Positions 1 to 64,000 of a stretch of 64,000 nucleotides of DNA are shown one piece after another (position 1 is the stretch's first letter; the number at the start of each line of letters is the position of its first letter). Below the pieces are notes generated by a model. The model ran no database searches. It had not been told where the DNA came from and saw only the letters and a program-made list of their open reading frames with translations. The DNA is from Thermomicrobiales bacterium. Its GTDB lineage: Bacteria > Chloroflexota > Chloroflexia > Thermomicrobiales > UBA6265. A program made the position numbers and the translations under genes. The stretch covers positions 62,001 through 126,000 of the forward strand of contig JAGQGU010000005.1 in the NCBI GenBank assembly GCA_020432165.1. The letters run 5' to 3'.

Positions 1-1046
1 GATGATGCAACCTGGACACTGGCACCAAACTCCATATTCACGAACACGCCGGGATCGACTTTGTAGCGGGCCACTTCTTTACCAACATCAGATGTCAGAA
101 CCAGCACATCGCCACCGACGCCTATAACCACCACATGACCATCGTATGAGGAAAGGGAGACGGCCTTGTCACCATTGCTCGCCCCGGAGAACTGGACACT
201 TTCCTGCCACATCTCGGACCCATTCACGGCATCAATGGCGATAACAGTCTGCCAGTTCGCCAGATAAATCACGCCATCGGCAATGATTGGTGATGCCCAA
301 TACATATTGTCGCCATAGCTAAACGTCAGTGGGGGTAGATCATACTCCCATTGCACCACACCGGTGCGAGGATCAAGCGCCAACAGCGAGACGCCATCGG
401 TCGTTTCACTATCCGATGCCTCTTCTTGCGCCATTGCTCCTTCCCCATCCACCGATTGCTGGTTTTCATCCTCTTTCAACAGGTAGATGAAGTGATCGTC
501 ACTGAAAATCGAGTAACCAAACCAGCCAGGATGCGTCCACAACAGATCGCCCGAATCAGCATCGAGAGCATAGAGCTGCGTTGCGGTGTACTCATCCTCT
601 CCGGGAAGCATGGAACTACTGCCCACGATCACACCATCCGCGACGGCGTAGGTGCCATACATATCGGAGGTTCGCACAATCAATCGCGGAGTTAGGGACA
701 CATCCGCGCCGGGGGTAACACTGGAGTTCAGCGGCAGTACCACCTCCGGTGGACCACCGTATTGCCCAGACAACTCACGTTCAGAGACCAGCCAGATACC
801 TGAGAATGAGATGGAGATGATTGCCAGCACGGCCGCAGCGATCATTAGCGGATGTTGGCGCCGTCGCGGTGGGGGGACGGTTGCTTCACTCTTCGGAGGA
901 GAGGCAAGCAATTGCTGGGGCGGTTGAGCGGCAGGTACCTCGACCCGTAACCGCTTCTGCAATTGCGCCGTGAATACGGTACCAGGTTCGATCTCGCGAT
1001 CGAAAGATCCATTGAACTGGCGGAAATCGGAATCATGGCTGGACAT
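1..1046 (-). CDS. Membrane-anchored PQQ-like beta-propeller protein (partial, C-terminus cut by window edge)
   Basis: The reading frame starts at an ATG that shares one base with the sigma-factor stop (TGATG) and runs off the left edge after about 348 codons. Residues 1-65 are hydrophilic and Pro/Arg-rich, one transmembrane segment lies at about 67-87, and the rest should be extracytoplasmic. Beta-propeller blade motifs repeat: LYALDADSGDLLW, LLALDPRTGVVQW and VIAIDAVNGSEMW, typical of PQQ-like/BamB-type propellers. The overlap with an ECF sigma gene suggests translational coupling. By analogy with sigma/anti-sigma pairs, the short N-terminal tail could bind the sigma factor and the propeller could be the sensor; that role is inference. 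No zinc anti-sigma motif is visible. An assembly or substrate-binding role is the alternative. Confidence 0.8.
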   Translation of the reverse strand, partial: MSSHDSDFRQFNGSFDREIEPGTVFTAQLQKRLRVEVPAAQPPQQLLASPPKSEATVPPPRRRQHPLMIAAAVLAIISISFSGIWLVSERELSGQYGGPPEVVLPLNSSVTPGADVSLTPRLIVRTSDMYGTYAVADGVIVGSSSMLPGEDEYTATQLYALDADSGDLLWTHPGWFGYSIFSDDHFIYLLKEDENQQSVDGEGAMAQEEASDSETTDGVSLLALDPRTGVVQWEYDLPPLTFSYGDNMYWASPIIADGVIYLANWQTVIAIDAVNGSEMWQESVQFSGASNGDKAVSLSSYDGHVVVIGVGGDVLVLTSDVGKEVARYKVDPGVFVNMEFGASVQVAS

Positions 1047-1624
1047 CATCGTATATCTCCATTGCGAGCGATCCAGGCAGAGCGGAAGGCATTGCGCGCC
1101 CGCGCGAGGAGTGAATCGGCGGCGGAACGGGAGAGGAAGAGCGCGACGGCGATTTCATCGATCTCGCAGCCGTCGAAGTAGCGCAACACAATCGCCGCGC
1201 GATGACGGGGATTCATTTCCGCCAATACCGCTATCACTTCATCACGGATCGGTAACGACTCCAGATCGAGATCGGGCAAGCCAGGCTGTTCGCCGATATC
1301 GTCATCCGCCACCTGGAAACCCAGGGCATTGCGTTCGCGATCTTGTCGGCGGTAGTAATCAATTAGCTTGTTCCGCGCGATGGCGAAGAGCCAGCGGATC
1401 AGATCGTCACCACCAACCGGGGTGCTGGCGGAGCGGACAGCGGAAAGCATTGTCTCCTGTGTCAGGTCCTCCGCGACACTGAAACTACCGACACGGGGAT
1501 AGAAGTAGCCATAGATGCGCGGAATCGCATCGGCCAGTGCAGCAGGCGAGACGGTATTTGATTGCTGCGGTTTTGCCACTGACTCGTCGGCGGTCATGCT
1601 CATCCCGGGTAAAGCGATATCCAT
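1046..1624 (-). CDS. ECF-type RNA polymerase sigma factor
   Basis: A 192-residue sigma-70 family protein of group 4 (ECF) size. Region 2 is seen in YFYPRVGSFSVAEDLTQET and LIRWLFAIARNKLIDYYRR (core binding and -10 recognition). Region 4 is near the C-terminus (LAEMNPRHRAAIVLRYFDG followed by a helix-turn-helix around EIDEIAVALFLSRSAADSLL). It directs RNA polymerase to a dedicated promoter set. Its stop overlaps the start of a membrane-anchored propeller protein, the usual place for an anti-sigma gene. The N-terminal 25 residues are not conserved and an internal ATG (MSMTADES) could be the true start. Confidence 0.92.
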   Translation of the reverse strand: MDIALPGMSMTADESVAKPQQSNTVSPAALADAIPRIYGYFYPRVGSFSVAEDLTQETMLSAVRSASTPVGGDDLIRWLFAIARNKLIDYYRRQDRERNALGFQVADDDIGEQPGLPDLDLESLPIRDEVIAVLAEMNPRHRAAIVLRYFDGCEIDEIAVALFLSRSAADSLLARARNAFRSAWIARNGDIR

Positions 1625-1700
1625 CGGCGTTCTCCTCAGTATGAAGAACGCGCAGGTGGTGGGTTTCTGTCGGTTGGGAGTGAATCGACGCGAGGCAATC

Positions 1701-1806
1701 CACGTAGGGGCCGATCCCGTAGGGTATCGGCCCGGTGAGACACATATCGGCGTGGCCGCCGATGCGGGTGGATACCTTCGCTACGCTCAGGATCCACCCC
1801 TACGTG
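1701..1806. repeat. CGTAGG-tag hairpin element (compound), 3' of the ABC-F gene
   Basis: The segment is bounded by CACGTAGGGG (1701-1710) and its complement CCCCTACGTG (1797-1806). Inside are nested stems: GGGGCCGAT with ATCGGCCC, and GGGTGGAT with ATCCACCC. The right-hand loop carries the TCCTGAGCGTAGCGAAGG type of motif seen in a second repeat family of this genome. The tag nearest the ABC-F stop (1814) is 10 bases away. Apart from this element the 1625-1813 gap holds nothing I can identify. Confidence 0.75.
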
Positions 1807-1813
1807 AGAAAGG

Positions 1814-3511
1814 TTACCGGCGTTTCCTCACAGGTTCAGGCGCGGCAGCGGGATGGCGGAAGCCGAGGGTAAGCGGTGTGCCCTTCTCCGGATTGGCGAT
1901 GGCATAGGTGTACCCACCCGGGTATTCGCGGACCACGCCATCCTCAATGGCCAAAATGCGGTTGCAGACGCGGTCCATGAAGTAGCGATCATGCGAAATC
2001 GAAATGATGGTGCCGTCGTAATCGAGCAACGCTTCTTCAAGCTGCTCGACACTGGCAAGATCGAGATTGTTGGTCGGTTCATCCAGTACCAGCAAGTTGG
2101 CACCGCTCAGCATCATCAATGCAATCTGCAGTCGTGCTTGCTCACCACCGCTGAGATTCCGCACCTGGTTCATGGCGTCGACGCGATCGAAACCCATCGC
2201 CACCAGGGCACTGAGTGCCTGCTGCTCATTCAGCGCCTTGGCTTTCCGTGCCAACTCGATCGGTTGCGCAGTGGGATCAAGTGTTCCGTGCAACTGGTCA
2301 TACCAGGCCATCTTGATACTCGCACCGATATTGATCGTGCCAGAACTCGGCCGCAACTCACCCGTGAGGCATTTCATCAGGCTGGTTTTCCCGACGCCGT
2401 TGGGTCCAATAATGCCGACGCGTTCGCCATGACGCACCAGCACATCGAAGGGCTGTAATACGACCCGCTCGCCGAAGCGGATGCTGACCCCACTACCGGT
2501 GACAACATTGGTGGAACCACGTTCGGTCTCAAACTCGATATTGATCACACGGCGCTGGAGTTGAGGCCACGGTTGGGCATCGAGCCGGGCACGTTCCTCG
2601 GTCATACGATTGCGCATCTGCTCGGCACGACTGGCGAACTTCGGATTCTGCCGCGCCCATTGGGTAAGGTCCTCGGCAGCTTCCTTGAGCTTGAGATATT
2701 CACGCTCGGCGAGTTCCCGTAACTCCAGTTCCTTCTCGATACGAGCACGCTTCTGCTGCTGAAAAGCGGTGTAGTTACCGGGATAGGTGCGGAGCTTGCC
2801 ATCCTCCAACTCGACGATGCTGGTGGCGACACGATCGATCATGTAGCGATCATGCGAGATCATACAGAGCGCGCCATTGAATCGTGTGGTCAACCACGTT
2901 TCCAGCCAGGTGCGAGTTTCGGTATCGAAGTGATTGTCTGGCTCGTCCAGCAACAATACATCGGGTGGTTCCAGCAAGAATCTGGCGAGATCAACCAACT
3001 TACGCTCGCCACCACTCAACGTACCGATGGGTTGATCCCAGCGACGCTCAGGGATACGAATCTCGCCAAGCACCTCCTGCAACTGCTCGGTGGCATCGAC
3101 ACCGGCGGAAGCATCCAGCTTGTCCAGAAGCACCGCCTGCCTGTCGAGCAGAGCAGTCATCTCGTCATCAGTCAGGGGTGTGCTGAAGCGTTCCTCAATC
3201 TCCAGGAGCTCGAATTCCAACGCATCGGCATCGCCGATCGCTGTGCTCAACACCTCACGCACAGTCTTGTCTGCTGGCAAGTTTGATTCCTGGCGAAGAT
3301 AGCCAACGGTGATACCGTTCGCGTAAGTGATAGCGCCACCCTGCGGCGAAATCTCGCGAGTCAACAATCGGAAGAGTGTGCTTTTGCCGGTGCCATTCTC
3401 TCCGACCAGCGCGATCCGATTCCCGGTTTGAATCGCGAACTGAAGTCCGCGGAAGAGCTCATTGCCACCGTGGGCATAGGTGATATTGGCCGCCTGAATC
3501 AGTAGTGCCAT
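1814..3511 (-). CDS. ABC-F family ATP-binding protein (duplicated ABC domains)
   Basis: Two ABC ATPase domains without membrane segments, 565 residues. Domain 1 has Walker A GENGTGKST (37-45), signature LSGGERK and Walker B VLLLDEPDNHFD; domain 2 has GPNGVGKTS, LSGGEQARL and LLVLDEPTNNLD. A charged linker of about 80 residues between the domains (KRARIEKELELRELAER and following) is the P-site tRNA interaction motif region of ABC-F proteins, which act on the ribosome (translation factor or antibiotic resistance). I start at ATG 3511 because GGAG lies 8 bases upstream; an in-frame ATG 33 codons further up would run through a terminator hairpin. The leader has promoter, short ORF and terminator features typical of attenuated ABC-F genes. 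Confidence 0.9.
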   Translation of the reverse strand: MALLIQAANITYAHGGNELFRGLQFAIQTGNRIALVGENGTGKSTLFRLLTREISPQGGAITYANGITVGYLRQESNLPADKTVREVLSTAIGDADALEFELLEIEERFSTPLTDDEMTALLDRQAVLLDKLDASAGVDATEQLQEVLGEIRIPERRWDQPIGTLSGGERKLVDLARFLLEPPDVLLLDEPDNHFDTETRTWLETWLTTRFNGALCMISHDRYMIDRVATSIVELEDGKLRTYPGNYTAFQQQKRARIEKELELRELAEREYLKLKEAAEDLTQWARQNPKFASRAEQMRNRMTEERARLDAQPWPQLQRRVINIEFETERGSTNVVTGSGVSIRFGERVVLQPFDVLVRHGERVGIIGPNGVGKTSLMKCLTGELRPSSGTINIGASIKMAWYDQLHGTLDPTAQPIELARKAKALNEQQALSALVAMGFDRVDAMNQVRNLSGGEQARLQIALMMLSGANLLVLDEPTNNLDLASVEQLEEALLDYDGTIISISHDRYFMDRVCNRILAIEDGVVREYPGGYTYAIANPEKGTPLTLGFRHPAAAPEPVRKRR

Positions 3512-3523
3512 CGTAAAAACTCC

Positions 3524-3556
3524 AAACAAAAAACCCTCCGACATGATGTCGAAGGG
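3524..3556 (-). terminator. Intrinsic terminator/attenuator in the ABC-F leader
   Basis: On the minus strand CCCTTCGAC pairs with GTCGGAGGG (one G-T pair) around loop ATCAT (3534-3556), followed at once by TTTTTTGTTT (3524-3533). It ends 12 bases before the ABC-F start codon, just ahead of its SD, so read-through is needed for expression. It could instead end transcripts of the upstream antiporter gene, but a promoter-like sequence between the two favours attenuation. Confidence 0.7.
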
Positions 3557-3582
3557 AGTAACCAGCCGGCTATTGACGCGCG

Positions 3583-3663
3583 TCAATGAATCCGGGCGCA
3601 CTGCTCCCATGTATGGGTGTGATTCGGTGAAACAGCGATGGTCGCTTTCAGATAAAACTGCAC
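3583..3663 (-). CDS. Putative leader peptide upstream of the ABC-F gene
   Basis: A GTG-initiated 26-codon frame preceded at 5 bases by GAGGG. The predicted peptide begins VQFYLKATIAVSPNH and ends WEQCARIH. Its TGA stop falls in the 16-base palindrome ATTGACGCGCGTCAAT (3571-3586), just before the terminator hairpin. Position and SD suggest a regulatory upstream ORF like those of attenuated resistance genes. It has no homology I recognise and could be chance. Confidence 0.3.
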   Translation of the reverse strand: MQFYLKATIAVSPNHTHTWEQCARIH

Positions 3664-3698
3664 GGATGCCCTCGCGAACTGGTAAACAACTGAATGGA

Positions 3699-3728
3699 AT
3701 CGTAGAGGAATGCAGACGTGATCGTCAA
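3699..3728 (-). promoter_or_regulatory. Promoter candidate for the ABC-F transcript
   Basis: Minus strand TTGACG (3728-3723), an 18-base spacer, then TACGAT (3704-3699). It lies just downstream of the antiporter stop and would give a leader of about 180 bases before the ABC-F start. Confidence 0.45.
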
Positions 3729-3741
3729 ACGACGCGCGCAA

Positions 3742-5376
3742 CTATTCATCGCCCCAGGCGCGGGCGCGACGGGCAATCTGCTGGGCATCCAGGGCTGCCA
3801 GCGTGGCGGAAAGCACCTCGGAATCGTACTCCCCGGAATCACGGAGCTCGAGCAAGCGCTTGTACTGCGCCTGCTCCCGTCGATCCAGATCGGCCTGCGA
3901 AGGTCGCGGCAATGTCATCTGGGCAATGAAGTCCTCGCGCTGCTCCTGTGGCAGGCCAGCCACCAGGATCTCGCGGATTACCTGATCTCGCTGTTCCTGA
4001 ATACGCTGGGGATCGCTAACTGGCGCATATTTCGCCACGACCCTCGGCAACGTTAACCCCTGTACTGCCAATGAAATTGCAGCCACCAGGAAGGCGATGA
4101 GAATCAACAGAGATCGATGAGGTGCATCGGTTGGTAACGTCTGCGCAGCCGCAAGTGTGATGGCCCCGCGCATACCACCCCAAACGAGAATCACCCCGGC
4201 ATTCTTGCCGAGCGGTTGCGAGAGGTAATAGTCAATATCTGCGAAGAAGCGCACAAAGCGATTCCGCTGCCGTGCAAATCCTTGCGCACTGAGACGCTCC
4301 TCACACCTTCTCTCCTGAAGCGCGTCCGTCGCCAGATTCTCGCGAAATTGGGTGTAGCGTTCCTTGATCTGCTGTCCACGCTGAATATAGCGATCGAGGA
4401 ATCCGAGCAACGGGATGAGGAAGAGCGCCCGCACCAGCAGCGTAATCGCGAGTGCCAGGACGGCTGTGACGGCAGCGATACGGATACTATCGTGATCGTG
4501 ACGAACGTGAGAAACAATGGCGCGCAACTGCAGACCCATCACCAGGAAGATCAGTCCTTCCAGCACGACTTCGATCGCCTTCCAGGTCTGTTTGTCCGAC
4601 ACGCGCTGATCGGCATTCAGGTACTTAACCGCGCCATTGCCAGCAACGAGGCCAGCCACAACTGCTGCCACGAGTCCCGAGGCCCCCAACTGCTCAGAGG
4701 GTACTGCCGCCAGGAAGGGTGCAACAAAGGACCAAACGGTACTGACAGCAGGATTACGGATACCAGCACGCACGTGCAGAATCACCTGCCCCACGATGAA
4801 TCCGATAATGGTGGCCAGCACCGCCGCGGAGGCAAAATCCCAAATCGATTCCCAGACAGAGAAGGAAACCACAGCCGCAGCAGTGGCCGTGCGCAAGAGG
4901 ACCAGCGCGGTTGCGTCGTTGAGGAGGCTCTCACCCTCGAGGATCGAGACGAGTCGACCGGAGAGGTGGGCTTTCTTGGCGATGGCGACGGCCGCCGCAT
5001 CGGTCGGGCTGAGCACTGCGCCAAGGGCAATACCCCACCAGATCTCGATATCAGGAATGATCCAGGAGAGGAAGAAGCCGAGCACAACCGCAGTGATAAC
5101 CACCAGGAAGATGGCAAGCGCGCCAACAGGCAGGAATTCGCGACGGAAGTCCATGGTTGGCATTGATGCGGAAGCTGCGAAGAGAAGCGGCGGCAAAAGT
5201 ACAGCCAATACCAACTCTGGCTCGAACTCGAGATTTCCGAATTGCGGGATGGCGCTGGCGATGATGCCAAAGACCACCAGCAGAATAGGTGCTGCCAGCC
5301 GCACCCGCGGGGCAATCGCATTGGCGATGCGAACGGCGAGGACCGCCAATGTCACTTCCAGGATGGTTTCGTGCAT
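3742..5376 (-). CDS. Na+/H+ antiporter, CPA1 (NhaP-like) family
   Basis: A 544-residue polytopic membrane protein with about 12 hydrophobic segments in the first 430 residues and a charged cytoplasmic tail. The ion-binding region reads GAVLSPTDAAAVAIAK, followed by LEGESLLNDATALVLL, the standard CPA1 signatures including the Asp of the ND motif. It exchanges cytoplasmic protons and sodium (or potassium) for pH and salt homeostasis. AAAGGAA lies 8 bases before the ATG. It is 54 bases downstream of prmC on the same strand and may be cotranscribed with prfA-prmC. Confidence 0.93.
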   Translation of the reverse strand: MHETILEVTLAVLAVRIANAIAPRVRLAAPILLVVFGIIASAIPQFGNLEFEPELVLAVLLPPLLFAASASMPTMDFRREFLPVGALAIFLVVITAVVLGFFLSWIIPDIEIWWGIALGAVLSPTDAAAVAIAKKAHLSGRLVSILEGESLLNDATALVLLRTATAAAVVSFSVWESIWDFASAAVLATIIGFIVGQVILHVRAGIRNPAVSTVWSFVAPFLAAVPSEQLGASGLVAAVVAGLVAGNGAVKYLNADQRVSDKQTWKAIEVVLEGLIFLVMGLQLRAIVSHVRHDHDSIRIAAVTAVLALAITLLVRALFLIPLLGFLDRYIQRGQQIKERYTQFRENLATDALQERRCEERLSAQGFARQRNRFVRFFADIDYYLSQPLGKNAGVILVWGGMRGAITLAAAQTLPTDAPHRSLLILIAFLVAAISLAVQGLTLPRVVAKYAPVSDPQRIQEQRDQVIREILVAGLPQEQREDFIAQMTLPRPSQADLDRREQAQYKRLLELRDSGEYDSEVLSATLAALDAQQIARRARAWGDE

Positions 5377-5430
5377 CGGTGGTTCCTTTCGCTGGGCTCT
5401 CTCGTTTACGTCTTTATGGTAACCGAGCTA

Positions 5431-6309
5431 TCAGCAATCGGTAAACACCCCCACAATATGGCGCGCATCATCCGCCAAATCCCGCACGGTCGAAATTGTG
5501 TGATTTGCCAGTTGGCGTGCGAGGAGTTCGGTGACCGCAACTTCCTGTGAAGGATCGATTTCGAAACCGACTGCTCCACAGGGCGTGAGGATACGCGGGA
5601 GATCGGCGACAACACCGCGGACGAGATCCAGTCCATCAACCCCACCGTCCAGAGCAAGGAGAGGCTCGTGGATGAGGTGCGGATTCTCTCCGATCTGGCC
5701 CGGCGTGAGGTATGGCAGATTGGTCAGCAGGAGGTCGACCGGCTCAACGAGAGGTTCGGTCCGACTGCCGAGGCGGAAATCCAGCCGCGATCGTCTCTCT
5801 GCATCCAGCAGTCGATCCGCGTTGGCGCTGGCAATAGCGAGTGCGTCCGCACTGATGTCCGTCGCGACCAGATGTCCATTCCAGTGCCTCGGCGCATGGT
5901 GAGCAACCGCAATGGCGATGGCACCGCTACCGGTACCGATATCCGCGACTGTCGCCTGGGGATGATCCTGCAACCACGCGATCCCCCACTCCACCAGCGG
6001 TTCGGTATCGGGTCGCGGCACAAGAACATCCGGAGTCGTGTGGAACGACAGTCCCATGAATTCACGTTCGCCTGTGAGGTACGCGATCGGGATACCCGTG
6101 GCGCGTTGAGCAATCAACGTGCGATAGGCATCTGCTGTTTCTCCCGAAACAACATCGTTATCGGCCATCAGAAGCTGCGTCGCGTTGAGATGCAGGAGAT
6201 GGCCGAGCAAGAGGCGCGCATCAAGCATCGGTGTTTCGATGCCAGCCTCGGTCAAAGTGGTCGCAGCCTGGTGGCGGAGGGAGTGGATTGTATCGGGAGG
6301 TGTGGTCAT
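5431..6309 (-). CDS. prmC: Peptide chain release factor N5-glutamine methyltransferase
   Basis: A class I SAM-dependent methyltransferase of 292 residues that methylates the Gln of the GGQ loop of release factors. The SAM-binding motif is VADIGTGSGAIAIAVA, with the DISADALAIA strand after it. The catalytic (N/D)PPY motif reads NLPY here (LLLTNLPYL), a Pro-to-Leu change at the second position. I chose MTTPPDTIHS; an in-frame ATG ten codons upstream lies close to the repeat next to prfA. It follows prfA directly, the usual prfA-prmC order, which strongly supports the assignment. Confidence 0.92.
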   Translation of the reverse strand: MTTPPDTIHSLRHQAATTLTEAGIETPMLDARLLLGHLLHLNATQLLMADNDVVSGETADAYRTLIAQRATGIPIAYLTGEREFMGLSFHTTPDVLVPRPDTEPLVEWGIAWLQDHPQATVADIGTGSGAIAIAVAHHAPRHWNGHLVATDISADALAIASANADRLLDAERRSRLDFRLGSRTEPLVEPVDLLLTNLPYLTPGQIGENPHLIHEPLLALDGGVDGLDLVRGVVADLPRILTPCGAVGFEIDPSQEVAVTELLARQLANHTISTVRDLADDARHIVGVFTDC

Positions 6310-6327
6310 GGGAAAGTCAGCTTCAAG

Positions 6328-6398
6328 CCCGGGAATCAACCCCGGGCCTACGCGATGAATGCGAGTCGCAATACCCGGGGGTAAACCCCGGGCCTACG
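6328..6398. repeat. Two CGTAGG-tag hairpin elements between prfA and prmC
   Basis: First unit: CCCGGG (6328-6333) pairs with CCCGGG (6341-6346), then CCTACG (6347-6352). Second unit: CCCGGGG with CCCCGGG (6374-6392), then CCTACG (6393-6398). Read with prfA the order is stop, CGTAGG, stem. In the second unit the tag overlaps the prfA stop codon. Confidence 0.85.
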
Positions 6399-7491
6399 CT
6401 GCGTCGCCCATGCCGGCTTCGCTGAGGCGGTCGGCTTCATCTGCAGCACGGAGATCGTCGATAAGTGGTTCGATGGCACCGTTCATGACACCCGGGATGT
6501 TGCTGATGCTCTTGCCGATGCGATGATCGGTAATACGATCCTGGGGATAGTTGTAGGTGCGAATCTTCTCGCTGCGCTCGCCCGAGCCAATCTGGCTCCG
6601 ACGCACATCGCCGCGTTCCTCAGCCAGCTTGGCCTGCTCCTGCTCCAGCAGGCGTGAACGGAGCACCGTCATGGCCTTCAGTTTGTTCTTCAACTGGCTC
6701 TTTTCATCTTGCATGCTCACCACGATACCGCTGGGCATGTGGGTGATGCGGACCGCAGAGTCGGTTGTGTTCACGCTCTGACCACCGTGACCGGAAGAGC
6801 GATAAACATCAATACGGAGATCGTTGTCGTTGATCTGCAAATCGACTTCCTCAGCCTCGGGTAGCACTGCCACACTCGCGGTTGAGGTATGGATACGACC
6901 CTGACTCTCGGTGACAGGTACACGCTGAACACGATGCACACCGGATTCGAAGCGGAGGTAGCTGTATGCACCTTGTCCACGAATCTCGAAGATGATTTCG
7001 CGGAAACCCCCACCATCAGTCTCGGTGGCGCTCATCACTTCGGCTTTCCAGCGCATCTTCTCGGCATAACGGGTGTACATGCGGAAGAGATCGGCGGCGA
7101 AAAGAGCAGCCTCATCACCACCGGTACCAGCCCGAATTTCGACGATGACATTCTTCTCGTCGTTCGGATCTTTGGGGACGAGAAGCTTACGAATCTCCGC
7201 TTCCAGCTCCTCCTGGCGGGATTTGATCGCTTTCAGCTCCTCACGGGCGAGATCGGCGAGTTCATCATCCATCTCCGCCATCTCGCGGGCTTCTTCAGCC
7301 TGCTTATCCAGATCCTTGTATTCCGCCCAGGCGGTCACCAACGGTTCCATCTCGGCACGTTCCCGCCCGAGCTCCATAATCTGGGTTGCATCGGTGGCAA
7401 CGGCAGGATCGCCCATCGTGTGATCAATTTCATGGAGTCGACGCTCCAACTCATCGAGCGTGCTACTAAATGACTGCATCGATGCGGCCAT
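6394..7491 (-). CDS. prfA: Peptide chain release factor 1
   Basis: A 365-residue class I release factor that terminates translation at UAA and UAG. The stop-codon-reading tripeptide is PVT ([18 protein letters not shown], the RF1 PxT form rather than the RF2 SPF). The peptidyl-hydrolase loop is [18 protein letters not shown] 7491 has AGGAG 10 bases upstream; the longer frame would add 49 residues with no family match. The TAG stop lies inside a CGTAGG repeat tag, so the last codons (GDAA) may have been reset by that element. prmC follows on the same strand. Confidence 0.96.
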
Positions 7492-7686
7492 GGATTTCGA
7501 TCTCCTATATGGATGCCCTCCGAGTACGTGATCAGATGAATTTGGTAGCAGAGAAGCTTGCCTCTCCTTTGGGGGCAGACAAGCTGCCCCACTACCTATC
7601 GGATCGCGAACCACGTTTTCGGGAATCGGCACCAACACACAACAAAACAGCCCAGTTTGGGCTCCACATGACTTAAGTATAGCTGG

Positions 7687-8475
7687 CTACTTCACAGCGG
7701 GCAGTTGCCGCTTCCAGTCGGTGCCCCAGGTTCCGCGAGCGAGTAGATTGCCAGCACTGAGGATATCCGCGTCATCCAGCTGGTAACGAAGACCGTTGGT
7801 GATCGCAGCGAGGCGATCTCGATCGACAGATTCATCATCACCAGCGAGAATGCGACGAACATCGCGACGACGCTCGAGACCAACAGCCAACGCGCTCTGT
7901 AGCAGCGCGATCTCTTCCCGCCCGCCATCAGCTTCCACACCGACAACTGCGACGGCGTAGACCGTGGGCGTACCGGTGAGCACGTACCAGGCTTTCACCA
8001 GGTCTTCCTGGTGACCATGATCGGCATCCGTGAGTCCACGTGGGCCATCCAACACCACAACCTGCGCATCACCGGCGGCAGGATCGGCAGCATCGTGGAC
8101 GAAGGTCGAGGCGGTGATACCAAAAAACGATCGCAACAATGCCCGCGTCAGCAGCTCCGCGGTGGGCGTAGTATCGATCATGCGAATCGGTGTCTCTTCC
8201 ACCCCGTCCGGGCGCACCGGTGTACGCATAACGATGCTACTAATCGCCGATTCCGGCGCTGAGCCCGAGGCCACAGCAATAGCCGGATCGATGAAATGGG
8301 TATCGGCCAGCAAGCTGGATTCGGCCACGGAGATCAGGGCGACATCGCCACGCCCGACCTGAGCCGCGGTGAGATTGGGAACGATCTGGACATCCAGTTC
8401 GTGCTCCAGCCAGCCCTCCCGCAATGGCAAGGAGATCATGCCGGTCATCAGATTGTGATCAATATAGAGAGTCAT
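7687..8475 (-). CDS. MqnA/MqnD-family (menaquinone futalosine pathway-like) protein
   Basis: 262 residues, the size and fold pattern of the periplasmic-binding-like MqnA/MqnD family. Matching features are GRGDVALISVAESSLLA, SAISSIVMRTPVR, MIDTTPTAELLTRALLRSFF, DAQVVVLDGPRGL and DLVKAWYVLTGTPTVYAVAVV, which parallel the substrate-cleft strands and the C-terminal helix of chorismate dehydratase MqnA. The family makes early intermediates of futalosine-dependent menaquinone. The match is pattern-based and divergent, and no other mqn gene is in the window, so a different small-molecule binder is possible. It lies between pheA and prfA on the same strand; no clear SD is visible. Confidence 0.55.
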   Translation of the reverse strand: MTLYIDHNLMTGMISLPLREGWLEHELDVQIVPNLTAAQVGRGDVALISVAESSLLADTHFIDPAIAVASGSAPESAISSIVMRTPVRPDGVEETPIRMIDTTPTAELLTRALLRSFFGITASTFVHDAADPAAGDAQVVVLDGPRGLTDADHGHQEDLVKAWYVLTGTPTVYAVAVVGVEADGGREEIALLQSALAVGLERRRDVRRILAGDDESVDRDRLAAITNGLRYQLDDADILSAGNLLARGTWGTDWKRQLPAVK

Positions 8476-8528
8476 AAAGCGTCAGAACTTTCCCAACCAA
8501 ACGGTTATCGATGGCGATGCCATCGATC

Positions 8529-8563
8529 GGGCAGATACCGGCTTCGCCGGATCTGACCCTACG
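8529..8563. repeat. CGTAGG-tag hairpin element, 3' of pheA
   Basis: GGGCAGATACCGGC pairs with GCCGGATCTGACCC with minor mismatches around a short TTC loop; the tag CCTACG is at 8558-8563, 10 bases from the pheA stop. A separate palindrome, ATCGATGGC with GCCATCGAT, sits just upstream (8508-8527). Confidence 0.8.
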
Positions 8564-8572
8564 TGTGTCCCA

Positions 8573-9400
8573 CTATTCCACAAATTGCGGACAACTACCG
8601 ATCACCTTGAGCTCTTCGGTGATCTCGCGGACTTCATCCAGCATCGCGGCAATACGCGGGTCCTTGCGGTGTCCCTCGAAATCAACCAAAAAGACATACT
8701 CTCCCAGGCGACCCTTGGTCGGACGGGTGATGATATTCGTCAGCTGCACATGCGCTGCGGCAAAAGGATCGAGCGCCTTGTGCAGACTACCCGGCACATT
8801 CTTGTCCATGCGCATGGCCACGAATGTCTTGTCGTTACCAGTTGGTTCGGCATCGGTATGGCCGAGCGCCATAAAGCGCGTGCGATTATTTCTGGCATCC
8901 ATGATGCCGCGAGCCAGAACCTCGCCACCATAAAGTACCTGCGCTCGCTCGGGTCCGATGGCCGCGGCAGTCGCATCTCCGGACTCCACCACCTCCCGAA
9001 CCGCACCGGCAGTGCTCATCGCGGCGACACGCTCCGCGTGCGGCAGATGCGCATCCAGCCAGCGCCCACACTGCGCGAGTGCCTGCGGGTGCGAATGGAC
9101 AGATGTGATCTGTTCCAGACGTGCACCAGGCGGGGCCACCAATACATGTTCAATCGGAACAACCACCTCGGCACAGAGCTTGAGTTGCGTATCGTGAATG
9201 AGAATATCCAGGCTCTGGCTAACCGGCCCCTCGATACTATTCTCCACCGGCACAACAGCAAAATCGGCCCGGCCGTCCTCCACGGCCTTCACAGCAGCGG
9301 CAAAGTTCGGCGTTTCCAGCAATCCTGCGTCTGAACCGGCAAACTGGACAGCTGCCTGTTCGGTATAGGTACCACGAGGACCGAGAAATGCTGTGATCAT
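8573..9400 (-). CDS. pheA: Prephenate dehydratase
   Basis: A 275-residue stand-alone prephenate dehydratase (phenylalanine synthesis), with no chorismate mutase domain. Catalytic domain: FLGPRGTYTEQAA at the start, NSIEGPVSQSLDIL, and NNRTRFMALG, where the Thr of TRF is the catalytic residue. The C-terminal ACT domain carries NIITRPTKGRLGEYVFLVDFEGH, a variant of the phenylalanine-binding ESRP motif (ITRP here). The start is the ATG of MITAFLGPRG; the longer frame continues upstream through the divergent thpR promoter and is not credible. A divergent gene starts 73 bases away. Confidence 0.95.
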   Translation of the reverse strand: MITAFLGPRGTYTEQAAVQFAGSDAGLLETPNFAAAVKAVEDGRADFAVVPVENSIEGPVSQSLDILIHDTQLKLCAEVVVPIEHVLVAPPGARLEQITSVHSHPQALAQCGRWLDAHLPHAERVAAMSTAGAVREVVESGDATAAAIGPERAQVLYGGEVLARGIMDARNNRTRFMALGHTDAEPTGNDKTFVAMRMDKNVPGSLHKALDPFAAAHVQLTNIITRPTKGRLGEYVFLVDFEGHRKDPRIAAMLDEVREITEELKVIGSCPQFVE

Positions 9401-9461
9401 GCCAAGAAACCTCACTGCTACCCATACGAGTTCGCCATGCCGATATTGTACGCGGCACGGG

Positions 9462-9467
9462 TACAAT
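9462..9467 (+). promoter_or_regulatory. -10 element placed for a leaderless thpR transcript
   Basis: TACAAT matches TATAAT at five of six positions and ends six bases before the thpR ATG (9474). Transcription would start at or next to the start codon. No SD is present in that gap. No convincing -35 is visible. Confidence 0.45.
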
Positions 9468-9473
9468 GCATGC

Positions 9474-10181
9474 ATGAACGATGCACCTCGCGCAAAGCGG
9501 CGCACACCTGCCCAGCGACAGGAACGGCCGAAAAAGAATCGACTCCCGGAGATCACGCCGGACACTCCCTGGCGCTGTTTCATCGCTGTGCCCTTACCGG
9601 ATGCAGTACGGCAGCAGATACGGGCTTGCGTCGACCAACTTGCCAGAACCGATCTGCCGATTCGCTGGGTCGATCCGGAGAATGGCCACCTGACGCTCCA
9701 CTTTCTGGGTGAACTGGAACCGGAGATGGCGGAGTTGCTGCGCATGACGCTGCGAGCGGCGACATCGCCCCACGAAGCATTCGATCTCCGCACAGCAGAG
9801 CCTGGAGCATTCCCGAATATGCGACGACCGCGGGTGCTATGGCTGGGACTGTGGGGTCCGGCGCACCGACTTGAAGCGCTCTACAACGATCTCGGCGATT
9901 TTCTGGACGACTTCGGTCTCGAGATCGAAGAAGCACCATTCCACCCACACATCACCCTCGGACGTGTACGTGACACCGAGGGGGTGAAGGTCGGTGACTT
10001 ACCGGAGCAGATACGAACCGTCTTCGCCGCGCTGGAAGAAACCGGACTGGCCGGCAAGGAGCACCCAGTACCGTTCCCAGTTACCGAGGTGCACCTGATC
10101 CGGAGCTACCTCGAACAGGACGGTCCACGCTATGAAGTGTTGGCGAAGTATGACCTGGCCTCCTCTACACATCAGGATTGA
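9474..10181 (+). CDS. thpR: RNA 2',3'-cyclic phosphodiesterase (2H family, ThpR/LigT)
   Basis: 235 residues, somewhat longer than usual because of a basic N-terminal extension (about residues 1-35, rich in Lys/Arg). The two catalytic HxTx motifs are HLTL (His72, in HLTLHFLGE) and HITL (His159, in HPHITLGRV), which define the 2H phosphoesterase superfamily. It hydrolyses 2',3'-cyclic phosphates of RNA to 2'-phosphates. The start at 9474 is the first ATG after a -10-like TACAAT. The frame upstream of it overlaps pheA and is rejected. It is divergent from pheA. Confidence 0.92.
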   Translation: MNDAPRAKRRTPAQRQERPKKNRLPEITPDTPWRCFIAVPLPDAVRQQIRACVDQLARTDLPIRWVDPENGHLTLHFLGELEPEMAELLRMTLRAATSPHEAFDLRTAEPGAFPNMRRPRVLWLGLWGPAHRLEALYNDLGDFLDDFGLEIEEAPFHPHITLGRVRDTEGVKVGDLPEQIRTVFAALEETGLAGKEHPVPFPVTEVHLIRSYLEQDGPRYEVLAKYDLASSTHQD

Positions 10182-10245
10182 GTCACCATTCCTCCCGTAC
10201 ACTTGACCACGTTGACTATTTCGTCAGCCATGATTCTGTGATAAC

Positions 10246-10264
10246 CGGACAAAGACAGTGTCCG
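10246..10264. promoter_or_regulatory. Inverted repeat upstream of the DUF3817 gene
   Basis: CGGACA and TGTCCG are separated by 7 bases and end 15 bases before the GTG start. The repeat could be an operator or a leader hairpin; nothing here identifies its binding protein. Confidence 0.35.
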
Positions 10265-10279
10265 AGGTGAGGTAGCAAG

Positions 10280-10588
10280 GTGTTTTCAGACAAAGGACTC
10301 ATCAATACATTCAGATGGATAGCGATCGCGGAGGCAGCAAGCTTTGTGTTGCTGCTCATCGCCATGATCTTCAAATATGGCTTCGATCAGGAGATCGGTG
10401 TCCAGATCCTGGGGCCGATCCACGGCATGCTCTTTCTGGCCTATGTCGCCCTCGCATTCCTGGTCTGGCCAAAGGTGAAGTGGAGCTTCGGCCAATTGGT
10501 CATCGCGCTCTTACTGAGCGTGGTCCCGCTGGGAACACTCTATGTGGAGCGTAAGATGATCCCGAGCGATGCCGAATTGCTCGTCTGA
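10280..10588 (+). CDS. DUF3817-family small integral membrane protein
   Basis: 102 residues with three transmembrane segments. The family pattern is present: an early Trp/Glu-rich helix (FRWIAIAEAASFVLLLIAMI), then GPIHGMLFLAYVALAF and a final helix around IALLLSVVPLGTLYVERKM. Function is unknown in the family; it is often found beside transporters or as an extension of them. The start is GTG, preceded by GAGGTGAGG at 7 bases. A hairpin terminator follows, so it is likely monocistronic. Confidence 0.85.
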   Translation: MFSDKGLINTFRWIAIAEAASFVLLLIAMIFKYGFDQEIGVQILGPIHGMLFLAYVALAFLVWPKVKWSFGQLVIALLLSVVPLGTLYVERKMIPSDAELLV

Positions 10589-10622
10589 AACCGCTCCTGA
10601 CGACAGCCTGACATCTGAAGAC

Positions 10623-10657
10623 GAGGGTTGGAGATATATCTCTGACCCTCTTCTTGT
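10623..10657 (+). terminator. Terminator after the DUF3817 gene
   Basis: GAGGGT (10623-10628) pairs with ACCCTC (10645-10650), with inner palindrome GAGATATATCTC, followed by TTCTTGT. A shorter outer repeat, CTGAAGA and TCTTCAG, flanks it. Confidence 0.6.
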
Positions 10658-10775
10658 ATCTTCAGCACAAATGCAAGACGATTTTCTGGCACAGTAGTAC
10701 AGTTGACGCAATTGGGTGATTGTTCCGAATCAACCGGTTTCAGCAGCAGAATGTGCCAGGAAAGAGGCGATATCG

Positions 10776-12230
10776 ATGATAGCTACACGTACAGAAAAGG
10801 ATCTGTTGGGATCACTGGAGGTCCCGGCGGATGCCTACTACGGTATCCATACCCAACGTGCACTGAACAACTTCAAGATAAGCAAGGGCCAGATCGGCGA
10901 TCATCCGGAGTTTGTGCGCGGCCTCGTGATGGTGAAGAAGGCTTCCGCCCTCGCAAACAAGGAACTCCATACACTCTCTGCCCAAACCGCCGACGCAATT
11001 GTGGCAGCCTGTGATCTGATTCTGACTGTGGGGCGCTGCATGGATCAGTTCCCGGAGGATGTCTTCCAGGGTGGAGCCGGTACCAGCGTCAATATGAATG
11101 TCAACGAAGTGGTCGCCAATCTTGCTCTCGAAACACTTGGCTTCGAGAAGGGTCGCTACGATGTGATCAATCCCAACGACGATGTCAACAAGAGCCAGAG
11201 CACCAACGATGCCTACCCCAGCGGATTCCGCATCGCGGTTTACGCTGTCGTTCAGGATCTGCGGGAAGAACTCGAGCGCCTGGCCGCCTCTTTCGAAGCC
11301 AAGGGCGATGAGTACAGGGACGTCATCAAGATGGGCCGCACCCAACTCCAGGATGCGGTGCCCATGACCATCGGTCAGGAGTTCCATGCCTTTGCGGTCC
11401 TTATGGAGGAAGAACGTCGCTTCCTCGATATGGTGGCACAGTTTCTTCTGGAGCTTAACCTTGGGGCAACGGCGATTGGTACCGGGCTCAATACACCACC
11501 TGGCTATGGCGCGGTTGCAGTCGCCAAACTGGCGGAGGTCTCCGGCTTACCGGTGATACCCGCCGAAAATCTGATTGAGGCAACATCAGATACCGGTGCC
11601 TATGTCTCCATGCATGCTGCCCTGAAACGGCTGGCGGCCAAACTCGGGATGATCTGCAACGATCTGCGCCTACTCTCTTCCGGTCCGCGGGCAGGGCTCA
11701 ATGAAATCAATCTCCCGGAGCGACAGGCTGGCTCCTCAATCATGCCGGCAAAGGTCAATCCGGTGATTCCAGAAGTGGTGAATCAGGTCTGCTTCAAGGT
11801 TATGGGCAACGATGTCACCGTGACCATGGCCTCGGAAGCTGGCCAGCTTCAGCTGAATGTCATGGAACCGGTGATCGGTCAGTGCCTCTTTGAGAGTGTC
11901 GAACTGCTCATCAATGCGGCAAGGACATTACGGGAACTGTGCATCGACGGCATCACCGTCAATGAAGAGGTCTGCAAGAGCTACGTGATGAACTCGATCG
12001 GTATCGTGACCTACCTCAACGAGCGCCTTGGCCACGCTGTCGGCGACGAGATCGGTCGTGAGTGCGCCCGCGCCGGCAAGAGTGTGCGCGAGGTAGTGCT
12101 GGCCATGGAACTCATGGACGCGGCGGAGCTGGATCAGATTCTGAGTCCGGAGAATCTGATGAATCCCAAATACGATGGCCTCATCTACCAACAGACCGAT
12201 CCGGATGTGGTTCCGATGGAACACGTGTAA
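10776..12230 (+). CDS. aspA: Aspartate ammonia-lyase
   Basis: A 484-residue member of the aspartase/fumarase superfamily. The superfamily signature [15 protein letters not shown], with the catalytic Ser on its mobile loop, is present. The N-terminal [23 protein letters not shown] follows aspartase rather than fumarase C. The enzyme deaminates aspartate to fumarate and ammonia. The ATG at 10776 has AGAGG about 8 bases upstream; the ATG 20 codons earlier lacks an SD. Fumarase activity is the main alternative. A GC-rich hairpin with T-run follows the stop. Confidence 0.9.
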
Positions 12231-12259
12231 CGCAACGACAATCAGGTTTTGTCACACTC

Positions 12260-12293
12260 GGGGAGGTGGTTGCCACTTCCCCGGTTGCGTTTT
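12260..12293 (+). terminator. Terminator after aspA
   Basis: GGGGAGGTGG (12260-12269) pairs with CCACTTCCCC (12273-12282) with a G-T pair. An outer pair, CGCAAC (12231) and GTTGCG (12284-12289), precedes TTTT (12290-12293). Confidence 0.55.
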
Positions 12294-12344
12294 GGTGGCA
12301 TTGCCGGATACTTCTGCCATGATGATCAGTGGGAGGATCAACTC

Positions 12345-13550
12345 ATGAAGAAGCTCGCAGTAATCGGTCTCGGGGCGCGCATTCGTTGGCTGGTTGGTCA
12401 ATTGGATGCATTCGACGCCGATCTCAAATTAGTTGCCGTTGTCGATCCAAACGAGGCCGGTGTTCGCAAACTGATGGAGCCCGAAAAGCTGGCCGATGTC
12501 GTTTTCTATCCCGATGTCGATACCATGCTGCTACAGGCGGAGCCGGATGCGGTCATGATCGGCACCACCTGCAATCTGCACACCGATTACGCCAAGAAAG
12601 TATTGGCGTACAACCTGCCGCTCTATCTGGAGAAACCAGTGAGCATCAGTATGGAGGAGACGGAGGATCTCTACCGGGCCTCGCTCTCCAGCAGCAGCGA
12701 GGTGGTGGTGAGCTTTCCGTTGCGATTGAGTCGACTCGCCGCGATGGCCAAGGAAGTCATCGATTCCGGTGTGCTTGGCAGTGTCGAGAATGTGCAGGCG
12801 GTCAATAATGTGCCCTTCTATGGATCCAACTATTTCCATGGCTGGATGCGGAATGACAAGCTGACTGGTGGTCTCTGGTTACAGAAGGCCACGCATGATC
12901 TGGATTACCTGACCTATCTGATCGGGCGGTTGCCGGAGCGCATTGTGGCGGTGGAGAGCAAGAATGTCTTCACCGGCGATATGCCCGCCGGTCTCTACTG
13001 CCTGGACTGTCCGAAGCAGGATACATGCCCGGAAAGTCAGAAGAATCTCTTCTATATGCAGGGCATCATCGAGGATATGCACCAGGCAAAAGACTTCTGG
13101 GACGGGCGCTGGCAGTGCAGCTTCGCCGTTGATACGGGAAACCACGATAGCGCTACTGCAATCCTGCAATACGCCGATGGTTCACACATGACCTATACCC
13201 AGAATTTCTACGCGCGCCGATCGGCAGCGAAACGAGGTGGTCGCTTCATTGGTTACAAGGGCACGATGGAGTTCGACTTCTACAGCGATGAAGTGGTCGT
13301 GCACTATCACCAGAGCGCCCGTACCGATCGCCTCCATCTGGATGCATTAGGTGGCGGTCATCATGGTGGCGATACGGAGTTGCTCCATGATTTCCTCGCG
13401 ATCGTGCACAAAACCGGAAAGAGTCGGGCGACGTTAATTGATGGGATCACCAGTGCCCGGTTGTGCCTGACCGCACGCGAAAGCTGTGAGACGAACGGGT
13501 TCGTACCATTCCAGCCACTGGAGAGTCTGGTAACCACTCCCTCTTTCTAA
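12345..13550 (+). CDS. Gfo/Idh/MocA-family oxidoreductase with a Cys-rich insertion
   Basis: 401 residues. The N-terminal Rossmann domain starts AVIGLGARIRWL and includes the NAD(P)-sugar dehydrogenase motif LPLYLEKPVS (EKP catalytic Lys). The C-terminal alpha/beta domain has KATHDLDYLTYLIG. At about residues 217-230 there is an insertion with four cysteines in all or nearly all of the arrangement CLDCPKQDTC (three visible in a row), as seen in a subgroup of this family, perhaps a zinc or Fe-S site. The substrate cannot be read; sugars, inositols or sugar acids are typical. ATG 12345 is preceded by GGGAGGA. The two Tat-exported proteins follow. Confidence 0.88.
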   Translation: MKKLAVIGLGARIRWLVGQLDAFDADLKLVAVVDPNEAGVRKLMEPEKLADVVFYPDVDTMLLQAEPDAVMIGTTCNLHTDYAKKVLAYNLPLYLEKPVSISMEETEDLYRASLSSSSEVVVSFPLRLSRLAAMAKEVIDSGVLGSVENVQAVNNVPFYGSNYFHGWMRNDKLTGGLWLQKATHDLDYLTYLIGRLPERIVAVESKNVFTGDMPAGLYCLDCPKQDTCPESQKNLFYMQGIIEDMHQAKDFWDGRWQCSFAVDTGNHDSATAILQYADGSHMTYTQNFYARRSAAKRGGRFIGYKGTMEFDFYSDEVVVHYHQSARTDRLHLDALGGGHHGGDTELLHDFLAIVHKTGKSRATLIDGITSARLCLTARESCETNGFVPFQPLESLVTTPSF

Positions 13551-13553
13551 ACA

Positions 13554-13581
13554 TTGGTACCAATTTGCGATAGGGTATCAT
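13554..13581 (+). promoter_or_regulatory. Promoter candidate before the tandem Tat proteins
   Basis: TTGGTA (13554-13559), 16-base spacer, TATCAT (13576-13581). The -35 overlaps the palindrome ATTGGTACCAAT. Confidence 0.5.
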
Positions 13582-13650
13582 TAACAAATAAGAGAGAATG
13601 AATATCCCAGATTCCGAGCGTCGTAACTGCCACCGCCAGGGGGAAAGACA

Positions 13651-14652
13651 TTGTCATTCAAAATCATCACGCCTCGCCCGGAGCTTCGTGGCAAGATCGA
13701 TAGACGGGACTTGATGAAGATTGGGCTGGCCGCCACCGGCGGCGCCATGATCCCTGCTGGCCTGCTGGCTCAGGCCGATGTGGTGCCCAGCGAGGACAAT
13801 CCCCCGAGCCAGAACAAATCGACACCCGAGGCTAATCTCGGTGGTTTGTGGGATCAGGGCATTCTGCCAGATCACCGTATTCTCCTCTATTACGGATTTC
13901 CGGAATTCGATGCCATGGGCATCCTCGGTGAATACACGCCGGAGGAACTGCTACCGAAGCTGGAGCAGCAACGCGCAGAGTATGAGGCTGTGCGTCCGGA
14001 TGATCGATCCTGGGTAACCGGGTTTGAGCTGATTGGTTCGGTGGCACAGGATCATCCCACGTCCGGTGGGCAGTATGTCGCCGATACCGACGGCAAGTGG
14101 CTGGATCAATACACCATCTTCACCCATGAAAATGACATGCAACTCTTCCTGGATGTCCAGATGGGATACCGAACGCCATACGAAGATTATTCTGGTCTCG
14201 AGCGCTGGCTACGGTATCCACATGTGCATTTGGCAATCGATCCGGAGTTCCACGTATTGGAGGCAGAGGGCGAGGTACCTGGCCAGGATCTCGGCTCCAT
14301 CGATGCCAGTGATGTAACCGAGGCGCAGAACTGGTTGGTGGGACTCAGCGATAAATATGGCCTGCCACGCAAGATGCTGATCATCCACCAGTTCCATGTC
14401 CATTCAGTTCAGAACAAGGAGAATATCGCCCCGGTCGATGGTGTAGACCTGATCATGAATGAAGACGGCCACGGCACACCAGAGATGAAGCTGGAGACCT
14501 ACAGAGTCATCATCACGGATTCTCCGATTCAGTACAACGGCTTCAAGATCTTTTACAAGACCGATATCGAGTTGTGGGAGAACAGCCGCCTGATGACGCC
14601 AGAGGATGTCTACGCGATGGATCCGGTGCCGGATGTGGTGAACTATCAGTAG
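13651..14652 (+). CDS. Tat-exported protein of unknown function, copy 1
   Basis: 333 residues beginning at a TTG preceded by GGGGGAAAG. The N-terminus has a twin-arginine signal (DRRDLMKIGLAATGG) ending near AQA. The mature part alternates beta strands and helices in a way that suggests a TIM barrel, with conserved blocks WVTGFELIGSVAQ, NDMQLFLDVQMG, HLAIDPEFHV, GLPRKMLIIHQF and LIMNEDGHGTPE. The pattern (AIDPE..., PRK-LIIHQF, N-DG-GTP) resembles a family of uncharacterised secreted proteins or lipoproteins also found in Actinobacteria, from memory. Acidic residues in DPE and NEDG are possible catalytic residues; no function is assigned. It is tandemly duplicated downstream. Confidence 0.82.
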   Translation: MSFKIITPRPELRGKIDRRDLMKIGLAATGGAMIPAGLLAQADVVPSEDNPPSQNKSTPEANLGGLWDQGILPDHRILLYYGFPEFDAMGILGEYTPEELLPKLEQQRAEYEAVRPDDRSWVTGFELIGSVAQDHPTSGGQYVADTDGKWLDQYTIFTHENDMQLFLDVQMGYRTPYEDYSGLERWLRYPHVHLAIDPEFHVLEAEGEVPGQDLGSIDASDVTEAQNWLVGLSDKYGLPRKMLIIHQFHVHSVQNKENIAPVDGVDLIMNEDGHGTPEMKLETYRVIITDSPIQYNGFKIFYKTDIELWENSRLMTPEDVYAMDPVPDVVNYQ

Positions 14653-14800
14653 GCGGGCATCCGCGTAGATGTGCGCATGCCAACTGGCGACCTAAACACG
14701 AGTTCAGTGAAACAACCGCTCCTTCGTTTGCCATAACGCTAAACTGAAGAGAGCCCCGGGGTTGATCAACGTGAGATCACCCAATACAGGAGGACACAAC

Positions 14801-15796
14801 TTGTCATTCAAAATCATTACGCCTCGCCCGGAGCTCCGTGGCAAGATCGACAGACGTGACTTGATGAAGATTGGGCTGGCCGCTACCGGCGGAGCCATGC
14901 TGCCTGCGGGTCTGTTCGCGCAGGCCGATGTTGTGCCCAGCGAGGATAATCCCCCGAGCCAGAATAAATCGACACCGGAAGCCAATATCGGTGGTCTGTG
15001 GGATCAGGGCATTCTGCCAGATCACCGCGTCCTCCTCTACTACGGATTCCCCGAGGTCGATACCATGGGCATCCTCGGCGAGTACTCGCCGGAGGATTTG
15101 CTACCGATTCTGGAACAACAAAAGGCCGAATACGAAGCCATTCGTCCGGACGATCGTTCCTGGGTAACCGGATTCGAGCTCATCGGTTCCGTAGCTCAGC
15201 GCGATCCGGGACCAGACGGCATGTATGTCGCCGATACCGGTGGCAATTGGCTGGATCAGTACACCATTTTCACCTACGAGAACGACATGCAGCTCTTCCT
15301 GGACGTCCAGATGGGACTGAAGGAGCCGCATGAGGACTATGAGGGTCTGGAGCGCTGGATGCGCTACCCCAATGTGCATCTGGCAATTGATCCGGAATTC
15401 CACATCCTTCCGGGAGAGGTTCCGGGCGAAGAGTTGGGGTCGATTGATGCCAGCGATGTTACCCGCGCCCAGGAATGGCTGGTGGGGCTCAGCGACAAAT
15501 ATGGTCTGCCGCGCAAGATGCTGATCATTCACCAGTTCAACGTCTACTCTGTTCAGAACAAGGAAAACATCGCCCCGGTCGATGGCGTGGATCTCATCAT
15601 GAATGAGGATGGCCACGGTACTCCCGAGATGAAGCTGGAAACCTACAGAGTCATCATTAAGGAGTCGCCGATCCAGTATAACGGCTTCAAGATCTTCTAC
15701 ACGGGTGATGTCGAGTGGCACGAAAATAGCCGCCTGATGACACCGGAAGATGTCTACGCCATGGATCCGGTACCGGACGTGGTGAACTATCAGTAG
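14801..15796 (+). CDS. Tat-exported protein of unknown function, copy 2
   Basis: 331 residues, a tandem paralogue of the preceding gene; by eye only about 45 positions differ. The first 45 residues including the RR signal and the last 25 (ending DPVPDVVNYQ) are nearly unchanged. Most differences fall between residues about 80-190 and near the C-terminal strand that reads FKIFYTGDVEW here. The TTG start is conserved and has a strong AGGAGG 7 bases upstream, so it is not a reading artefact. The 148-base spacer between copies has no long repeat. A strong terminator follows. Confidence 0.82.
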   Translation: MSFKIITPRPELRGKIDRRDLMKIGLAATGGAMLPAGLFAQADVVPSEDNPPSQNKSTPEANIGGLWDQGILPDHRVLLYYGFPEVDTMGILGEYSPEDLLPILEQQKAEYEAIRPDDRSWVTGFELIGSVAQRDPGPDGMYVADTGGNWLDQYTIFTYENDMQLFLDVQMGLKEPHEDYEGLERWMRYPNVHLAIDPEFHILPGEVPGEELGSIDASDVTRAQEWLVGLSDKYGLPRKMLIIHQFNVYSVQNKENIAPVDGVDLIMNEDGHGTPEMKLETYRVIIKESPIQYNGFKIFYTGDVEWHENSRLMTPEDVYAMDPVPDVVNYQ

Positions 15797-15809
15797 AGAT
15801 ACCATGCCC

Positions 15810-15838
15810 AGAACCCGGCCAGGCGGCCGGGTTCTTTG
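15810..15838. terminator. Shared terminator between convergent genes
   Basis: AGAACCCGGCC (15810-15820) pairs perfectly with GGCCGGGTTCT (15825-15835) around AGGC, followed by TTG. It lies between the tandem Tat proteins and the converging FAD oxidoreductase and may serve both. Confidence 0.75.
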
Positions 15839-15854
15839 CTATGCACGCCATTCC

Positions 15855-17003
15855 CTATCCCGCGGAGGGATCAATCACTCTATCCCGCTGCTCATCTGAA
15901 AAACGATCAGCGGCAAAAGCATCCAACGGAATCGAAGGAGTGCCATCCAGCACCAACTCGCTGACGAGCTGTCCGGTAATCGGCGAGAGGGCAAAGCCAT
16001 GGCCACAGAAGCCGGCGACGACGGTGATTCCTTCATATCCGGGGAGATTCGCGATAATTGGCACATCGTCCGGGCAGAATGCTTCCATGCCAACCCAGGC
16101 GCGCTCGATATCCGCCTTTCCAACCATCGGGAAGACATCGGAGGCTGTTTGGTAACTTCCCTGCACGCTCTCGTCACGCACAGTACCCTGACCGCTATCC
16201 ATATCGATATCACCAGGCCAGCCGCCACCAATCAGATAATTGCCTTCGCGTAGTTGCTTCAGACTCAGCGGACGATCAGCAGCGCCAACGACCTGCTTGA
16301 GCAGTGATGGCATTGGTTGGGTGAGGATCATCTGCAAGCCATGAACAGTGATCGGCAGGTCAATACCCAATGGCTGCACGAGTTCGCGGGTCCAGGCACC
16401 GGTCGCCAAGACGACGTGATCGGCGAACAGCGTCTCATTTCTCGTCCTGACACCGATGATGCGATCACCATCACGAACCAAATCGAGAATCTCAACGCCT
16501 TCGCGGATGTCTGCGCCAGCACGCTCGGCGGCACGAGCGAAGGACTGGGTCGTGATCTTGGGATCGGCGTGACCATCGTTAGCGGTGTAGCTACCGGCGA
16601 TGAATTGAGGAGCAAGGCCAGGGCTGAGCTCGAAGAGGGCTGATCCCTCAACCATCTCGATCTCAAGTCCTAGCTGCCGCTGCTTCTCGACGGAGGCCTC
16701 CCCCACCGCTACCTGCTCTTCGGTGGCATAGGCAACCAGATGTCCATTGCGGTAATAGTGCAAATCGGCATCGAGCTCATCCTCAAGTGTCAGCCAACGC
16801 TTGTTCGCTGCGATCGCGAGGGGCATCTCCCGCGGATCGCGTCCCTGTTGGCGAACACCACCGGCGCTCGCGCCAGAGGCGACCGCGGCAATGGAACGCG
16901 CTTCCACAAGCGTTACGCTCTCGCCGCGCCGGGCGATATGCCAGGCAATAGACGAGCCCGCAACACCACCGCCAACAACGATGACCGATTGATGATTCTG
17001 CAT
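15855..17003 (-). CDS. FAD-dependent oxidoreductase (DAO/glycine oxidase-sarcosine oxidase type)
   Basis: 382 residues. The N-terminal FAD-binding motif is VIVVGGGVAGSSIAWHIARRG with an acidic residue ending the second strand (LVEA). Further DAO-family marks are ASGASAGGVRQQ, DHVVLATGAWTREL and the C-terminal VVAGFCGHGFALSPITGQLVSELV, where the isoalloxazine is held. The enzyme likely oxidises an amine such as sarcosine, glycine or another amino acid; the substrate is not evident. ATG 17003 has GGAGG five bases upstream. Confidence 0.9.
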   Translation of the reverse strand: MQNHQSVIVVGGGVAGSSIAWHIARRGESVTLVEARSIAAVASGASAGGVRQQGRDPREMPLAIAANKRWLTLEDELDADLHYYRNGHLVAYATEEQVAVGEASVEKQRQLGLEIEMVEGSALFELSPGLAPQFIAGSYTANDGHADPKITTQSFARAAERAGADIREGVEILDLVRDGDRIIGVRTRNETLFADHVVLATGAWTRELVQPLGIDLPITVHGLQMILTQPMPSLLKQVVGAADRPLSLKQLREGNYLIGGGWPGDIDMDSGQGTVRDESVQGSYQTASDVFPMVGKADIERAWVGMEAFCPDDVPIIANLPGYEGITVVAGFCGHGFALSPITGQLVSELVLDGTPSIPLDAFAADRFSDEQRDRVIDPSAG

Positions 17004-17116
17004 GAGACCTCCAGAGATTACATTCGTTAACAGGATGGCATTCCAGGTCTGCGGAACGGACAACAAGGCTTGGGGGCAAATCTCTCCGCCAATATCAACG
17101 GCTACACCGTCGATTC

Positions 17117-17148
17117 GGGCGGATACCTTTCAGGATCCGCCCCCTACG
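17117..17148. repeat. CGTAGG-tag hairpin element, 3' of the mutase gene
   Basis: GGGCGGAT (17117-17124) pairs with ATCCGCCC around ACCTTTCAGG; the tag CCTACG is at 17143-17148, 15 bases from the mutase stop. Confidence 0.85.
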
Positions 17149-17162
17149 TGATGGCACTCACC

Positions 17163-18740
17163 CTATCCCTCGGCGCGATGCTCGCCGAAGACATCACGCA
17201 GGGCATTGGCAACTTGCCCCAACGTGGCCCCGGCGAGCAGTGCCTGCTTCATGTAGGGCAGCAGGTTGTCTTCGCCATTGGCGACATTGCGCACTGTTTG
17301 CAGGGCAGCATCAACCGCCTCATGGTCCTGATGCTCCTTGTACGCCGTCGTACGAGCCACCTGGCGGGCAACCATCTCCTGATCAATCTTGTGGAGGCTG
17401 ATCGGCGAATCGCTCTTGTCTGCGTCCGCATAGCGATTCACACCGATCACGATCTCGGCACCGGAGCTGCGTGCAACTTCCTTGCGATAGGCGTTCTCGG
17501 CGATGGCATTTTGCACGAAGCCGTGTTCGATCGCCTGTACTGCCCCGCCGCGCTCATCGATCGCGTCAATCCATTCCTGTGCCTTGGCCTCGAGCTGATC
17601 GGTCAACGATTCCACAAAGTACGATCCCGCCAGCGGATCGACCGTTTCCGAGATGCCTGTCTCCTCCGCCAGAATCTGCTGGGTGCGCAAGGCCAAAGTC
17701 GCCGCCTCGGCGGTGGGAATGGCCAGTGCTTCATCGTAGCCATTGGTATGCAGACTCTGGGTACCACCGAGCACCGCGCTAAGCGCCTGATAGGCCACAC
17801 GGACGACGTTATTCAGCGGCTGCTGGGCTGTGAGGGTGACACCACCAGTCTGGGTATGGAAACGAAGCATCTGCGCCTTGGCGCTGGTGACCCCGAATCG
17901 CTCCTTCATAATGCGAGCCCACATCCGCCGGGCAGCACGGAACTTCGCTGCCTCCTCGAAGAGGTTGGAATGCGAGGCAAAGAAGAAGCTGATACGGCCG
18001 CCAACGGTATCAGCATCAAGGCCACAATCGATCGCGGCCTGCATGTAGGCAATACCATCGCTAAGCGTGAAGGCGATCTCCTGGGCGGCGCTGGAGCCAG
18101 CTTCGCGGATGTGATACCCGCTCACAGAGATCGTGTTCCACATCGGCATGTTTTCACCGCAATAGGCGAAAGTATCCGTTACGAGACGCATGCTTGGTCG
18201 TGGCGGGTAGATATAGGTACCACGCGCCGCATACTCCTTGAGGATGTCGTTTTGGATCGTGCCACCGAGCTTCTTCGCATCGGCACCGCGCTCCTCCGCC
18301 ACGATCTGATACATCAGGAGCAGCATGGAGGCCGGAGCGTTGATGGTCATGGAAGTGGTGACCGCCTCCTGATCGATACCATCGAAGAGAATGCGCATAT
18401 CATCCAGCGTGCTCACCGCCACACCGACGCGTCCGACTTCGCCAAAGGCGCGCTTGTCATCCGAATCCAGACCGAGTTGCGTCGGCAGATCGAAGGCGAC
18501 GCTCAGACCGGAGACACCGCGTTCGAGCAACAGGCGGTAGCGGCGGTTGCTATCCTCGGCGCTACTAAAGCCGGCGTACTGACGCATGGTCCAGCGGCGA
18601 CTGCGATACATCCCGGGGTGAATCCCACGCGTAAACGGATAGGTGCCCGGTGCCGGGAGATCGTACGGATGATCCGGCATGGAATAGACCGGCTCGATAT
18701 CGATACCGGAATCGGTAATAATCTCGCGATCAGATGCCAT
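17163..18740 (-). CDS. Methylmalonyl-CoA mutase, large (substrate-binding) subunit
   Basis: 525 residues forming the TIM-barrel substrate domain only; the C-terminal cobalamin-binding domain (DxHxxG) of full-length mutases is absent, so it should pair with a separate small B12 subunit not in this window. Substrate signatures are HPGMYRSRRWTMRQYAGF (Tyr of the GMY type), PPRPSMRLVTDTFAY (Arg) and SVSGYHIREAG (TyrHis pair); Tyr plus Arg argue for methylmalonyl-CoA rather than isobutyryl-CoA. It converts methylmalonyl-CoA to succinyl-CoA. ATG 18740 has GGAGGAAG just upstream. It overlaps the HD gene by 11 bases and follows the epimerase gene in the same operon. Confidence 0.93.
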   Translation of the reverse strand: MASDREIITDSGIDIEPVYSMPDHPYDLPAPGTYPFTRGIHPGMYRSRRWTMRQYAGFSSAEDSNRRYRLLLERGVSGLSVAFDLPTQLGLDSDDKRAFGEVGRVGVAVSTLDDMRILFDGIDQEAVTTSMTINAPASMLLLMYQIVAEERGADAKKLGGTIQNDILKEYAARGTYIYPPRPSMRLVTDTFAYCGENMPMWNTISVSGYHIREAGSSAAQEIAFTLSDGIAYMQAAIDCGLDADTVGGRISFFFASHSNLFEEAAKFRAARRMWARIMKERFGVTSAKAQMLRFHTQTGGVTLTAQQPLNNVVRVAYQALSAVLGGTQSLHTNGYDEALAIPTAEAATLALRTQQILAEETGISETVDPLAGSYFVESLTDQLEAKAQEWIDAIDERGGAVQAIEHGFVQNAIAENAYRKEVARSSGAEIVIGVNRYADADKSDSPISLHKIDQEMVARQVARTTAYKEHQDHEAVDAALQTVRNVANGEDNLLPYMKQALLAGATLGQVANALRDVFGEHRAEG

Positions 18741-19359
18741 CACTTCCTCCTTTTGCAGCGAGTTGTCTGCTCGTCTCGTCCTCATTCAGAAAACCTTGTT
18801 CCACTGCTGCCAACACCAGCCACTCGGCCAGGCTCCATAGCGCAGGGAACTCCTCGATCAATGGCTGCTTGCGTTCGACCAATCGTGTTGGTGTGATATC
18901 GGCAACACGATCGTGGCCAATGGCGGGTGGGAACCAGCTCATAATCATCGGATGGAGAGCATCAATGGCACGAGCGAATCGGGCTTCGGTCGTCTCCTGT
19001 CGCTGAAACTCCTGCCACAATGCATCAATGCGAGAGCGCTGATCAGCAGGCAACATGGCGGTGAGTTTTAGCCCGGCCGCCCACTCTCGAGCCTCGACAC
19101 CGTCCTGCGCATCCCAAATCGGAACATCCCCCGCGAACACCTCGACCAGATCATGCATCGTGAGCAGATCGCGTACCTTGTTATGATCAATTCCATCCGG
19201 AGCAGCATCAGCAAAAAGCATTGCCAACAAGGTGGTATGCCAGACATGCTCGGCTACGGTCTCAAACCTGGGTTCATTCCGAATCCAGGTAGAACGTTGC
19301 TCCGCCTTCAGTGCGTCCGTTGCCACAAAGAAATCGAGACGATCCCTGAGCGCGCTCAT
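18730..19359 (-). CDS. HD-domain phosphohydrolase (YfbR-like)
   Basis: 209 residues of the HD superfamily. The metal-binding residues are in ETVAEHVWHT (first His) and LLTMHDLVEVFAGD (His-Asp pair). A late Asp (RAIDALHPMI) completes the set. Relatives hydrolyse 5'-deoxynucleotides or other phosphates. It overlaps the epimerase stop by ATGA and the mutase start by 11 bases, so it is translated with the propionate genes; whether it acts in that pathway (for example removing a dead-end nucleotide) is unknown. Confidence 0.85.
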   Translation of the reverse strand: MSALRDRLDFFVATDALKAEQRSTWIRNEPRFETVAEHVWHTTLLAMLFADAAPDGIDHNKVRDLLTMHDLVEVFAGDVPIWDAQDGVEAREWAAGLKLTAMLPADQRSRIDALWQEFQRQETTEARFARAIDALHPMIMSWFPPAIGHDRVADITPTRLVERKQPLIEEFPALWSLAEWLVLAAVEQGFLNEDETSRQLAAKGGSDGI

Positions 19360-19778
19360 TCACTCACCTGCACGAGTTCGGTGAGGACGCCATTGCAGGC
19401 CTTGGGATGGATAAAGGCAATGCGCCAGCCGTGGGCACCACTGCGGGGAGTCTCATCAATCAACTGGATATTGGCGGCTTTCAGCTCGGCAAGTTTGGCC
19501 TCGATATCAGGCACCTGGAAGGCGACGTGATGAACGCCCTCCCCCTTCTTTGCCATATAGGCCGCAATCGGTCCTTCGGGGTCGGTCGGCTGGATCAGCT
19601 CAATCCAGCCACTACCGGCATGAATGGTGACCGCGACAATGTGTTGTTCGGGAATCGCGAAAGGTTCGCCGACCTCAAAACCAAGCGACGAGTAGATGGC
19701 GGCCGCGGCATCGAGATCGCGCACCACGTAACCAACGTGATGCAGTTGCATACCAGCATCCGTATCCATCATCTTCAC
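19356..19778 (-). CDS. mce: Methylmalonyl-CoA epimerase
   Basis: A 140-residue vicinal-oxygen-chelate protein that interconverts (R)- and (S)-methylmalonyl-CoA. The metal ligands are visible in MQLHHVGYVV (His), GEGVHHVAFQVPD (His) and NGVLTELVQ (Glu). The chain contains the two beta-alpha-beta-beta-beta repeats expected. Residues 1-9 before MQLHHVG may be extra; MQLHHVG would be an alternative start. ATGA overlap with the HD gene and the downstream mutase subunit support the assignment. Confidence 0.92.
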   Translation of the reverse strand: MKMMDTDAGMQLHHVGYVVRDLDAAAAIYSSLGFEVGEPFAIPEQHIVAVTIHAGSGWIELIQPTDPEGPIAAYMAKKGEGVHHVAFQVPDIEAKLAELKAANIQLIDETPRSGAHGWRIAFIHPKACNGVLTELVQVSE

Positions 19779-19793
19779 CGCTCCTTTGTCTAG

Positions 19794-22334
19794 CTAGACC
19801 GGCAGCGGATCCTTGGAGAGCACAACGCCTCGCTCGCGCCGGCCAGTTAACTCAAAGTATCCACGCAAAACGGTGTCCGCAACAGGCACAGCAAAGGTTG
19901 ATCCTTCGCCACCTGCCTCAATGATGACGGCCACTGCGATCTCGGGATCCTCCATTGGCGCATAGCAAGTGAACCAGGCGTGTGTATCCGCTGCACCGAT
20001 ATCGTCAGTCAATCCAAACTCGGCAGTTCCCGTCTTACCGGCAACGTTGATGAGCTCAATCGAACCGTCTTCCAATTGTTCCGTCGGGTTCAGTTTCGGC
20101 CACTTGGTTACACCCGCGGACGCATGAGCAGTACCAAGCTCACTTTGCACAACCTGTCTCATCCCCTCCTGCACAACCTCTAGCGCTTCCGCCTTCATAC
20201 CCAACTGGGCATCGGGATCGGTACGCACTACTTCTTCCGTCGGGGTGGAGGCAGTAGTAGTCGGTGCAGGTGTGGCGCTCTGAGGTGTCGCTACGGCGGA
20301 TTGTGGGGTCGCAGCAAGAACTTGAGAGACCTTCGGCAATTCCTGGGTCTTTTTGTGGACAATCGTGGGTGTGCGCACCTCGCCGTTCGCGGCGATGATG
20401 CCCGTGTTAAAGGCCATTTGCAGCGGAGTAGCGCGGAATTCACCCTGTCCGATGCTTAGGTTGAGCGAGTCACCGACTGTCCAGCTTTCAGAGAACGTAT
20501 CGATCTTCCATTCCGGCGTTGGGAAAAAGCCCTTGCCTTCAGCGATCTCGATACCGGTGTACTTGCCGAACCAGAACTTCTCGGTCATGTCTTCGACGAT
20601 TGACGCGATACCCTCTCCATCGAAAACGTGCTTCGTTTCATTCGCGATAGATTGTTCCAGCAGATGGTAGTCCCAGTAGAAAACGGGTTGATTGGGTGAA
20701 TCTACGGGTTCCTCGCGCTCCGAGGCGACGTTGTAGAAAAAGACGTCACAGGATTCACGAATCGCCCCATAGACATCAAGCGTCCCATGCTCGCCGCCGC
20801 TCCAACCTTTCCAGCAGGCCCATTTAGGAGCATTTGTGTAATCGGTGGTGCTCGGTACCGCTATGCATCCCGAGCAGTAGTATTCGTTATTTACGGTCAG
20901 CGATCCTCTATCCAGCGCGCTGGCGGCAAGGAAGACCTTATAGGTCGATCCTGGCGGATAGGCTTCATCGACGCAGCGATTGAGGAATGCCTTGGGGCCA
21001 TTGTCCTCGATATACTCGTTCCATTTGCGGCTTGAAATACCGCTGATAAATAACTGATTGTCGTAATAGGGGTAGCTCACCATGGCGTGAATCTCGCCAT
21101 TTCTCGGATCGTAGGCCACCACCGCGCCACCGGTGGGGATCTTCCATGGAAGATCCCGTCCATCGGCGAGACGTTTTTGGTTGGCGGTTTCCTTGGCTTC
21201 GGCCGCAGCAGCAACTTGCTCTTCCAGAATCTTACCGACTGCCTGCTGCAACTCCAGGTCAATCGTTAGCCAGATATTCTGACCAGCCACAGCATCACGC
21301 GTGCTCTTCGGAATAACGCGCTGCTGAATACCCATTGCGTCGACTTCGACCTCGCGCCGACCTCGCTGGCCACGCAAGTCCTTCTCCAACGCCTGTTCGA
21401 CACCGACCTTGCCGATGACATCGTTCTGCTCGTAAATGCGTTCGCCGTTCTCCCCCATATAGCGGGGATCATCAACCAGTGCGGCGTCAATCGGAGCGAC
21501 ATAGCCGATGACGTGGCTCATCACCTCGCCACCGTTGTACTGGCGCACCAGGGCGTCGTCGTTCAACTCGACGCCAGGCAAGTACATTTTGTTGGCTTCC
21601 AGCTTGAGTGCGGTCTCGCGCGGCACATCGCTGGCAATCAGCACTGGCAGGCGCTTGCTCCACTGGTTCTCGATCTGCCAAACAAGCCGATTCATCACCT
21701 GAATACCGGGCATCTCATTGATAGCCGCGCGGAAACGGGCAGCATCATCCTGCGTCAGGCCGCCGTTCGGTGTCAGGTTCAGATAGATCTCGCGATCGAG
21801 TGCCTTGGTCCAGTAATCGATCCGTTCGGCGGCGTCCTCACCGGTGTAGCCAAGCATGGTGGCAACACGCGAAAAGACCGTATTTTCGGAACCCTTGCGC
21901 ATACCCGCCTGTTGGGCCACAAGTGTGTCTTCAATCTGCAGGGCGGAGATGAGCGTATCCAGCACGTGTTGGCGTGCTTCCGCTTCCTCCTTCTCGTCGG
22001 GAAGTTGATCCGGATGAATCAGCAACTCCCAACTGCGACGATTCTCGGCGAGCCGGCGCCCCCTACGATCAACAATCAAACCGCGCGCCGCTGGCAGGAA
22101 CTCCGTGTTAATCACGTTCTCCTGCGCCTTCTCGCGATAGGCTTCGCCCTGAACAAGTTGCATATAGCCGAGCTTGGCGGCCATGGTCCCGAAGACGCCG
22201 ACCAATCCGGTCTTCATCAACAAGGTACGGCGATTCAACTCGATCTGATCCACGCGCAGATGACGATCGTTGCGCTTCTTGCGCTTACGCTCGCCCGGGG
22301 GATCGTATTGCATGCGCTTGTGGCGACTGAACAA
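19794..22334 (-). CDS. mrdA: Penicillin-binding protein 2 (class B, elongation transpeptidase)
   Basis: 846 residues from a TTG start with AGGAG 9 bases upstream (an ATG seven codons later has no SD). A basic cytoplasmic tail precedes one membrane helix (about 38-60), then the dimerisation domain (AARGLIVDRRGRRLAENR) and the transpeptidase domain. Active-site motifs: PPGSTYK (Ser at about 463), SCD in place of SxN, and GKTGTAE (about 767). The Ala/Thr/Pro-rich insertion TPQSAVATPQSATPAPTTT before the last motif looks like a flexible loop. It cross-links peptidoglycan in elongation with MreD, encoded just upstream. Confidence 0.93.
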   Translation of the reverse strand: MFSRHKRMQYDPPGERKRKKRNDRHLRVDQIELNRRTLLMKTGLVGVFGTMAAKLGYMQLVQGEAYREKAQENVINTEFLPAARGLIVDRRGRRLAENRRSWELLIHPDQLPDEKEEAEARQHVLDTLISALQIEDTLVAQQAGMRKGSENTVFSRVATMLGYTGEDAAERIDYWTKALDREIYLNLTPNGGLTQDDAARFRAAINEMPGIQVMNRLVWQIENQWSKRLPVLIASDVPRETALKLEANKMYLPGVELNDDALVRQYNGGEVMSHVIGYVAPIDAALVDDPRYMGENGERIYEQNDVIGKVGVEQALEKDLRGQRGRREVEVDAMGIQQRVIPKSTRDAVAGQNIWLTIDLELQQAVGKILEEQVAAAAEAKETANQKRLADGRDLPWKIPTGGAVVAYDPRNGEIHAMVSYPYYDNQLFISGISSRKWNEYIEDNGPKAFLNRCVDEAYPPGSTYKVFLAASALDRGSLTVNNEYYCSGCIAVPSTTDYTNAPKWACWKGWSGGEHGTLDVYGAIRESCDVFFYNVASEREEPVDSPNQPVFYWDYHLLEQSIANETKHVFDGEGIASIVEDMTEKFWFGKYTGIEIAEGKGFFPTPEWKIDTFSESWTVGDSLNLSIGQGEFRATPLQMAFNTGIIAANGEVRTPTIVHKKTQELPKVSQVLAATPQSAVATPQSATPAPTTTASTPTEEVVRTDPDAQLGMKAEALEVVQEGMRQVVQSELGTAHASAGVTKWPKLNPTEQLEDGSIELINVAGKTGTAEFGLTDDIGAADTHAWFTCYAPMEDPEIAVAVIIEAGGEGSTFAVPVADTVLRGYFELTGRRERGVVLSKDPLPV

Positions 22335-22363
22335 GGAATCGACTCCTGCCTACCGGGGACCAG

Positions 22364-22813
22364 CTATCGCTTGTAGATACGTCGGTAGATGAAATAGATG
22401 ATCGGAACGAAGAGAAGCTGCATGGTTGTCTGAATCAAAACATCGAAAAAACCAACTCCACCGCGAGCCACGCTCAGGAAGAGATTGTTGAAGAGCGCGG
22501 ACATCGCCACCAGTACCATGACGCTGACGGGATTGATGGCCCATGGCCGCACCCGCAATGGCTGCGCGGCCAACACCATCGGGATCATGGCCAGGGCGTG
22601 AATGCCAAGTGCATCCATACCGAGAATATCCAGCAGTAGTCCGAAGGTGAATGTCCAGATCAACGCCTCCTGCACACTACAGCGTGTACATCGGAAGAAG
22701 AGCACGACAAAAACAAGATTCGGCGCAGCGCCCCAGGGTGCATAGCGAGCAAAAAGCGTGGATTGCAGTAGCGCCAGCGTGAGGAGCAGCACAAAGAGCA
22801 ACGGCCTGGACAT
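22364..22813 (-). CDS. mreD: Rod shape-determining protein MreD
   Basis: 149 residues, four to five membrane segments, with the family pattern of a hydrophobic start (PLLFVLLLTLALLQSTLFA), APNLVFVVLFF, a GLLLDILGMDALGIHALAMIP segment and a last helix ending YFIYRRIYKR. It is part of the elongasome membrane complex. It lies 29 bases upstream of PBP2 as in many genomes, but mreB and mreC are not upstream; a divergent ketoacyl synthase gene is there instead. Confidence 0.85.
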   Translation of the reverse strand: MSRPLLFVLLLTLALLQSTLFARYAPWGAAPNLVFVVLFFRCTRCSVQEALIWTFTFGLLLDILGMDALGIHALAMIPMVLAAQPLRVRPWAINPVSVMVLVAMSALFNNLFLSVARGGVGFFDVLIQTTMQLLFVPIIYFIYRRIYKR

Positions 22814-23008
22814 AGCGAGGTGGTGCTGGCTCCTCTACTGAGTAAACGCATGGGGCGGGCTATCGGATTCGGTCTCCGATCAACTGCCTTAAGGATAGCA
22901 TTCGCATGCAGTGAACGAACTCCTGACGCACGGCTACTGCAATCTCCGGTAAACTCAGCGTAACGGTTAGGGAACCGAACATAGTCAAACCTCCTGTGGG
23001 GATGCTGT

Positions 23009-24286
23009 ATGCAACTCTTCCAACCAAAGCGAGTGGTGGTAACCGGCATTGGTGTTATCAGCAGCCTCGCTACATCCGCCCGCGAAACCTGGCAGAAGGT
23101 ACTCGCTGGTGAAACGGGAATTCGCCGGGCTGCCAATCTGGATCCGGCCAAACACAAATGTCTGCTTCGGGCAGACGTAAACGATGACGATATCCCCCAG
23201 CGATTCCTCGCCGGGAAGGAGCTGCGCAACGCCAGCCGCTATACCAGGATGGCGATGGAAGCAGCCGGTGAAGCGATGATCGATGCCGGACTCCTGGACG
23301 CCGATCTCAATCCGATCATGGATCTGCGCGATGCCGGTGTTGCTGCCGGTACCTGCGTCGGGGGCACCTACGACGATGTGTTGCCGGTACATACCCAGTA
23401 CGTCGAGCGCGACGGTGCACCACGCGTACCCCCGCATCTGCATGTGATGTTCCCGCACAATATTGGCGGTTACACCATCAGCAAGAAGTTCGGGATGATG
23501 GGACCAAGCAGCACGGTCGTCACCGCCTGCGCCACTGGTAGTCAGGCGATCGGCGATGGCTTCGCGGCGATCAAGTGGGGCAAGGCACCACTGATGATTG
23601 CCGGGGCGATGGAAAGCACCCAACATCCGCTTTTCGAGCTCGGCTTTGAGGCGATGAAGGCGCTCTGCACCGATTCCAATGAGAATCCGGACTACGCCAG
23701 CCGCCCATTCAACAGCGATCGTGCCGGCTTCATCCTCGGTGAGGGTGCAGGCATGCTGGTGCTGGAGGAGCTCGAGCACGCGCAGGCACGCGGCGCACGC
23801 ATCTATTGCGAGATCGCCGGGTTCGCGACTAGCAACGATGCCTATCACCCCATCGCACCTCAGCCAGATGGGCTCGGTGCTGCCAAAGCGATCACCGATG
23901 CGCTGGCGGACGCCGGTATCTCTCCAGATGAGATCGATCATGTGAATGCACACGCTGCTTCAACACCGGCTGGCGATGTCGCCGAAGCCAATGCCATCAA
24001 GATGGCGCTCGGCGAGCGCGGTAGCAGCATACCGGTGACCTCGGTGAAGGGCGCATTCGGCCACGGCATGGCTGCCAGTGGCGCGCTCGAAACCTCCATG
24101 GCTGTCTTCACGATGTACGAGCAGACGATTCCGCTCACACGTAATCAGACCGATCCTGACCCGGAAGTTGGCCTCAACGTGGTCACGGCCAGCAAAAAAG
24201 CTGATATTCGGGCAATGACCAAGCACAGCTTTGGGCTGGGCGGACAGAATGCAGTACTGGTGCTGAAGCGCTGGGATGCTGCGTGA
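23009..24286 (+). CDS. Beta-ketoacyl-ACP synthase II-like enzyme (divergent)
   Basis: 425-residue thiolase-fold condensing enzyme. The Cys-His-His triad is complete: VVTACATGS (Cys174), NAHAAST (His315, where most FabF have AHGT) and KGAFGHGMAASG (His352, where most have KSxxGHxxGAAG). The C-terminal KHSFGLGGQNAVLVLKRW is typical. These altered motifs and the longer N-terminal half set it apart from the second FabF in this cluster, so it may handle other chain lengths or primers. Stop overlaps the next gene (GTGA). Confidence 0.88.
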   Translation: MQLFQPKRVVVTGIGVISSLATSARETWQKVLAGETGIRRAANLDPAKHKCLLRADVNDDDIPQRFLAGKELRNASRYTRMAMEAAGEAMIDAGLLDADLNPIMDLRDAGVAAGTCVGGTYDDVLPVHTQYVERDGAPRVPPHLHVMFPHNIGGYTISKKFGMMGPSSTVVTACATGSQAIGDGFAAIKWGKAPLMIAGAMESTQHPLFELGFEAMKALCTDSNENPDYASRPFNSDRAGFILGEGAGMLVLEELEHAQARGARIYCEIAGFATSNDAYHPIAPQPDGLGAAKAITDALADAGISPDEIDHVNAHAASTPAGDVAEANAIKMALGERGSSIPVTSVKGAFGHGMAASGALETSMAVFTMYEQTIPLTRNQTDPDPEVGLNVVTASKKADIRAMTKHSFGLGGQNAVLVLKRWDAA

Positions 24287-24681
24287 GCGATCAGCACGAT
24301 CGCCCGATAGTCACAATTGGCGATGTTGGCCAGTTCGTGATGGAGTTCGCAAGCCTGATCGGGATCGGACTCATTGGCTGGCATCTGCCGGGCAAGGGCG
24401 TATTCGGAGCAATCCTCGCGGTTGCAATGATTCTGGCGATCGGATTCGTGTGGGGCCGCTTCCGCACACCTGGCTTTGTCCCGACCGGTCGCGAGCCCGA
24501 TGTACCGGTATCTGGCAAGATACGAATCGCGCTGGAACTAGGTGTGTATGCACTGGGACTCTTCGGAATCTGGTGGAGCGGTCGGGAACAAACCGCCATG
24601 ATCGTGGCGGGAGTAGCCGTGGTGACTATCGCGTTCTCCTGGCGACGATATGCGGCGCTATGGGGAACGCAGGCATCGTAG
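24283..24681 (+). CDS. DUF2568 (YrdB-family) membrane protein
   Basis: 132 residues, four predicted membrane helices. The family pattern includes an early Glu/Leu-rich helix (FVMEFASLIGIGLIGW), GFVWGRFRTP and a later IRIALELGVYALGLFGIWW. The function of the family is unknown. The GTG start overlaps the ketoacyl synthase stop, suggesting coupling. Its TAG stop is part of a CGTAGG repeat tag (24677-24682), so the C-terminus (GTQAS) may have been set by the repeat. Confidence 0.8.
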   Translation: MSDQHDRPIVTIGDVGQFVMEFASLIGIGLIGWHLPGKGVFGAILAVAMILAIGFVWGRFRTPGFVPTGREPDVPVSGKIRIALELGVYALGLFGIWWSGREQTAMIVAGVAVVTIAFSWRRYAALWGTQAS

Positions 24682-25016
24682 GCCCGGATTTTATATCCGG
24701 GGTTTGGGAGAGACGCCTCTCAACCCGCGCGTAAGGCGCAGGCGTACGTTTCCACCGGACGTAGCCCCGGGGTGAATCCCCGGGGTGCGGGGGAAGGTCT
24801 CTCGACCCGCGCATAAGGGCAGCAAGCTGCCGCCTGCGGCAGCGCGGGCGTACATTCCACCCGGACGTAGCCCCGGGGTGTGAGGAAGGTCTCTCAACCC
24901 GCGCATAAGGGCAGCAAGCTGCCGCCTACGGCAGCGCGGGAGTACATTGCACTCGGACGTAGCCCCGGGGTTGATCCCCGGGGTGCGAGGAAGATCTCTC
25001 GACCCGAGCGAATATG
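24677..25016. repeat. Tandem array of CGTAGG/CCCCGGGG hairpin units
   Basis: About 340 bases with no gene. It opens with the CGTAGG tag and stem CCCGGAT/ATCCGGG (24683-24701). Three tandem units then each begin ACGTAGCCCCGGGGT at 24759, 24865 and 24957 (steps of 106 and 92 bases; the second unit lacks the GAATCCCCGGGG arm). Units share AAGGTCTCTC-ACCCGCGC and GGCAGCAAGCTGCCGCC hairpins. Not CRISPR: units contain no unique spacers. The fabD SD follows at about 25036. I see no promoter with certainty inside. Confidence 0.85.
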
Positions 25017-25047
25017 CGATAGACGTCCTAAATTTGGAGGAACCATC

Positions 25048-25998
25048 ATGTCAATCATGGACCAACTCGGAACCAGTTATGCCTTCATCTTCCCCGGGCA
25101 AGGTAGCCAAACAGTGGGTATGGGCAAGGATCTCTACGATCACAGCAAAGCTGCACGCGAACTCCTGGATGATGCCAATGAGACGCTCGGGTTTGATCTC
25201 CGCGAGTTGATGTTCGAAGGGCCAGAAGCCGAACTCGGCGACACGAGTATTAGTCAGCCAGCTATCTATACCTGCAGTGCGATGGCCCTTGCGGCGCTCG
25301 CCGAGAAGGCAGAGAAAGCAGGCTCGTATCTCGCGCCAAATATGGTCGCTGGCCATAGCCTCGGCGAGTTTACCGCGTTGCTGGCGGCGGGGGTCTTCGA
25401 TTTCACCACCGGACTCAAACTCGTTCGCGCCCGTGGTGAGTTCATGGCCGCGGCCGGTGAAGAACGCCCAGGAGCAATGAGCGCGGTGCTTGGTTTGGAT
25501 GACGACAAGCTCGCGGAACTCGTGCAGGAAGCGGCACAGGGCGACATCCTCACAGTTGCGAATCTCAATTGCCCGGGCCAGACCGTAATCTCCGGCGAAG
25601 TTGCGCCAATGGATCGCTTCGAGGAGCTCGCCAAGGCAGCCGGTGCGCGCCGCGTGGCCCGACTCCCGATTAGCATCGCCAGTCACTCAGCACTCATGGA
25701 GCCAGCTGCCGCCGAGCTCAACAAGCTTTTCGACGAGATCACCTTTGATGATCCCCAGATGCCAGTGATCGCGAATAGCACCGGTGCCGAACTCACCACC
25801 GCTGCCGAAGTACGCGAAGAACTGCGCACACATGTGATCAAGGGAGTGAACTGGACTGCGACGGTACAGACGATGGCCGCCGCCGGCATTACCACACTGG
25901 TCGAGCTTGGCAATGGTGCGGTACTCGCTGGTCTGAACAAGCGAATCGACAAATCGCTAACCACACTCGGTCTTAAAGACCTCGGTTTGGCAGAATAA
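25048..25998 (+). CDS. fabD: Malonyl-CoA:ACP transacylase
   Basis: 316 residues. The oxyanion-hole motif is FPGQGSQTVGMG, the nucleophile elbow is AGHSLGEFTALLAAG (Ser104), and the catalytic His lies in SIASHSALM. It loads malonyl groups onto acyl-carrier protein for fatty-acid synthesis. ATG 25048 is preceded by TTTGGAGGAACC; the longer frame extends into the repeat array and is rejected. A ketoacyl synthase lies on each side, but fabH, fabG and acpP are not in this cluster. Confidence 0.95.
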   Translation: MSIMDQLGTSYAFIFPGQGSQTVGMGKDLYDHSKAARELLDDANETLGFDLRELMFEGPEAELGDTSISQPAIYTCSAMALAALAEKAEKAGSYLAPNMVAGHSLGEFTALLAAGVFDFTTGLKLVRARGEFMAAAGEERPGAMSAVLGLDDDKLAELVQEAAQGDILTVANLNCPGQTVISGEVAPMDRFEELAKAAGARRVARLPISIASHSALMEPAAAELNKLFDEITFDDPQMPVIANSTGAELTTAAEVREELRTHVIKGVNWTATVQTMAAAGITTLVELGNGAVLAGLNKRIDKSLTTLGLKDLGLAE

Positions 25999-26116
25999 AT
26001 AGGCAATTCGGGCACCATTCGCTAGAATATGTGCTTATAGATTGGGTGACGAAGGTGGCGTACTGCCACAACATGGTAGCCGCATGGAATATGTGGCTAC
26101 GGAAAGGAATCGCCAG

Positions 26117-27349
26117 GTGACACGAGTTGTCGTGACCGGAGTGGGTGCCGTAAGCCCGCTCGGCATCGGGATTGATGCCCTGTGGAATGGCCTGACGGAA
26201 GGTCGATCTGGTATCCGTCACATACAACATTTTGATACAACAAATCTGGATGTGAAGATTGCGGGTGAGGTACCCGATTTCCAGGCGCGTGAGTTCATGG
26301 ACTTCAAGGCGGCCAAGCGCATGGATCGCTTCGCGCAGTTCGCCGTCGCGGCCACCCGCGAGGCTCTCGCGATGAGTGGTCTCGAGATCACCGACGAGAA
26401 TACCGACCGCATCGGCATCATGATGAACACCGGCGGCGGTGGTTTTCCGGCTATCGAGAACGAAGTTGGGGTGATGCTCAACGGAGGACCGAAGCGCGTC
26501 AGCCCCTTCCTCATTCCGATCTTCGCACCGAATATGGCGAGTTGTCAGGTGGCGATGCAGTTCGGTGTGCACGGACCAACCGTGACATCGGTCGCGGCCT
26601 GTGCTGCCGGTATTCAGGCATTTGTCGATGCGGTTAATATGATCCAGCGCGGCGATGCCGATGTGGTCATCACGGGTGGAACCGAAGGCGGTATCACACC
26701 GGTGGCAATTGCCAGCCTGAGCAATATGGGCGCACTGAGCCATAACAATGATGATCCGCAGGGTGCCAGCCGTCCGTTCGATATCGCGCGCGATGGTTTT
26801 GTCTTCTCCGAAGGATCTGCCGTCGCCATTCTGGAGAGCGAAGAGCATGCAGCCAGGCGCGGTGCCAATGTCATCTGTAGCGTTGGCGGTGGTAGCTACA
26901 CCTGCGATGCCTTCCACATCACGGCTCCCGATCCCGAGGGCAAGGGTGCTACCCGGGCGATGAAGCAGGCGATGACCAAAGCCGGACTGCAACCTGAGGA
27001 TTTCCAGTACGTGGCAGCGCACGCGACGGCCACAAATATCGGCGATATCGCCGAAACGGGCGCGGTCAAGAACGCCTTCGGCGATCATGCCTACAAGCTG
27101 GCGTTGAGTGCGAACAAGAGCATGGTGGGCCACCTGTTGGGTGCTGCCGGTGCGATCAGTTCGCTGGCGTGTATCCTGGCGATTCGCGATGGTATCGTGC
27201 CGCCGACGATCAATCTGGTGAATCAGGATCCGGCCTGCGATCTCGACTACGTTCCCAACGTGGCGCGTCAGCTGGATGTGCAGAATGCGCTGGCAAACGG
27301 ATTCGGCTTTGGCGGCCAGAACGCGGTCTGCGTTTTCAGCGCCATCTAG
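26117..27349 (+). CDS. fabF: Beta-ketoacyl-ACP synthase II
   Basis: 410 residues, standard FabF length. Triad: SVAACAAG (Cys162), AAHATAT (His302) and NKSMVGHLLGAAG (His339). It elongates acyl chains by decarboxylative condensation with malonyl-ACP. I start at GTG 26117 (VTRVVVTGVGAVSPLG), since AAAGGAA lies 9 bases upstream and VTRVVVTG is the usual N-terminus. An ATG 11 codons earlier is the alternative. TAGAAT at about 26023 could be its -10. Confidence 0.94.
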   Translation: MTRVVVTGVGAVSPLGIGIDALWNGLTEGRSGIRHIQHFDTTNLDVKIAGEVPDFQAREFMDFKAAKRMDRFAQFAVAATREALAMSGLEITDENTDRIGIMMNTGGGGFPAIENEVGVMLNGGPKRVSPFLIPIFAPNMASCQVAMQFGVHGPTVTSVAACAAGIQAFVDAVNMIQRGDADVVITGGTEGGITPVAIASLSNMGALSHNNDDPQGASRPFDIARDGFVFSEGSAVAILESEEHAARRGANVICSVGGGSYTCDAFHITAPDPEGKGATRAMKQAMTKAGLQPEDFQYVAAHATATNIGDIAETGAVKNAFGDHAYKLALSANKSMVGHLLGAAGAISSLACILAIRDGIVPPTINLVNQDPACDLDYVPNVARQLDVQNALANGFGFGGQNAVCVFSAI

Positions 27350-27429
27350 GGTCTGCGCGGTATACTCGAAGCGGAAGAGGCCGGCCAACACCGGCAATAT
27401 GCGTGTGCACTACTCAGAGGATGTCACTC

Positions 27430-27897
27430 ATGCCGGTCATGATCTGGAATCGCAAGAAGAGCCATCAGCCTGCCGATATGGCGGTTGGGCCGAAGGCATA
27501 CATCAGCGGCTATCAGTTCACGTTGAAGGGTTCGCCGCGCTTCTATGAAGATGTGAAGCGCATCATCAGCGATGGTGGTGCCCAGGTTTACTTCAGCGAA
27601 GCTCTGACCTACGAGCGTGGTGCAGCAGTGGCACTCTGGCGCGTCCGCACGAATGTCTTCGACTGGCTTCCGAAGCTCTATGATTTTTGGGTTGAGCAGG
27701 AACGCACCGAGCCGATCGCGAGCACCTTCCACCTCTATCTGCCGAGCGATCTGAAATACCCCGCGCTTGATCTCCGCACGCATTCCCCGGCGGAGGTTGA
27801 AGCCTTCATCCGCGCGAATGCACCGGTGAAGGATGACAGCCCGTTCACCGGCCGCACGAAGCTGGGGCCACCCGAGAACTTCGTCAATCCGAAATAG
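27430..27897 (+). CDS. Conserved protein of unknown function
   Basis: 155 residues, soluble, no signal or membrane segment. I recognise no domain. It has a mixed alpha/beta pattern with aromatic-rich blocks (SGYQFTLKGSPRFYEDV, FDWLPKLYDFWVEQER, STFHLYLPSDLKYPALD). AGAGG lies 9 bases before ATG 27430; ATG 27421 in the same frame is a weaker choice because it abuts the SD. It stands alone between fabF and a bidirectional-looking terminator. Confidence 0.7.
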   Translation: MPVMIWNRKKSHQPADMAVGPKAYISGYQFTLKGSPRFYEDVKRIISDGGAQVYFSEALTYERGAAVALWRVRTNVFDWLPKLYDFWVEQERTEPIASTFHLYLPSDLKYPALDLRTHSPAEVEAFIRANAPVKDDSPFTGRTKLGPPENFVNPK

Positions 27898-27906
27898 AAC
27901 GATGAG

Positions 27907-27937
27907 CAAAACCCGGTTCGCAATGAACCGGGTTTTG
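27907..27937. terminator. Terminator between convergent genes
   Basis: CAAAACCCGGTTC (27907-27919) pairs perfectly with GAACCGGGTTTTG (27925-27937), 13 base pairs, then CTGTTATT. Confidence 0.8.
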
Positions 27938-27971
27938 CTGTTATTCGGCAACCAGCGCAGGTGGATAAGAC

Positions 27972-28607
27972 TCAATCCCCAACGTTCTCGGAGGAGAGTT
28001 CAGCTTCGATAATCGGGCGAAGCCGCTCCGTCAATACAGCGATCTGTTCGGGATGTTCTTTCCAGCATTGGGCAGCGGTGGCGGTGTGCATACAGAAGAG
28101 GACTTCGTCCTCGTCATGGATCGACCAACCAACCGAACAGCGCGCGACACGCTGATTCCCGCGGAAGGGAATGCCAAGGCGGGTACGGGTGAGCATCGGG
28201 CAACCGATGATCGGCTCGCTATTGTCCTGCGCATCGATTTTGTGCAGACGCATCGGCTGAAGTGGCGCCAATTGCACAGCGCTCGCCTTTAGTACCTGCG
28301 GGGATGTTGGCATCTCCGGCAACGCCGTACGCTGAGGCGCATTGCGACGCTTCGGCTTGGCAGCGTTGCCAGTACGAGCCCGCTCCGGGGGTGCAGGTAT
28401 GGGTTCAGCGCGAGAAGGAGCCGCACTATCGTCCTGGGAAGGAGCGTTATCGCTCGCGACAGACACGGAGACATCGCTCACGAGGGGTGATGCTCCGTTG
28501 CCACGCTTATTGCGACGACGACGATTGCGCCGTCGTCCAGTATTACCTTGTGAATCCGCGGATGCGGTCTCGGGCGAAGGCGTATGTTGCCTTTCCTGCT
28601 CGTCCAA
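27972..28607 (-). CDS. Arg-rich protein with a four-Cys C-terminal domain, unknown function
   Basis: 211 residues from a TTG start with AGGAG six bases upstream; an ATG 11 codons earlier is possible. Residues about 15-105 are low-complexity with an Arg/Lys tract (GRRRNRRRRNKRG) and Pro/Ala-rich stretches, likely disordered and possibly nucleic-acid binding. The C-terminal part has cysteines spaced C-x20-C-x14-C-x8-C (from IIGCPMLTRTRLG to AAQCWKEHPE). The CP...NxRC...C...C layout recalls a Cys domain widespread in Chloroflexi proteins (CPYLGL-type), from memory; a metal site is plausible. It overlaps the DUF1232 gene by 65 bases. Confidence 0.68.
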   Translation of the reverse strand: MDEQERQHTPSPETASADSQGNTGRRRNRRRRNKRGNGASPLVSDVSVSVASDNAPSQDDSAAPSRAEPIPAPPERARTGNAAKPKRRNAPQRTALPEMPTSPQVLKASAVQLAPLQPMRLHKIDAQDNSEPIIGCPMLTRTRLGIPFRGNQRVARCSVGWSIHDEDEVLFCMHTATAAQCWKEHPEQIAVLTERLRPIIEAELSSENVGD

Positions 28608-28998
28608 TCTGAACTCCTGTGGTGATGACAAGCCGACCAATGCGTTTGGCCAGGCTGATCACCAGCGCGATATCGTTATCGATCTCCTGCCAGGTCATAC
28701 CCGCCCGCTCAAGATGCGATTCCGCCAATGCCGTCGGCATACTGCGCAACGACTGACGAATACTCATGAGCAGTACCCAGGCATCGTCCAGCTGACCTGC
28801 CACCGGGATAATGCCCGGGATGAGATCAATTGGAGAAACTGCATATACACCACCCGCACCAAGCAATGCCTTGCTTGCGACTGGTACATCGGGATCGACC
28901 AGTATCTGCTTGCTCAGCGCCATGTAGTTCGGTAGTCGCTTCACCAGTTTGGTAAAGCGTTCCCGATCAGATGCTGGCAGCAGATACTCTTCACTCAC
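28543..28998 (-). CDS. DUF1232 (YkvA-type) membrane protein
   Basis: 151 residues. The DUF1232 core is GGVYAVSPIDLIPGIIPVAGQLDDAWVLL, a short hydrophobic hairpin, followed by a long helical C-terminal half (SLAKRIGRLVITTGVQIG). The GTG start overlaps the proline dehydrogenase stop by GTGA, so it is coupled to it. Family function is unknown. Confidence 0.82.
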   Translation of the reverse strand: MSEEYLLPASDRERFTKLVKRLPNYMALSKQILVDPDVPVASKALLGAGGVYAVSPIDLIPGIIPVAGQLDDAWVLLMSIRQSLRSMPTALAESHLERAGMTWQEIDNDIALVISLAKRIGRLVITTGVQIGRAGKATYAFARDRIRGFTR

Positions 28999-29918
28999 TT
29001 CGATCGATCCAGGAACTGGCGCGCCACGAAGAAGGCATTGGCGGGGCGCTCGGCGATACGGCGGGAATAGTACGGATACCAATCCTTGCCGAAGGGTGTG
29101 TACACCCGCATATTGTACCCCTTGCTTCGCAGTCGCTCCTGCTCGTTCTGACGCACACCGTAGAGCATCTGGAACTCGAAACGATCCGGGGTGATTTGGT
29201 TCTTACGTGCATAATCGATGGCTTCATCGATCAATGTCGGATCGTGTGTGGCGATGGCCGGATACTTGCCCTTCTTCAGCAGCATACGCATGAGTTGACG
29301 ATAGGCGGCATCGTTCTCCTTGCTGCCCATGGCCAGCGTTTCCGGTTCAGAGTATGCGCCCTTCACCAAACGTACACGCGCCTGGCGCTCGATCATCTCC
29401 AGCACATCCTCGCCGGTGCGATAAAGCATGGTCTGCAGCACGATACCGACATGATCGCCGTATTCATCGTGGGCGTCGCGGAAGATAGCCAGGGTGCGAT
29501 CGGTATAGTCCGAACCCTCCATATCGACGCGGACGAAGCCGTTCACCTCGCGGGCGACATCGAGAATGCGATTGAGATTCGCCCGGGTCAGTTCATCACT
29601 GAGATCCATGCCCAACATCGTCAGTTTCACCGAGACATTTGGCTCGATCTCGGCTGCAGCCGCCTGGCGAAGCACATCGGCGTAGCTCACTACGGCCATG
29701 GATGCGGCTTCCTCCGAGTTGACATTCTCGCCGAGGAGATCGAGCGTCACATTGATCCCCTGCTGCTTGAAACCAAGAGCGACCGCAATCGCCTCCTCGG
29801 CGGTGTCGCCGGCAACAAAGCGGCCAACCATCTCACGCGCCTTGCTGTTCGTCTCGAACATCTTGCGCACCTGCGGGATATCGGCCACGCCCAGCACTGC
29901 CTTACGGGACAAACTCAT
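28995..29918 (-). CDS. Proline dehydrogenase (monofunctional)
   Basis: 307 residues, FAD-dependent TIM barrel that oxidises proline to 1-pyrroline-5-carboxylate. Family marks: GINVTLDLLGENV, VNGFVRVDMEGSDY, VRLVKGAYSE and EFQMLYGVRQNEQERL, and the C-terminal YYSRRIAERPAN with the paired Arg residues that bind proline carboxylate. No P5C dehydrogenase domain or gene is nearby. GGAGAA lies 8 bases before ATG 29918. Confidence 0.95.
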   Translation of the reverse strand: MSLSRKAVLGVADIPQVRKMFETNSKAREMVGRFVAGDTAEEAIAVALGFKQQGINVTLDLLGENVNSEEAASMAVVSYADVLRQAAAAEIEPNVSVKLTMLGMDLSDELTRANLNRILDVAREVNGFVRVDMEGSDYTDRTLAIFRDAHDEYGDHVGIVLQTMLYRTGEDVLEMIERQARVRLVKGAYSEPETLAMGSKENDAAYRQLMRMLLKKGKYPAIATHDPTLIDEAIDYARKNQITPDRFEFQMLYGVRQNEQERLRSKGYNMRVYTPFGKDWYPYYSRRIAERPANAFFVARQFLDRSK

Positions 29919-29944
29919 GATCGTTCTCCACTCTTCTCAAAAAA

Positions 29945-31267
29945 CTACCCCGCAAGCCAATCCAATACGGCTGCGGCTGTCCAACTCTGTGCATCCGATC
30001 CCAGGCCCTCACCCGTTATCGGATTCATGTACTCAAAGAATCCTGCGTACTCCACCTGCGCCAAAGCATCGCGACGCAATTCGTCGGCGATATCGAACTC
30101 GCCAATACGCTGCCAGGCATACCAGAAGAGCCAGTTGATGACCGGCCAAACCGGTCCTCGCCAGTAGCGCGTGGGATTGAACTGGGGTGCGTGTAGGCTC
30201 GTACTGGGAGGTAGCTGCCATTTCAGATAGGGATGGCCCACCATATCCTCGCTGTGCCAGTACTTGAGTGCCGCTGCTCGCACCGATGGCGAAACCTGGC
30301 CTGCCAAAATCGGGGAGATGGCGGCAAGAGTATTCACATCGATCGATTCGCCGCTGATGACATCCAGATCCAGACAACGACCATCTTCCCAGCGACCGGC
30401 GAGACCACGACGTCCATTGAGAATCCACTCCTCGATGATATCGAGGTCCTCCAGTGCTGCTCCGGCCAGCGTGGCGATGTGCATCAGACTCTCGTTGGCG
30501 GTGACCAGAATCGCGCTGAAGAAGACATCCTTCACCCGAAACGGAAGCTTGCCATAGGCGGCATCGACACGATAGTTGTTCCGCTTGAGGACCTCCAGAA
30601 TCCAGATGAAGCGATCGTAATCGTCATTCGTCGGCCGCTGGGATGGATCTGTAACATGAGTGAGATCACGACGAATGTAAGGTGGCAAATCGTCCTTCGG
30701 CACATCAATCCGGGCCATGGCGGCATCCCAACGTGGGGAGTTATCCATACCGCTCTCCCACGGATGCACAATAGTGACAAGGCCAGAGTTCTCGGGATCA
30801 CGTGCGGAGGCCAGATACCGATGCCAGGCGAGCAGTGGTTGATAGAATTCGCGAGCGATTTCGCCGCGACGCGAACCCGGGGCGATATCGATAAGCTGGC
30901 GAATAGCAATCGCGTGAACAGGTGGTTGTGTAATGCCGCTCGTCGCAATCGCTTGCGGAGCATCCTTGCTGGCGTATCGTGTGCCCCAACGATCGGCATC
31001 GGGGAAGTATGATTCCGGTGAAACGTCGGGATTGTATTGAATATGCGGAATCATGCCATTGCGCCACTGCCCCTGCAGCAGGTGTCGCATCTCGGCAAGA
31101 GCGCGATCGAGATCTACATGACCGAGACCAATCGAGATGAAGGCAGCATCCCAACTCCACTGATGCGGATAGAGGCTGGGTGCAGCCTTAATCGATGATC
31201 CGGTATCGTTGGCACGAAGGATATCGGCAGCCCGGGCAGCAAGTGGATTGGCAGGGTCATACGGCAT
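29945..31267 (-). CDS. GH63-like glycoside hydrolase (mannosylglycerate hydrolase-type)
   Basis: 440 residues, all-alpha (alpha/alpha)6 barrel. The catalytic Asp sits in HPWESGMDNSPRWD and the C-terminal general base Glu in FEYMNPITGEGLGSDAQSW, as in thermophile mannosylglycerate hydrolases of family GH63. The SLYPHQWSWDAAFISIG start and YWRGPVWPVINWLF are shared with these enzymes. It may recover the compatible solute mannosylglycerate or glucosylglycerate, or act on another alpha-glycoside. Cytoplasmic: no signal peptide. GGAG is 11 bases before the ATG. Confidence 0.8.
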   Translation of the reverse strand: MPYDPANPLAARAADILRANDTGSSIKAAPSLYPHQWSWDAAFISIGLGHVDLDRALAEMRHLLQGQWRNGMIPHIQYNPDVSPESYFPDADRWGTRYASKDAPQAIATSGITQPPVHAIAIRQLIDIAPGSRRGEIAREFYQPLLAWHRYLASARDPENSGLVTIVHPWESGMDNSPRWDAAMARIDVPKDDLPPYIRRDLTHVTDPSQRPTNDDYDRFIWILEVLKRNNYRVDAAYGKLPFRVKDVFFSAILVTANESLMHIATLAGAALEDLDIIEEWILNGRRGLAGRWEDGRCLDLDVISGESIDVNTLAAISPILAGQVSPSVRAAALKYWHSEDMVGHPYLKWQLPPSTSLHAPQFNPTRYWRGPVWPVINWLFWYAWQRIGEFDIADELRRDALAQVEYAGFFEYMNPITGEGLGSDAQSWTAAAVLDWLAG

Positions 31268-31364
31268 AGGCCGAGGCTCCGATCACAAGCGGGAGACCAT
31301 CCTCCCGCATATGCAAGAATACCGCGAAATCACCCATTCCGGGGCGCAGCGCAACGAGGAGACC

Positions 31365-32669
31365 ATGTCAACAAAGCCGAGCCAGATTCGCGACTCCCTT
31401 TATGGATTGATGCCGATTTCCACTGAGGCTCTGACGATTCTGCGGCTACCCGAGTTCCTGCGGCTGGATGGTATTCAGCAACTGGGATTCGCCAGCCGCA
31501 TCTGGCCAGGGGCAAAGCACACACGCTTTGAACACTCGCTTGGAGTCATGCATCTCGCCGAACTGGCAGTGACGCATCTGCGCGCGCTCCCGTCAGGCGG
31601 AGAGATTTCGGACGATGATGCCCGGGTCGTGATTGCCGCAGCGCTGCTCCATGATATCGGTCATTACCCCTTCAGCCACGCCATCGAGGAGTTGGGACCG
31701 CCGATTCGCAATCATGAGGAGGTCGGTCGTGCGCTGATCATATCGAGTGAGATCGCGGACGTACTGCGCGATGTCTGGCAAATCGATCCGGCTCGCGTGG
31801 CGGGGATGATTCACGGTGGCGACCTGCAAGGCAATGATCGTGTTCTGCGCGGACTTCTCAGCGGCACACTGGATGTGGATAAGCTGGACTACCTGCCCCG
31901 CGATGCCCGCGCATGCAACGTGCCCTATGGCGGTGTCGATACCGAGCGGCTCATCGATGCCCTCACGATCGTGGAGACACCGACCAGGGAGCGACGTATC
32001 GGTATCGGCGACAAGGGAATTTCGCCACTGCACTCCCTAATCAATGCGCGCCAGGAGATGTTTGACAACGTTTACTGGCATCACACCAATCGCGCCTGCA
32101 TGGTGATGCTGCTACGGGCGGTGCAGGATGCGCTCATCGCTGGCTGCATCAAGGCGGATTCGCTCACCAACCACACCGATGCCAGTCTGTTGGCAATGTT
32201 ACAGACTGATGCCATGCCGGATGCAACACGTGAGCTGGCACAGGCACTGGCGTTACGACGTATCCATAAGCGCGGTATCGAGATCAGCGCTCGCGCATCC
32301 GATTTGTACGATCGTATCGGGCAGCTCTGGTACGCACCAGCAAAGAGAAGACAGGTTGAACTGGCGATGGCTGCGCGTCTGCAGTCCATGTTGAGTACAC
32401 CGGTGGCGAGCACCGCGATTCTGATCGATATTCCCAAGCCAGAGCGCTGGAAAACCGATGTATGGGTGCAATTCGAACGCGCACCGATCGGTATGGAGCC
32501 ACTGATGCACTGGCAAGATGTGGTGGGTATGAACGATGCTGATTTGAAGAACTACGAGGAACATCGACGGCTGGTGCGGCTGGTAACCGAAGCATCGATC
32601 GCCGAAGCCGTGCGTACTCATTGGGAAGAATTACTCGTCCCGAGTCTGGAGGAAACGGATGTCGATTGA
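31365..32669 (+). CDS. HD superfamily phosphohydrolase (dGTPase/YwfO-like)
   Basis: 434 residues. HD residues are in GAKHTRFEHSLGVMHLA (His, His) and AALLHDIGHYPFSHAIEEL (His-Asp), with a later Asp in TLDVDKLDYLPRDARAC, a set typical of COG1078 dNTP phosphohydrolases. ATG 31365 is preceded by GAGGAGA; the longer upstream frame crosses the divergent GH63 promoter region. It overlaps a 40-residue membrane protein gene at its 3' end. Confidence 0.88.
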   Translation: MSTKPSQIRDSLYGLMPISTEALTILRLPEFLRLDGIQQLGFASRIWPGAKHTRFEHSLGVMHLAELAVTHLRALPSGGEISDDDARVVIAAALLHDIGHYPFSHAIEELGPPIRNHEEVGRALIISSEIADVLRDVWQIDPARVAGMIHGGDLQGNDRVLRGLLSGTLDVDKLDYLPRDARACNVPYGGVDTERLIDALTIVETPTRERRIGIGDKGISPLHSLINARQEMFDNVYWHHTNRACMVMLLRAVQDALIAGCIKADSLTNHTDASLLAMLQTDAMPDATRELAQALALRRIHKRGIEISARASDLYDRIGQLWYAPAKRRQVELAMAARLQSMLSTPVASTAILIDIPKPERWKTDVWVQFERAPIGMEPLMHWQDVVGMNDADLKNYEEHRRLVRLVTEASIAEAVRTHWEELLVPSLEETDVD

Positions 32670-32781
32670 ACATGACGAGGAAAATGACATTGATGTTAGC
32701 GGCCATCTGACCTATGGGTTATTTGGTGGCGTTCTGTTCCTGATGGTCGCATTGATCCTGATGATTGCGATGGCGAGTTAA
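32659..32781 (+). CDS. Small single-span membrane protein (40 residues)
   Basis: An ATG preceded by GGAGG six bases upstream, overlapping the HD gene stop by 11 bases. The peptide has an acidic N-terminus (MSIEHDEENDIDVSGHL) and one transmembrane helix (GLFGGVLFLMVALILMIAMA). Good SD, overlap and a clean hydrophobic segment support it as a real, translationally coupled gene. Function unknown; it might localise or modulate the HD enzyme. Confidence 0.62.
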   Translation: MSIEHDEENDIDVSGHLTYGLFGGVLFLMVALILMIAMAS

Positions 32782-32846
32782 CACGCTGTGCGACAGACGA
32801 TAGACTTGAATGAGAGTTAGCGGTATCCGCGCCATCGAAGTCATTC

Positions 32847-32926
32847 TGAACAGTGTTCAGAAAACCTATTGACATTCACCGCATCGTGCCCTATTGTTCG
32901 AATGCGGGCATGATGAACGTTGTTCA
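32847..32926 (+). promoter_or_regulatory. TetR promoter with two palindromic operators
   Basis: TTGACA (32869-32874), 17-base spacer, TATTGT (32892-32897). TGAACAGTGTTCA (32847-32859) lies just upstream of the -35 and TGAACGTTGTTCA (32914-32926) about 16 bases after the -10; both are TGAAC-N3-GTTCA. Two identical-type sites bracketing the promoter suggest autorepression by the TetR protein encoded next. Confidence 0.75.
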
Positions 32927-32953
32927 GAAGTGTTACCGATGTTAGGAGTTTAC

Positions 32954-33628
32954 GTGAAAGGTGCCACAGCCAAACGAGAACGCAATCGGGCAGAGATGCG
33001 GCAATCGATTCTCGATGCATCGCATGAGATCGTGGCCAGGGGCGGTATTGAAGCGCTGACCATTCGCGGAATCGCGAAAGATCTGGGCTACTCCGCTGGC
33101 GCAATCTACGACTACTTCGACTCGAAAGAGGACATTGTGCACTGTCTCTACTTCGAGGGATCAGGTGGTCTCGCCGCAGTGATGGATCAATGCTGCCAGG
33201 ATGCAGATGAAGACAGCGATGTCTTCACGATGCTGGAAACCCTGGCGTTCGCCTACCGCCATCACTCGCTTGCCCATTCCGAGATGTACCGCCTGGTATT
33301 CGGGGTGCTGAAGCAACCGAATCCCGAGGAAAGTGATCTCGATGAATTCTCGCTTGGAGGACTCGATACGCTCCTGAAGATCGTGCAACGAGGCATTGAT
33401 CGTGGAGACCTTATGGATGTTCCGGCCATGGTGATAGCCACCTCCGCCTGGACAGCCGTTCACGGATTCACCAGCCTGGAAGTGAGCGAACACTTCCGCT
33501 CCCTGGAATCAGCAGGAGTTCAGGGCCTGACACAGGGTGAGACAACGGATGCACTCTTCCTGAGTTGCGTACAAGCCATCCTGCGCGCCTGGGCGACGCC
33601 ACAAGGGCTCCAGAAACTCGGCAACTAA
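32954..33628 (+). CDS. TetR-family transcriptional regulator
   Basis: 224 residues from a GTG with AGGAG about six bases upstream. The N-terminal helix-turn-helix is IVARGGIEALTIRGIAKDLGYSAGAIYDYFDSKEDIV, characteristic of TetR. The C-terminal ligand domain has a TetR_C-like AVHGFTSLEVSEHF segment. It very likely represses itself and the MMPL exporter 65 bases downstream through the TGAAC-N3-GTTCA sites. Its inducer is unknown. Confidence 0.92.
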   Translation: MKGATAKRERNRAEMRQSILDASHEIVARGGIEALTIRGIAKDLGYSAGAIYDYFDSKEDIVHCLYFEGSGGLAAVMDQCCQDADEDSDVFTMLETLAFAYRHHSLAHSEMYRLVFGVLKQPNPEESDLDEFSLGGLDTLLKIVQRGIDRGDLMDVPAMVIATSAWTAVHGFTSLEVSEHFRSLESAGVQGLTQGETTDALFLSCVQAILRAWATPQGLQKLGN

Positions 33629-33693
33629 CATCGTCACCACATGCCCGCCAGACGCACGCCACGGTACCCACCGTGGAATCTGGAGGGAACGCT

Positions 33694-35847
33694 ATGTTCA
33701 GACAATGGGCACACATCGTTATCACATATCCAAAACACGTTATTGCCGCCTGCATCCTGGTGCTGGCAGTCGCTATCGGCCTGATGGCCACGGTGTCCCC
33801 GGTATTCGATAGCGAAGGTTATATCAGCGATAGTGCAGAGTCGATGCAGGTTCACCAGCAGCTGGTGGAAGACTATGGCATCGGCGGAGAGACACTCGTC
33901 TTGATCTTTGAGACGAATGGCTCGTTTGCGGATGCCAGCACGCTTGCAGCCATCGATGAGGCTGTCGCTCCACTCTCTCAACATCCCGGTGTGGCCGCGG
34001 TCTATACCCCCGGATCAACCCTGAATCCGGAGATGATCTCTGCATCCGGCACGAGCGCGATCGTGATCGCTCCAGTCCAGCCAGGGATTGAGTTGACGCC
34101 AGCCGAACTCGACGATATCAGAGACTCCGTAAACACAGTTGTCGAAGAGCAGGGCCTCACCGTGAAGTTCGGTGGTGCGCCGTTTGTCTATGAAGAGGTA
34201 ACCCACTCTGTCGAACAAGGGTTGATCCGTGCTGAAATGGTTGCTATTCCAATCACACTGATTGTGCTGCTCCTCGTCTTCGGATCAGTAGTCTCCGCTA
34301 CCATGCCCCTGCTGATTGGTGTCGCCAGCATCATTACCGGTATGGCCGCGATGTCTGTGTGGTCAACGCAGATGTATCAAAGCGTCTTTGCGACCAATAT
34401 GATAACGATGCTCGGTCTCGGACTGGGAATCGACTACTCCCTCTTCCTGGTCACTCGCTATCGCGAGGAACTCCGGACCAACACATCCGAGCGGGCCCTG
34501 GAAAATACCATGGGGACAGTCGGCAAGGCGGTGTTCTTCAGCGGTATCACGGTGATGATCGGCCTGGGGGCCACGCAATTCTTCGATCTGCCCGCGCTGC
34601 AAAGCCTGGGGCAAGCGGGAATGGTCGTAACGGCAAGTTCCATGCTGTTTGGCCTGACACTGCTGCCAGCGACCCTGCGATTGCTGGGTCCTCGTATCAA
34701 TGCAGGACGCATCGGTCGTCGTGGTGGCATCGATAGCACCGGCGAGAGTGCCTTCTGGCATCGCGTTGCCAATATGGTCATGAAGCAGCCAGTAGGATTG
34801 CTCGTCGCTTGTCTGACGATACTCGGCATTATGGCGCTGCCTGCATTCGGGATGACGCTCAGTGCCGGTGGTGCGGAAGTCCTTCCAGTCGGAGCTGATT
34901 CTCGCGAGGTAAGCGAACGCGCACTGACCGACTTCGCCGGCGACGCCGTCGATCCAATCTACGTCATCATCGATTCAACCGACGCCGAGGTCGTCGCTTC
35001 CCTGACGCAACAGATCAGCGCGATTGATGGCGTTTTGGCGGTGACACCAATACCGGGCGAATCGACAACGGTACTGCAGGTCTCTTCCGCGTTCGATGCT
35101 GTTGCTTCCGGCGATATCGTGACGAGTATCCGTGCTCTGGAATATCCCGGAGTACACCTGCGTGTTGGAGGAACGGCGGCTGAATCACTGGACAACAGCA
35201 ACGCGATCCGTGCGGGACTTCTGCCAGCGGCGCTCTTCGTCGGCATCGCTGGCTATATCGTGCTCCTGCTCACTTTCGGCTCGGTTCTGCTCCCCATCAA
35301 GGCCATGATCATGGGCACACTGTCGATCGTTGCATCGTTGGGTGTAGCGGTTTGGGTCTTCCAGGATGGCCATCTGGAGGGGTTGCTCAACTTCAGCTCG
35401 TCCGGGATGACAGTTTCCATGGTTCCGGTCCTCATCGCGTGTATCCTGTTCGGCTTGAGCATGGACTACGAGGTTCTGCTACTAAGCAGAATTCAGGAGG
35501 AGTACCAGGCTACCGGCGACAACAGTCGGGCGATAGCCACCGGACTGGCTCACACGGGTCAGGTAGTGAGTGGAGCCGCGACCATCATGGTGATTGTTTT
35601 TGCCGGATTCATTCTGGCGGATGTTCTCATTATCAAGAGTCTGGGCTTTGGTCTGGCGTTCGCAGTGTTACTGGATGCAACGCTGGTGCGCGGCGTGCTG
35701 GTACCGAGCACCATGCAACTCATGGGTCGCTGGAACTGGTGGGCACCCAGCTGGGTGAAGCGAATTGTGAGTAGAGCTGGTTTCTCTCACAGTGCTCCAA
35801 CCCACGCAATGCCACAGTTGACAGCGGAAGAAGTCGGACGAGCGTAG
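33694..35847 (+). CDS. MMPL-family (RND superfamily) exporter
   Basis: 717 residues with the two-fold RND layout: one helix, an external domain of about 150 residues, five helices, and repeat. Proton-relay helices read GLGLGIDYSLFLVTRYREE and FGLSMDYEVLLLSRIQEEY, each with the conserved Asp-Tyr. Such proteins export lipids or hydrophobic compounds. ATG 33694 has GGAGGG 7 bases upstream. Under the TetR gene, it is probably induced by a toxic or membrane-active compound. Confidence 0.93.
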   Translation: MFRQWAHIVITYPKHVIAACILVLAVAIGLMATVSPVFDSEGYISDSAESMQVHQQLVEDYGIGGETLVLIFETNGSFADASTLAAIDEAVAPLSQHPGVAAVYTPGSTLNPEMISASGTSAIVIAPVQPGIELTPAELDDIRDSVNTVVEEQGLTVKFGGAPFVYEEVTHSVEQGLIRAEMVAIPITLIVLLLVFGSVVSATMPLLIGVASIITGMAAMSVWSTQMYQSVFATNMITMLGLGLGIDYSLFLVTRYREELRTNTSERALENTMGTVGKAVFFSGITVMIGLGATQFFDLPALQSLGQAGMVVTASSMLFGLTLLPATLRLLGPRINAGRIGRRGGIDSTGESAFWHRVANMVMKQPVGLLVACLTILGIMALPAFGMTLSAGGAEVLPVGADSREVSERALTDFAGDAVDPIYVIIDSTDAEVVASLTQQISAIDGVLAVTPIPGESTTVLQVSSAFDAVASGDIVTSIRALEYPGVHLRVGGTAAESLDNSNAIRAGLLPAALFVGIAGYIVLLLTFGSVLLPIKAMIMGTLSIVASLGVAVWVFQDGHLEGLLNFSSSGMTVSMVPVLIACILFGLSMDYEVLLLSRIQEEYQATGDNSRAIATGLAHTGQVVSGAATIMVIVFAGFILADVLIIKSLGFGLAFAVLLDATLVRGVLVPSTMQLMGRWNWWAPSWVKRIVSRAGFSHSAPTHAMPQLTAEEVGRA

Positions 35848-35852
35848 TACAG

Positions 35853-35882
35853 AGAGGGGCACCCGGCAGCGGGTGCCCCTCT
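35853..35882. terminator. Terminator between MMPL and amidase genes
   Basis: AGAGGGGCACCC (35853-35864) pairs with GGGTGCCCCTCT (35871-35882), 12 perfect base pairs, between convergent genes; only a short T follows on the plus strand. Confidence 0.65.
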
Positions 35883-35887
35883 TGCGA

Positions 35888-37429
35888 TCACAAGACTATC
35901 GGGAACTCGTAGGCAGGCGTCTCCGGATGCAAAGCGATATCATCCGCCACAAATCCTGGGGAACGATACATCTGCGTCGCCTGTTCCCAGGCGTATGCGA
36001 GCCCGAGCAGCCTGGCATCGCTCCAGGCGGTGCCGATAAAGCTCAGACCAACTGGCATGCCATAGGCAAGCCCAGCCGGTACGGTGACGATCGGGTAGCC
36101 AGCAATGGCCGGAAGATCGCAGGCGGCACCCGGAAACTTCTCCCCATTGATGACATCAATCAACGATGACGGTGCCTTGGTAACCGCGATCAAGGCATCG
36201 AGTCGATGTTCAGCCAGCACCGCATCGATCCCCTCCTCCCGACTCTGACGCTGCAACCGCACGTCGAGCGCAGCCATCTCGTCATCATCCCAGGCTGTGT
36301 AGGCCGCTTGCTCAAACTGTTCCTGCCCGAAATAGATCATTTCGGTATCGGCATTGGCGGTGTTGAACGCAATCAGATCCTCCAGGGTACGGAACGCAGG
36401 ATCATCACGCTCGGCGAGATAGGCATCGATATCATGTCGGAAATCGTAGAGCAGGCGGTGACCAGCACCGGGACGGGCACGAAGATCGTCGGCGGTTGGG
36501 ATATCCGTGCCATGCACGATCTCTGCACCCAGCGAGGCTAGCGTTACCAGCACGCGTTCGAAGATCGCATCCGCCTTGGGACTGTAGCCGGTGAAACCGA
36601 AGTTGGTGGGAACACCCAACCGAACACCGCGCAGGGCATTGGCATCCAGTACAGGCAGGAAATCGGTATCGAGACTACCTGCGGTGGCAGGATCGCGATC
36701 ATCGATGCCAGTGAGCGTAGCCAATGTTGTGGCAACATCGGCTACTGATCGACCAAGCACCCCTACCGAGTCCTGCGAGTGGCTGATGGGAATCACACCA
36801 GCACGACTCGTCAGCCCAACGGTCGGCTTATGCCCTACCACGCCGCAGGCGGCGGCGGGAAGCACGACCGAGCCGTTGGTTTCCGTACCGATCGTGACCA
36901 TGGCCAGATCGGCCGCGACCGCGGCAGCAGATCCTGAGGAAGAGCCGCTGGCACTGCGCAGAAGACAATGCGGATTTCTGGTGATACCGCCACGGGCACT
37001 CCAGCCACTCGTCGTGCTTTTGCCGCGGATGTTGGCCCATTCGGAGAGATTGGTCTTGCCCAGCAGAATCGCGCCAGCCTCGCGCAGTTGCTTCGCCACC
37101 GTCGCATCGCGCGGCGGAGTGCTTTCCAGCAACGCCAGTGAACCAGCGGTGGTGTGCATCTTGTCCGCGGTATCGATATTGTCCTTGAGCAGCACCGGAA
37201 TGCCGTGGAGGGGGCCACGCACATGTCCATCAGCACGCTCGGCATCGAGTTCCCCAGCGATGGTAAGTGCATCCGGATTGGTCTCCAGCAAGGAGTGCAA
37301 GAGTGGATCGATAATGGCAATACGATCCAGATATGCCTGGGTGAGCTGCACTGCCGTGAGCTCGCCCTGCGCCATCAATATGCTCGCCTGGGCGATGGTG
37401 AGACCAACAACATCCTGATTCATCGTCAT
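35888..37429 (-). CDS. Amidase (amidase signature family)
   Basis: 513 residues. The Ser-cisSer-Lys triad is visible: Lys in HGIPVLLKDNIDT, cis-Ser in SASGSSSGSAAAVA and nucleophile Ser in IGTETNGSVVLPAAA. It resembles stand-alone amidases rather than GatA, since gatB/gatC are not near and the N-terminus is longer. It hydrolyses an amide; the substrate is not predictable. AAGGAA is about 11 bases before ATG 37429; an ATG two codons later is also possible. Confidence 0.9.
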   Translation of the reverse strand: MTMNQDVVGLTIAQASILMAQGELTAVQLTQAYLDRIAIIDPLLHSLLETNPDALTIAGELDAERADGHVRGPLHGIPVLLKDNIDTADKMHTTAGSLALLESTPPRDATVAKQLREAGAILLGKTNLSEWANIRGKSTTSGWSARGGITRNPHCLLRSASGSSSGSAAAVAADLAMVTIGTETNGSVVLPAAACGVVGHKPTVGLTSRAGVIPISHSQDSVGVLGRSVADVATTLATLTGIDDRDPATAGSLDTDFLPVLDANALRGVRLGVPTNFGFTGYSPKADAIFERVLVTLASLGAEIVHGTDIPTADDLRARPGAGHRLLYDFRHDIDAYLAERDDPAFRTLEDLIAFNTANADTEMIYFGQEQFEQAAYTAWDDDEMAALDVRLQRQSREEGIDAVLAEHRLDALIAVTKAPSSLIDVINGEKFPGAACDLPAIAGYPIVTVPAGLAYGMPVGLSFIGTAWSDARLLGLAYAWEQATQMYRSPGFVADDIALHPETPAYEFPIVL

Positions 37430-37518
37430 AATGCGTCTTTCCTTGCAGGAATCCGACCGCTGAAGCCGGTATACTTGCCGTGATAGCCGACCTTCACTAT
37501 CTCACAGGATGACCGACT

Positions 37519-37767
37519 ATGGGCCTTGCCAATCTGCTGCTCTCACTACTGAACATCTACTCGCTCATTCTCTTTGTGCGGGCACTCATGAGTTGGTTCG
37601 ATCCCATGTTCTCCAGCACGGTTGGGCGATTCATCTTCAATATCACAGAACCGGTTGTCGAGCCGGTTCGGCGCGTGATTCGGCCAATGGGTGGTGTCGA
37701 TTTCTCCATCATGGTCACGATTTTTCTCTGCATTATCCTGCAAACAATGATTCGCAGCGCAATGTAG
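37519..37767 (+). CDS. YggT-family membrane protein
   Basis: 82 residues with two membrane helices (NLLLSLLNIYSLILFVRALMSWF and FSIMVTIFLCIILQTMI) around the conserved NITEPVVEPVRRVIRPMGGVDFS loop, the diagnostic YggT/Ycf19 pattern. The family is linked to cell division and membrane homeostasis in some bacteria. TATACT (37470-37475) could be the -10. Confidence 0.9.
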   Translation: MGLANLLLSLLNIYSLILFVRALMSWFDPMFSSTVGRFIFNITEPVVEPVRRVIRPMGGVDFSIMVTIFLCIILQTMIRSAM

Positions 37768-37910
37768 GGATAGGTTTGCCGGATTACGCTAGACGGTGCC
37801 GGAAAAATCCCGTACATTGTGGGTATGAAGTCGGGAGGACAACCTCCCAGCGAGCCATTCGCGCATGATCGTACCGGGGTGGGTGCGAGCGAACGATCAC
37901 GGAGCAAGCC

Positions 37911-38123
37911 ATGCTTTTCAGGCTGATTATGTTGCTGAATATCCTGCATCTTTCGGTGGGTCCCGATGCCCGCGATGACGATGAAATCGGCGGTCAGGGT
38001 TTCGGCAGTGTCGTGCAGATCTTCGTCGCTATCGGCGCGCTGGTGCTGATCGGGCTGATCGTCCTCGGCATCCTTTCGCTGACGGGTCAGTTCCAGCTGG
38101 ATCATTTCGACCCGCTGACCTAA
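37911..38123 (+). CDS. Small membrane protein, unknown function
   Basis: 70 residues with hydrophobic ends: MLFRLIMLLNILHLSV, an acidic middle (GPDARDDDEIGG) and a clear helix VQIFVAIGALVLIGLIVLGILSL. GGAGC lies 7 bases before the ATG and a terminator hairpin follows, which support expression. I do not recognise the family. The upstream gap (37768-37910) contains GGGAGG/CCTCCC repeats near 37832-37850. Confidence 0.55.
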   Translation: MLFRLIMLLNILHLSVGPDARDDDEIGGQGFGSVVQIFVAIGALVLIGLIVLGILSLTGQFQLDHFDPLT

Positions 38124-38150
38124 TTTCAGCTATCTATCGCGAACGATGGG

Positions 38151-38176
38151 AGGGTCGGGCTTGTGCTCGACCCTTT
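38151..38176 (+). terminator. Terminator after the 70-residue membrane protein
   Basis: AGGGTCG (38151-38157) pairs with CGACCCT (38168-38174), followed by TTG. It sits between convergent genes. Confidence 0.5.
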
Positions 38177-38177
38177 G

Positions 38178-39989
38178 TCATTCGTGGATATCGAAGCCGA
38201 GCAGTTCCATCAAGCGAATCGCGTTCGAAGAGGTAGCGATGCCAGTGCGAAGAATGTAATCGAAGCCCATCTCTGGCATGCCATCGACCCGCTGAAACTG
38301 CTCGGCGAAATGAACGAGAATCGCATGCTCTTCCAGATTCGTGCCGCTGATCAATTCGAGATCATGGCTGCTGATCGCCCCGATCGCTCGTTGCCGACCA
38401 AGTTGAGCAAGCACCTCTCGGGATGCAATTTGCCGCTCGGCGGTATTGGTGCCCTGCAAGATCTCGTCCAGAAGGTAGAGAGATATCCGATCATCGGTGG
38501 AACGAACGCGATCAACCACGGCTTTCAGACGGTGAAGTTCCGCCATAAAGAAGCTGACACCATGGGCCAGAGAATCCTCCACGCGCATGCAACTGCTGAC
38601 CCGGAGAGGGGGAATAGTTAGAGCCTGGGCACAAACTGCTGCACCGGCTTGCGCCAGGACCACATTGACCCCGATCGCCCGCAATAGCGTGCTTTTGCCG
38701 CTCATGTTGCTGCCGGTCACGAAGAGGAATGAACCGGTTGGAGTGATGGCGATATCGTTGGTTACCGCGATATTGGTGGGCAAGAGCGGATGGGCAAGAG
38801 CCACAGCCTCCAGGCCATCGATGGTGTTATCGACTGCTGGTGTGCCCCATTCCGGATGATCGTGGGTCAATACGGAGAGAGCCGCCAGAGCTTCCCACTC
38901 GCCCATTGCCCGCAACCAGCCATCAAGCTGAGAACCATGCTCGTGGCGCCAGGATTCAAGCGCGTGCACCAGGTGGATATCCCAGAGCGTAGCCATCTGC
39001 AGCGGGAAATACAGCATGGAACCACGTGGGATAGCACAATTGATGACACGATGGAGCGATGCCAGCGCAGTCATTGCTCCGCCCAGTTCATTGTCGAGGC
39101 CACGCAGCAGTGGAGATGTCGGCGAATCATACGAAATCAGGGCCGTAATGCGTTGGTATGTTTGCACGGCTTCCCGCAGCGGAGCGATAGCATGTGCGGC
39201 ATCGGCGATTCGGCCTCCGAAGAAGGTGAAGATCAGGGTATTCAAGGCGATCGGCAACAGAATTACGATCCACGGAGTCATCCCCAATACCGTGAGGACG
39301 ATTGTCAGGAGGACCAACGCCGGACCGACGAATGCCAACAATCGCAGCCAGGAAGACAGGAGAGATACCTCCTTGGCCCACTCGAGGAGCGGAGTCGCAT
39401 CAGGGATCTCGTCATCAACGGAACCAACGGATTCCGCCTGTTGACGCAACTCCAGTTTGGCGGCGAGTTCGCGAATGGCAATCTGACGAGCAGGGATCGT
39501 TGCTGGATCAGACTCCTCAAGTAGCGATGCGTAGAGCGCATCCCAGCCGTGCCGGGTAGCTGGTGTACCGATGCGTTGGGCGACACTCCCCCACCCCACG
39601 ATATTCAGGTCGTATGCATAAGGGTGTGTGCGGTCTATATCAGCATCGGGTGGCTCTGGTAGCTCATCCCAATTCAATGCCAGGCGATCAATTGCGCGCT
39701 CGTTGACGATGACGAGTGTCTCGGCGGCATCGCGCGCAACACGAGCCCGACGCTGAAGAATGGCCAGTGTGATAAATGAGACCACACCGACGACAAGGAG
39801 GATGATCCCTGTCGGGCCACTATTACTCCATACCTGCCACAGAGCGATGGCCATCACTATCGCTGCCAGAAGACGGACGTTCCCGAACAGACTCCAGCGT
39901 TTGTGTGCGGCCTCGAAGATGGTGTGGGCTTCTGTAAGGCGATTTTCGTAGATGGATGCGGGCAAGCGATAGTCCTTCAGCAACGACAC
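38178..39989 (-). CDS. Membrane-anchored MutS-family ATPase
   Basis: 603 residues. The C-terminal part is a MutS-type ATPase: Walker A VTGSNMSGKSTLLRAIG, LLDEILQGTNTAERQIAS (Walker B) and the SSHDLELI His. Unlike repair MutS it has two pairs of transmembrane helices (about 38-75 and 215-262) and lacks the mismatch-recognition domain with the Phe-x-Glu motif. The core between them resembles the MutS lever/clamp region. It may act at membranes on DNA or on non-DNA substrates; function is unknown. No mutL is nearby. Confidence 0.87.
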   Translation of the reverse strand: MSLLKDYRLPASIYENRLTEAHTIFEAAHKRWSLFGNVRLLAAIVMAIALWQVWSNSGPTGIILLVVGVVSFITLAILQRRARVARDAAETLVIVNERAIDRLALNWDELPEPPDADIDRTHPYAYDLNIVGWGSVAQRIGTPATRHGWDALYASLLEESDPATIPARQIAIRELAAKLELRQQAESVGSVDDEIPDATPLLEWAKEVSLLSSWLRLLAFVGPALVLLTIVLTVLGMTPWIVILLPIALNTLIFTFFGGRIADAAHAIAPLREAVQTYQRITALISYDSPTSPLLRGLDNELGGAMTALASLHRVINCAIPRGSMLYFPLQMATLWDIHLVHALESWRHEHGSQLDGWLRAMGEWEALAALSVLTHDHPEWGTPAVDNTIDGLEAVALAHPLLPTNIAVTNDIAITPTGSFLFVTGSNMSGKSTLLRAIGVNVVLAQAGAAVCAQALTIPPLRVSSCMRVEDSLAHGVSFFMAELHRLKAVVDRVRSTDDRISLYLLDEILQGTNTAERQIASREVLAQLGRQRAIGAISSHDLELISGTNLEEHAILVHFAEQFQRVDGMPEMGFDYILRTGIATSSNAIRLMELLGFDIHE

Positions 39990-40017
39990 GTATCGGCAGC
40001 AATGGTACCGCGTTCAG

Positions 40018-40057
40018 GAAGATACAAGGATCGGCAGATGCCGATCCTTGTATCTTC
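40018..40057. repeat. Perfect 18-bp inverted repeat
   Basis: An 18-base arm (40018-40035, starting GAAGATACAAGG) is repeated inverted at 40040-40057 around loop AGAT. No T-tract follows on either strand. It lies 28 bases before the MutS-like gene start and about 85 bases after the ferritin-like gene. Confidence 0.75.
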
Positions 40058-40114
40058 AGGTATTGCGCTATGTCCACTACGGGTCGGAGTGACGAAAGGT
40101 AGCCGTACCGCGAT

Positions 40115-40140
40115 CCCCGGACATAAAGTCCGGGGCTACT
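40115..40140. repeat. CGTAGG-tag hairpin element (variant tag), 3' of the ferritin-like gene
   Basis: CCCCGGAC (40115-40122) pairs with GTCCGGGG (40128-40135) around ATAAA; the tag is degenerate (CTACTT) and is 3-4 bases from the stop at 40143. Confidence 0.7.
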
Positions 40141-40142
40141 TG

Positions 40143-40580
40143 TTACTTCCAGCCGTCCAGCATCTTCTTGACTTCGTCACGATGCGTGGTTTCGTCGTTG
40201 ATCATGTCTTCAAGCTGTACCTGCAGGGCAGTCTCGCCGAGTTCCTCGGCCTGCTCGCGGCGCTTCTTGTAGTTCTCCACAGTGGCAGCTTCCGCCTCGT
40301 AGATGAACTGCAGCATCTCGCGGGCATCATCGCTCTGCGGCACCGGCTTCGGTGTCACTGCTGGCTCGCCACCAAGCGAGGCGATCTTATCGGCTAGATA
40401 CTGTGCATGCATCTGCTCATCGGGAATCTCCGATTGCAGGAAGCTGACCAACTGCGGTCGGTAGGGTCCGGTAACTTTCGCGGAATAGGTGAGATAGCTG
40501 ATGATGGCGTTGTACTCGCCCTGCAGATCGGCGTTCAGCCCCTCGATCAGCGTCTTCATTGTCGTCTTCTTCGCTGCCAT
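40143..40580 (-). CDS. Ferritin-like domain protein
   Basis: 145 residues forming a four-helix bundle. Di-iron ligand-like residues are seen in DLQGEYNAIISYLTY (Glu), EIPDEQMHAQYLADKI (Glu and His), EAEAATVENYKKRRE (Glu) and DMINDETTHRDEVKKM (Glu and His). Bacterioferritin/Dps relatives bind iron and detoxify peroxide; the residues allow a functional site. AGGAAAGG lies upstream of the ATG. It is divergent from an ArsR-type regulator, with both genes encoding MAAKK at the start. Confidence 0.85.
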   Translation of the reverse strand: MAAKKTTMKTLIEGLNADLQGEYNAIISYLTYSAKVTGPYRPQLVSFLQSEIPDEQMHAQYLADKIASLGGEPAVTPKPVPQSDDAREMLQFIYEAEAATVENYKKRREQAEELGETALQVQLEDMINDETTHRDEVKKMLDGWK

Positions 40581-40725
40581 GGCGAATCTATCCTTTCCTG
40601 CGTGCCCTCATTGGCACATATACAGTATGGCACCTCATGCAAGCCTTCCGATACAGATTGGGACAACATCCGCGTGTTATGATGATGCGTAATTTCGTAG
40701 AAACGTAGAAGAGGGTGGAACAACC

Positions 40726-41187
40726 ATGGCAGCAAAAAAGGACAAAGGCGGGATTGAATCGCTACGTACAGATGTGCAGGCGCTCAGTGAGGCGTTCTTC
40801 TCGTTCCGGGAAGCAATGCTTGCAGATGCAGCAGTGACACAATCGGAACAGCGAAAAGGTGGGGCATCCGGAGGTTTTACAGCACCAGCTGGCGCTGATA
40901 TCGATGGTGCCGCATCCATGTTGGCGGCATTGGGTCAGCCGCAGCGTCTCCGTATCGTGATGTTGCTGGCGGAGGAACCAACATCAGTGCCGATCATGGT
41001 GGAAAAGCTGGGTTTGAAGACGACTGGTGCGGCGTATCATCACCTCAATGTGCTCACCAACACCGGTATCGTGGAGCAACCACAACGCGGGACATTTGCG
41101 CTAACGGCATCGGCCTCAGGCAAGGTGGAGGCACTGTTGACTGCGGTGTTGGGTAATGCGGAAAGCGGCAAAAAGCGCAAGAAATAG
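40726..41187 (+). CDS. ArsR-type winged-helix regulator
   Basis: 153 residues. A coiled-coil-like N-terminus (about 5-35) and Gly-rich linker precede a winged helix: MLAALGQPQRLRIVMLLAEE, IMVEKLGLKTTGAAYHHLNVLTNTGIVEQ (recognition helix) and a wing ending RGTFALTAS. No Cys metal site is present, so it is not a classic metal sensor. It may regulate the divergent ferritin-like gene. GAGGGTGG lies about 8 bases before the ATG. Confidence 0.85.
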   Translation: MAAKKDKGGIESLRTDVQALSEAFFSFREAMLADAAVTQSEQRKGGASGGFTAPAGADIDGAASMLAALGQPQRLRIVMLLAEEPTSVPIMVEKLGLKTTGAAYHHLNVLTNTGIVEQPQRGTFALTASASGKVEALLTAVLGNAESGKKRKK

Positions 41188-41196
41188 CCGCGCTAC

Positions 41197-41281
41197 GTCA
41201 TGCTGAGCAGCGCGAAGCATCTGGGGATAACAGTTCAGCCGAGGTTCTTCCACTTCGGCTACGCCTCAGTGTCAGAATGAC
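41197..41281. repeat. GTCAT...ATGAC dispersed repeat, copy 1
   Basis: GTCATGCTGAGCAGCGCGAAGCATCT opens the unit (written here only in part: GTCATGCTGAGC, then GCGAAGCATCT) and CTCAGTGTCAGAATGAC closes it. Inside is CCGAGGTTCTTC. The ends are inverted repeats of the common TGTCATxCTGAG type. Confidence 0.8.
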
Positions 41282-41302
41282 GACAATGACGCGACGGTAA
41301 CG

Positions 41303-42058
41303 TTACAACCGTGCCGCCACCCGCACGGCCAGATCAGCCAGGAACTCGCGCTGGTCGCGGGGGAATTCGGCGAGGGTGCGTGGATCCCATTCGTCGCCAG
41401 CCAGACTATCGGCACCATAGACAAACTGGTAGTACCGAACACCACGCATCTGCGCGACGGCCTGGTTGGCGGCAGCTTCCATCTCGACTACACCACAGCC
41501 AGCATCCTTGCGCTTCTCCATTGTCGCGCGGGTTTCGCGGTAAATCGCGTCCGTGGTCCAGGCAGTGGTGCTGTGATGCGGCACATCCAATTCGTCCAGA
41601 ATGGCGGAAAGGTGCTCCGCTGTCGGAATCTCAATGAGATCGGCAGCGGGGAGGTAGTGATAGCTGACGCCCTCATCCCGCCAGGCAGCCGTCAATACCG
41701 CGATGTGACCATCCAGCACAGTGTCGTCCAATGCGCCACAGGAACCGAAGTAAAGGAACGTTTTCGCGCCCATCGCGATCGCCTCCTCCATCAATCCTGC
41801 CGAAGCGGGTGCTCCAATCGATGAGAGGTAAATGGCAATGTGCTTGCCATTGAACTTGAATGCGTAGATCGGATGGATCATCGCGGAGGTGTACATACGT
41901 CCGATCTCAACGGCATCATGATTCTCGAGAATGATGTCGAAGATGCGGCGCGTGTAGGTGACGATGACGACATCCGGGAAATCCGGGATCGGATCAATAA
42001 TCTGCCGCGCCTGGAAGATCTCGGATGAGGTGGAATCGAAGGTGTCCTGAATGGGCAT
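41303..42058 (-). CDS. Nucleoside phosphorylase (uridine phosphorylase-like)
   Basis: 251 residues of the PNP/UDP family. Marks: IAIYLSSIGAPASAGLMEE and LYFGSCGALDDTV (phosphate and ribose site), TTDAIYRET, and GCGVVEMEAAANQAVA (ribose-binding Met-Glu). It cleaves a nucleoside with phosphate in salvage; pyrimidine versus purine choice is not certain. The last about 40 residues (YGADSLAGDEWDPRTL) fit uridine-phosphorylase-like members. Confidence 0.88.
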   Translation of the reverse strand: MPIQDTFDSTSSEIFQARQIIDPIPDFPDVVIVTYTRRIFDIILENHDAVEIGRMYTSAMIHPIYAFKFNGKHIAIYLSSIGAPASAGLMEEAIAMGAKTFLYFGSCGALDDTVLDGHIAVLTAAWRDEGVSYHYLPAADLIEIPTAEHLSAILDELDVPHHSTTAWTTDAIYRETRATMEKRKDAGCGVVEMEAAANQAVAQMRGVRYYQFVYGADSLAGDEWDPRTLAEFPRDQREFLADLAVRVAARL

Positions 42059-42084
42059 GAAGTAAATCGCTCCGGAGAAACAAA

Positions 42085-42147
42085 CCAGGGGATCAACCCC
42101 GGGTTTACGCAGGCACTGAGTGCCCGCACATAAAGTGCGGGCCTACG
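42085..42147. repeat. CGTAGG-tag hairpin elements, 3' side of typA
   Basis: Unit 1: CCAGGGG with CCCCGGG and a degenerate TTTACG. GGCACTGAGTGCC is a palindrome (42111-42123). Unit 2: GCCCGCAC (42122-42129) with GTGCGGGC around ATAAA, tag CCTACG 42142-42147. This tag is 67 bases from the typA stop, the farthest in the set; a further degraded hairpin (AACCCAGG/CCTCGGGTT, about 42173-42195) lies between. Confidence 0.75.
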
Positions 42148-42214
42148 TCTTCAGGACAGAGACCCGTCCATCAAACCCGAGGATCAGCCTGGGTTCACGG
42201 GGGATGACGCGGGG

Positions 42215-44077
42215 TTACGCGCGAGCAGCTTCGGCCATGGCAGCACGCTTCTTCTGCTTCTGGCGCTCATCCAGGGTCAGCCAACGCTTCCGCAAGCGGA
42301 GTGCCTTCGGCGTCACTTCCAGCAACTCATCGTCCTGGAGGAAATCAAGGCTCTGCTCAAGGCTGAGGATCGTGGCTGGGGTCAGGCGCACGGAGATATC
42401 CGCGTTGCTGGAACGCATATTGGTCAGCTTCTTGGCGCGACAGATGTTCACAGCCAGATCATCCGGTCGCGGATTCTGGCCAACGATCATCCCTTCATAG
42501 ACCTCGGTACCAGCCTCGATGAAGGTAATACCGCGCTCCTGCGCATTGGCAATACCATTCGCAAGCGCCGTTCCCGTCTCACTGGCGACCAAAGCGCCAC
42601 TACGCGTGCTCTGGATGGCACCCATCCACGGTTCGAAATCGATCAGGCGGCTGCCCATAACGGCATTGCCCTTGGTGGCGGTGAGCATGGCGTTCCGCAG
42701 ACCGATGAGCCCACGGGTTGGAATCGCGAACTCGAGCCGAACACTGCCGCGACCATCGTTAACGAGATCGAGCATGCGCGCCTTACGCGCGCCGGTCAGC
42801 TCGGTAACGACACCGACGAATTCCTCGGTCACATCGACAACCAGATGCTCAATCGGCTCCATCACGTCACCGGTTTCAGCATCCTTGCGGGTAACCACCT
42901 CCGGGCGGCTCACCTGAAACTCGTAGCCTTCGCGACGCATGGTCTCGATCAACACCGAGATATGCAGTTCACCGCGACCAGCGACGCTGAAGACGTCTGG
43001 CTGATCGGTCGGCTCAACACGCAGGGAGAGGTTCGTTTCGAGTTCGCGCTCCAGACGATCCTTTAGCTGCCGGCTGGTCGAGTAGTCGCCATCGCGGCCG
43101 CTAAAGGGAGAGGTATTCACACCGAAGGTGAGCTTGAGCGTCGGTTCCTCAATCGCGACCGAGGGCAGAGCCTCAATGTGATTGGGATCACAAACGGTGC
43201 TACCGATCTTGGCTTCGCTGAAACCAGTGAGTGCAATCAGATCGCCGGCCTCGGCGCGCTGGATCTCGGTGCGGGCGAGACCCTCGAAGGTCATCAAGCT
43301 GGCAACCTTCTGCCTGCTCTCGCTGATACCCTCGCCAGTGATCGCCATGGTTTGACCAGCATCAATGCTGCCCTGATGGATACGACCAATGACAATACGG
43401 CCCTTGTGGCTATCGTAATCGAGGCTGGTGACCAGCATCTGGAAAGGAGCGACCGGATCGCTGACCGGCGCTGGAATCTCTTCGATGATGGTATCCAGCA
43501 GCGGACGCAGATCCTCGGCGAGATCATCGGGCGAGAAGCCAGCTCGACCGGCGCGGCCGATGGCGTAGAGCGTGGGGAACTCGAGCTGACTCTCATCGAT
43601 AGCGAGATCGAGGAAGAGATCCATAACCAGTTCCCGCACTTCGTCGATACGAGCGTTGGAACGATCGATTTTGTTGATGACCACGATCGGTCGGAGTCCG
43701 ATACCAAGCGCGCGCTGGAGAACAGTGCGCGTCTGCGGCATAGGGCCTTCTGCAGCATCGACAAGCAGGATGCAACCATCGGCCATGTTGAGCACGCGCT
43801 CCACCTCGCCACCAAAATCGGCGTGACCAGGCGTATCGATGACATTGATCTTGATATCGCCGTAGCGGATGGCGGTGTTCTTGGCGAGGATGGTGATACC
43901 GCGCTCACGCTCGAGATCGTTGCTATCCATAATGAGATTGCCAGCGGCATCGGGATCGCGGAAGATGTGGCTTTGCTTCAGGAGGCCATCCACCAGTGTG
44001 GTTTTGCCATGGTCAACGTGAGCGATGATCGCGACATTGCGAAGATCGGGACGACGGGTGATATCAGCGGTGGTCAT
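42215..44077 (-). CDS. typA: Translational GTPase TypA/BipA
   Basis: 620 residues. G1 is AHVDHGKTT (19-27), switch II is [17 protein letters not shown]4 is NKIDR. Domains II and III and the TypA-specific C-terminal region ([31 protein letters not shown]) follow. It binds the ribosome and assists assembly under stress such as low temperature. The start [20 protein letters not shown] is chosen; 27 extra upstream residues have no family match. Confidence 0.95.
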
Positions 44078-44215
44078 GTAGGTGAAGGGCTCCAGTGGCG
44101 TATCGAGGGAGTGAGGCCCAAAAAGAGACCCGAGCATAGTCGCGCGGGTCACAGGCAAGGCACTCTGTAACTGGGACTAGGATAGCATATCGAGTATCGG
44201 TGACCGGGTCACCTA

Positions 44216-44242
44216 TTGACGATATTTCATTACACGCTAATC
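44216..44242 (+). promoter_or_regulatory. Promoter candidate for the solute-binding protein gene
   Basis: TTGACG (44216-44221), 16-base spacer, TAATCA. It lies after palindrome GGTGACCGGGTCACC (44199-44213) in the typA divergent gap. Confidence 0.35.
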
Positions 44243-44329
44243 ATGAGTAACAGGTTAGCAATGATGCACCTGTATTGATTTGTGCAATGGCGCACCCTGG
44301 TATCCCCCCATTAGTTGAGGAGAACCTCG

Positions 44330-46228
44330 ATGCAACAGTCACCGTTCCGGAGTCTTTGTACGCAGCTTGAGCAGGGAGAGATCACACGTCGCTCCTTCCT
44401 GAGCAAGGCCGCTGCGCTTGGTGTGACCGCAGGTATGGCGACATTTGCCGCCAATGCGGTCGCGGCAGGTGCACCGCTACGTAATGGCTATGCCATGTAT
44501 CCAAGCCTGCAAGGCACCCCCGCTCCCTCACCAACCGATGGGCTCGGCGACACTCGCCCGACCATGGGCATGGAGGGCAAAACACGCGGACAGGATGGCG
44601 AACTGAAAATCATTCAGTGGCAGGCTATCACCGCACTTTTCCGCCACAAATCCGGCGGCTACAAAGATGTGGTGGCTGCCGACATCATCAACGAGCCTCT
44701 CATGCGCAATATGGAAGATGGCTCGATGATTCCGAACCTCGTCGCCGATGTGCCAAGTGTCGAGAATGGCCAACTGGCCGAAGACTTCAGCGAAGTCACC
44801 TTCAAGCTGAAGGACGGTGTGCTCTGGAGTGATGGCACACCCTTCACTGCAAACGATGTCCGCTTCACCTGGCAGTGGATCACCGATCCCAACAACGGTG
44901 CCAATACCTACGACACCTGGCTCAATATTGCCGATGTCGAAGTGCTGGACGATCTCACCGCGCACATCACGTTCGCAAGCCCGACACCCGCCTGGTTCGA
45001 TCCATTCGTCGGACATCGCGGTCATATCATTCCTGCGCACTACTGGGATAACGATCCCACCAATGTGGCCAAGAACGACGAGTTTATGGTGAAGCCATTG
45101 GGCACTGGTCCCTTTGTGCTGGAAAGTTTCGATATCAACGATCAGGCAACGTTCATCGCCAACGAGAACTATCGCGAGCCGAACAAGCCCGCATTCTCGA
45201 AAGTGAATATCAAGGGCGGTGGCGATGCGGCCGCAGCTGGCCGTGCCGTGCTGCAGACAGGCGAGTATGACTTCGGCTGGAATATTCAGATCGAACCAAC
45301 GCTTGTCGCCGAACTGGTCACACCAGATAGCGCCGGCACCCTGGAAGCCCAGCCCGGCACCAATGTGGAGCGTATGACGATTCAGTTCGCCGATCCGCAT
45401 ACCGAGGTGAATGGTCAGCGCTCGGAGATGAACACACCGAATCCGGTGATGGGCGATATCGCGGTGCGGCAGGCAATCAATCTCTGTGTGCCGCGCCAAT
45501 TGATCTCAGATGAGTTCTATGGCCTCGGTCAGCCACCCACATCCAATATTCTCGACGGACTTGAGAGTTTTTCCTCGCCCAACACCTCCTGGGCATACGA
45601 TACCGCTCAGGCTGCCCAGATTCTGGAGGACGCAGGTTGGGTGCTGGATGGCGACTATCGCGTCAAGGATGGCGTGAAGTGCAAGGTTTTACTGGCAACT
45701 ACGGTGAACACCGTCCGCCAGAAATGCCAGGTGGTGATTCAGGCGGCGTGTAAGGAAGCTGGTATCGAGGTACAGCTGGAGCAGATCGATGGCGGCATCT
45801 TCTTCGATGCTGGTGTCGGCAACGACCAGAATCTCGTCCACCACTACTGGGACCTGGCGATGTGGGCCACCAACGCCACCTCGATCCTGCCAATTACCTA
45901 TCTGGAAAGCTGGACCTCGGGCGAGAACCTGGACAACGTCCCGCAGAAGGAGAACAACTGGGTGGGCGGCAATATCAGCCGCTACATCAATCCGGATTAT
46001 GATGCCGCGTTCGCGACGTTCAACGACAAGCGCTCGCTGGACGAAGCCTTCGCGCTGTTGATCGAGCTCAACGACATCCTGATCAACGATACCGCGGTGA
46101 TCCCGATGATCATCCGAGCCGGCGATACCTACGGTATCAGCCGCACACTCTACAACGAGAATGTGGCCATCGGCCCGGGATTCGAGCTGACCTACTGGAA
46201 TATCGCCAATTGGAATCGCAAGGCGTAG
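44330..46228 (+). CDS. ABC transporter substrate-binding protein (SBP family 5, peptide type), Tat-exported
   Basis: 632 residues. A twin-arginine signal (ITRRSFLSKAAALGV) ends near NAVAAG. The mature protein has SBP_bac_5 marks: DGVLWSDGTPFTANDVRFTWQWI, LGTGPFVLESFD and DIAVRQAINLCVPRQLI. It would bind oligopeptides or similar ligands for an ABC importer, but no permease or ATPase genes adjoin, so the partners are elsewhere. ATG 44330 has GAGGAGA upstream; a terminator follows, so it is monocistronic. Confidence 0.92.
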   Translation: MQQSPFRSLCTQLEQGEITRRSFLSKAAALGVTAGMATFAANAVAAGAPLRNGYAMYPSLQGTPAPSPTDGLGDTRPTMGMEGKTRGQDGELKIIQWQAITALFRHKSGGYKDVVAADIINEPLMRNMEDGSMIPNLVADVPSVENGQLAEDFSEVTFKLKDGVLWSDGTPFTANDVRFTWQWITDPNNGANTYDTWLNIADVEVLDDLTAHITFASPTPAWFDPFVGHRGHIIPAHYWDNDPTNVAKNDEFMVKPLGTGPFVLESFDINDQATFIANENYREPNKPAFSKVNIKGGGDAAAAGRAVLQTGEYDFGWNIQIEPTLVAELVTPDSAGTLEAQPGTNVERMTIQFADPHTEVNGQRSEMNTPNPVMGDIAVRQAINLCVPRQLISDEFYGLGQPPTSNILDGLESFSSPNTSWAYDTAQAAQILEDAGWVLDGDYRVKDGVKCKVLLATTVNTVRQKCQVVIQAACKEAGIEVQLEQIDGGIFFDAGVGNDQNLVHHYWDLAMWATNATSILPITYLESWTSGENLDNVPQKENNWVGGNISRYINPDYDAAFATFNDKRSLDEAFALLIELNDILINDTAVIPMIIRAGDTYGISRTLYNENVAIGPGFELTYWNIANWNRKA

Positions 46229-46254
46229 GAATCCTGCATCGCCAGATTTCAGAG

Positions 46255-46284
46255 ACAAGGGCGGTCGATTGACCGCCCTTGTTG
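46255..46284 (+). terminator. Terminator after the solute-binding protein gene
   Basis: ACAAGGGCGGTC (46255-46266) pairs with GACCGCCCTTGT (46271-46282), 12 perfect pairs, then TGTTG. Confidence 0.8.
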
Positions 46285-46334
46285 TTGTCCGTATGCGACG
46301 ATGATCCAATCTTCGGTCTCATATCGGACAGAAA

Positions 46335-46351
46335 TCAGTCTGATATACTGA
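46335..46351 (+). promoter_or_regulatory. Toxin-antitoxin promoter and operator-like repeat
   Basis: TCAGT and ACTGA flank seven bases and contain the -10-like TATACT (46344-46349). Phd-type antitoxins bind such palindromes over their own promoter. The antitoxin SD (AAAAGGAGTG) is 15 bases downstream. Confidence 0.5.
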
Positions 46352-46370
46352 CTCTAAAAGGAGTGATATT

Positions 46371-46706
46371 ATGGCTATTAAGCAACCGCAAACGATGTCT
46401 GTGACCGAGTTCAAATCGAAGCTGGGCACTATCGCCAGCACGATCGGTGATGAACCAATTGTTGTGGAGAATCACGGTGAGCCGCGACTGATGGTGTTCT
46501 CGGCAGAGGCCGGGGAAGCAATCGTTGAGGAACTCAAGCGCAAACGGCAGCAGGAAATTCTGCGCAAGTTCGAGGCGATTCAGAAATGGAATGATGAGCA
46601 TAACGCTGACTTAACGCAGCAGGATATTGACGAGATCGCGCTCAAGGCAGGTCGCGAAGTTCGGGAAGCGGTACAGGCACGATATGAAGCCGGCGAGATC
46701 TCGTGA
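46371..46706 (+). CDS. Phd/YefM-type antitoxin
   Basis: 111 residues. The N-terminal DNA-binding fold shows TMSVTEFKSKLGTIASTIGDEPIVVENHGEPRLMVFS, the Phd/YefM pattern, followed by a long charged helix that would wrap and block the toxin. It overlaps the toxin gene by GTGA, so the two are translated together. The rest (KWNDEHNADLTQQDIDEIALKAGREV) is typical of antitoxins paired with PIN toxins. Confidence 0.88.
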   Translation: MAIKQPQTMSVTEFKSKLGTIASTIGDEPIVVENHGEPRLMVFSAEAGEAIVEELKRKRQQEILRKFEAIQKWNDEHNADLTQQDIDEIALKAGREVREAVQARYEAGEIS

Positions 46707-47140
46707 AGGTACTCCTCGACGCCAACGTCCTTATCAGCATTCTGCTTGCAAAGTCCGGAGAATCCCCGATAGTGACGATTGCCCACGCACTCTCGATCGG
46801 GCTATTCACCCCTGTAGTAAGTGAAGCCACAGTTAGGGAAATGGCACACGCAGTCCAACAAAAACCTTACCTGGCAAGACGAATCGAGCCAGAGAAGATG
46901 GATGATTTCATCAACATGCTGAAACTGGCAAATGGAATTGTCCCGTCTACAAATGCAGCACCCGAACTTGTACTTCGTGATGCAAGAGATGACTACCTTA
47001 TCTTGACGGCTCGCCAACACCGCGTAGACATGCTGGTCTCGGGAGACGAAGATGTGCTGGCGCACGCAGGTAACGAGCCATTCGCGATCCTCTCTCCACC
47101 AGCATTTGTAGCTGCGCTGAAAGAGTTGGCTGAGGAATGA
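46703..47140 (+). CDS. PIN-domain toxin (RNase)
   Basis: 145 residues from a GTG. Acidic PIN residues are visible: VLLDANVLISILL (Asp6), VVSEATVREM (Glu), LRDARDDYLILTA (Asp) and LVSGDEDVL (Asp), the COG1569-type arrangement. It cleaves RNA when free of antitoxin. It follows the Phd gene with a GTGA overlap and ends at a strong terminator, so the pair is a self-contained operon. Confidence 0.9.
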   Translation: MKVLLDANVLISILLAKSGESPIVTIAHALSIGLFTPVVSEATVREMAHAVQQKPYLARRIEPEKMDDFINMLKLANGIVPSTNAAPELVLRDARDDYLILTARQHRVDMLVSGDEDVLAHAGNEPFAILSPPAFVAALKELAEE

Positions 47141-47141
47141 G

Positions 47142-47175
47142 CAAACGGCGGCCGATGTGGCCGCCGTTTGTTCTT
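47142..47175 (+). terminator. Terminator after the toxin gene
   Basis: CAAACGGCGGCC (47142-47153) pairs with GGCCGCCGTTTG (47159-47170), loop GATGT, then TTCTTT. Confidence 0.85.
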
Positions 47176-47178
47176 TAC

Positions 47179-47202
47179 CCGCATATAGAATGCGGACCTA
47201 CC
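47179..47202. repeat. CGTAGG-tag hairpin element (variant tag), 3' of proS
   Basis: CCGCAT (47179-47184) pairs with ATGCGG (47190-47195) around ATAGA; the tag is CCTACC (47197-47202), seven bases from the proS stop. Confidence 0.7.
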
Positions 47203-47208
47203 CATTGC

Positions 47209-48930
47209 CTAATCTACCGGTTGCAGTTCCGCCAGCATGCCATCCACCAACTCGCGGATGTGACCGACAATGCCATCGAGCGGTACATTCACGCTCTGGT
47301 CATCGGAGCGGAGCTTGAGCTCCACCTCGCCTGCATCCAGTGTCTTGCGACTGATGCTGAGGCGGATCGGATTGCCGATGAGGTCGGCATCGTTGAACTT
47401 GACGCCCGGGCGCTCATTACGATCGTCGTAAAGTACCTCAATACCGGTAGCGGTCAGCGCCGCGTACAGGCCATCCGTCGCCTCGATCACATCCTCGTCC
47501 TTGCCAATGCTGAGCAGAGAGACATGGAATGGCGCGATGCTAATCGGCCACCTGATGCCCTTGTCATCGTGGTATTGCTCCACAGCAGTTGCGGCGGAAC
47601 GACCAACACCAATGCCATACGAACCCATGATGACCGGTTGCGCCTTGCCATTCTGGTCCAGATAGGTGGCACCAAGCTTCTCCGTATAGCGCGTGCCCAG
47701 CTTGAAGATGTTGCCCACTTCGATCGCGCGACGTGTGATCATCGGTTCGCCACAAACCGGGCAGAGATGACCAGCAGCAGCGGCGGCAACATCGGCGATC
47801 ACATCCGCTTCATAATCGCGCCCAACATTACTGTTGCGCACGTGGAAGCCTTCCTTGTTGGCACCAGCAACGAGATTGCGCGCTTTGGCCACACTCTCAT
47901 CCACCACGACCGTGGCATCGTGCACACCAATCGGACTGGCGTAGCCCGCCACGGCTCCGATCGCCTGAATCTGCTCAACTGTTGCCGGTACCAGATCAGG
48001 TACCTGTAGTGCGTTGCGCAGCTTGGTCTCGTTTACTTCCAGATCGCCACGGATCACAACGAAGATGAACTGCTCACCCGCCATGAAGAAGACGGCCTTG
48101 GCGGTCTCTTGTAGTGGTACACCGAGAAAATCAGCCACCCCCTGAATGGTGCTGGCATTCGGTGTTTCCACCTCTTCCAGCGGCAGCATCTCGGCATCGG
48201 AAGCCGGGAACTGTTGGTAGATTGCGACTTCGCGATTAGCGGCGTAATCGCCGTGCGGGCAGATGAGGATGACATCCTCTCCGTGCGGGCTGAAAGCCAT
48301 GAACTCCTCGGACTTGGAGCCGCCCATCATACCGACATCGGCACCAACCTTGATGAAATCGAGACCGAAGCGGGTGAAGATGCGATCGTAGGCTTCAGCA
48401 TGGGCCTCGTAACTCTCCTCAAGGCCGGCTTCATCGGCGTCCAGGCTGTAGCTATCCTTCATCGTGAACTCGCGCACACGAATAAGACCACCGCGCGCGC
48501 GTGGCTCATCGCGCCACTTGGTCTGGAGGTGGTAGACGATCTGCGGCAGCTGCTTGTAGCTGTTAACGTCGGTACGAAGGAGATCAGCCACGACCTCCTC
48601 GTGAGTCATGGCGAGCACCATATCGCGTCCAGCGCGATCCTCGAACCGGGCCATTTCTGGGCCGATCTGGTAATAGCGCTCGGTCTCTTTCCACACATCA
48701 GCGGTATGAACGAATGGCATCAGCAGTTCCTGACCACCGATACGATCCATCTGCTCTCGGATAATGGCTTCAACTTTTTTGATGACGCGGTAGCCAAGAG
48801 GCATGAGCGTATAGATGCCCGCACCCAGGGGGCGGATCATCGCGGCGCGCACCATCAACTGGTGGCTAGGGAACTCGGCGTCCGCCGGTACCTCGCGAAC
48901 TGTCCGTCCAAAGAGTTTTGCCATACGCAT
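47209..48930 (-). CDS. proS: Prolyl-tRNA synthetase (bacterial type)
   Basis: 573 residues, class II. Motif 2 includes REFTMKDSYSLDADEAG, preceded by DMVLAMTHEEVV (proline site TxE). The editing insertion is AVFFMAGEQFIFVVIRGDLEVNE. Motif 3 is GSYGIGVGRSAATAVEQYHD, then the anticodon-binding domain. ATG 48930 has GAGG about 12 bases upstream; an ATG two codons later is possible. The gap to the next upstream gene (48931-49047) holds nothing recognisable. Confidence 0.95.
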   Translation of the reverse strand: MRMAKLFGRTVREVPADAEFPSHQLMVRAAMIRPLGAGIYTLMPLGYRVIKKVEAIIREQMDRIGGQELLMPFVHTADVWKETERYYQIGPEMARFEDRAGRDMVLAMTHEEVVADLLRTDVNSYKQLPQIVYHLQTKWRDEPRARGGLIRVREFTMKDSYSLDADEAGLEESYEAHAEAYDRIFTRFGLDFIKVGADVGMMGGSKSEEFMAFSPHGEDVILICPHGDYAANREVAIYQQFPASDAEMLPLEEVETPNASTIQGVADFLGVPLQETAKAVFFMAGEQFIFVVIRGDLEVNETKLRNALQVPDLVPATVEQIQAIGAVAGYASPIGVHDATVVVDESVAKARNLVAGANKEGFHVRNSNVGRDYEADVIADVAAAAAGHLCPVCGEPMITRRAIEVGNIFKLGTRYTEKLGATYLDQNGKAQPVIMGSYGIGVGRSAATAVEQYHDDKGIRWPISIAPFHVSLLSIGKDEDVIEATDGLYAALTATGIEVLYDDRNERPGVKFNDADLIGNPIRLSISRKTLDAGEVELKLRSDDQSVNVPLDGIVGHIRELVDGMLAELQPVD

Positions 48931-49047
48931 GGGTCAGCATGTCCTCACGTGTGGGCTCCGCGCCCGTCAACATCGCCGAGTGATGCTCGGCATACAGCGC
49001 AATAATAGGCGATTTTCGCACAACGACAGGTTCAACCATGTCGCTGA

Positions 49048-50220
49048 TCAGGAGAGATGCATCGCACCCAATGACGCAATCTCGATCACGGCAGCCTGCT
49101 CCAGCAAATCAAGTGGTTGACTCGATGCATCCTGCCGAGACCAGTCGGACGGAAGCAAACCATCGTCCGTCAAATTCTGCGGCCAGGCGCGAAGCAGACT
49201 CGCAGGGAGCGCTTCGATGAACTGGGGATCACTATCCGGATCGACCGCATAGAGCTCGTTGTAGCCGCGCTGCAGCACGGCATTGAACCATGGCGTGGGT
49301 GGGAAAGTGCGCACACCGTTATCGTCAATCACCACCGCAAAGCGTTCGAAACTGGATGTCGCCAACGCTTTTGCCTTTTCCAGCCAGGTCACATCGCCGG
49401 TCGCCTGGTAAAGTCTGGCGCTTGCCTCCATGGGAGTACCGGTGTTGTAGGTGTAGCGGGTACGATCGATGCGGCCACCAATATCGATATTGTCCCAGTA
49501 GACACCCGAAAGGTCATCGTAGAGCGTAGCCTCCAGCCACGCCATGATCTTGATCGCCCACTCCAGATAAACCGGATCACCGGTGGCTTCAAAAAGCATC
49601 ATGTTGTGGACCGCTGCCGGACCATTGGAGCAGGTGTTCTTGGTAGAGATATCACCCTCTTTCCAGTAGATGCCTCCGCCATGATCGATCTCATCCCAAC
49701 CACTCATGCTGAACTCCCAGATGAGTTTCGACTTCTCCAGCCAGTGCTCGTCGTTGGTCAATGCGTAAGCGTGGAGAAAATCCAGACCGAGCCATTGGTT
49801 ATCATCGTAGAACTTGTCGCCACCACCATAGATTGGCGGGAAGGAACTGTACCCAGGTGGTGTGCTCTCCGGATCAAAGTAGATCTCCAGTGTCTCCAAT
49901 GCAGCCAGGAAGTCCGCGAGGGATTCTTCATCCTGTCGCACCCGGGCTCGGGCACCAAGGGCCGAAACCAATGCCGAGAATGGCCACAGATAGGCAATAT
50001 TGCGGTCGTCCGGTTGCGTTGGGTAGTTGGGTCGGTACTCACCGTTCTCACCTGCGTAAAGGCGGTTGATGGTCGCCCACATTTCTTCGGCGATGGTGAT
50101 GAGCGGAGCGTCTGGATTCACGGGTGTCGCCTCCGGAGTCGCTTGCGCGAACGTGTTAGTCACTGTAAGACCAGCTATGCCAGCCAGTGCGGTGACGCGG
50201 TGTCGATGAGAAATGGTCAT
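49048..50220 (-). CDS. GH76-like secreted glycoside hydrolase
   Basis: 390 residues with an N-terminal signal (RVTALAGIAGLTVTNTFAQA). The (alpha/alpha)6 repeats include FYDDNQWLGLDFLHAYALT, with the Asp-Asp pair that is catalytic in GH76 alpha-1,6-mannanases, then GGGIYWKEG, KNTCSNGPAAVHNMMLF and YTYNTGTPMEASARLYQ. It may trim mannose-containing glycans outside the cell. ATG 50220 has GGAGG six bases upstream; the longer frame is rejected. Confidence 0.85.
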   Translation of the reverse strand: MTISHRHRVTALAGIAGLTVTNTFAQATPEATPVNPDAPLITIAEEMWATINRLYAGENGEYRPNYPTQPDDRNIAYLWPFSALVSALGARARVRQDEESLADFLAALETLEIYFDPESTPPGYSSFPPIYGGGDKFYDDNQWLGLDFLHAYALTNDEHWLEKSKLIWEFSMSGWDEIDHGGGIYWKEGDISTKNTCSNGPAAVHNMMLFEATGDPVYLEWAIKIMAWLEATLYDDLSGVYWDNIDIGGRIDRTRYTYNTGTPMEASARLYQATGDVTWLEKAKALATSSFERFAVVIDDNGVRTFPPTPWFNAVLQRGYNELYAVDPDSDPQFIEALPASLLRAWPQNLTDDGLLPSDWSRQDASSQPLDLLEQAAVIEIASLGAMHLS

Positions 50221-50263
50221 GTGATACCTCCAGATCGTTACATCTGCTGTTCTCGGCGGCGCC

Positions 50264-50326
50264 GTCATATTGAGCAAAGCGAAGCATCTCGATTCAGCCC
50301 GTTTCGCCGAGGTCCTTCAGGATGAC
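50264..50326. repeat. GTCAT...ATGAC dispersed repeat, copy 2
   Basis: Opens GTCATATTGAGC with GCGAAGCATCTCG and closes CCGAGGTCCTTCAGGATGAC, matching copy 1 at 41197-41281 and the inner motif of the 1701-1806 element. Confidence 0.8.
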
Positions 50327-50343
50327 ATAGCGCGCCCCTCTTG

Positions 50344-50387
50344 CGGGCGGATACTCTTAACCTTCGGTTCCGAGATCCGCCCCTACG
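50344..50387. repeat. CGTAGG-tag hairpin element, 3' of the cobalamin adenosyltransferase gene
   Basis: GGGCGGAT pairs with ATCCGCCC; the loop has ACCTTCGGTT. The tag CCTACG (50382-50387) is 15 bases from the stop at 50403. Confidence 0.85.
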
Positions 50388-50402
50388 CATCGATGGCTGC
50401 AA

Positions 50403-50936
50403 CTATCGTTCCTTGGCGATAACGATGTGACCATCCTCAGCCCGGGCAAGGATGAAGAGCAGCGTGCTGAGTCTGTTCAGATAGCGCAGAATCTGACCAT
50501 TGCTGATCGCACCCAGTTCCTGGGCAACAGTAACTGCCCGACGTTCCGCCCGACGCACAACTGTGCGGGCGACATCCATGGCAGCACCGGGGGTCGATTC
50601 ACCAACCACCACAAACTCGCGCTGCATCGGCACGGATTCCTGAATTGTGGCAATGGTCGCTTCCAGCCAATCGACTCGCTCGGCGGTGAAGAGCAGCGTG
50701 TCGGGCCGGGTTGTATCAATGAAAGCCAGTTCCGCCATGATCTGATAGAGATCTTTCTGTGCAGTCAGGAGCAGGTTATTGGCGTTCTGCCAGGTGGAGA
50801 GACTGCGAGCAAAGCCGATACTGCTGGTGGCTTCGTCGAGTTCGCCGAGCAGATCAATGCGCGGATCGGCTTTGGTCACGCGCTCACCCAGTAGGTCGGT
50901 CCCACCCTTGTCACCTCGGGCTGTGTAAATCTTCAT
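50403..50936 (-). CDS. ATP:cob(I)alamin adenosyltransferase (PduO/MMAB type)
   Basis: 177 residues. The N-terminal ATP loop is IYTARGDKGGTDLLGE, and LGELDEATSSIGFARS, DVARTVVRRAERRAVTV and LRYLNRLSTLLFILAR follow, the three-helix PduO pattern. It makes adenosylcobalamin, the cofactor of the methylmalonyl-CoA mutase encoded about 32 kb away. ATG 50936 has GGAG 11 bases upstream; the 40 extra upstream residues are rejected because they cover the divergent promoter gap. Confidence 0.93.
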   Translation of the reverse strand: MKIYTARGDKGGTDLLGERVTKADPRIDLLGELDEATSSIGFARSLSTWQNANNLLLTAQKDLYQIMAELAFIDTTRPDTLLFTAERVDWLEATIATIQESVPMQREFVVVGESTPGAAMDVARTVVRRAERRAVTVAQELGAISNGQILRYLNRLSTLLFILARAEDGHIVIAKER

Positions 50937-51024
50937 GTGATTGTCATCTCCGTTCGGTATGATTAGGAGCACTCGCACCTCGCGTGTACGAACGCGAGTC
51001 TCGCGCACGAGGACAGACCTTTCT

Positions 51025-52173
51025 ATGGATATCATCGGGACCCAACCAGCCGCCAAGCCTGCCGCCTTCGTCGATCGCCCGGTGCGATTGGCGCTTATCG
51101 GTACAGGATTCGGCAGCCAGGTGCATCTTCCCGCGATCGCACATGTAGATCATACCGAGTTGGTGGCCATCTGTAGTCGGCGACAGGAGCGCGTCGATGT
51201 CATCGCTGCCAGACATGGTATTCCCAGTGCCAGCACCGATTGGCGTGATGTGGTCAATGATCCCGGTGTAGATGCGGTGATTGTCGCTACACCACCCTAT
51301 CTGCATCATCAGATGGTGATTGCGGCGCTGGAGGCCGGCAAGCACGTCCTCTGCGAGAAGCCGCTGGCACGGAATTTGGCGGAATCGCGGGATATGGTGC
51401 GCCTTGCCGAGCGCGCGGGCGTGGTGGCTATGGTCGATCACCAATACCGCTATCTCCCAATTCGTCGTCGTGTGAAGGAACTCCTGGACGAGGGATACAT
51501 CGGCACACCCCATGCTATCAACATGATCGTCTTCAACAGCTCGCTCGCCGACCCCGAAGAGACTCGCTTCAACTGGTTGATGGAAACGGATAAGGCGGGG
51601 GGGATGCTGCGGGCGATCGGCAGCCACTATGTGGACTCCATGCGCTGGTGGCTTGGCGAGATCGATGCCGTGGCGGGCACCGTGGGCACAATGGTCGGGA
51701 AGCGACGCATGCCCGATAGCACGTTGACCGCAACAGTCGATGCCGATGACAACTTCGCCTTTATGCTCCAGTTCCGCAGTGGCGCGATCGGCAGCGTGCA
51801 CTTCAGCGCAACCGCACCCGTGGATGCTGGTGATAGCACCACCATCACGGGCAGTGAAGGCATGCTGATTCTGGAGGCCGACAGCGAGCTCTTCGGCGCT
51901 CGCAAACGCGATGTGCATCTACGCGAGTTGGCGATTCCAGATCGACTTAACCCCAAGCTGCCAGATTTCAGCCATCCGCTGACACGTCCCACCATTCTGC
52001 TCATGCGAGACTGGATTACGGCGATCCGGGAAGGCGATCTCACTCGCTTCGCCCCCTCTTTCCGCGATGGTGAAAAGGTGCAAGAGATTATTGACGGTGT
52101 GATTCGCAGCCGCGAGCAAGGTCGCTGGATCGATACCTCTGGCGCCAAATGGCCGCGGACATCGCGAATCTAG
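51025..52173 (+). CDS. Gfo/Idh/MocA-family oxidoreductase
   Basis: 382 residues. Rossmann motif LALIGTGFGSQVHLPAI, cofactor-adjacent EKPLARNLAES (catalytic Lys in EKP) and the C-terminal domain with AIGSHYVDSMRWWLG. It oxidises a sugar or polyol derivative; the substrate is unknown. It lacks the Cys insertion seen in the other Gfo/Idh protein of this window. It starts 89 bases from the divergent cobalamin adenosyltransferase. Confidence 0.88.
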   Translation: MDIIGTQPAAKPAAFVDRPVRLALIGTGFGSQVHLPAIAHVDHTELVAICSRRQERVDVIAARHGIPSASTDWRDVVNDPGVDAVIVATPPYLHHQMVIAALEAGKHVLCEKPLARNLAESRDMVRLAERAGVVAMVDHQYRYLPIRRRVKELLDEGYIGTPHAINMIVFNSSLADPEETRFNWLMETDKAGGMLRAIGSHYVDSMRWWLGEIDAVAGTVGTMVGKRRMPDSTLTATVDADDNFAFMLQFRSGAIGSVHFSATAPVDAGDSTTITGSEGMLILEADSELFGARKRDVHLRELAIPDRLNPKLPDFSHPLTRPTILLMRDWITAIREGDLTRFAPSFRDGEKVQEIIDGVIRSREQGRWIDTSGAKWPRTSRI

Positions 52174-52183
52174 GAGGCTATAC

Positions 52184-52750
52184 GTGTCCGAAGGTCACCC
52201 TCGCCAACAACGACGCTTACGCGAGATCGAGCGCATTCGTGGGCTGGTGACCGGGCATCCAGAAGGTTCGCATCGCAGTGCCGCCCAGGTTGAGCAAGCC
52301 GGAATGACACGCGGGCAGCATCTGGCGGATCGCATTACCGAGGTATTGGGTAGCTGGAAGTTCATCATCGTTCAATCTTCCTTGCTGTTACTTTGGTTGA
52401 TAATCAACACCCTCGGCTGGATCCATCATTGGGATCCCTACCCTTTCATTCTTCTTAACCTCGCATTGAGCTTTCAGGCAGCTTTCACCGCACCGATCAT
52501 CATGATGAGTCAGAATCGTCAGGCTGATCGTGATCGTGTCGCCAGCGAGCTCGATTTCGAGGTAAATCGCAACGCGGCCAAGGAAGTTGATGAAATTCAG
52601 GCAAAACTCGATGGCTTGACCAGTCAACAATTGCAGACTTTACTGGATAATCTGGAAGAGCATCGAGTTCTGCTACACGAGTTACATAAACGAACAGATC
52701 GTATCGAACGACTGATTCTGGAAACCCGTGATGGTAGAGAAACGCCGTAG
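52184..52750 (+). CDS. DUF1003 membrane protein
   Basis: 188 residues from a GTG with AGGAGG upstream. Two membrane helices (IIVQSSLLLLWLIINTLGW and YPFILLNLALSFQAAFTAPII) are followed by the DUF1003 signature MMSQNRQADRDRVASELDFEVN and a helical tail. The function of the family is unknown. It starts 10 bases after the oxidoreductase, likely in one operon. Confidence 0.9.
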   Translation: MSEGHPRQQRRLREIERIRGLVTGHPEGSHRSAAQVEQAGMTRGQHLADRITEVLGSWKFIIVQSSLLLLWLIINTLGWIHHWDPYPFILLNLALSFQAAFTAPIIMMSQNRQADRDRVASELDFEVNRNAAKEVDEIQAKLDGLTSQQLQTLLDNLEEHRVLLHELHKRTDRIERLILETRDGRETP

Positions 52751-52789
52751 CCACGTCCTGGAGAGGGGCGAGAAAGTAGAGCAAGAATC

Positions 52790-53911
52790 GTGACCACGTC
52801 CGAACGCATTCTGCGCGATCCCGATAGTGTCGATACACCACAACTGATTGTTTCCGAGGAGATTCTGCAGCGGAATATCGCCGAGATGGCGGCCTTCGCC
52901 AAGAGTATCAAGGTGCAGTTGCGGCCGCATATCAAGACACATAAGTCGATTGAGATCGCGCGATTGCAGATCGCCGCGGGAGCGGTCGGGATCACCTGCG
53001 CCAAAGTCGGTGAGGCCGAGGTAATGGTGAATCAGGCCGGTATTGACGATGTGTTGCTTGCCTACCCGATTGTGGGAGCGAAGAAATACGAACGCATTGT
53101 CGCACTGATGGAGAAAGCACGGATCGCGGTGGCGGTCGATAGCGATACTGCGATCGAAACAATCTCGCAGGCTATGGTGCAGCACGAACGCAAGATCGAT
53201 ATCTATCTCGAGGTGAACACCGGTCAGAATCGTTCTGGCGTCATGTGGGGCGATGAAGCGGTTCACTTTGCCCAGGAGATTGATCGCCATCCCAATCTGC
53301 GTCTGAGCGGCATCATGACACACGAAGGACACGTCGCCTCGTTCGACCCGGATGCGATCGGCCGTGAGGCAATCGCTGCTGGAGAGAAGATGGTGCAGAC
53401 GGCGGAGATGATCCGCGAACACGGAATTGAACTACCGACTGTTAGTGTAGGCTCAACCCCAGCTGCCCGCATGACCCCCACGGTTCCGGGCATCACCGAG
53501 ATGCGACCAGGCACCTATGTCCTCAACGACTGCTCACTCTTCCGCTACGGGGATACCTGGGGTGTCGAGGATTGCGCGGCTCGCTTCGTGGTGACGGTCG
53601 TTAGTCGGGCGGCTGATGATCGCTGTGTGATCGACGCCGGTTCGAAGACACTCGCACTTGATGGCAACGTCGGTCACAAGGGCCACGGCTACATCGTTGG
53701 ACATCCGGATGTGATCATTAGCAAGCTGAGTGAAGAGCACGGTGTGTGCGAATTGCCCGCCGGTGAGGAGGGCTTCCAGGTTGGTGATACCGTCGAGGTA
53801 ATCCCGAATCATATTTGTCCAACGGTAAATCTGATGGACGAAATGGCGATCGTGCGCGATGGCGTAGTGGTGGATCACTGGAAGGTCGCGGCGCGCGGAA
53901 TGGTGCGGTAA
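52790..53911 (+). CDS. D-threonine aldolase/D-serine dehydratase-like PLP enzyme
   Basis: 373 residues with an alanine-racemase-like N-terminal barrel. The PLP Lys is in LRPHIKTHKS (Lys49). The C-terminal beta domain ends with the metal ligands PNHICPTVNLMD (His341, Cys343), typical of D-threonine aldolase and eukaryote-type D-serine dehydratase. It would cleave D-3-hydroxy amino acids. GTG start; the SD is weak. TAATG overlap with the next gene. Confidence 0.9.
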   Translation: MTTSERILRDPDSVDTPQLIVSEEILQRNIAEMAAFAKSIKVQLRPHIKTHKSIEIARLQIAAGAVGITCAKVGEAEVMVNQAGIDDVLLAYPIVGAKKYERIVALMEKARIAVAVDSDTAIETISQAMVQHERKIDIYLEVNTGQNRSGVMWGDEAVHFAQEIDRHPNLRLSGIMTHEGHVASFDPDAIGREAIAAGEKMVQTAEMIREHGIELPTVSVGSTPAARMTPTVPGITEMRPGTYVLNDCSLFRYGDTWGVEDCAARFVVTVVSRAADDRCVIDAGSKTLALDGNVGHKGHGYIVGHPDVIISKLSEEHGVCELPAGEEGFQVGDTVEVIPNHICPTVNLMDEMAIVRDGVVVDHWKVAARGMVR

Positions 53912-54462
53912 TGAGTACGACAGCCCTGGTACTGGTAGATATCCAACAAGGACTCGATGACCCCTGGTACGGGGTGCGGAATAATCCGGATGCGGAGACA
54001 AACGCAAGCAGATTACTGTCCCACTGGCGAGCCACCGGTCAGCCAGTGGTGCACATTCAGCATCTCTCCACCAATCCTGAATCGCCTCTTTTTCCGGGCA
54101 AGCCGGGTGTACCACACAAACCAGAGGTTACACCGATCGATAGCGAACCAGTGATGCAGAAGCATGTGAATAGTGGCTTCATCGGTACAAATCTCGAGTC
54201 ATGGCTGCGTGAACATGGGATCGACCAGGTGGTGATTGCCGGACTCACCACCAACCACTGTGTGGAGACAACCACGCGCATGAGCGGAAATCTCGGTTTC
54301 GACACCTATCTCGCCCACGATGCTTGCGCCGCCCATAATCTGGTGGGTCCCGATGGCACAAACTACACCGGTGAACAGGTACACACGATGAGTGTGGCAA
54401 ATATCGCCAGCGAGTTCGCCACGGTGTTGAGCACAGATGAGGTGCTGGCCAGATTCGTCTGA
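53911..54462 (+). CDS. Isochorismatase-like cysteine hydrolase
   Basis: 183 residues. The catalytic triad is complete: Asp10 (LVDIQQG), Lys84 (MQKHVNSGF) and Cys117 (LTTNHCVETT). Relatives hydrolyse small amides such as nicotinamide or N-carbamoyl compounds. The long N-terminal extension in the same frame lies inside the upstream gene and is rejected; the ATG overlaps its stop as TAATG. The operon with a PLP enzyme suggests amino-acid or amide catabolism. Confidence 0.88.
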   Translation: MSTTALVLVDIQQGLDDPWYGVRNNPDAETNASRLLSHWRATGQPVVHIQHLSTNPESPLFPGKPGVPHKPEVTPIDSEPVMQKHVNSGFIGTNLESWLREHGIDQVVIAGLTTNHCVETTTRMSGNLGFDTYLAHDACAAHNLVGPDGTNYTGEQVHTMSVANIASEFATVLSTDEVLARFV

Positions 54463-54475
54463 CCAATGTTTAGTG

Positions 54476-57190
54476 ATGCTTCAGACGCCTGAATCTCCTC
54501 CTCACGAACCCGCCGCAGTTCCGGATATCGCTCATTCCCACCGCTCCCTGGCACTGCTCTGGCGAGTGTCTGTTTTTGTGCTCTTGATCTTGTTTCTGTG
54601 GTGGCAGCGTCAGGAAATTGCGGAAGCGATTCATCTCCTGCGCACCATCAATCGCTACTGGATCGGGACGCTTCTCGCTGCCGCGTTGATGCTCCATGCA
54701 TTGCTCGCCTGGGCTCTGGCCAGCATCGTGAAAGTAACCGGAAGCGATATTCCTTATACCGAAGCGTTCATCACACGGGCAGAACGCGAGATGGTGGCCA
54801 CAATGATGCCCATGGGCGGGATTGCCTCGTGGGTGGTCCTGGTTCAGCGCTTCGGACGCTACGGTGTAACACCAACAACCGCAGGACTGGCAACACTCCT
54901 CTACTCCGTTGTCGGTCATCTCTCGTTTCTGATGGTTGTCATCCCGACCATCATCTGGTTTTCCATCGCCCATGGATCGCTCGTTACGGTGTGGATTGGC
55001 CTGACGGTCGCCATTATCATCGTTAGTATCATCATCGCCATCACCATGCTCCTCCTGCGCGGAGCATCATTACCAGCGAGAATTGAGCGGCATCTGCCCG
55101 CGGCATTACACGATGCACGCGACCAAATTCGACAAATGACGGTGAGACCGGTTCATCTGGTTCCACCGTTGCTCATCAGTCTGGCGGCCGATCTCGCCGG
55201 TGGTGTTGGTGTCTGGGTGGCCCTCCATGCGGTGGGTGAGCCGAGCACCATCATGGTCGCACTGACAGCGTATGTGGTCGGCACGTTGATGCTGCTAGCG
55301 GCACCCGTCTTTCAGGGAATCGGATTTGTCGAAGCATCCATGACCGTCGCGATGCAGCAGATGGGTGTGCCTGTTGAACGAGCCCTCGCGGCAACACTGC
55401 TGTACCGGGTCGTTGATACCTGGCTTCCCGTCGTTATCGGAGCGGCCGTTCAGTTCCGCAACAACGACCGTATCCGGGGCGTACCAGCACTGGTTCCCGC
55501 ACTCTGGACGGGTTTCAACGGTACGTTGCTGCTAGCCAGTGCCCTGCCCTTACCTTCAGGTATCCGCAATGGCTTCCATGAGCTTCACGGCAGACGCGGT
55601 ACTGCCGTTCTCCTCATCGCTCATCCAGAGGCACTGACCCGCACCGTCTCGTTGGTCGGCGGATTCCTGCTCCTTCTGCTCTCCATTCGCCTCCTAAAAG
55701 GTGAACGCACGGCCTGGCTGGTAACGCTCGGGCTCTCGGTCATACTGACGCTCAATCACTTTTTCTCGGTTCATGATCGCATTGGTATGCTGATTTCCTC
55801 GACAACCATTGTGATTCTGTTGATTTATCGCGATCGATTTCGGGTCAAGCCTGATCGCCCCTCGATTCTGGGTGGATTGCAGCTCCTCATAGCCTCGCTC
55901 CTGGTCACTTATGGCTATGCGGTGGTAAGCCTATGGGTAGCGGATCGGCGCGTCTTTGGTCAGGAATTCTCGTTCCGGCGATCCTTCCGGACAGCGGCCG
56001 ATGTCCTTTTCTGGTTCGATAGTGGTGGCTTGCATCCACGCTCTCGTATAGGAATCTGGACCCTGCATTCCTTCCATTTGCTGATGCTGATGACGCTTGT
56101 CCTCTCCGTCGTAGTTATCCTGCGGCCGCTCGTGTGGAGACTCCGCCCGACACTCTCCAATACTGAGGAGGCAAAAGAGATCATCAGTCGGGTTGGCAAC
56201 TCTTCACTGGATCGCTTCAAGTATTGGCCAGACAAGTTCCAGTTCTTTCCGACCGGTGTTGATGCTGTAGTCAGTTACGGTGTCAGCGATGGCGTTGCCC
56301 TGGTACTTGGCAATCCATCTGCAGCGTCATCTGAGGCAATGATCGCGAGCATCGTTCAGTTCCAGGAGTATTGCCGGCAGCACAACCTTATCCCGGCGTT
56401 TCACCAGGTTCCGGATAGCGATCTGCATACCTATCACAATCTGGGGTTCGCAGCGGTCCGGGTGGGGCAGGAAGCCGTGGTCGAGATACCTACGTTTACC
56501 CTTGCGGGCGGCGACATGAAAAAGCTGCGAGGATCCGCAAACCGTGGCGAACGTCTCGGGCTGGTGGTTCATCAATACGATCCACCACACAGTCCCGAAA
56601 CACTGCAGCAACTGAGATCCATTTCGGACGATTGGCTCACACTGGAAGGACGTCGCGAACGCACGTTCACGCTTGGGCAATTCGACGAGGACTATCTGCA
56701 AGAGGGGCCGGTCTTCATTCTGCTGGACGAAACGGCTACCCCACAGGCGTTTATCAATATTATCCCCGATGGAGCACCCGGAGAAGTCACCTTTGATCTC
56801 ATGCGGCATCGGGTTGACGCACCAAATGGCGCGATGGATTTACTCATGCTGGCGTTGATCGACTATGCCAAACGCACGGGGCACACCAGTGTCTCCCTCG
56901 GTATGGTGCCATTTGTCGGCAATGAAACCGAACAGAATGAGGATCTGGTCGATCGCGGTGTTCAACTGCTCGCCAAGCCGATGGGTCAATTCTTCGCGAG
57001 CGAATCGCTCTTCGACTACAAGGACAAGTTTCGACCTGCGTGGCATGGCCGTTATCTGGTGGTGCCTAACCTCGCGGTTGTACCGCGGGTTGCACTGGCT
57101 CTGTCCAGCCTCGCGGAAATTGACCAGACCAAGAATGGCTGGATCGGACGTCTGACGATGTTCTTCCGCAAAGAATCCGCAGACTCATGA
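54476..57190 (+). CDS. MprF-like lipid aminoacyltransferase/flippase
   Basis: 904 residues. The N-terminal half is a multi-helix flippase domain (UPF0104-like; AERE MVATMMPMGGIASW region and GIGFVEASMTVAMQQMGV), then further helices, and a C-terminal GNAT-type DUF2156 domain (about 560-880) with FKYWPDKFQFFPTGVDAVVSYGV and LFDYKDKFRPAWHGRYLV. MprF transfers lysine or alanine from tRNA to phosphatidylglycerol and flips it, lowering surface charge. Start uncertain: no clear SD; ATG 54476 chosen. ATGA overlap with the next gene. Confidence 0.88.
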   Translation: MLQTPESPPHEPAAVPDIAHSHRSLALLWRVSVFVLLILFLWWQRQEIAEAIHLLRTINRYWIGTLLAAALMLHALLAWALASIVKVTGSDIPYTEAFITRAEREMVATMMPMGGIASWVVLVQRFGRYGVTPTTAGLATLLYSVVGHLSFLMVVIPTIIWFSIAHGSLVTVWIGLTVAIIIVSIIIAITMLLLRGASLPARIERHLPAALHDARDQIRQMTVRPVHLVPPLLISLAADLAGGVGVWVALHAVGEPSTIMVALTAYVVGTLMLLAAPVFQGIGFVEASMTVAMQQMGVPVERALAATLLYRVVDTWLPVVIGAAVQFRNNDRIRGVPALVPALWTGFNGTLLLASALPLPSGIRNGFHELHGRRGTAVLLIAHPEALTRTVSLVGGFLLLLLSIRLLKGERTAWLVTLGLSVILTLNHFFSVHDRIGMLISSTTIVILLIYRDRFRVKPDRPSILGGLQLLIASLLVTYGYAVVSLWVADRRVFGQEFSFRRSFRTAADVLFWFDSGGLHPRSRIGIWTLHSFHLLMLMTLVLSVVVILRPLVWRLRPTLSNTEEAKEIISRVGNSSLDRFKYWPDKFQFFPTGVDAVVSYGVSDGVALVLGNPSAASSEAMIASIVQFQEYCRQHNLIPAFHQVPDSDLHTYHNLGFAAVRVGQEAVVEIPTFTLAGGDMKKLRGSANRGERLGLVVHQYDPPHSPETLQQLRSISDDWLTLEGRRERTFTLGQFDEDYLQEGPVFILLDETATPQAFINIIPDGAPGEVTFDLMRHRVDAPNGAMDLLMLALIDYAKRTGHTSVSLGMVPFVGNETEQNEDLVDRGVQLLAKPMGQFFASESLFDYKDKFRPAWHGRYLVVPNLAVVPRVALALSSLAEIDQTKNGWIGRLTMFFRKESADS

Positions 57191-57798
57191 TGTACTGGGT
57201 GTGGCGATTCCGGTTCAGTCTGGCTGTGCAGATCGTGATCGTCACTATTGGCTGGCTTACGCTCGGTCACACACCTGAACAACACGCACACCTGATGAAT
57301 CACGTAGGCCTCAGTTGGCAACTCCTCACGGAAGGGCGCATTTGGCATATTTTCACCGGGACCTGGGTGCAATCCAAACCAGGACTTGGCTGGAACATGA
57401 TTAGCATGTGCATGATGGTCGCGCTCGGAACGTTTCCGCTGGAATATCGTGTGGGATCACGTCTGACAGCGATCACGCTCATCATCGCAGACTGGTTCGC
57501 CTCCACCATGGCGGCGGTCACGCTCTGGATGCTGGCGGAGTTCGGAAGACTGTCAGATCCGGGGGTGCTGCACAAGCCGGATGCCGGTACTTCGGCGCTT
57601 GCCTGGGCAGGAATGGCAGCGGGTGCTGTGGTTTTCATTCCACGTCTGCGGTGGGTATTAGTTCCGGTTGTTGTGGGCTTTGTGGGTTGGCAATTCACCA
57701 TCGAACCACCCGCAGCAGCCATTGCCCATGCATTTGCAGTGGGTTATGGCCTGACTGCAGGGTGGTTATTTCTGCGAACACGTAGTGTCCAGCCGTGA
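57187..57798 (+). CDS. Rhomboid-like membrane protein (probably inactive)
   Basis: 203 residues with six hydrophobic segments. The layout recalls rhomboid proteases: an early WHIFTGTWVQ loop with WNMISMCMMVALG, an Ala/Gly segment DAGTSALAWAGMAAGAVVF and the last helix IAHAFAVGYGLTAGW. The catalytic GxSG motif is GTSA here, though the His-like AHAFAVGYG remains. It overlaps MprF by ATGA, so it is coupled and may regulate or fold it. Confidence 0.7.
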   Translation: MMYWVWRFRFSLAVQIVIVTIGWLTLGHTPEQHAHLMNHVGLSWQLLTEGRIWHIFTGTWVQSKPGLGWNMISMCMMVALGTFPLEYRVGSRLTAITLIIADWFASTMAAVTLWMLAEFGRLSDPGVLHKPDAGTSALAWAGMAAGAVVFIPRLRWVLVPVVVGFVGWQFTIEPPAAAIAHAFAVGYGLTAGWLFLRTRSVQP

Positions 57799-57893
57799 CA
57801 GCCTCTCAGTCGGCGGCTGCGTGACTGGCTGTATGAAGACGTCGCAACGGTAACAGGACAGGCATTATAGTTGGGTACCGATCTTCCGCCACC

Positions 57894-57920
57894 GGGTGGC
57901 CACAAGGGCCACCCCTACCG
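57894..57920. repeat. CGTAGG-tag hairpin element (variant tag), 3' of gltB
   Basis: GGGTGGCC (57894-57901) pairs with GGCCACCC (57907-57914) around ACAAG; the tag CCTACCG is 13 bases from the gltB stop. Confidence 0.8.
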
Positions 57921-57932
57921 ATGAGGATTGCT

Positions 57933-60900
57933 CTAGTCTGCGGCGCCCTCGGCGAGTTCTTCCTCTTCCACCTTCAGCTCCAAAGCAGCCTTACCAACCA
58001 CATGGCGGAACTGGTTTTTAGCAACCATCCAGTTCGAGAGAAGGTCGCGACCACGGCGACTGTTGGTAGCATCCACATGCTGCTGAATCAGATCATGCAC
58101 CGTAGCGATGCGCTCCTCATCCATCTCGTGGATTTCGACTGACTCACCATTAATGCGACCATCCAGGAGCAACTCAGGATCCCAAACATAGACATCGCCG
58201 TTGCTCATACCGGCACCAAAGTTGCGCCCGGTTGGCCCGAGGATTACGGCTGTACCGCCGGTCATGTACTCGCAGCCGTGTTCACCAACGCCCTCGACCA
58301 CCGCGGTGGCACCGGAGTTGCGCACCGCAAAGCGCTCACCAACAGCACCAGCGAAGAAGGCCGAGCCACCAGTGGCACCATAGAGCAGCGTGTTACCGGC
58401 GATCACCTGACAGGCTTCCGGCTTACTGACGCGATCCGGGAAGATAGCGAGACGACCTCCATTCAGGCCCTTGCCAACGTAGTCGTTGGCTTCGCCCTCC
58501 AGCGAGATATCCATACCATCGACACCGAATGCGCCGAAACTCTGACCGGCCGTGCCACGGAATGCGAGGTTCACGGTGTTCATCAGCACAGGACCACTAC
58601 TGCGATAGGTGGTGAGGTTCCCGGCGATGCGGGCACCGACGGTGCGATCGGCAGTCGTAATCGTGCTTTCGAGGCTGATGTCCTGGCCGCCCGCAAGCTG
58701 AGGCTCGATCTCTGCCCACAACTGATCGCTGAGCGAATTGTTCTCGCGCTTGACCTCGACGGACTTCTTGCGCAATTGCGCAGGTGCTGGCTCGGCCAGT
58801 AATTGACCGATCTTCAGAGATCGTGCGCGACCACTCACGGTCTTCTCACCGAGGAGATCGCTGCGACCAATGATTTCCTCCAGATTGGTGATACCGAGAT
58901 CAGCCATGGTCTCGCGCATACCCTGGATCAACTGGGTGAAGTACCCGATGACCATCTCCGGATTACCAGCAAACTTGGCGCGCAGATCCGCACGCTGGGT
59001 AGCGATACCCGTCGGACAGGTGTTGAGATGGCACTGACGCGCCATATCGCAGCCCATAGCGACGAGCACCGAGGTACCGAAACCGAACTCCTCCGCACCC
59101 AGCATCGCCGCGACAAGAACATCCTTCGGGGTCTTCAGACCGCCATCGGTGCGGACGCGGACACGATTACGCAGACCTGCGCGAATCAGCGTCTGCTGCG
59201 TTTCCGCCAAACCTAGCTCCCACGGCGAACCAGCGTGCTTGATGCTTGCCAGTGGTGCAGCGCCGGTGCCTCCGCTATGTCCGGCAATCAGCACATAGTC
59301 AGCCTGAGCCTTGGCTACACCGGCAGCGACCGTACCCACGCCGGCCTCGGCCACCAGCTTCACGCCGATCTTGGCACGCGGATTGACCTGACGAAGATCG
59401 TAGATAAGCTGGGCGAGATCCTCAATCGAATAGATATCGTGATGCGGCGGCGGCGAGATCAGGCTGAGTCCAGCGATCGCATGGCGCATACGAGCCACAA
59501 AATCGGTGACTTTGAAGCCTGGCAGCTGTCCACCTTCGCCCGGTTTGGCACCCTGAGCGACCTTGATCTCGAGTTCCTCAGCCATGCTCAGGTACTTGGT
59601 GGTGACGCCGAAGCGGCCGCTGGCCACCTGCTTCACCTTGCTGTGCGGGATATCCGGGCCGGTGGTGTGATACCAATCCGGATCCTCGCCACCCTCACCG
59701 GAGTTGGATCGCGCCCCCATCCGATTCATGGCGATGGAGAGCGTGCTGTGGGCCTCCGGGCTGAGCGAACCGAGGCTCATAGCAGTGACAACAAAGCGCT
59801 TGACGATATCCTCCAACGGCTCCACGGTCTCGATCGGCACAGGATCGCCCAAAGGACGAAGCTCCAGCAGATCGCGGAGGGTCGTCAGTGGCTCCTCCTT
59901 CACCATCGCCAGATAGGTTTGGTAGGCCTGATAGTCGTTGTTTTGCGCAGCCGCCTGCAAGGCGGTGACGATACCGGGCTGGAAGGCGTGAGCCTCACCA
60001 TCCTTCTTGAACTTGACCATACCGTGATCTGGCAGTTTCGCAGCCGCTGCCTGGAATGCACCCTCATGACGAGTGCGGATATCGGCTTCGAGTTCAGCAA
60101 AACCAATACCGTCGAGTCGAGCCGGTGTGCCCCGGAAACAGAAATCGGTGACCTCGCGACCAAGACCGATCGTCTCAAAAATCTGGGCACCGCGATACCC
60201 GCTGGCGGTGGAGATACCCATCTTCGCCATCACCTTGAGGAAGCCATACTCCATCATGGTGATGTAGTTTTGACGCAGCTCCTTCGGGGTGAGATTCTCA
60301 AACCCACGTGATGCGGAAAGTCTCGCGCTGGCATCAATAGCCAACCGTGGATGCACTGCAGCTGCACCGTGTCCGATGATGACCGCCATCTGGTGCACAT
60401 CCCAGACATCGCCACTATCGCAGACGATATCCGCATCCATGCGAAGACCAGCATCAATCAAGGCATGATGAATCGCACCAACAGCCAACGCCGTCGGCAC
60501 GTGCGCGCGCTCCGCACTCACCGCCTGATCGCTCAGCAACAGGATGGTATTGCCATTCTGCACAGCCGCGATCGCTTCCGCGATAAGTTCATCAAGGCGA
60601 CCCTTAAGCGAACCACCCTCAAGTGCAAAGGTGGCATCGAGATCGGCGATGTCCAGATCCGAACACGCCTCAATGGCCTCAAGCTCATGAGTAGCAAGCA
60701 CAAAGCTGCGCAGATGTACGAGATGGGCCTGCGTACCGCTCTTCTCAAGCAAGTGTCCGCGCTTGCCCAGATAGGTATCCAGCGCCATCACACGCCGTTC
60801 GCGCAACGAATCGATGGCCGGATTTGTCACCTGTGCGAAACGCTGCCGCAGGTATGCCGTGACCGGACGTGGTGTTGTGCTGAGGACAGCCAACGGGGCA

Positions 60901-62423
60901 TCATCGCCCATACTCCAGGTTGGTTCTTTCTTCTCACCGGCCATGGGATTGATGATCAAACGCAGATCCTCGGCGCTGTAGCCGAAGGCCTGCTGCATCT
61001 GCACGACATCGGGTGGTGTCTTGGTTGCGGCCAGGCGCGTCTTGGCATCAGCCTCCGGACCAACCGGTAGTGGCTCATCGGCCGCCGGTGGGAAAGCAAG
61101 CGGAATCCGATGCTCCTCGATCCAGCGGGCATAGGGCGCATTCGTTGCCACGGCATGCTTGAGGTCGGCGTTGTGCAGTACCTCGCCAGCGTCGGTGTCG
61201 ACCAGAATCATCTGCCCGGGACCGAGGCGACCGCGTTCGATCACACTGGCCGGATCGATCTCGACCGTGCCGGATTCCGAGCCACAGACGAAGAGTCCGT
61301 CTTCAGTGATGGCATAGCGCAACGGACGCAAACCATTTCGGTCGAGCGCGGCCCCGGCAAGCACGCCATCGGAAAAACCGAGTGCGGCCGGACCGTCCCA
61401 CTGCTCCATCAGACCAGCGTGGAAATCGTAGAACGCACGCAGATCGGCATCCATTTCCGGTAGCTGCTCCCATGGTTCCGGCACACTCATCATCAGTGCG
61501 TGTGGCAGGGAGCGTCCGTTATGGCGGAGAAGCTCGATTGCGGTATCAAGGCTGAGCGAATCGCTGCCCTGCATGGCGATGGGCGGGTTGAGCGCAACCG
61601 TTTCCTCTCCATCCTTCATGGTCAGATGCGGTGCCCGCGCACGCATCCAGGCGCGATTGCCCTGCACGGTATTGATCTCGCCATTGTGAGCAATAAAGCG
61701 GAAGGGCTGGGCAAGACCCCAGGTCGGCTGGGTATTTGTGCTAAAGCGCTGGTGGAAAAGAGCAATGGCCGATTCCACACGCGGATCGGCCAAATCGGGA
61801 TAGAAGCGAGCAAGGTCTTCTGGCAAACAGAAGCCTTTGTAGATAAGGGTGCGGCTACTACAGGAGACTGCAAAGAAATCGTCATCGGTAAGGCCGTACC
61901 CGCGGAGCGCCACTTCAATCTGGCGTCGCGTAAGCATGAGCTTGCGCTCGAATTCACCTGTGGAAATACCTTCTGGTCGGCTGATAAGCACCTGCACAAT
62001 CGCCGGGAGAGTATCCAGTGCCGACTGCCCGAGTATGCCGGGTTGCGTTGGTACCTCGCGGAGGGCGAGCACGCTGAGACCGCGCGCGGTCACAGTCTCG
62101 GTCACAATACCGAGCACGTTATCGTCATTCCGTGGCAGGAAGAGCATGGCGACACCGTAGTCACCCTGCCCCAGATCACCGTGACCGTTATCTGCAAGTG
62201 TGTCCGCGAAGAGCGCATGCGGCACCTGAATCATGATGCCGGCGCCATCACCCGTGCGGGCATCGGCACCGACAGCACCGCGGTGGGTGAGGTTTACCAG
62301 ACCCGCCAGTGCCTTCTCCACAATCTCACGACTGCGGGTGCCATCGATCTTCACCACCAAACCAACACCGCAGGCATCATGCTCGAGCATCGGATCATAC
62401 AACGGCCAGGATTGTGTGCTCAT
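57933..62423 (-). CDS. gltB: Glutamate synthase, large subunit
   Basis: 1496 residues. A 17-residue propeptide precedes the catalytic Cys18 ([10 protein letters not shown]) of the glutamine amidotransferase domain. The FMN/2-oxoglutarate barrel has [20 protein letters not shown] and [24 protein letters not shown]. The 3Fe-4S cluster Cys residues lie in [17 protein letters not shown] (about 1125-1145), and the C-terminal beta-helix domain ends near the stop. It makes glutamate from glutamine and 2-oxoglutarate. gltD is not adjacent. ATG 62423 has GGAG eight bases upstream. Confidence 0.96.
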   Translation of the reverse strand: [1496 protein letters not shown]

Positions 62424-62725
62424 GCGATTTCTCCAAATCAACTTCTATACGCCCCTGCCTCTATTAAGCGCGGAGCACGAATACATATATGTGTAGTGTC
62501 GATAGAGGCCCGGAAGAACCACCATGTTCCGGAGCGAGGGCCAACAGCAGACGTCGTTGTGCTGGGTCTTTATTGTAAAAACTGCACTGCCACTTGTGGA
62601 AGTGGCACAATACCCCGATTCTCATCCACACATTTGGACTTTCGGTACAAAATGGTGCAATATGACAAACGTCGAGGCTGGCAAACCGCCCAGACACATC
62701 AGTTGACCAGCAATCGAGGTCCAAA
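62424..62725. other. Divergent regulatory gap between gltB and the GS-family gene
   Basis: About 300 bases with no gene. It holds palindrome ACATATATGT (62483-62492), nested repeats around CCGGAA/TTCCGG within GGCCCG...GGGCC (about 62509-62545), and a perfect hairpin TGCCACTT/AAGTGGCA around GTGG (62588-62607). A short frame at 62524-62706 has no SD. These repeats may be binding sites for a nitrogen regulator; I recognise none with certainty and see no glutamine riboswitch consensus. Confidence 0.5.
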
Positions 62726-64000
62726 ATGACTGTTGAAGATCCGTTATTTGCCACACCATCATCCGAAGATATCGAGCGCACAATGGATATCCTGGGCGAG
62801 AACGGTGTGAGTCTTGTCCATCTGCAGTTCAGCGATATCGCCGGAGGCGGCCGTACCGTCAGTATCCCGACAGCGCTCTTGCCGCGCGTCTTTCGCAGAG
62901 GATTCCGCTTCGATGGCTCTGCCATGAGTGGCGGCATGCGGCAGGTGGAAGTCGATCTCTTCCTCATGCCCGATCCCAGCACCCTGGTGGTGCTACCCCC
63001 GCTGCCTGATCGACCACGACGCGCCTTCATCTACTGCTGGGTAACGCGACGCGGCGGACAACCCTTTGCGGGCGATCCGCGCACGATCTTGCAGAAACAA
63101 CTCAATCGAGCCAGTGCCATTGGTCTCGACTATCGCGTTGGTATCGAACTGGAGTTTTATCTCTATAAGGGAGAATCGCTCGCCACCGCGTCCTTCGAAA
63201 GCCCCCATGTCAGCCCGAGCTACTTCAGCGATAGCGATGTGGGGACAGCTCTGGTACGCGACCATATCGTCGCCTGGACGCATGAGCTGGGGCTGGGAGT
63301 ACACGGTGCCCACCACGAGACTGGGCCGGGCCAACAGGAGATCGATCTGCGCCACCTTGGTGGTATCCGCATTGCCGATCAGCTAAACAGCACCCGTCAA
63401 CTCATCCGTGTCATCGCCGAACAGCACAACATGAAGGTAACCTTCATGGCCAAACCTTTCGACGATGCACCTGGTAGCGGTATGCACCTCTTCCAACGGT
63501 TACTCAAACTGGATGACGGTACCGATCTGCTCCGCGGGGAAGATGGCGCTGATATCAGCGCGATTGCCGGACACATGATTGCTGGCCAGATTCGCCATGC
63601 GAGCGCGATGAGCGCGATCCTCAACACCACGGTGAACAGCTACAAGCGCCTGGCGGATGGGCATCGAGCTCCGGCCTGGGCGACCTGGGCGCGGGTGAGC
63701 GAATCGTCGCTCCTGCGTGTGCCGAGCACACCGGAAGGCACACTCACCGATATCGAGCTGCGCAGCCCGGATCCGATGGCGAATCCCTACCTTGCCATTG
63801 CGGTAGCGTTGGGGGCAGCCGTGGATGGTATTGAACAGAAACTCGATCCTCCCGGTGCCTTTGATGAGAATCTGGTGCACTACAACGAGGAAGAATTCGC
63901 ACGGTTTGGGGTTGAACAACTCCCACAGACACTTGGTGAGGCGATTACCAATCTAACGCACGATGACACGATGCGCGAGATCCTCGGCCACTTCATCGTC
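62726..64000 (+). CDS. Glutamine synthetase family protein (3' end cut by window)
   Basis: 425 codons are visible of an expected 440-450. Type I GS fold: FDGSAMSGGMRQ, catalytic Glu pair ELEFYL (141, 143), HHETGPGQQEIDL, GSGMHLF (His254), VNSYKRL and ELRSPDPMANPYLA. Two normally invariant segments differ: the metal/NGSGMH site reads DDAPGSGMH, and the Arg of NRSA is Glu326 (WARVSESSLLRVP). Such changes occur in GS homologues that act on other amines, so glutamine synthesis is uncertain, although gltB lies divergently. ATG 62726 has GAGGT upstream. Confidence 0.85.
   Translation, partial: MTVEDPLFATPSSEDIERTMDILGENGVSLVHLQFSDIAGGGRTVSIPTALLPRVFRRGFRFDGSAMSGGMRQVEVDLFLMPDPSTLVVLPPLPDRPRRAFIYCWVTRRGGQPFAGDPRTILQKQLNRASAIGLDYRVGIELEFYLYKGESLATASFESPHVSPSYFSDSDVGTALVRDHIVAWTHELGLGVHGAHHETGPGQQEIDLRHLGGIRIADQLNSTRQLIRVIAEQHNMKVTFMAKPFDDAPGSGMHLFQRLLKLDDGTDLLRGEDGADISAIAGHMIAGQIRHASAMSAILNTTVNSYKRLADGHRAPAWATWARVSESSLLRVPSTPEGTLTDIELRSPDPMANPYLAIAVALGAAVDGIEQKLDPPGAFDENLVHYNEEEFARFGVEQLPQTLGEAITNLTHDDTMREILGHFIV

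Follow-up and report, generated by a model that had tools for sequence, protein, structure and literature searches.

A tandem pair of Tat-signalled proteins with a predicted (beta/alpha)8 barrel in Thermomicrobiales: candidate envelope-glycan hydrolases of a widespread family

Among described barrel proteins, the glycoside hydrolases of families GH25 and GH18 both carry a D-x-E motif at strand beta4, and Rv2525c is a barrel exported through Tat with a presumed action on peptidoglycan. The GHL10 domain of Cwp19 from Clostridioides difficile is described as having slow peptidoglycan hydrolase activity, with Asp195-Asp196 in its putative active site (PMC5765458). Here we analyze two adjacent genes whose products recall these proteins in parts of their architecture, contained in a stretch of 64,000 nucleotides from a Thermomicrobiales bacterium (hereinafter the window; contig JAGQGU010000005.1, positions 62,001 to 126,000). 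Copy 1 (13651..14652, + strand) encodes 333 amino acids and its paralogue copy 2 (14801..15796, + strand) encodes 331; both ORFs are complete, lie on the same strand with a spacing of 148 bp and begin with TTG, as originally predicted, the mechanically called ORF of copy 2 starting 13 codons earlier, at 14762. We propose that they are paired Tat-exported (beta/alpha)8-barrel enzymes most likely hydrolyzing an envelope glycan, a proposal in which our confidence is evenly divided.

The two proteins are identical at 289 of 331 aligned residues (87%) and differ at 44 of 333 alignment columns, two of which are gaps (a single 2-residue gap), in agreement with the original prediction of near-identical tandem ORFs differing at about 45 of some 330 positions. 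The prediction that the signal and the C-terminus are almost unchanged and that the changes gather in the middle of the protein is likewise borne out, with 3 differences in residues 1-67 (67 positions), 32 in residues 68-230 (163 positions), 9 in residues 231-333 (103 positions) and none beyond residue 309. At the nucleotide level 38, 18 and 126 differences fall on the first, second and third codon positions, respectively, giving a dN of about 0.08, a dS of 0.94-1.05 by three methods and a dN/dS of about 0.08; at the 5' end dS is 0.42, against about 1 overall, a possible trace of gene conversion. With dN this low and dS this high, the copies are alike through conservation at the protein level and not through recency.

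The phylogenetic evidence points in the same direction. Two relatives, L032 and L033, occur in one bin of the same genus (ACE_NR_CHLO14), and in one tree copy 1 groups with L032 (supports 93/82) and copy 2 with L033 (94/76), none of these values reaching the star of the tool; in the other tree copy 1 again groups with L032 (86/99) and the grouping of copy 2 with L033 is not resolved. A sister relationship of copy 1 and copy 2 was rejected (AU p 0.017). Copy 1 and L032 additionally have in common a 2-residue insertion after DPEFH, which copy 2 and L033 lack and which is found in no other row of a 29-row alignment, letters standing there in a few distant rows of the 81-row one. The L033 locus also shows the gene order of the window, namely a Gfo/Idh gene, a single family gene, a FAD oxidoreductase and a methylmalonyl-CoA mutase (the last two identified by eye), and L032 is located elsewhere, apart from L033. 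The grouping with L032 and L033, the shared insertion and the gene order therefore place the duplication before the split from the sister species, and one copy probably moved in one of the lineages. This and the dS values uphold the earlier view that the duplication is not very recent. Two congeners (G001 and G002) have one Tat-type and one YkuD-linked copy each, and as these genomes are 72% complete further copies may be missing from them.

The shared TTG start had been interpreted as selection for reduced initiation, both copies being credited with a strong Shine-Dalgarno sequence. The latter holds for copy 2, which is preceded by AGGAGG at 14788..14793 (+ strand), and fails for copy 1, where the Shine-Dalgarno-like AGGGGGAAAG at 13638..13647 (+ strand) is weaker than AGGAGG and scores 3 on a simple scale on which AGGAGG scores 6; between the upstream stop and 13651 copy 1 has no alternative ATG, GTG or TTG. 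TTG starts 5 of the 29 window genes with a clear Shine-Dalgarno sequence by a simple rule, copy 2 being among the 5; copy 1 lies below this filter, and a looser one admitting both copies finds TTG in 8 of 34 window genes. As TTG is not rare among the window genes, a TTG start by itself says little, the interpretation as reduced initiation is not supported, and TTG was rejected as a special feature of the pair. The orthologues of the sister species start with GTG (L032) and TTG (L033), and a partial relative in the same genus (L013) with TTG; non-ATG starts are thus retained across this small clade, with nothing in the sequences pointing to selection on initiation.

No family member beyond the two copies was found in the window's genome. 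Among near genomes a member was found in 50 of 101 (the own genome counted) and in a phylum-wide draw in 80 of 301, and a scan across the species genomes of GTDB yielded 435 confirmed relatives, 80 of which were kept. These come from Thermomicrobiales and other Chloroflexota and from strains or bins that carry the labels Gemmatimonadota, Bacteroidota, Patescibacteria, Bacillota, Rubrobacter and Acidobacteria. An alignment of 81 rows (A3), made up of the two copies and 79 loci (all 80 apart from the partial L056), has Q immediately before the stop in all 81 rows and YQ in 77. In Pfam the sole match of the two copies was TAT_signal, which stayed under its cut-off, and 29 members, 9 further ones and the family consensus had no above-cut-off family in the barrel; NCBIfam and PHROGs gave nothing for the two copies, on which alone PHROGs was run, and NCBIfam gave scattered weak matches for the 81 members (best E 0.017). 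A PDB sequence search returned matches at chance level, and in the open-access literature we found no paper that names the family or contains the two homologue accessions given below or their locus tags. This is a large family, present in many phyla, for which no Pfam, NCBIfam or PHROGs model fits among the members scanned.

Three members are plasmid-borne (Gemmatirosa, Pantoea stewartii and Cnuibacter), and the two that are annotated, both from phyla other than that of the window, are called 'hypothetical protein': WP_006120875.1 of Pantoea stewartii plasmid pDSJ09, which covers 98% of the family consensus at 46.9% identity, and WP_085021668.1 of a Cnuibacter physcomitrellae plasmid, which covers 100% of it at 38.3% identity. 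On pDSJ09, a conjugative plasmid, the family gene (L123) lies amid IS66 and IS630 transposase genes, a setting which suggests transfer into a proteobacterium. A 30% identical relative (L188) is found on an unverified, phage-labelled fecal scaffold (MT835659.1), which is possibly a contig of bacterial origin. In another family of the phylum, Tat-signalled members independently occur in tandem as arrays of two or three, 74-80% identical (L125, L126 and L128; G198:C21, G110:C4 and G233:C25), which end in VVVA and not in YQ, and a tandem pair with 57% identity (L127, 1604-3690) shows H246 replaced by Y and, in one copy, DNE for DPE at beta4.

Both copies begin with a predicted twin-arginine signal in residues 1-42 (13651..13776 in copy 1 and 14801..14926 in copy 2, + strand). 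The motif K-I-D-R-R-D-L-M-K followed by a hydrophobic stretch can be read directly in the sequence, and copy 1 has RRDLMK, a hydrophobic core and AQA before D43, where the cleavage site is inferred. The twin-arginine motif, the hydrophobic core and the AXA site are the sequence features of a Tat substrate; the Pfam TAT_signal model stays below its cut-off of 22.7 bits in both (16.2 in copy 1, 18.1 in copy 2), and TatC is encoded in the window's genome. The Tat-type signal of the original prediction is thus sustained. Across the family, a crude rule classifies the N-termini of 80 of 81 members as lipobox, RR-type or hydrophobic, the remaining one being cut at a contig end; 22 of the 81 are called RR-type by this rule, which also catches RR motifs in upstream open frames. 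A single clade of Tat-signalled members was rejected (AU p 1.35e-24) in a test that used 12 Tat labels assigned by eye from the N-termini in place of the crude rule. With these labels at least three changes are forced on the tree, which argues that Tat-type members arose several times.

Structure prediction with AlphaFold2 gave a (beta/alpha)8 barrel for copy 1 (pLDDT 94.9, pTM 0.93) and the same arrangement for a second member, from Bacteroidota (pLDDT 96.1, pTM 0.94); both models have the eight barrel strands of a TIM barrel and no long helix between beta5 and beta6. The pair had been described as of unknown fold, with TIM-barrel hydrolases named for comparison: the barrel type is now predicted with high confidence, and none of the searches assigned the pair to an enzyme family. 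The two acidic motifs that had been put forward as a putative active site fall at strand ends of the predicted barrel, AIDPEFH (14233..14253, + strand) at the end of beta4, with D197 and E199 as the proposed catalytic acids, and NEDGHGTP (14458..14481, + strand) at the end of beta6, with D272; D197 and E199 are conserved in all 81 aligned members and D272 in 80, in line with that proposal. Of 16 polar positions with an identity of 95% or more in the family, 11 are found where the strands end at the catalytic rim, a zone of 53 among 264 positions (p 1.6e-5, and 6.5e-5 when set against polar positions alone), and 3 in an equally large zone on the opposite face of the barrel. The rim set includes at least one residue from each of the eight strands (Y81, Q133, D168, Q170, D197, E199, H246, D272, K299, Y332 and Q333). 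As the terminal YQ forms the end of strand 8 in the predicted fold, the fixed C-terminus would also be explained. Y81, D168, D197, E199, K241, D272, K280 and K299 are constant in the nine distant tandem members examined, which belong to other classes of the phylum; Q133 is changed in all nine, Y332 and Q333 in 7, and Q170, H193 and H246 in 2. As judged from the models, these conserved rim residues resemble the active site expected of an enzyme with such a fold.

The differences between the two copies are distributed around this putative site. The 42 differences past residue 40 all avoid the 39 columns that are 95% or more identical, and the beta-alpha loops of the active-site face (the rim loops) differ at 26 of 108 positions against 15 of 151 elsewhere (p 0.002), these loops being no more variable in the family as a whole (mean entropy 1.63 versus 1.75). 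The bias ratio, computed for pairs that are not independent of one another, is 2.42 to 3.21 for paralogue pairs, 2.16 and 1.66 for orthologue pairs and 0.83 for an outgroup pair. Since orthologues show the bias as well, if somewhat more weakly, it does not by itself demonstrate a division of labor between the copies, and as proof of one it is weakened. Eight paralogue-specific differences are common to the sister species, and 6 of these lie in rim loops. These shared differences bear on whether the copies are simply redundant, the duplication raising dosage and the TTG starts tuning it down, an account compatible with any reading of the activity. The 87% identity, the near-identical signals and the result of a terminator scan, which listed no terminator between the copies on their strand, would accord with it. 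We regard it as unlikely, given that the split of the copies predates that of the sister species and both were kept under strong constraint (dN/dS about 0.08; AU p 0.017), that the sister species shares the paralogue-specific differences, mostly in rim loops, and that TTG is not rare in the window. With the site kept and the loops around it different, the copies may instead act on different forms of a substrate.

The original prediction would have been refuted by a confident structural match with an already known enzyme family; searches with Foldseek and VIA-align found none. Foldseek searches of PDB and BFVD with the copy 1 model produced nothing at E 1e-3 (best E 6.2e-3), and the second model gave five matches at E <= 1e-3 (best 2.8e-4, TM 0.40-0.45) to unrelated enzymes, namely a designed GH101 core, an O-GlcNAcase and three KDO8P synthase chains. 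In the best 50 rows of VIA-align, which are redundant, were pre-selected by Foldseek and draw on a PDB in which glycoside hydrolases are common, barrels of glycoside-hydrolase type, as judged from titles, account for 41 rows in the case of copy 1 and 42 in that of the second model, closely followed by class II aldolases. Z values to solved barrels in these rows range from 11 to 14 for each model; GH5, GH18, GH164 and class II aldolases are separated by no more than about one Z unit, several families being tied, and for the second model Cwp19 ranks first (Z 14.1, rmsd 3.2, 212 aligned). Profile-profile comparison by hhalign with Chloroflexota domains returned probabilities of 0.1% for GH25 (PF01183; 16 domains), which was also absent from the Pfam scans, 0.1% for Rv2525c-like proteins (PF08924; 9), 1.1% for DUF4015 (PF13200; 12), 0.6% for GHL10 (PF02638; 15) and 0.1% for GH18 (PF00704; 14). 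The controls gave 77% for GH25 with Rv2525c-like, 78% for GH18 with GHL10 and 98.6% for GHL10 with DUF4015; GH18 with GH25, also two barrels, gave 0.2%, and a negative result is therefore compatible with remote kinship. On the predicted models the family is built like the glycoside hydrolases, yet has no detectable membership in GH25, GH18, GHL10, Rv2525c-like or DUF4015. Four genomes of one genus (G110, G147, G155 and G198) have 12 to 14 GHL10-like matches each, the others in the draw having at most 3 among the matches listed.

Two other readings of the barrel bear directly on these neighbors. The proteins could be enzymes other than glycosidases, either metal-dependent hydrolases (deacylases or phosphodiesterases) or lyases, with D168, D197, E199, H246 and D272 as ligands of a metal. 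The Asp/Glu/His residues that stand where beta3 to beta6 end would be well suited to this, the fold neighbors include class II aldolases and KDO8P synthases, and Tat, the predicted export route of the pair, often carries cofactor proteins. However, two distant members have Y in place of H246 and retain D168, D197, E199 and D272, other members look lipoprotein-like or Sec-type-anchored, so that cytoplasmic loading of a cofactor would not be generally needed, and most of the listed fold neighbors are glycoside hydrolases; we give this reading a minor though appreciable chance. Less probable still is a non-catalytic barrel that binds glycan or serves as a scaffold at the cell surface. No activity is known for the family, and some GH18-fold proteins do not cut, the chitinase-like Ym2, which has a lectin role, being among the neighbors of the second model. 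Lectin versions usually lose the catalytic acids, and here every one of the 81 aligned and 9 distant members has the acid pair D197/E199, which argues for catalysis.

The gene neighborhoods were examined for further indications of function. Directly upstream of copy 1 is a Gfo/Idh/MocA oxidoreductase gene (12249..13550, + strand), relatives of which adjoin the family gene in L033, L034 and L035, and downstream lies a convergent gene for a FAD-dependent oxidoreductase (DAO; 15855..17066, - strand), with a look-alike in L033 (from sequence, by eye); both flanking genes thus encode oxidoreductases, and no cell-wall gene adjoins the pair. Between the convergent genes, directly after copy 2, a G+C-rich hairpin with an 11-bp stem (15810..15835) is a possible terminator, which has few T after the stem and is not listed by the terminator scan. 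A 608-codon frame at 17070-18896, opposite a methylmalonyl-CoA mutase-like gene (by eye), is most likely a shadow ORF. Elsewhere in Thermomicrobiales and other Chloroflexota the commonest domain is YkuD (L,D-transpeptidase), in 7 of 113 neighbor ORFs. With YkuD positions counted where their contig also carries a family gene, at least 10 of 46 family genes in 35 genomes have YkuD no more than 4.6 kb upstream on their own strand, and for at least 7 the distance is 0.9 kb or less; genomes of Thermomicrobiales and their kin have 2 to 9 YkuD matches each among the matches listed. By eye, the YkuD-linked family genes look like membrane-anchored paralogues. At the remaining loci, with 145 neighbor ORFs, a polysaccharide deacetylase occurs in 5 and a beta-lactamase fold in 3, and such genes adjoin the family gene in a Bacteroidota group. 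The neighbor ORFs were taken by a longest-ORF rule that includes shadow ORFs and kept the target ORF at 78 of 79 loci (all except L061), and both counts exclude ORFs below 100 or above 1000 amino acids and the loci L032, L033, L056 and L061. The neighborhood links favor the cell envelope, but they are confined to related lineages and were not observed at the window pair.

Based on these observations the two genes are a real, old and constrained pair, and their products, predicted to be exported barrel proteins, are very likely enzymes. Envelope-glycan hydrolysis is the likeliest activity, with a chance that we judge about even: it is favored by the predicted fold, the rim site, the fold neighbors, the N-termini, the neighbor genes and the loop-biased divergence, and it is called into doubt by the lack of a confident fold family, the negative profile comparisons, the oxidoreductase flanks and the lineage-confined links. 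Under the glycan-hydrolase proposal each protein would fold in the cytoplasm and cross the membrane by Tat, the signal would probably be cleaved after A42, and the mature protein would act outside the membrane. The C-terminal rim of the barrel would carry Y81, Q133, D168-x-Q170, D197-P-E199, H246, D272, K299 and Q333 and would most likely hydrolyze a glycosidic bond of a cell-envelope glycan, with E199 at beta4 as putative acid/base and D168, D197 and D272 as its possible partners. The copies would share this site and differ mostly in the surrounding loops, and might act on different substrate forms or at different sites.

More tentatively, and with doubts that outweigh our confidence, the family may represent a not yet described group of extracytoplasmic barrel enzymes that remodel envelope glycan from Chloroflexota to Bacteroidota and Patescibacteria and have repeatedly switched between membrane-anchored and Tat-released forms, the genome studied here having a second released copy in place of the anchored paralogue, linked to an L,D-transpeptidase, that is found in two congeners. 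A conserved exported family with a clear candidate active site in several phyla, including Patescibacteria, offers a target in the search for new envelope or glycan activities. The pair itself amounts to a natural experiment, in which the candidate catalytic residues and the export signal are equal and the rim loops are different.

GH84 O-GlcNAcase, a barrel, is the first Foldseek row for copy 1, but at an E of 6.2e-3. The Rv2525c-like proteins (PF08924) and the GH25 lysozymes (PF01183), at profile values of 0.1% for both, are alike in the Tat-exported barrel and in the D-x-E motif at beta4, respectively, and the GH18 chitinases, with a profile relation of 0.1%, in the barrel and the beta4 D-x-E motif. 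Cwp19 is an S-layer protein with other conserved residues, is absent from the best 50 rows of copy 1, and shows 6% identity to the family in the aligned part, the profiles being unrelated (0.6%); its functional domain (GHL10, PF02638, PDB 5oq3), which gave the highest Z of the second model, is likewise a (beta/alpha)8 barrel located outside the membrane.
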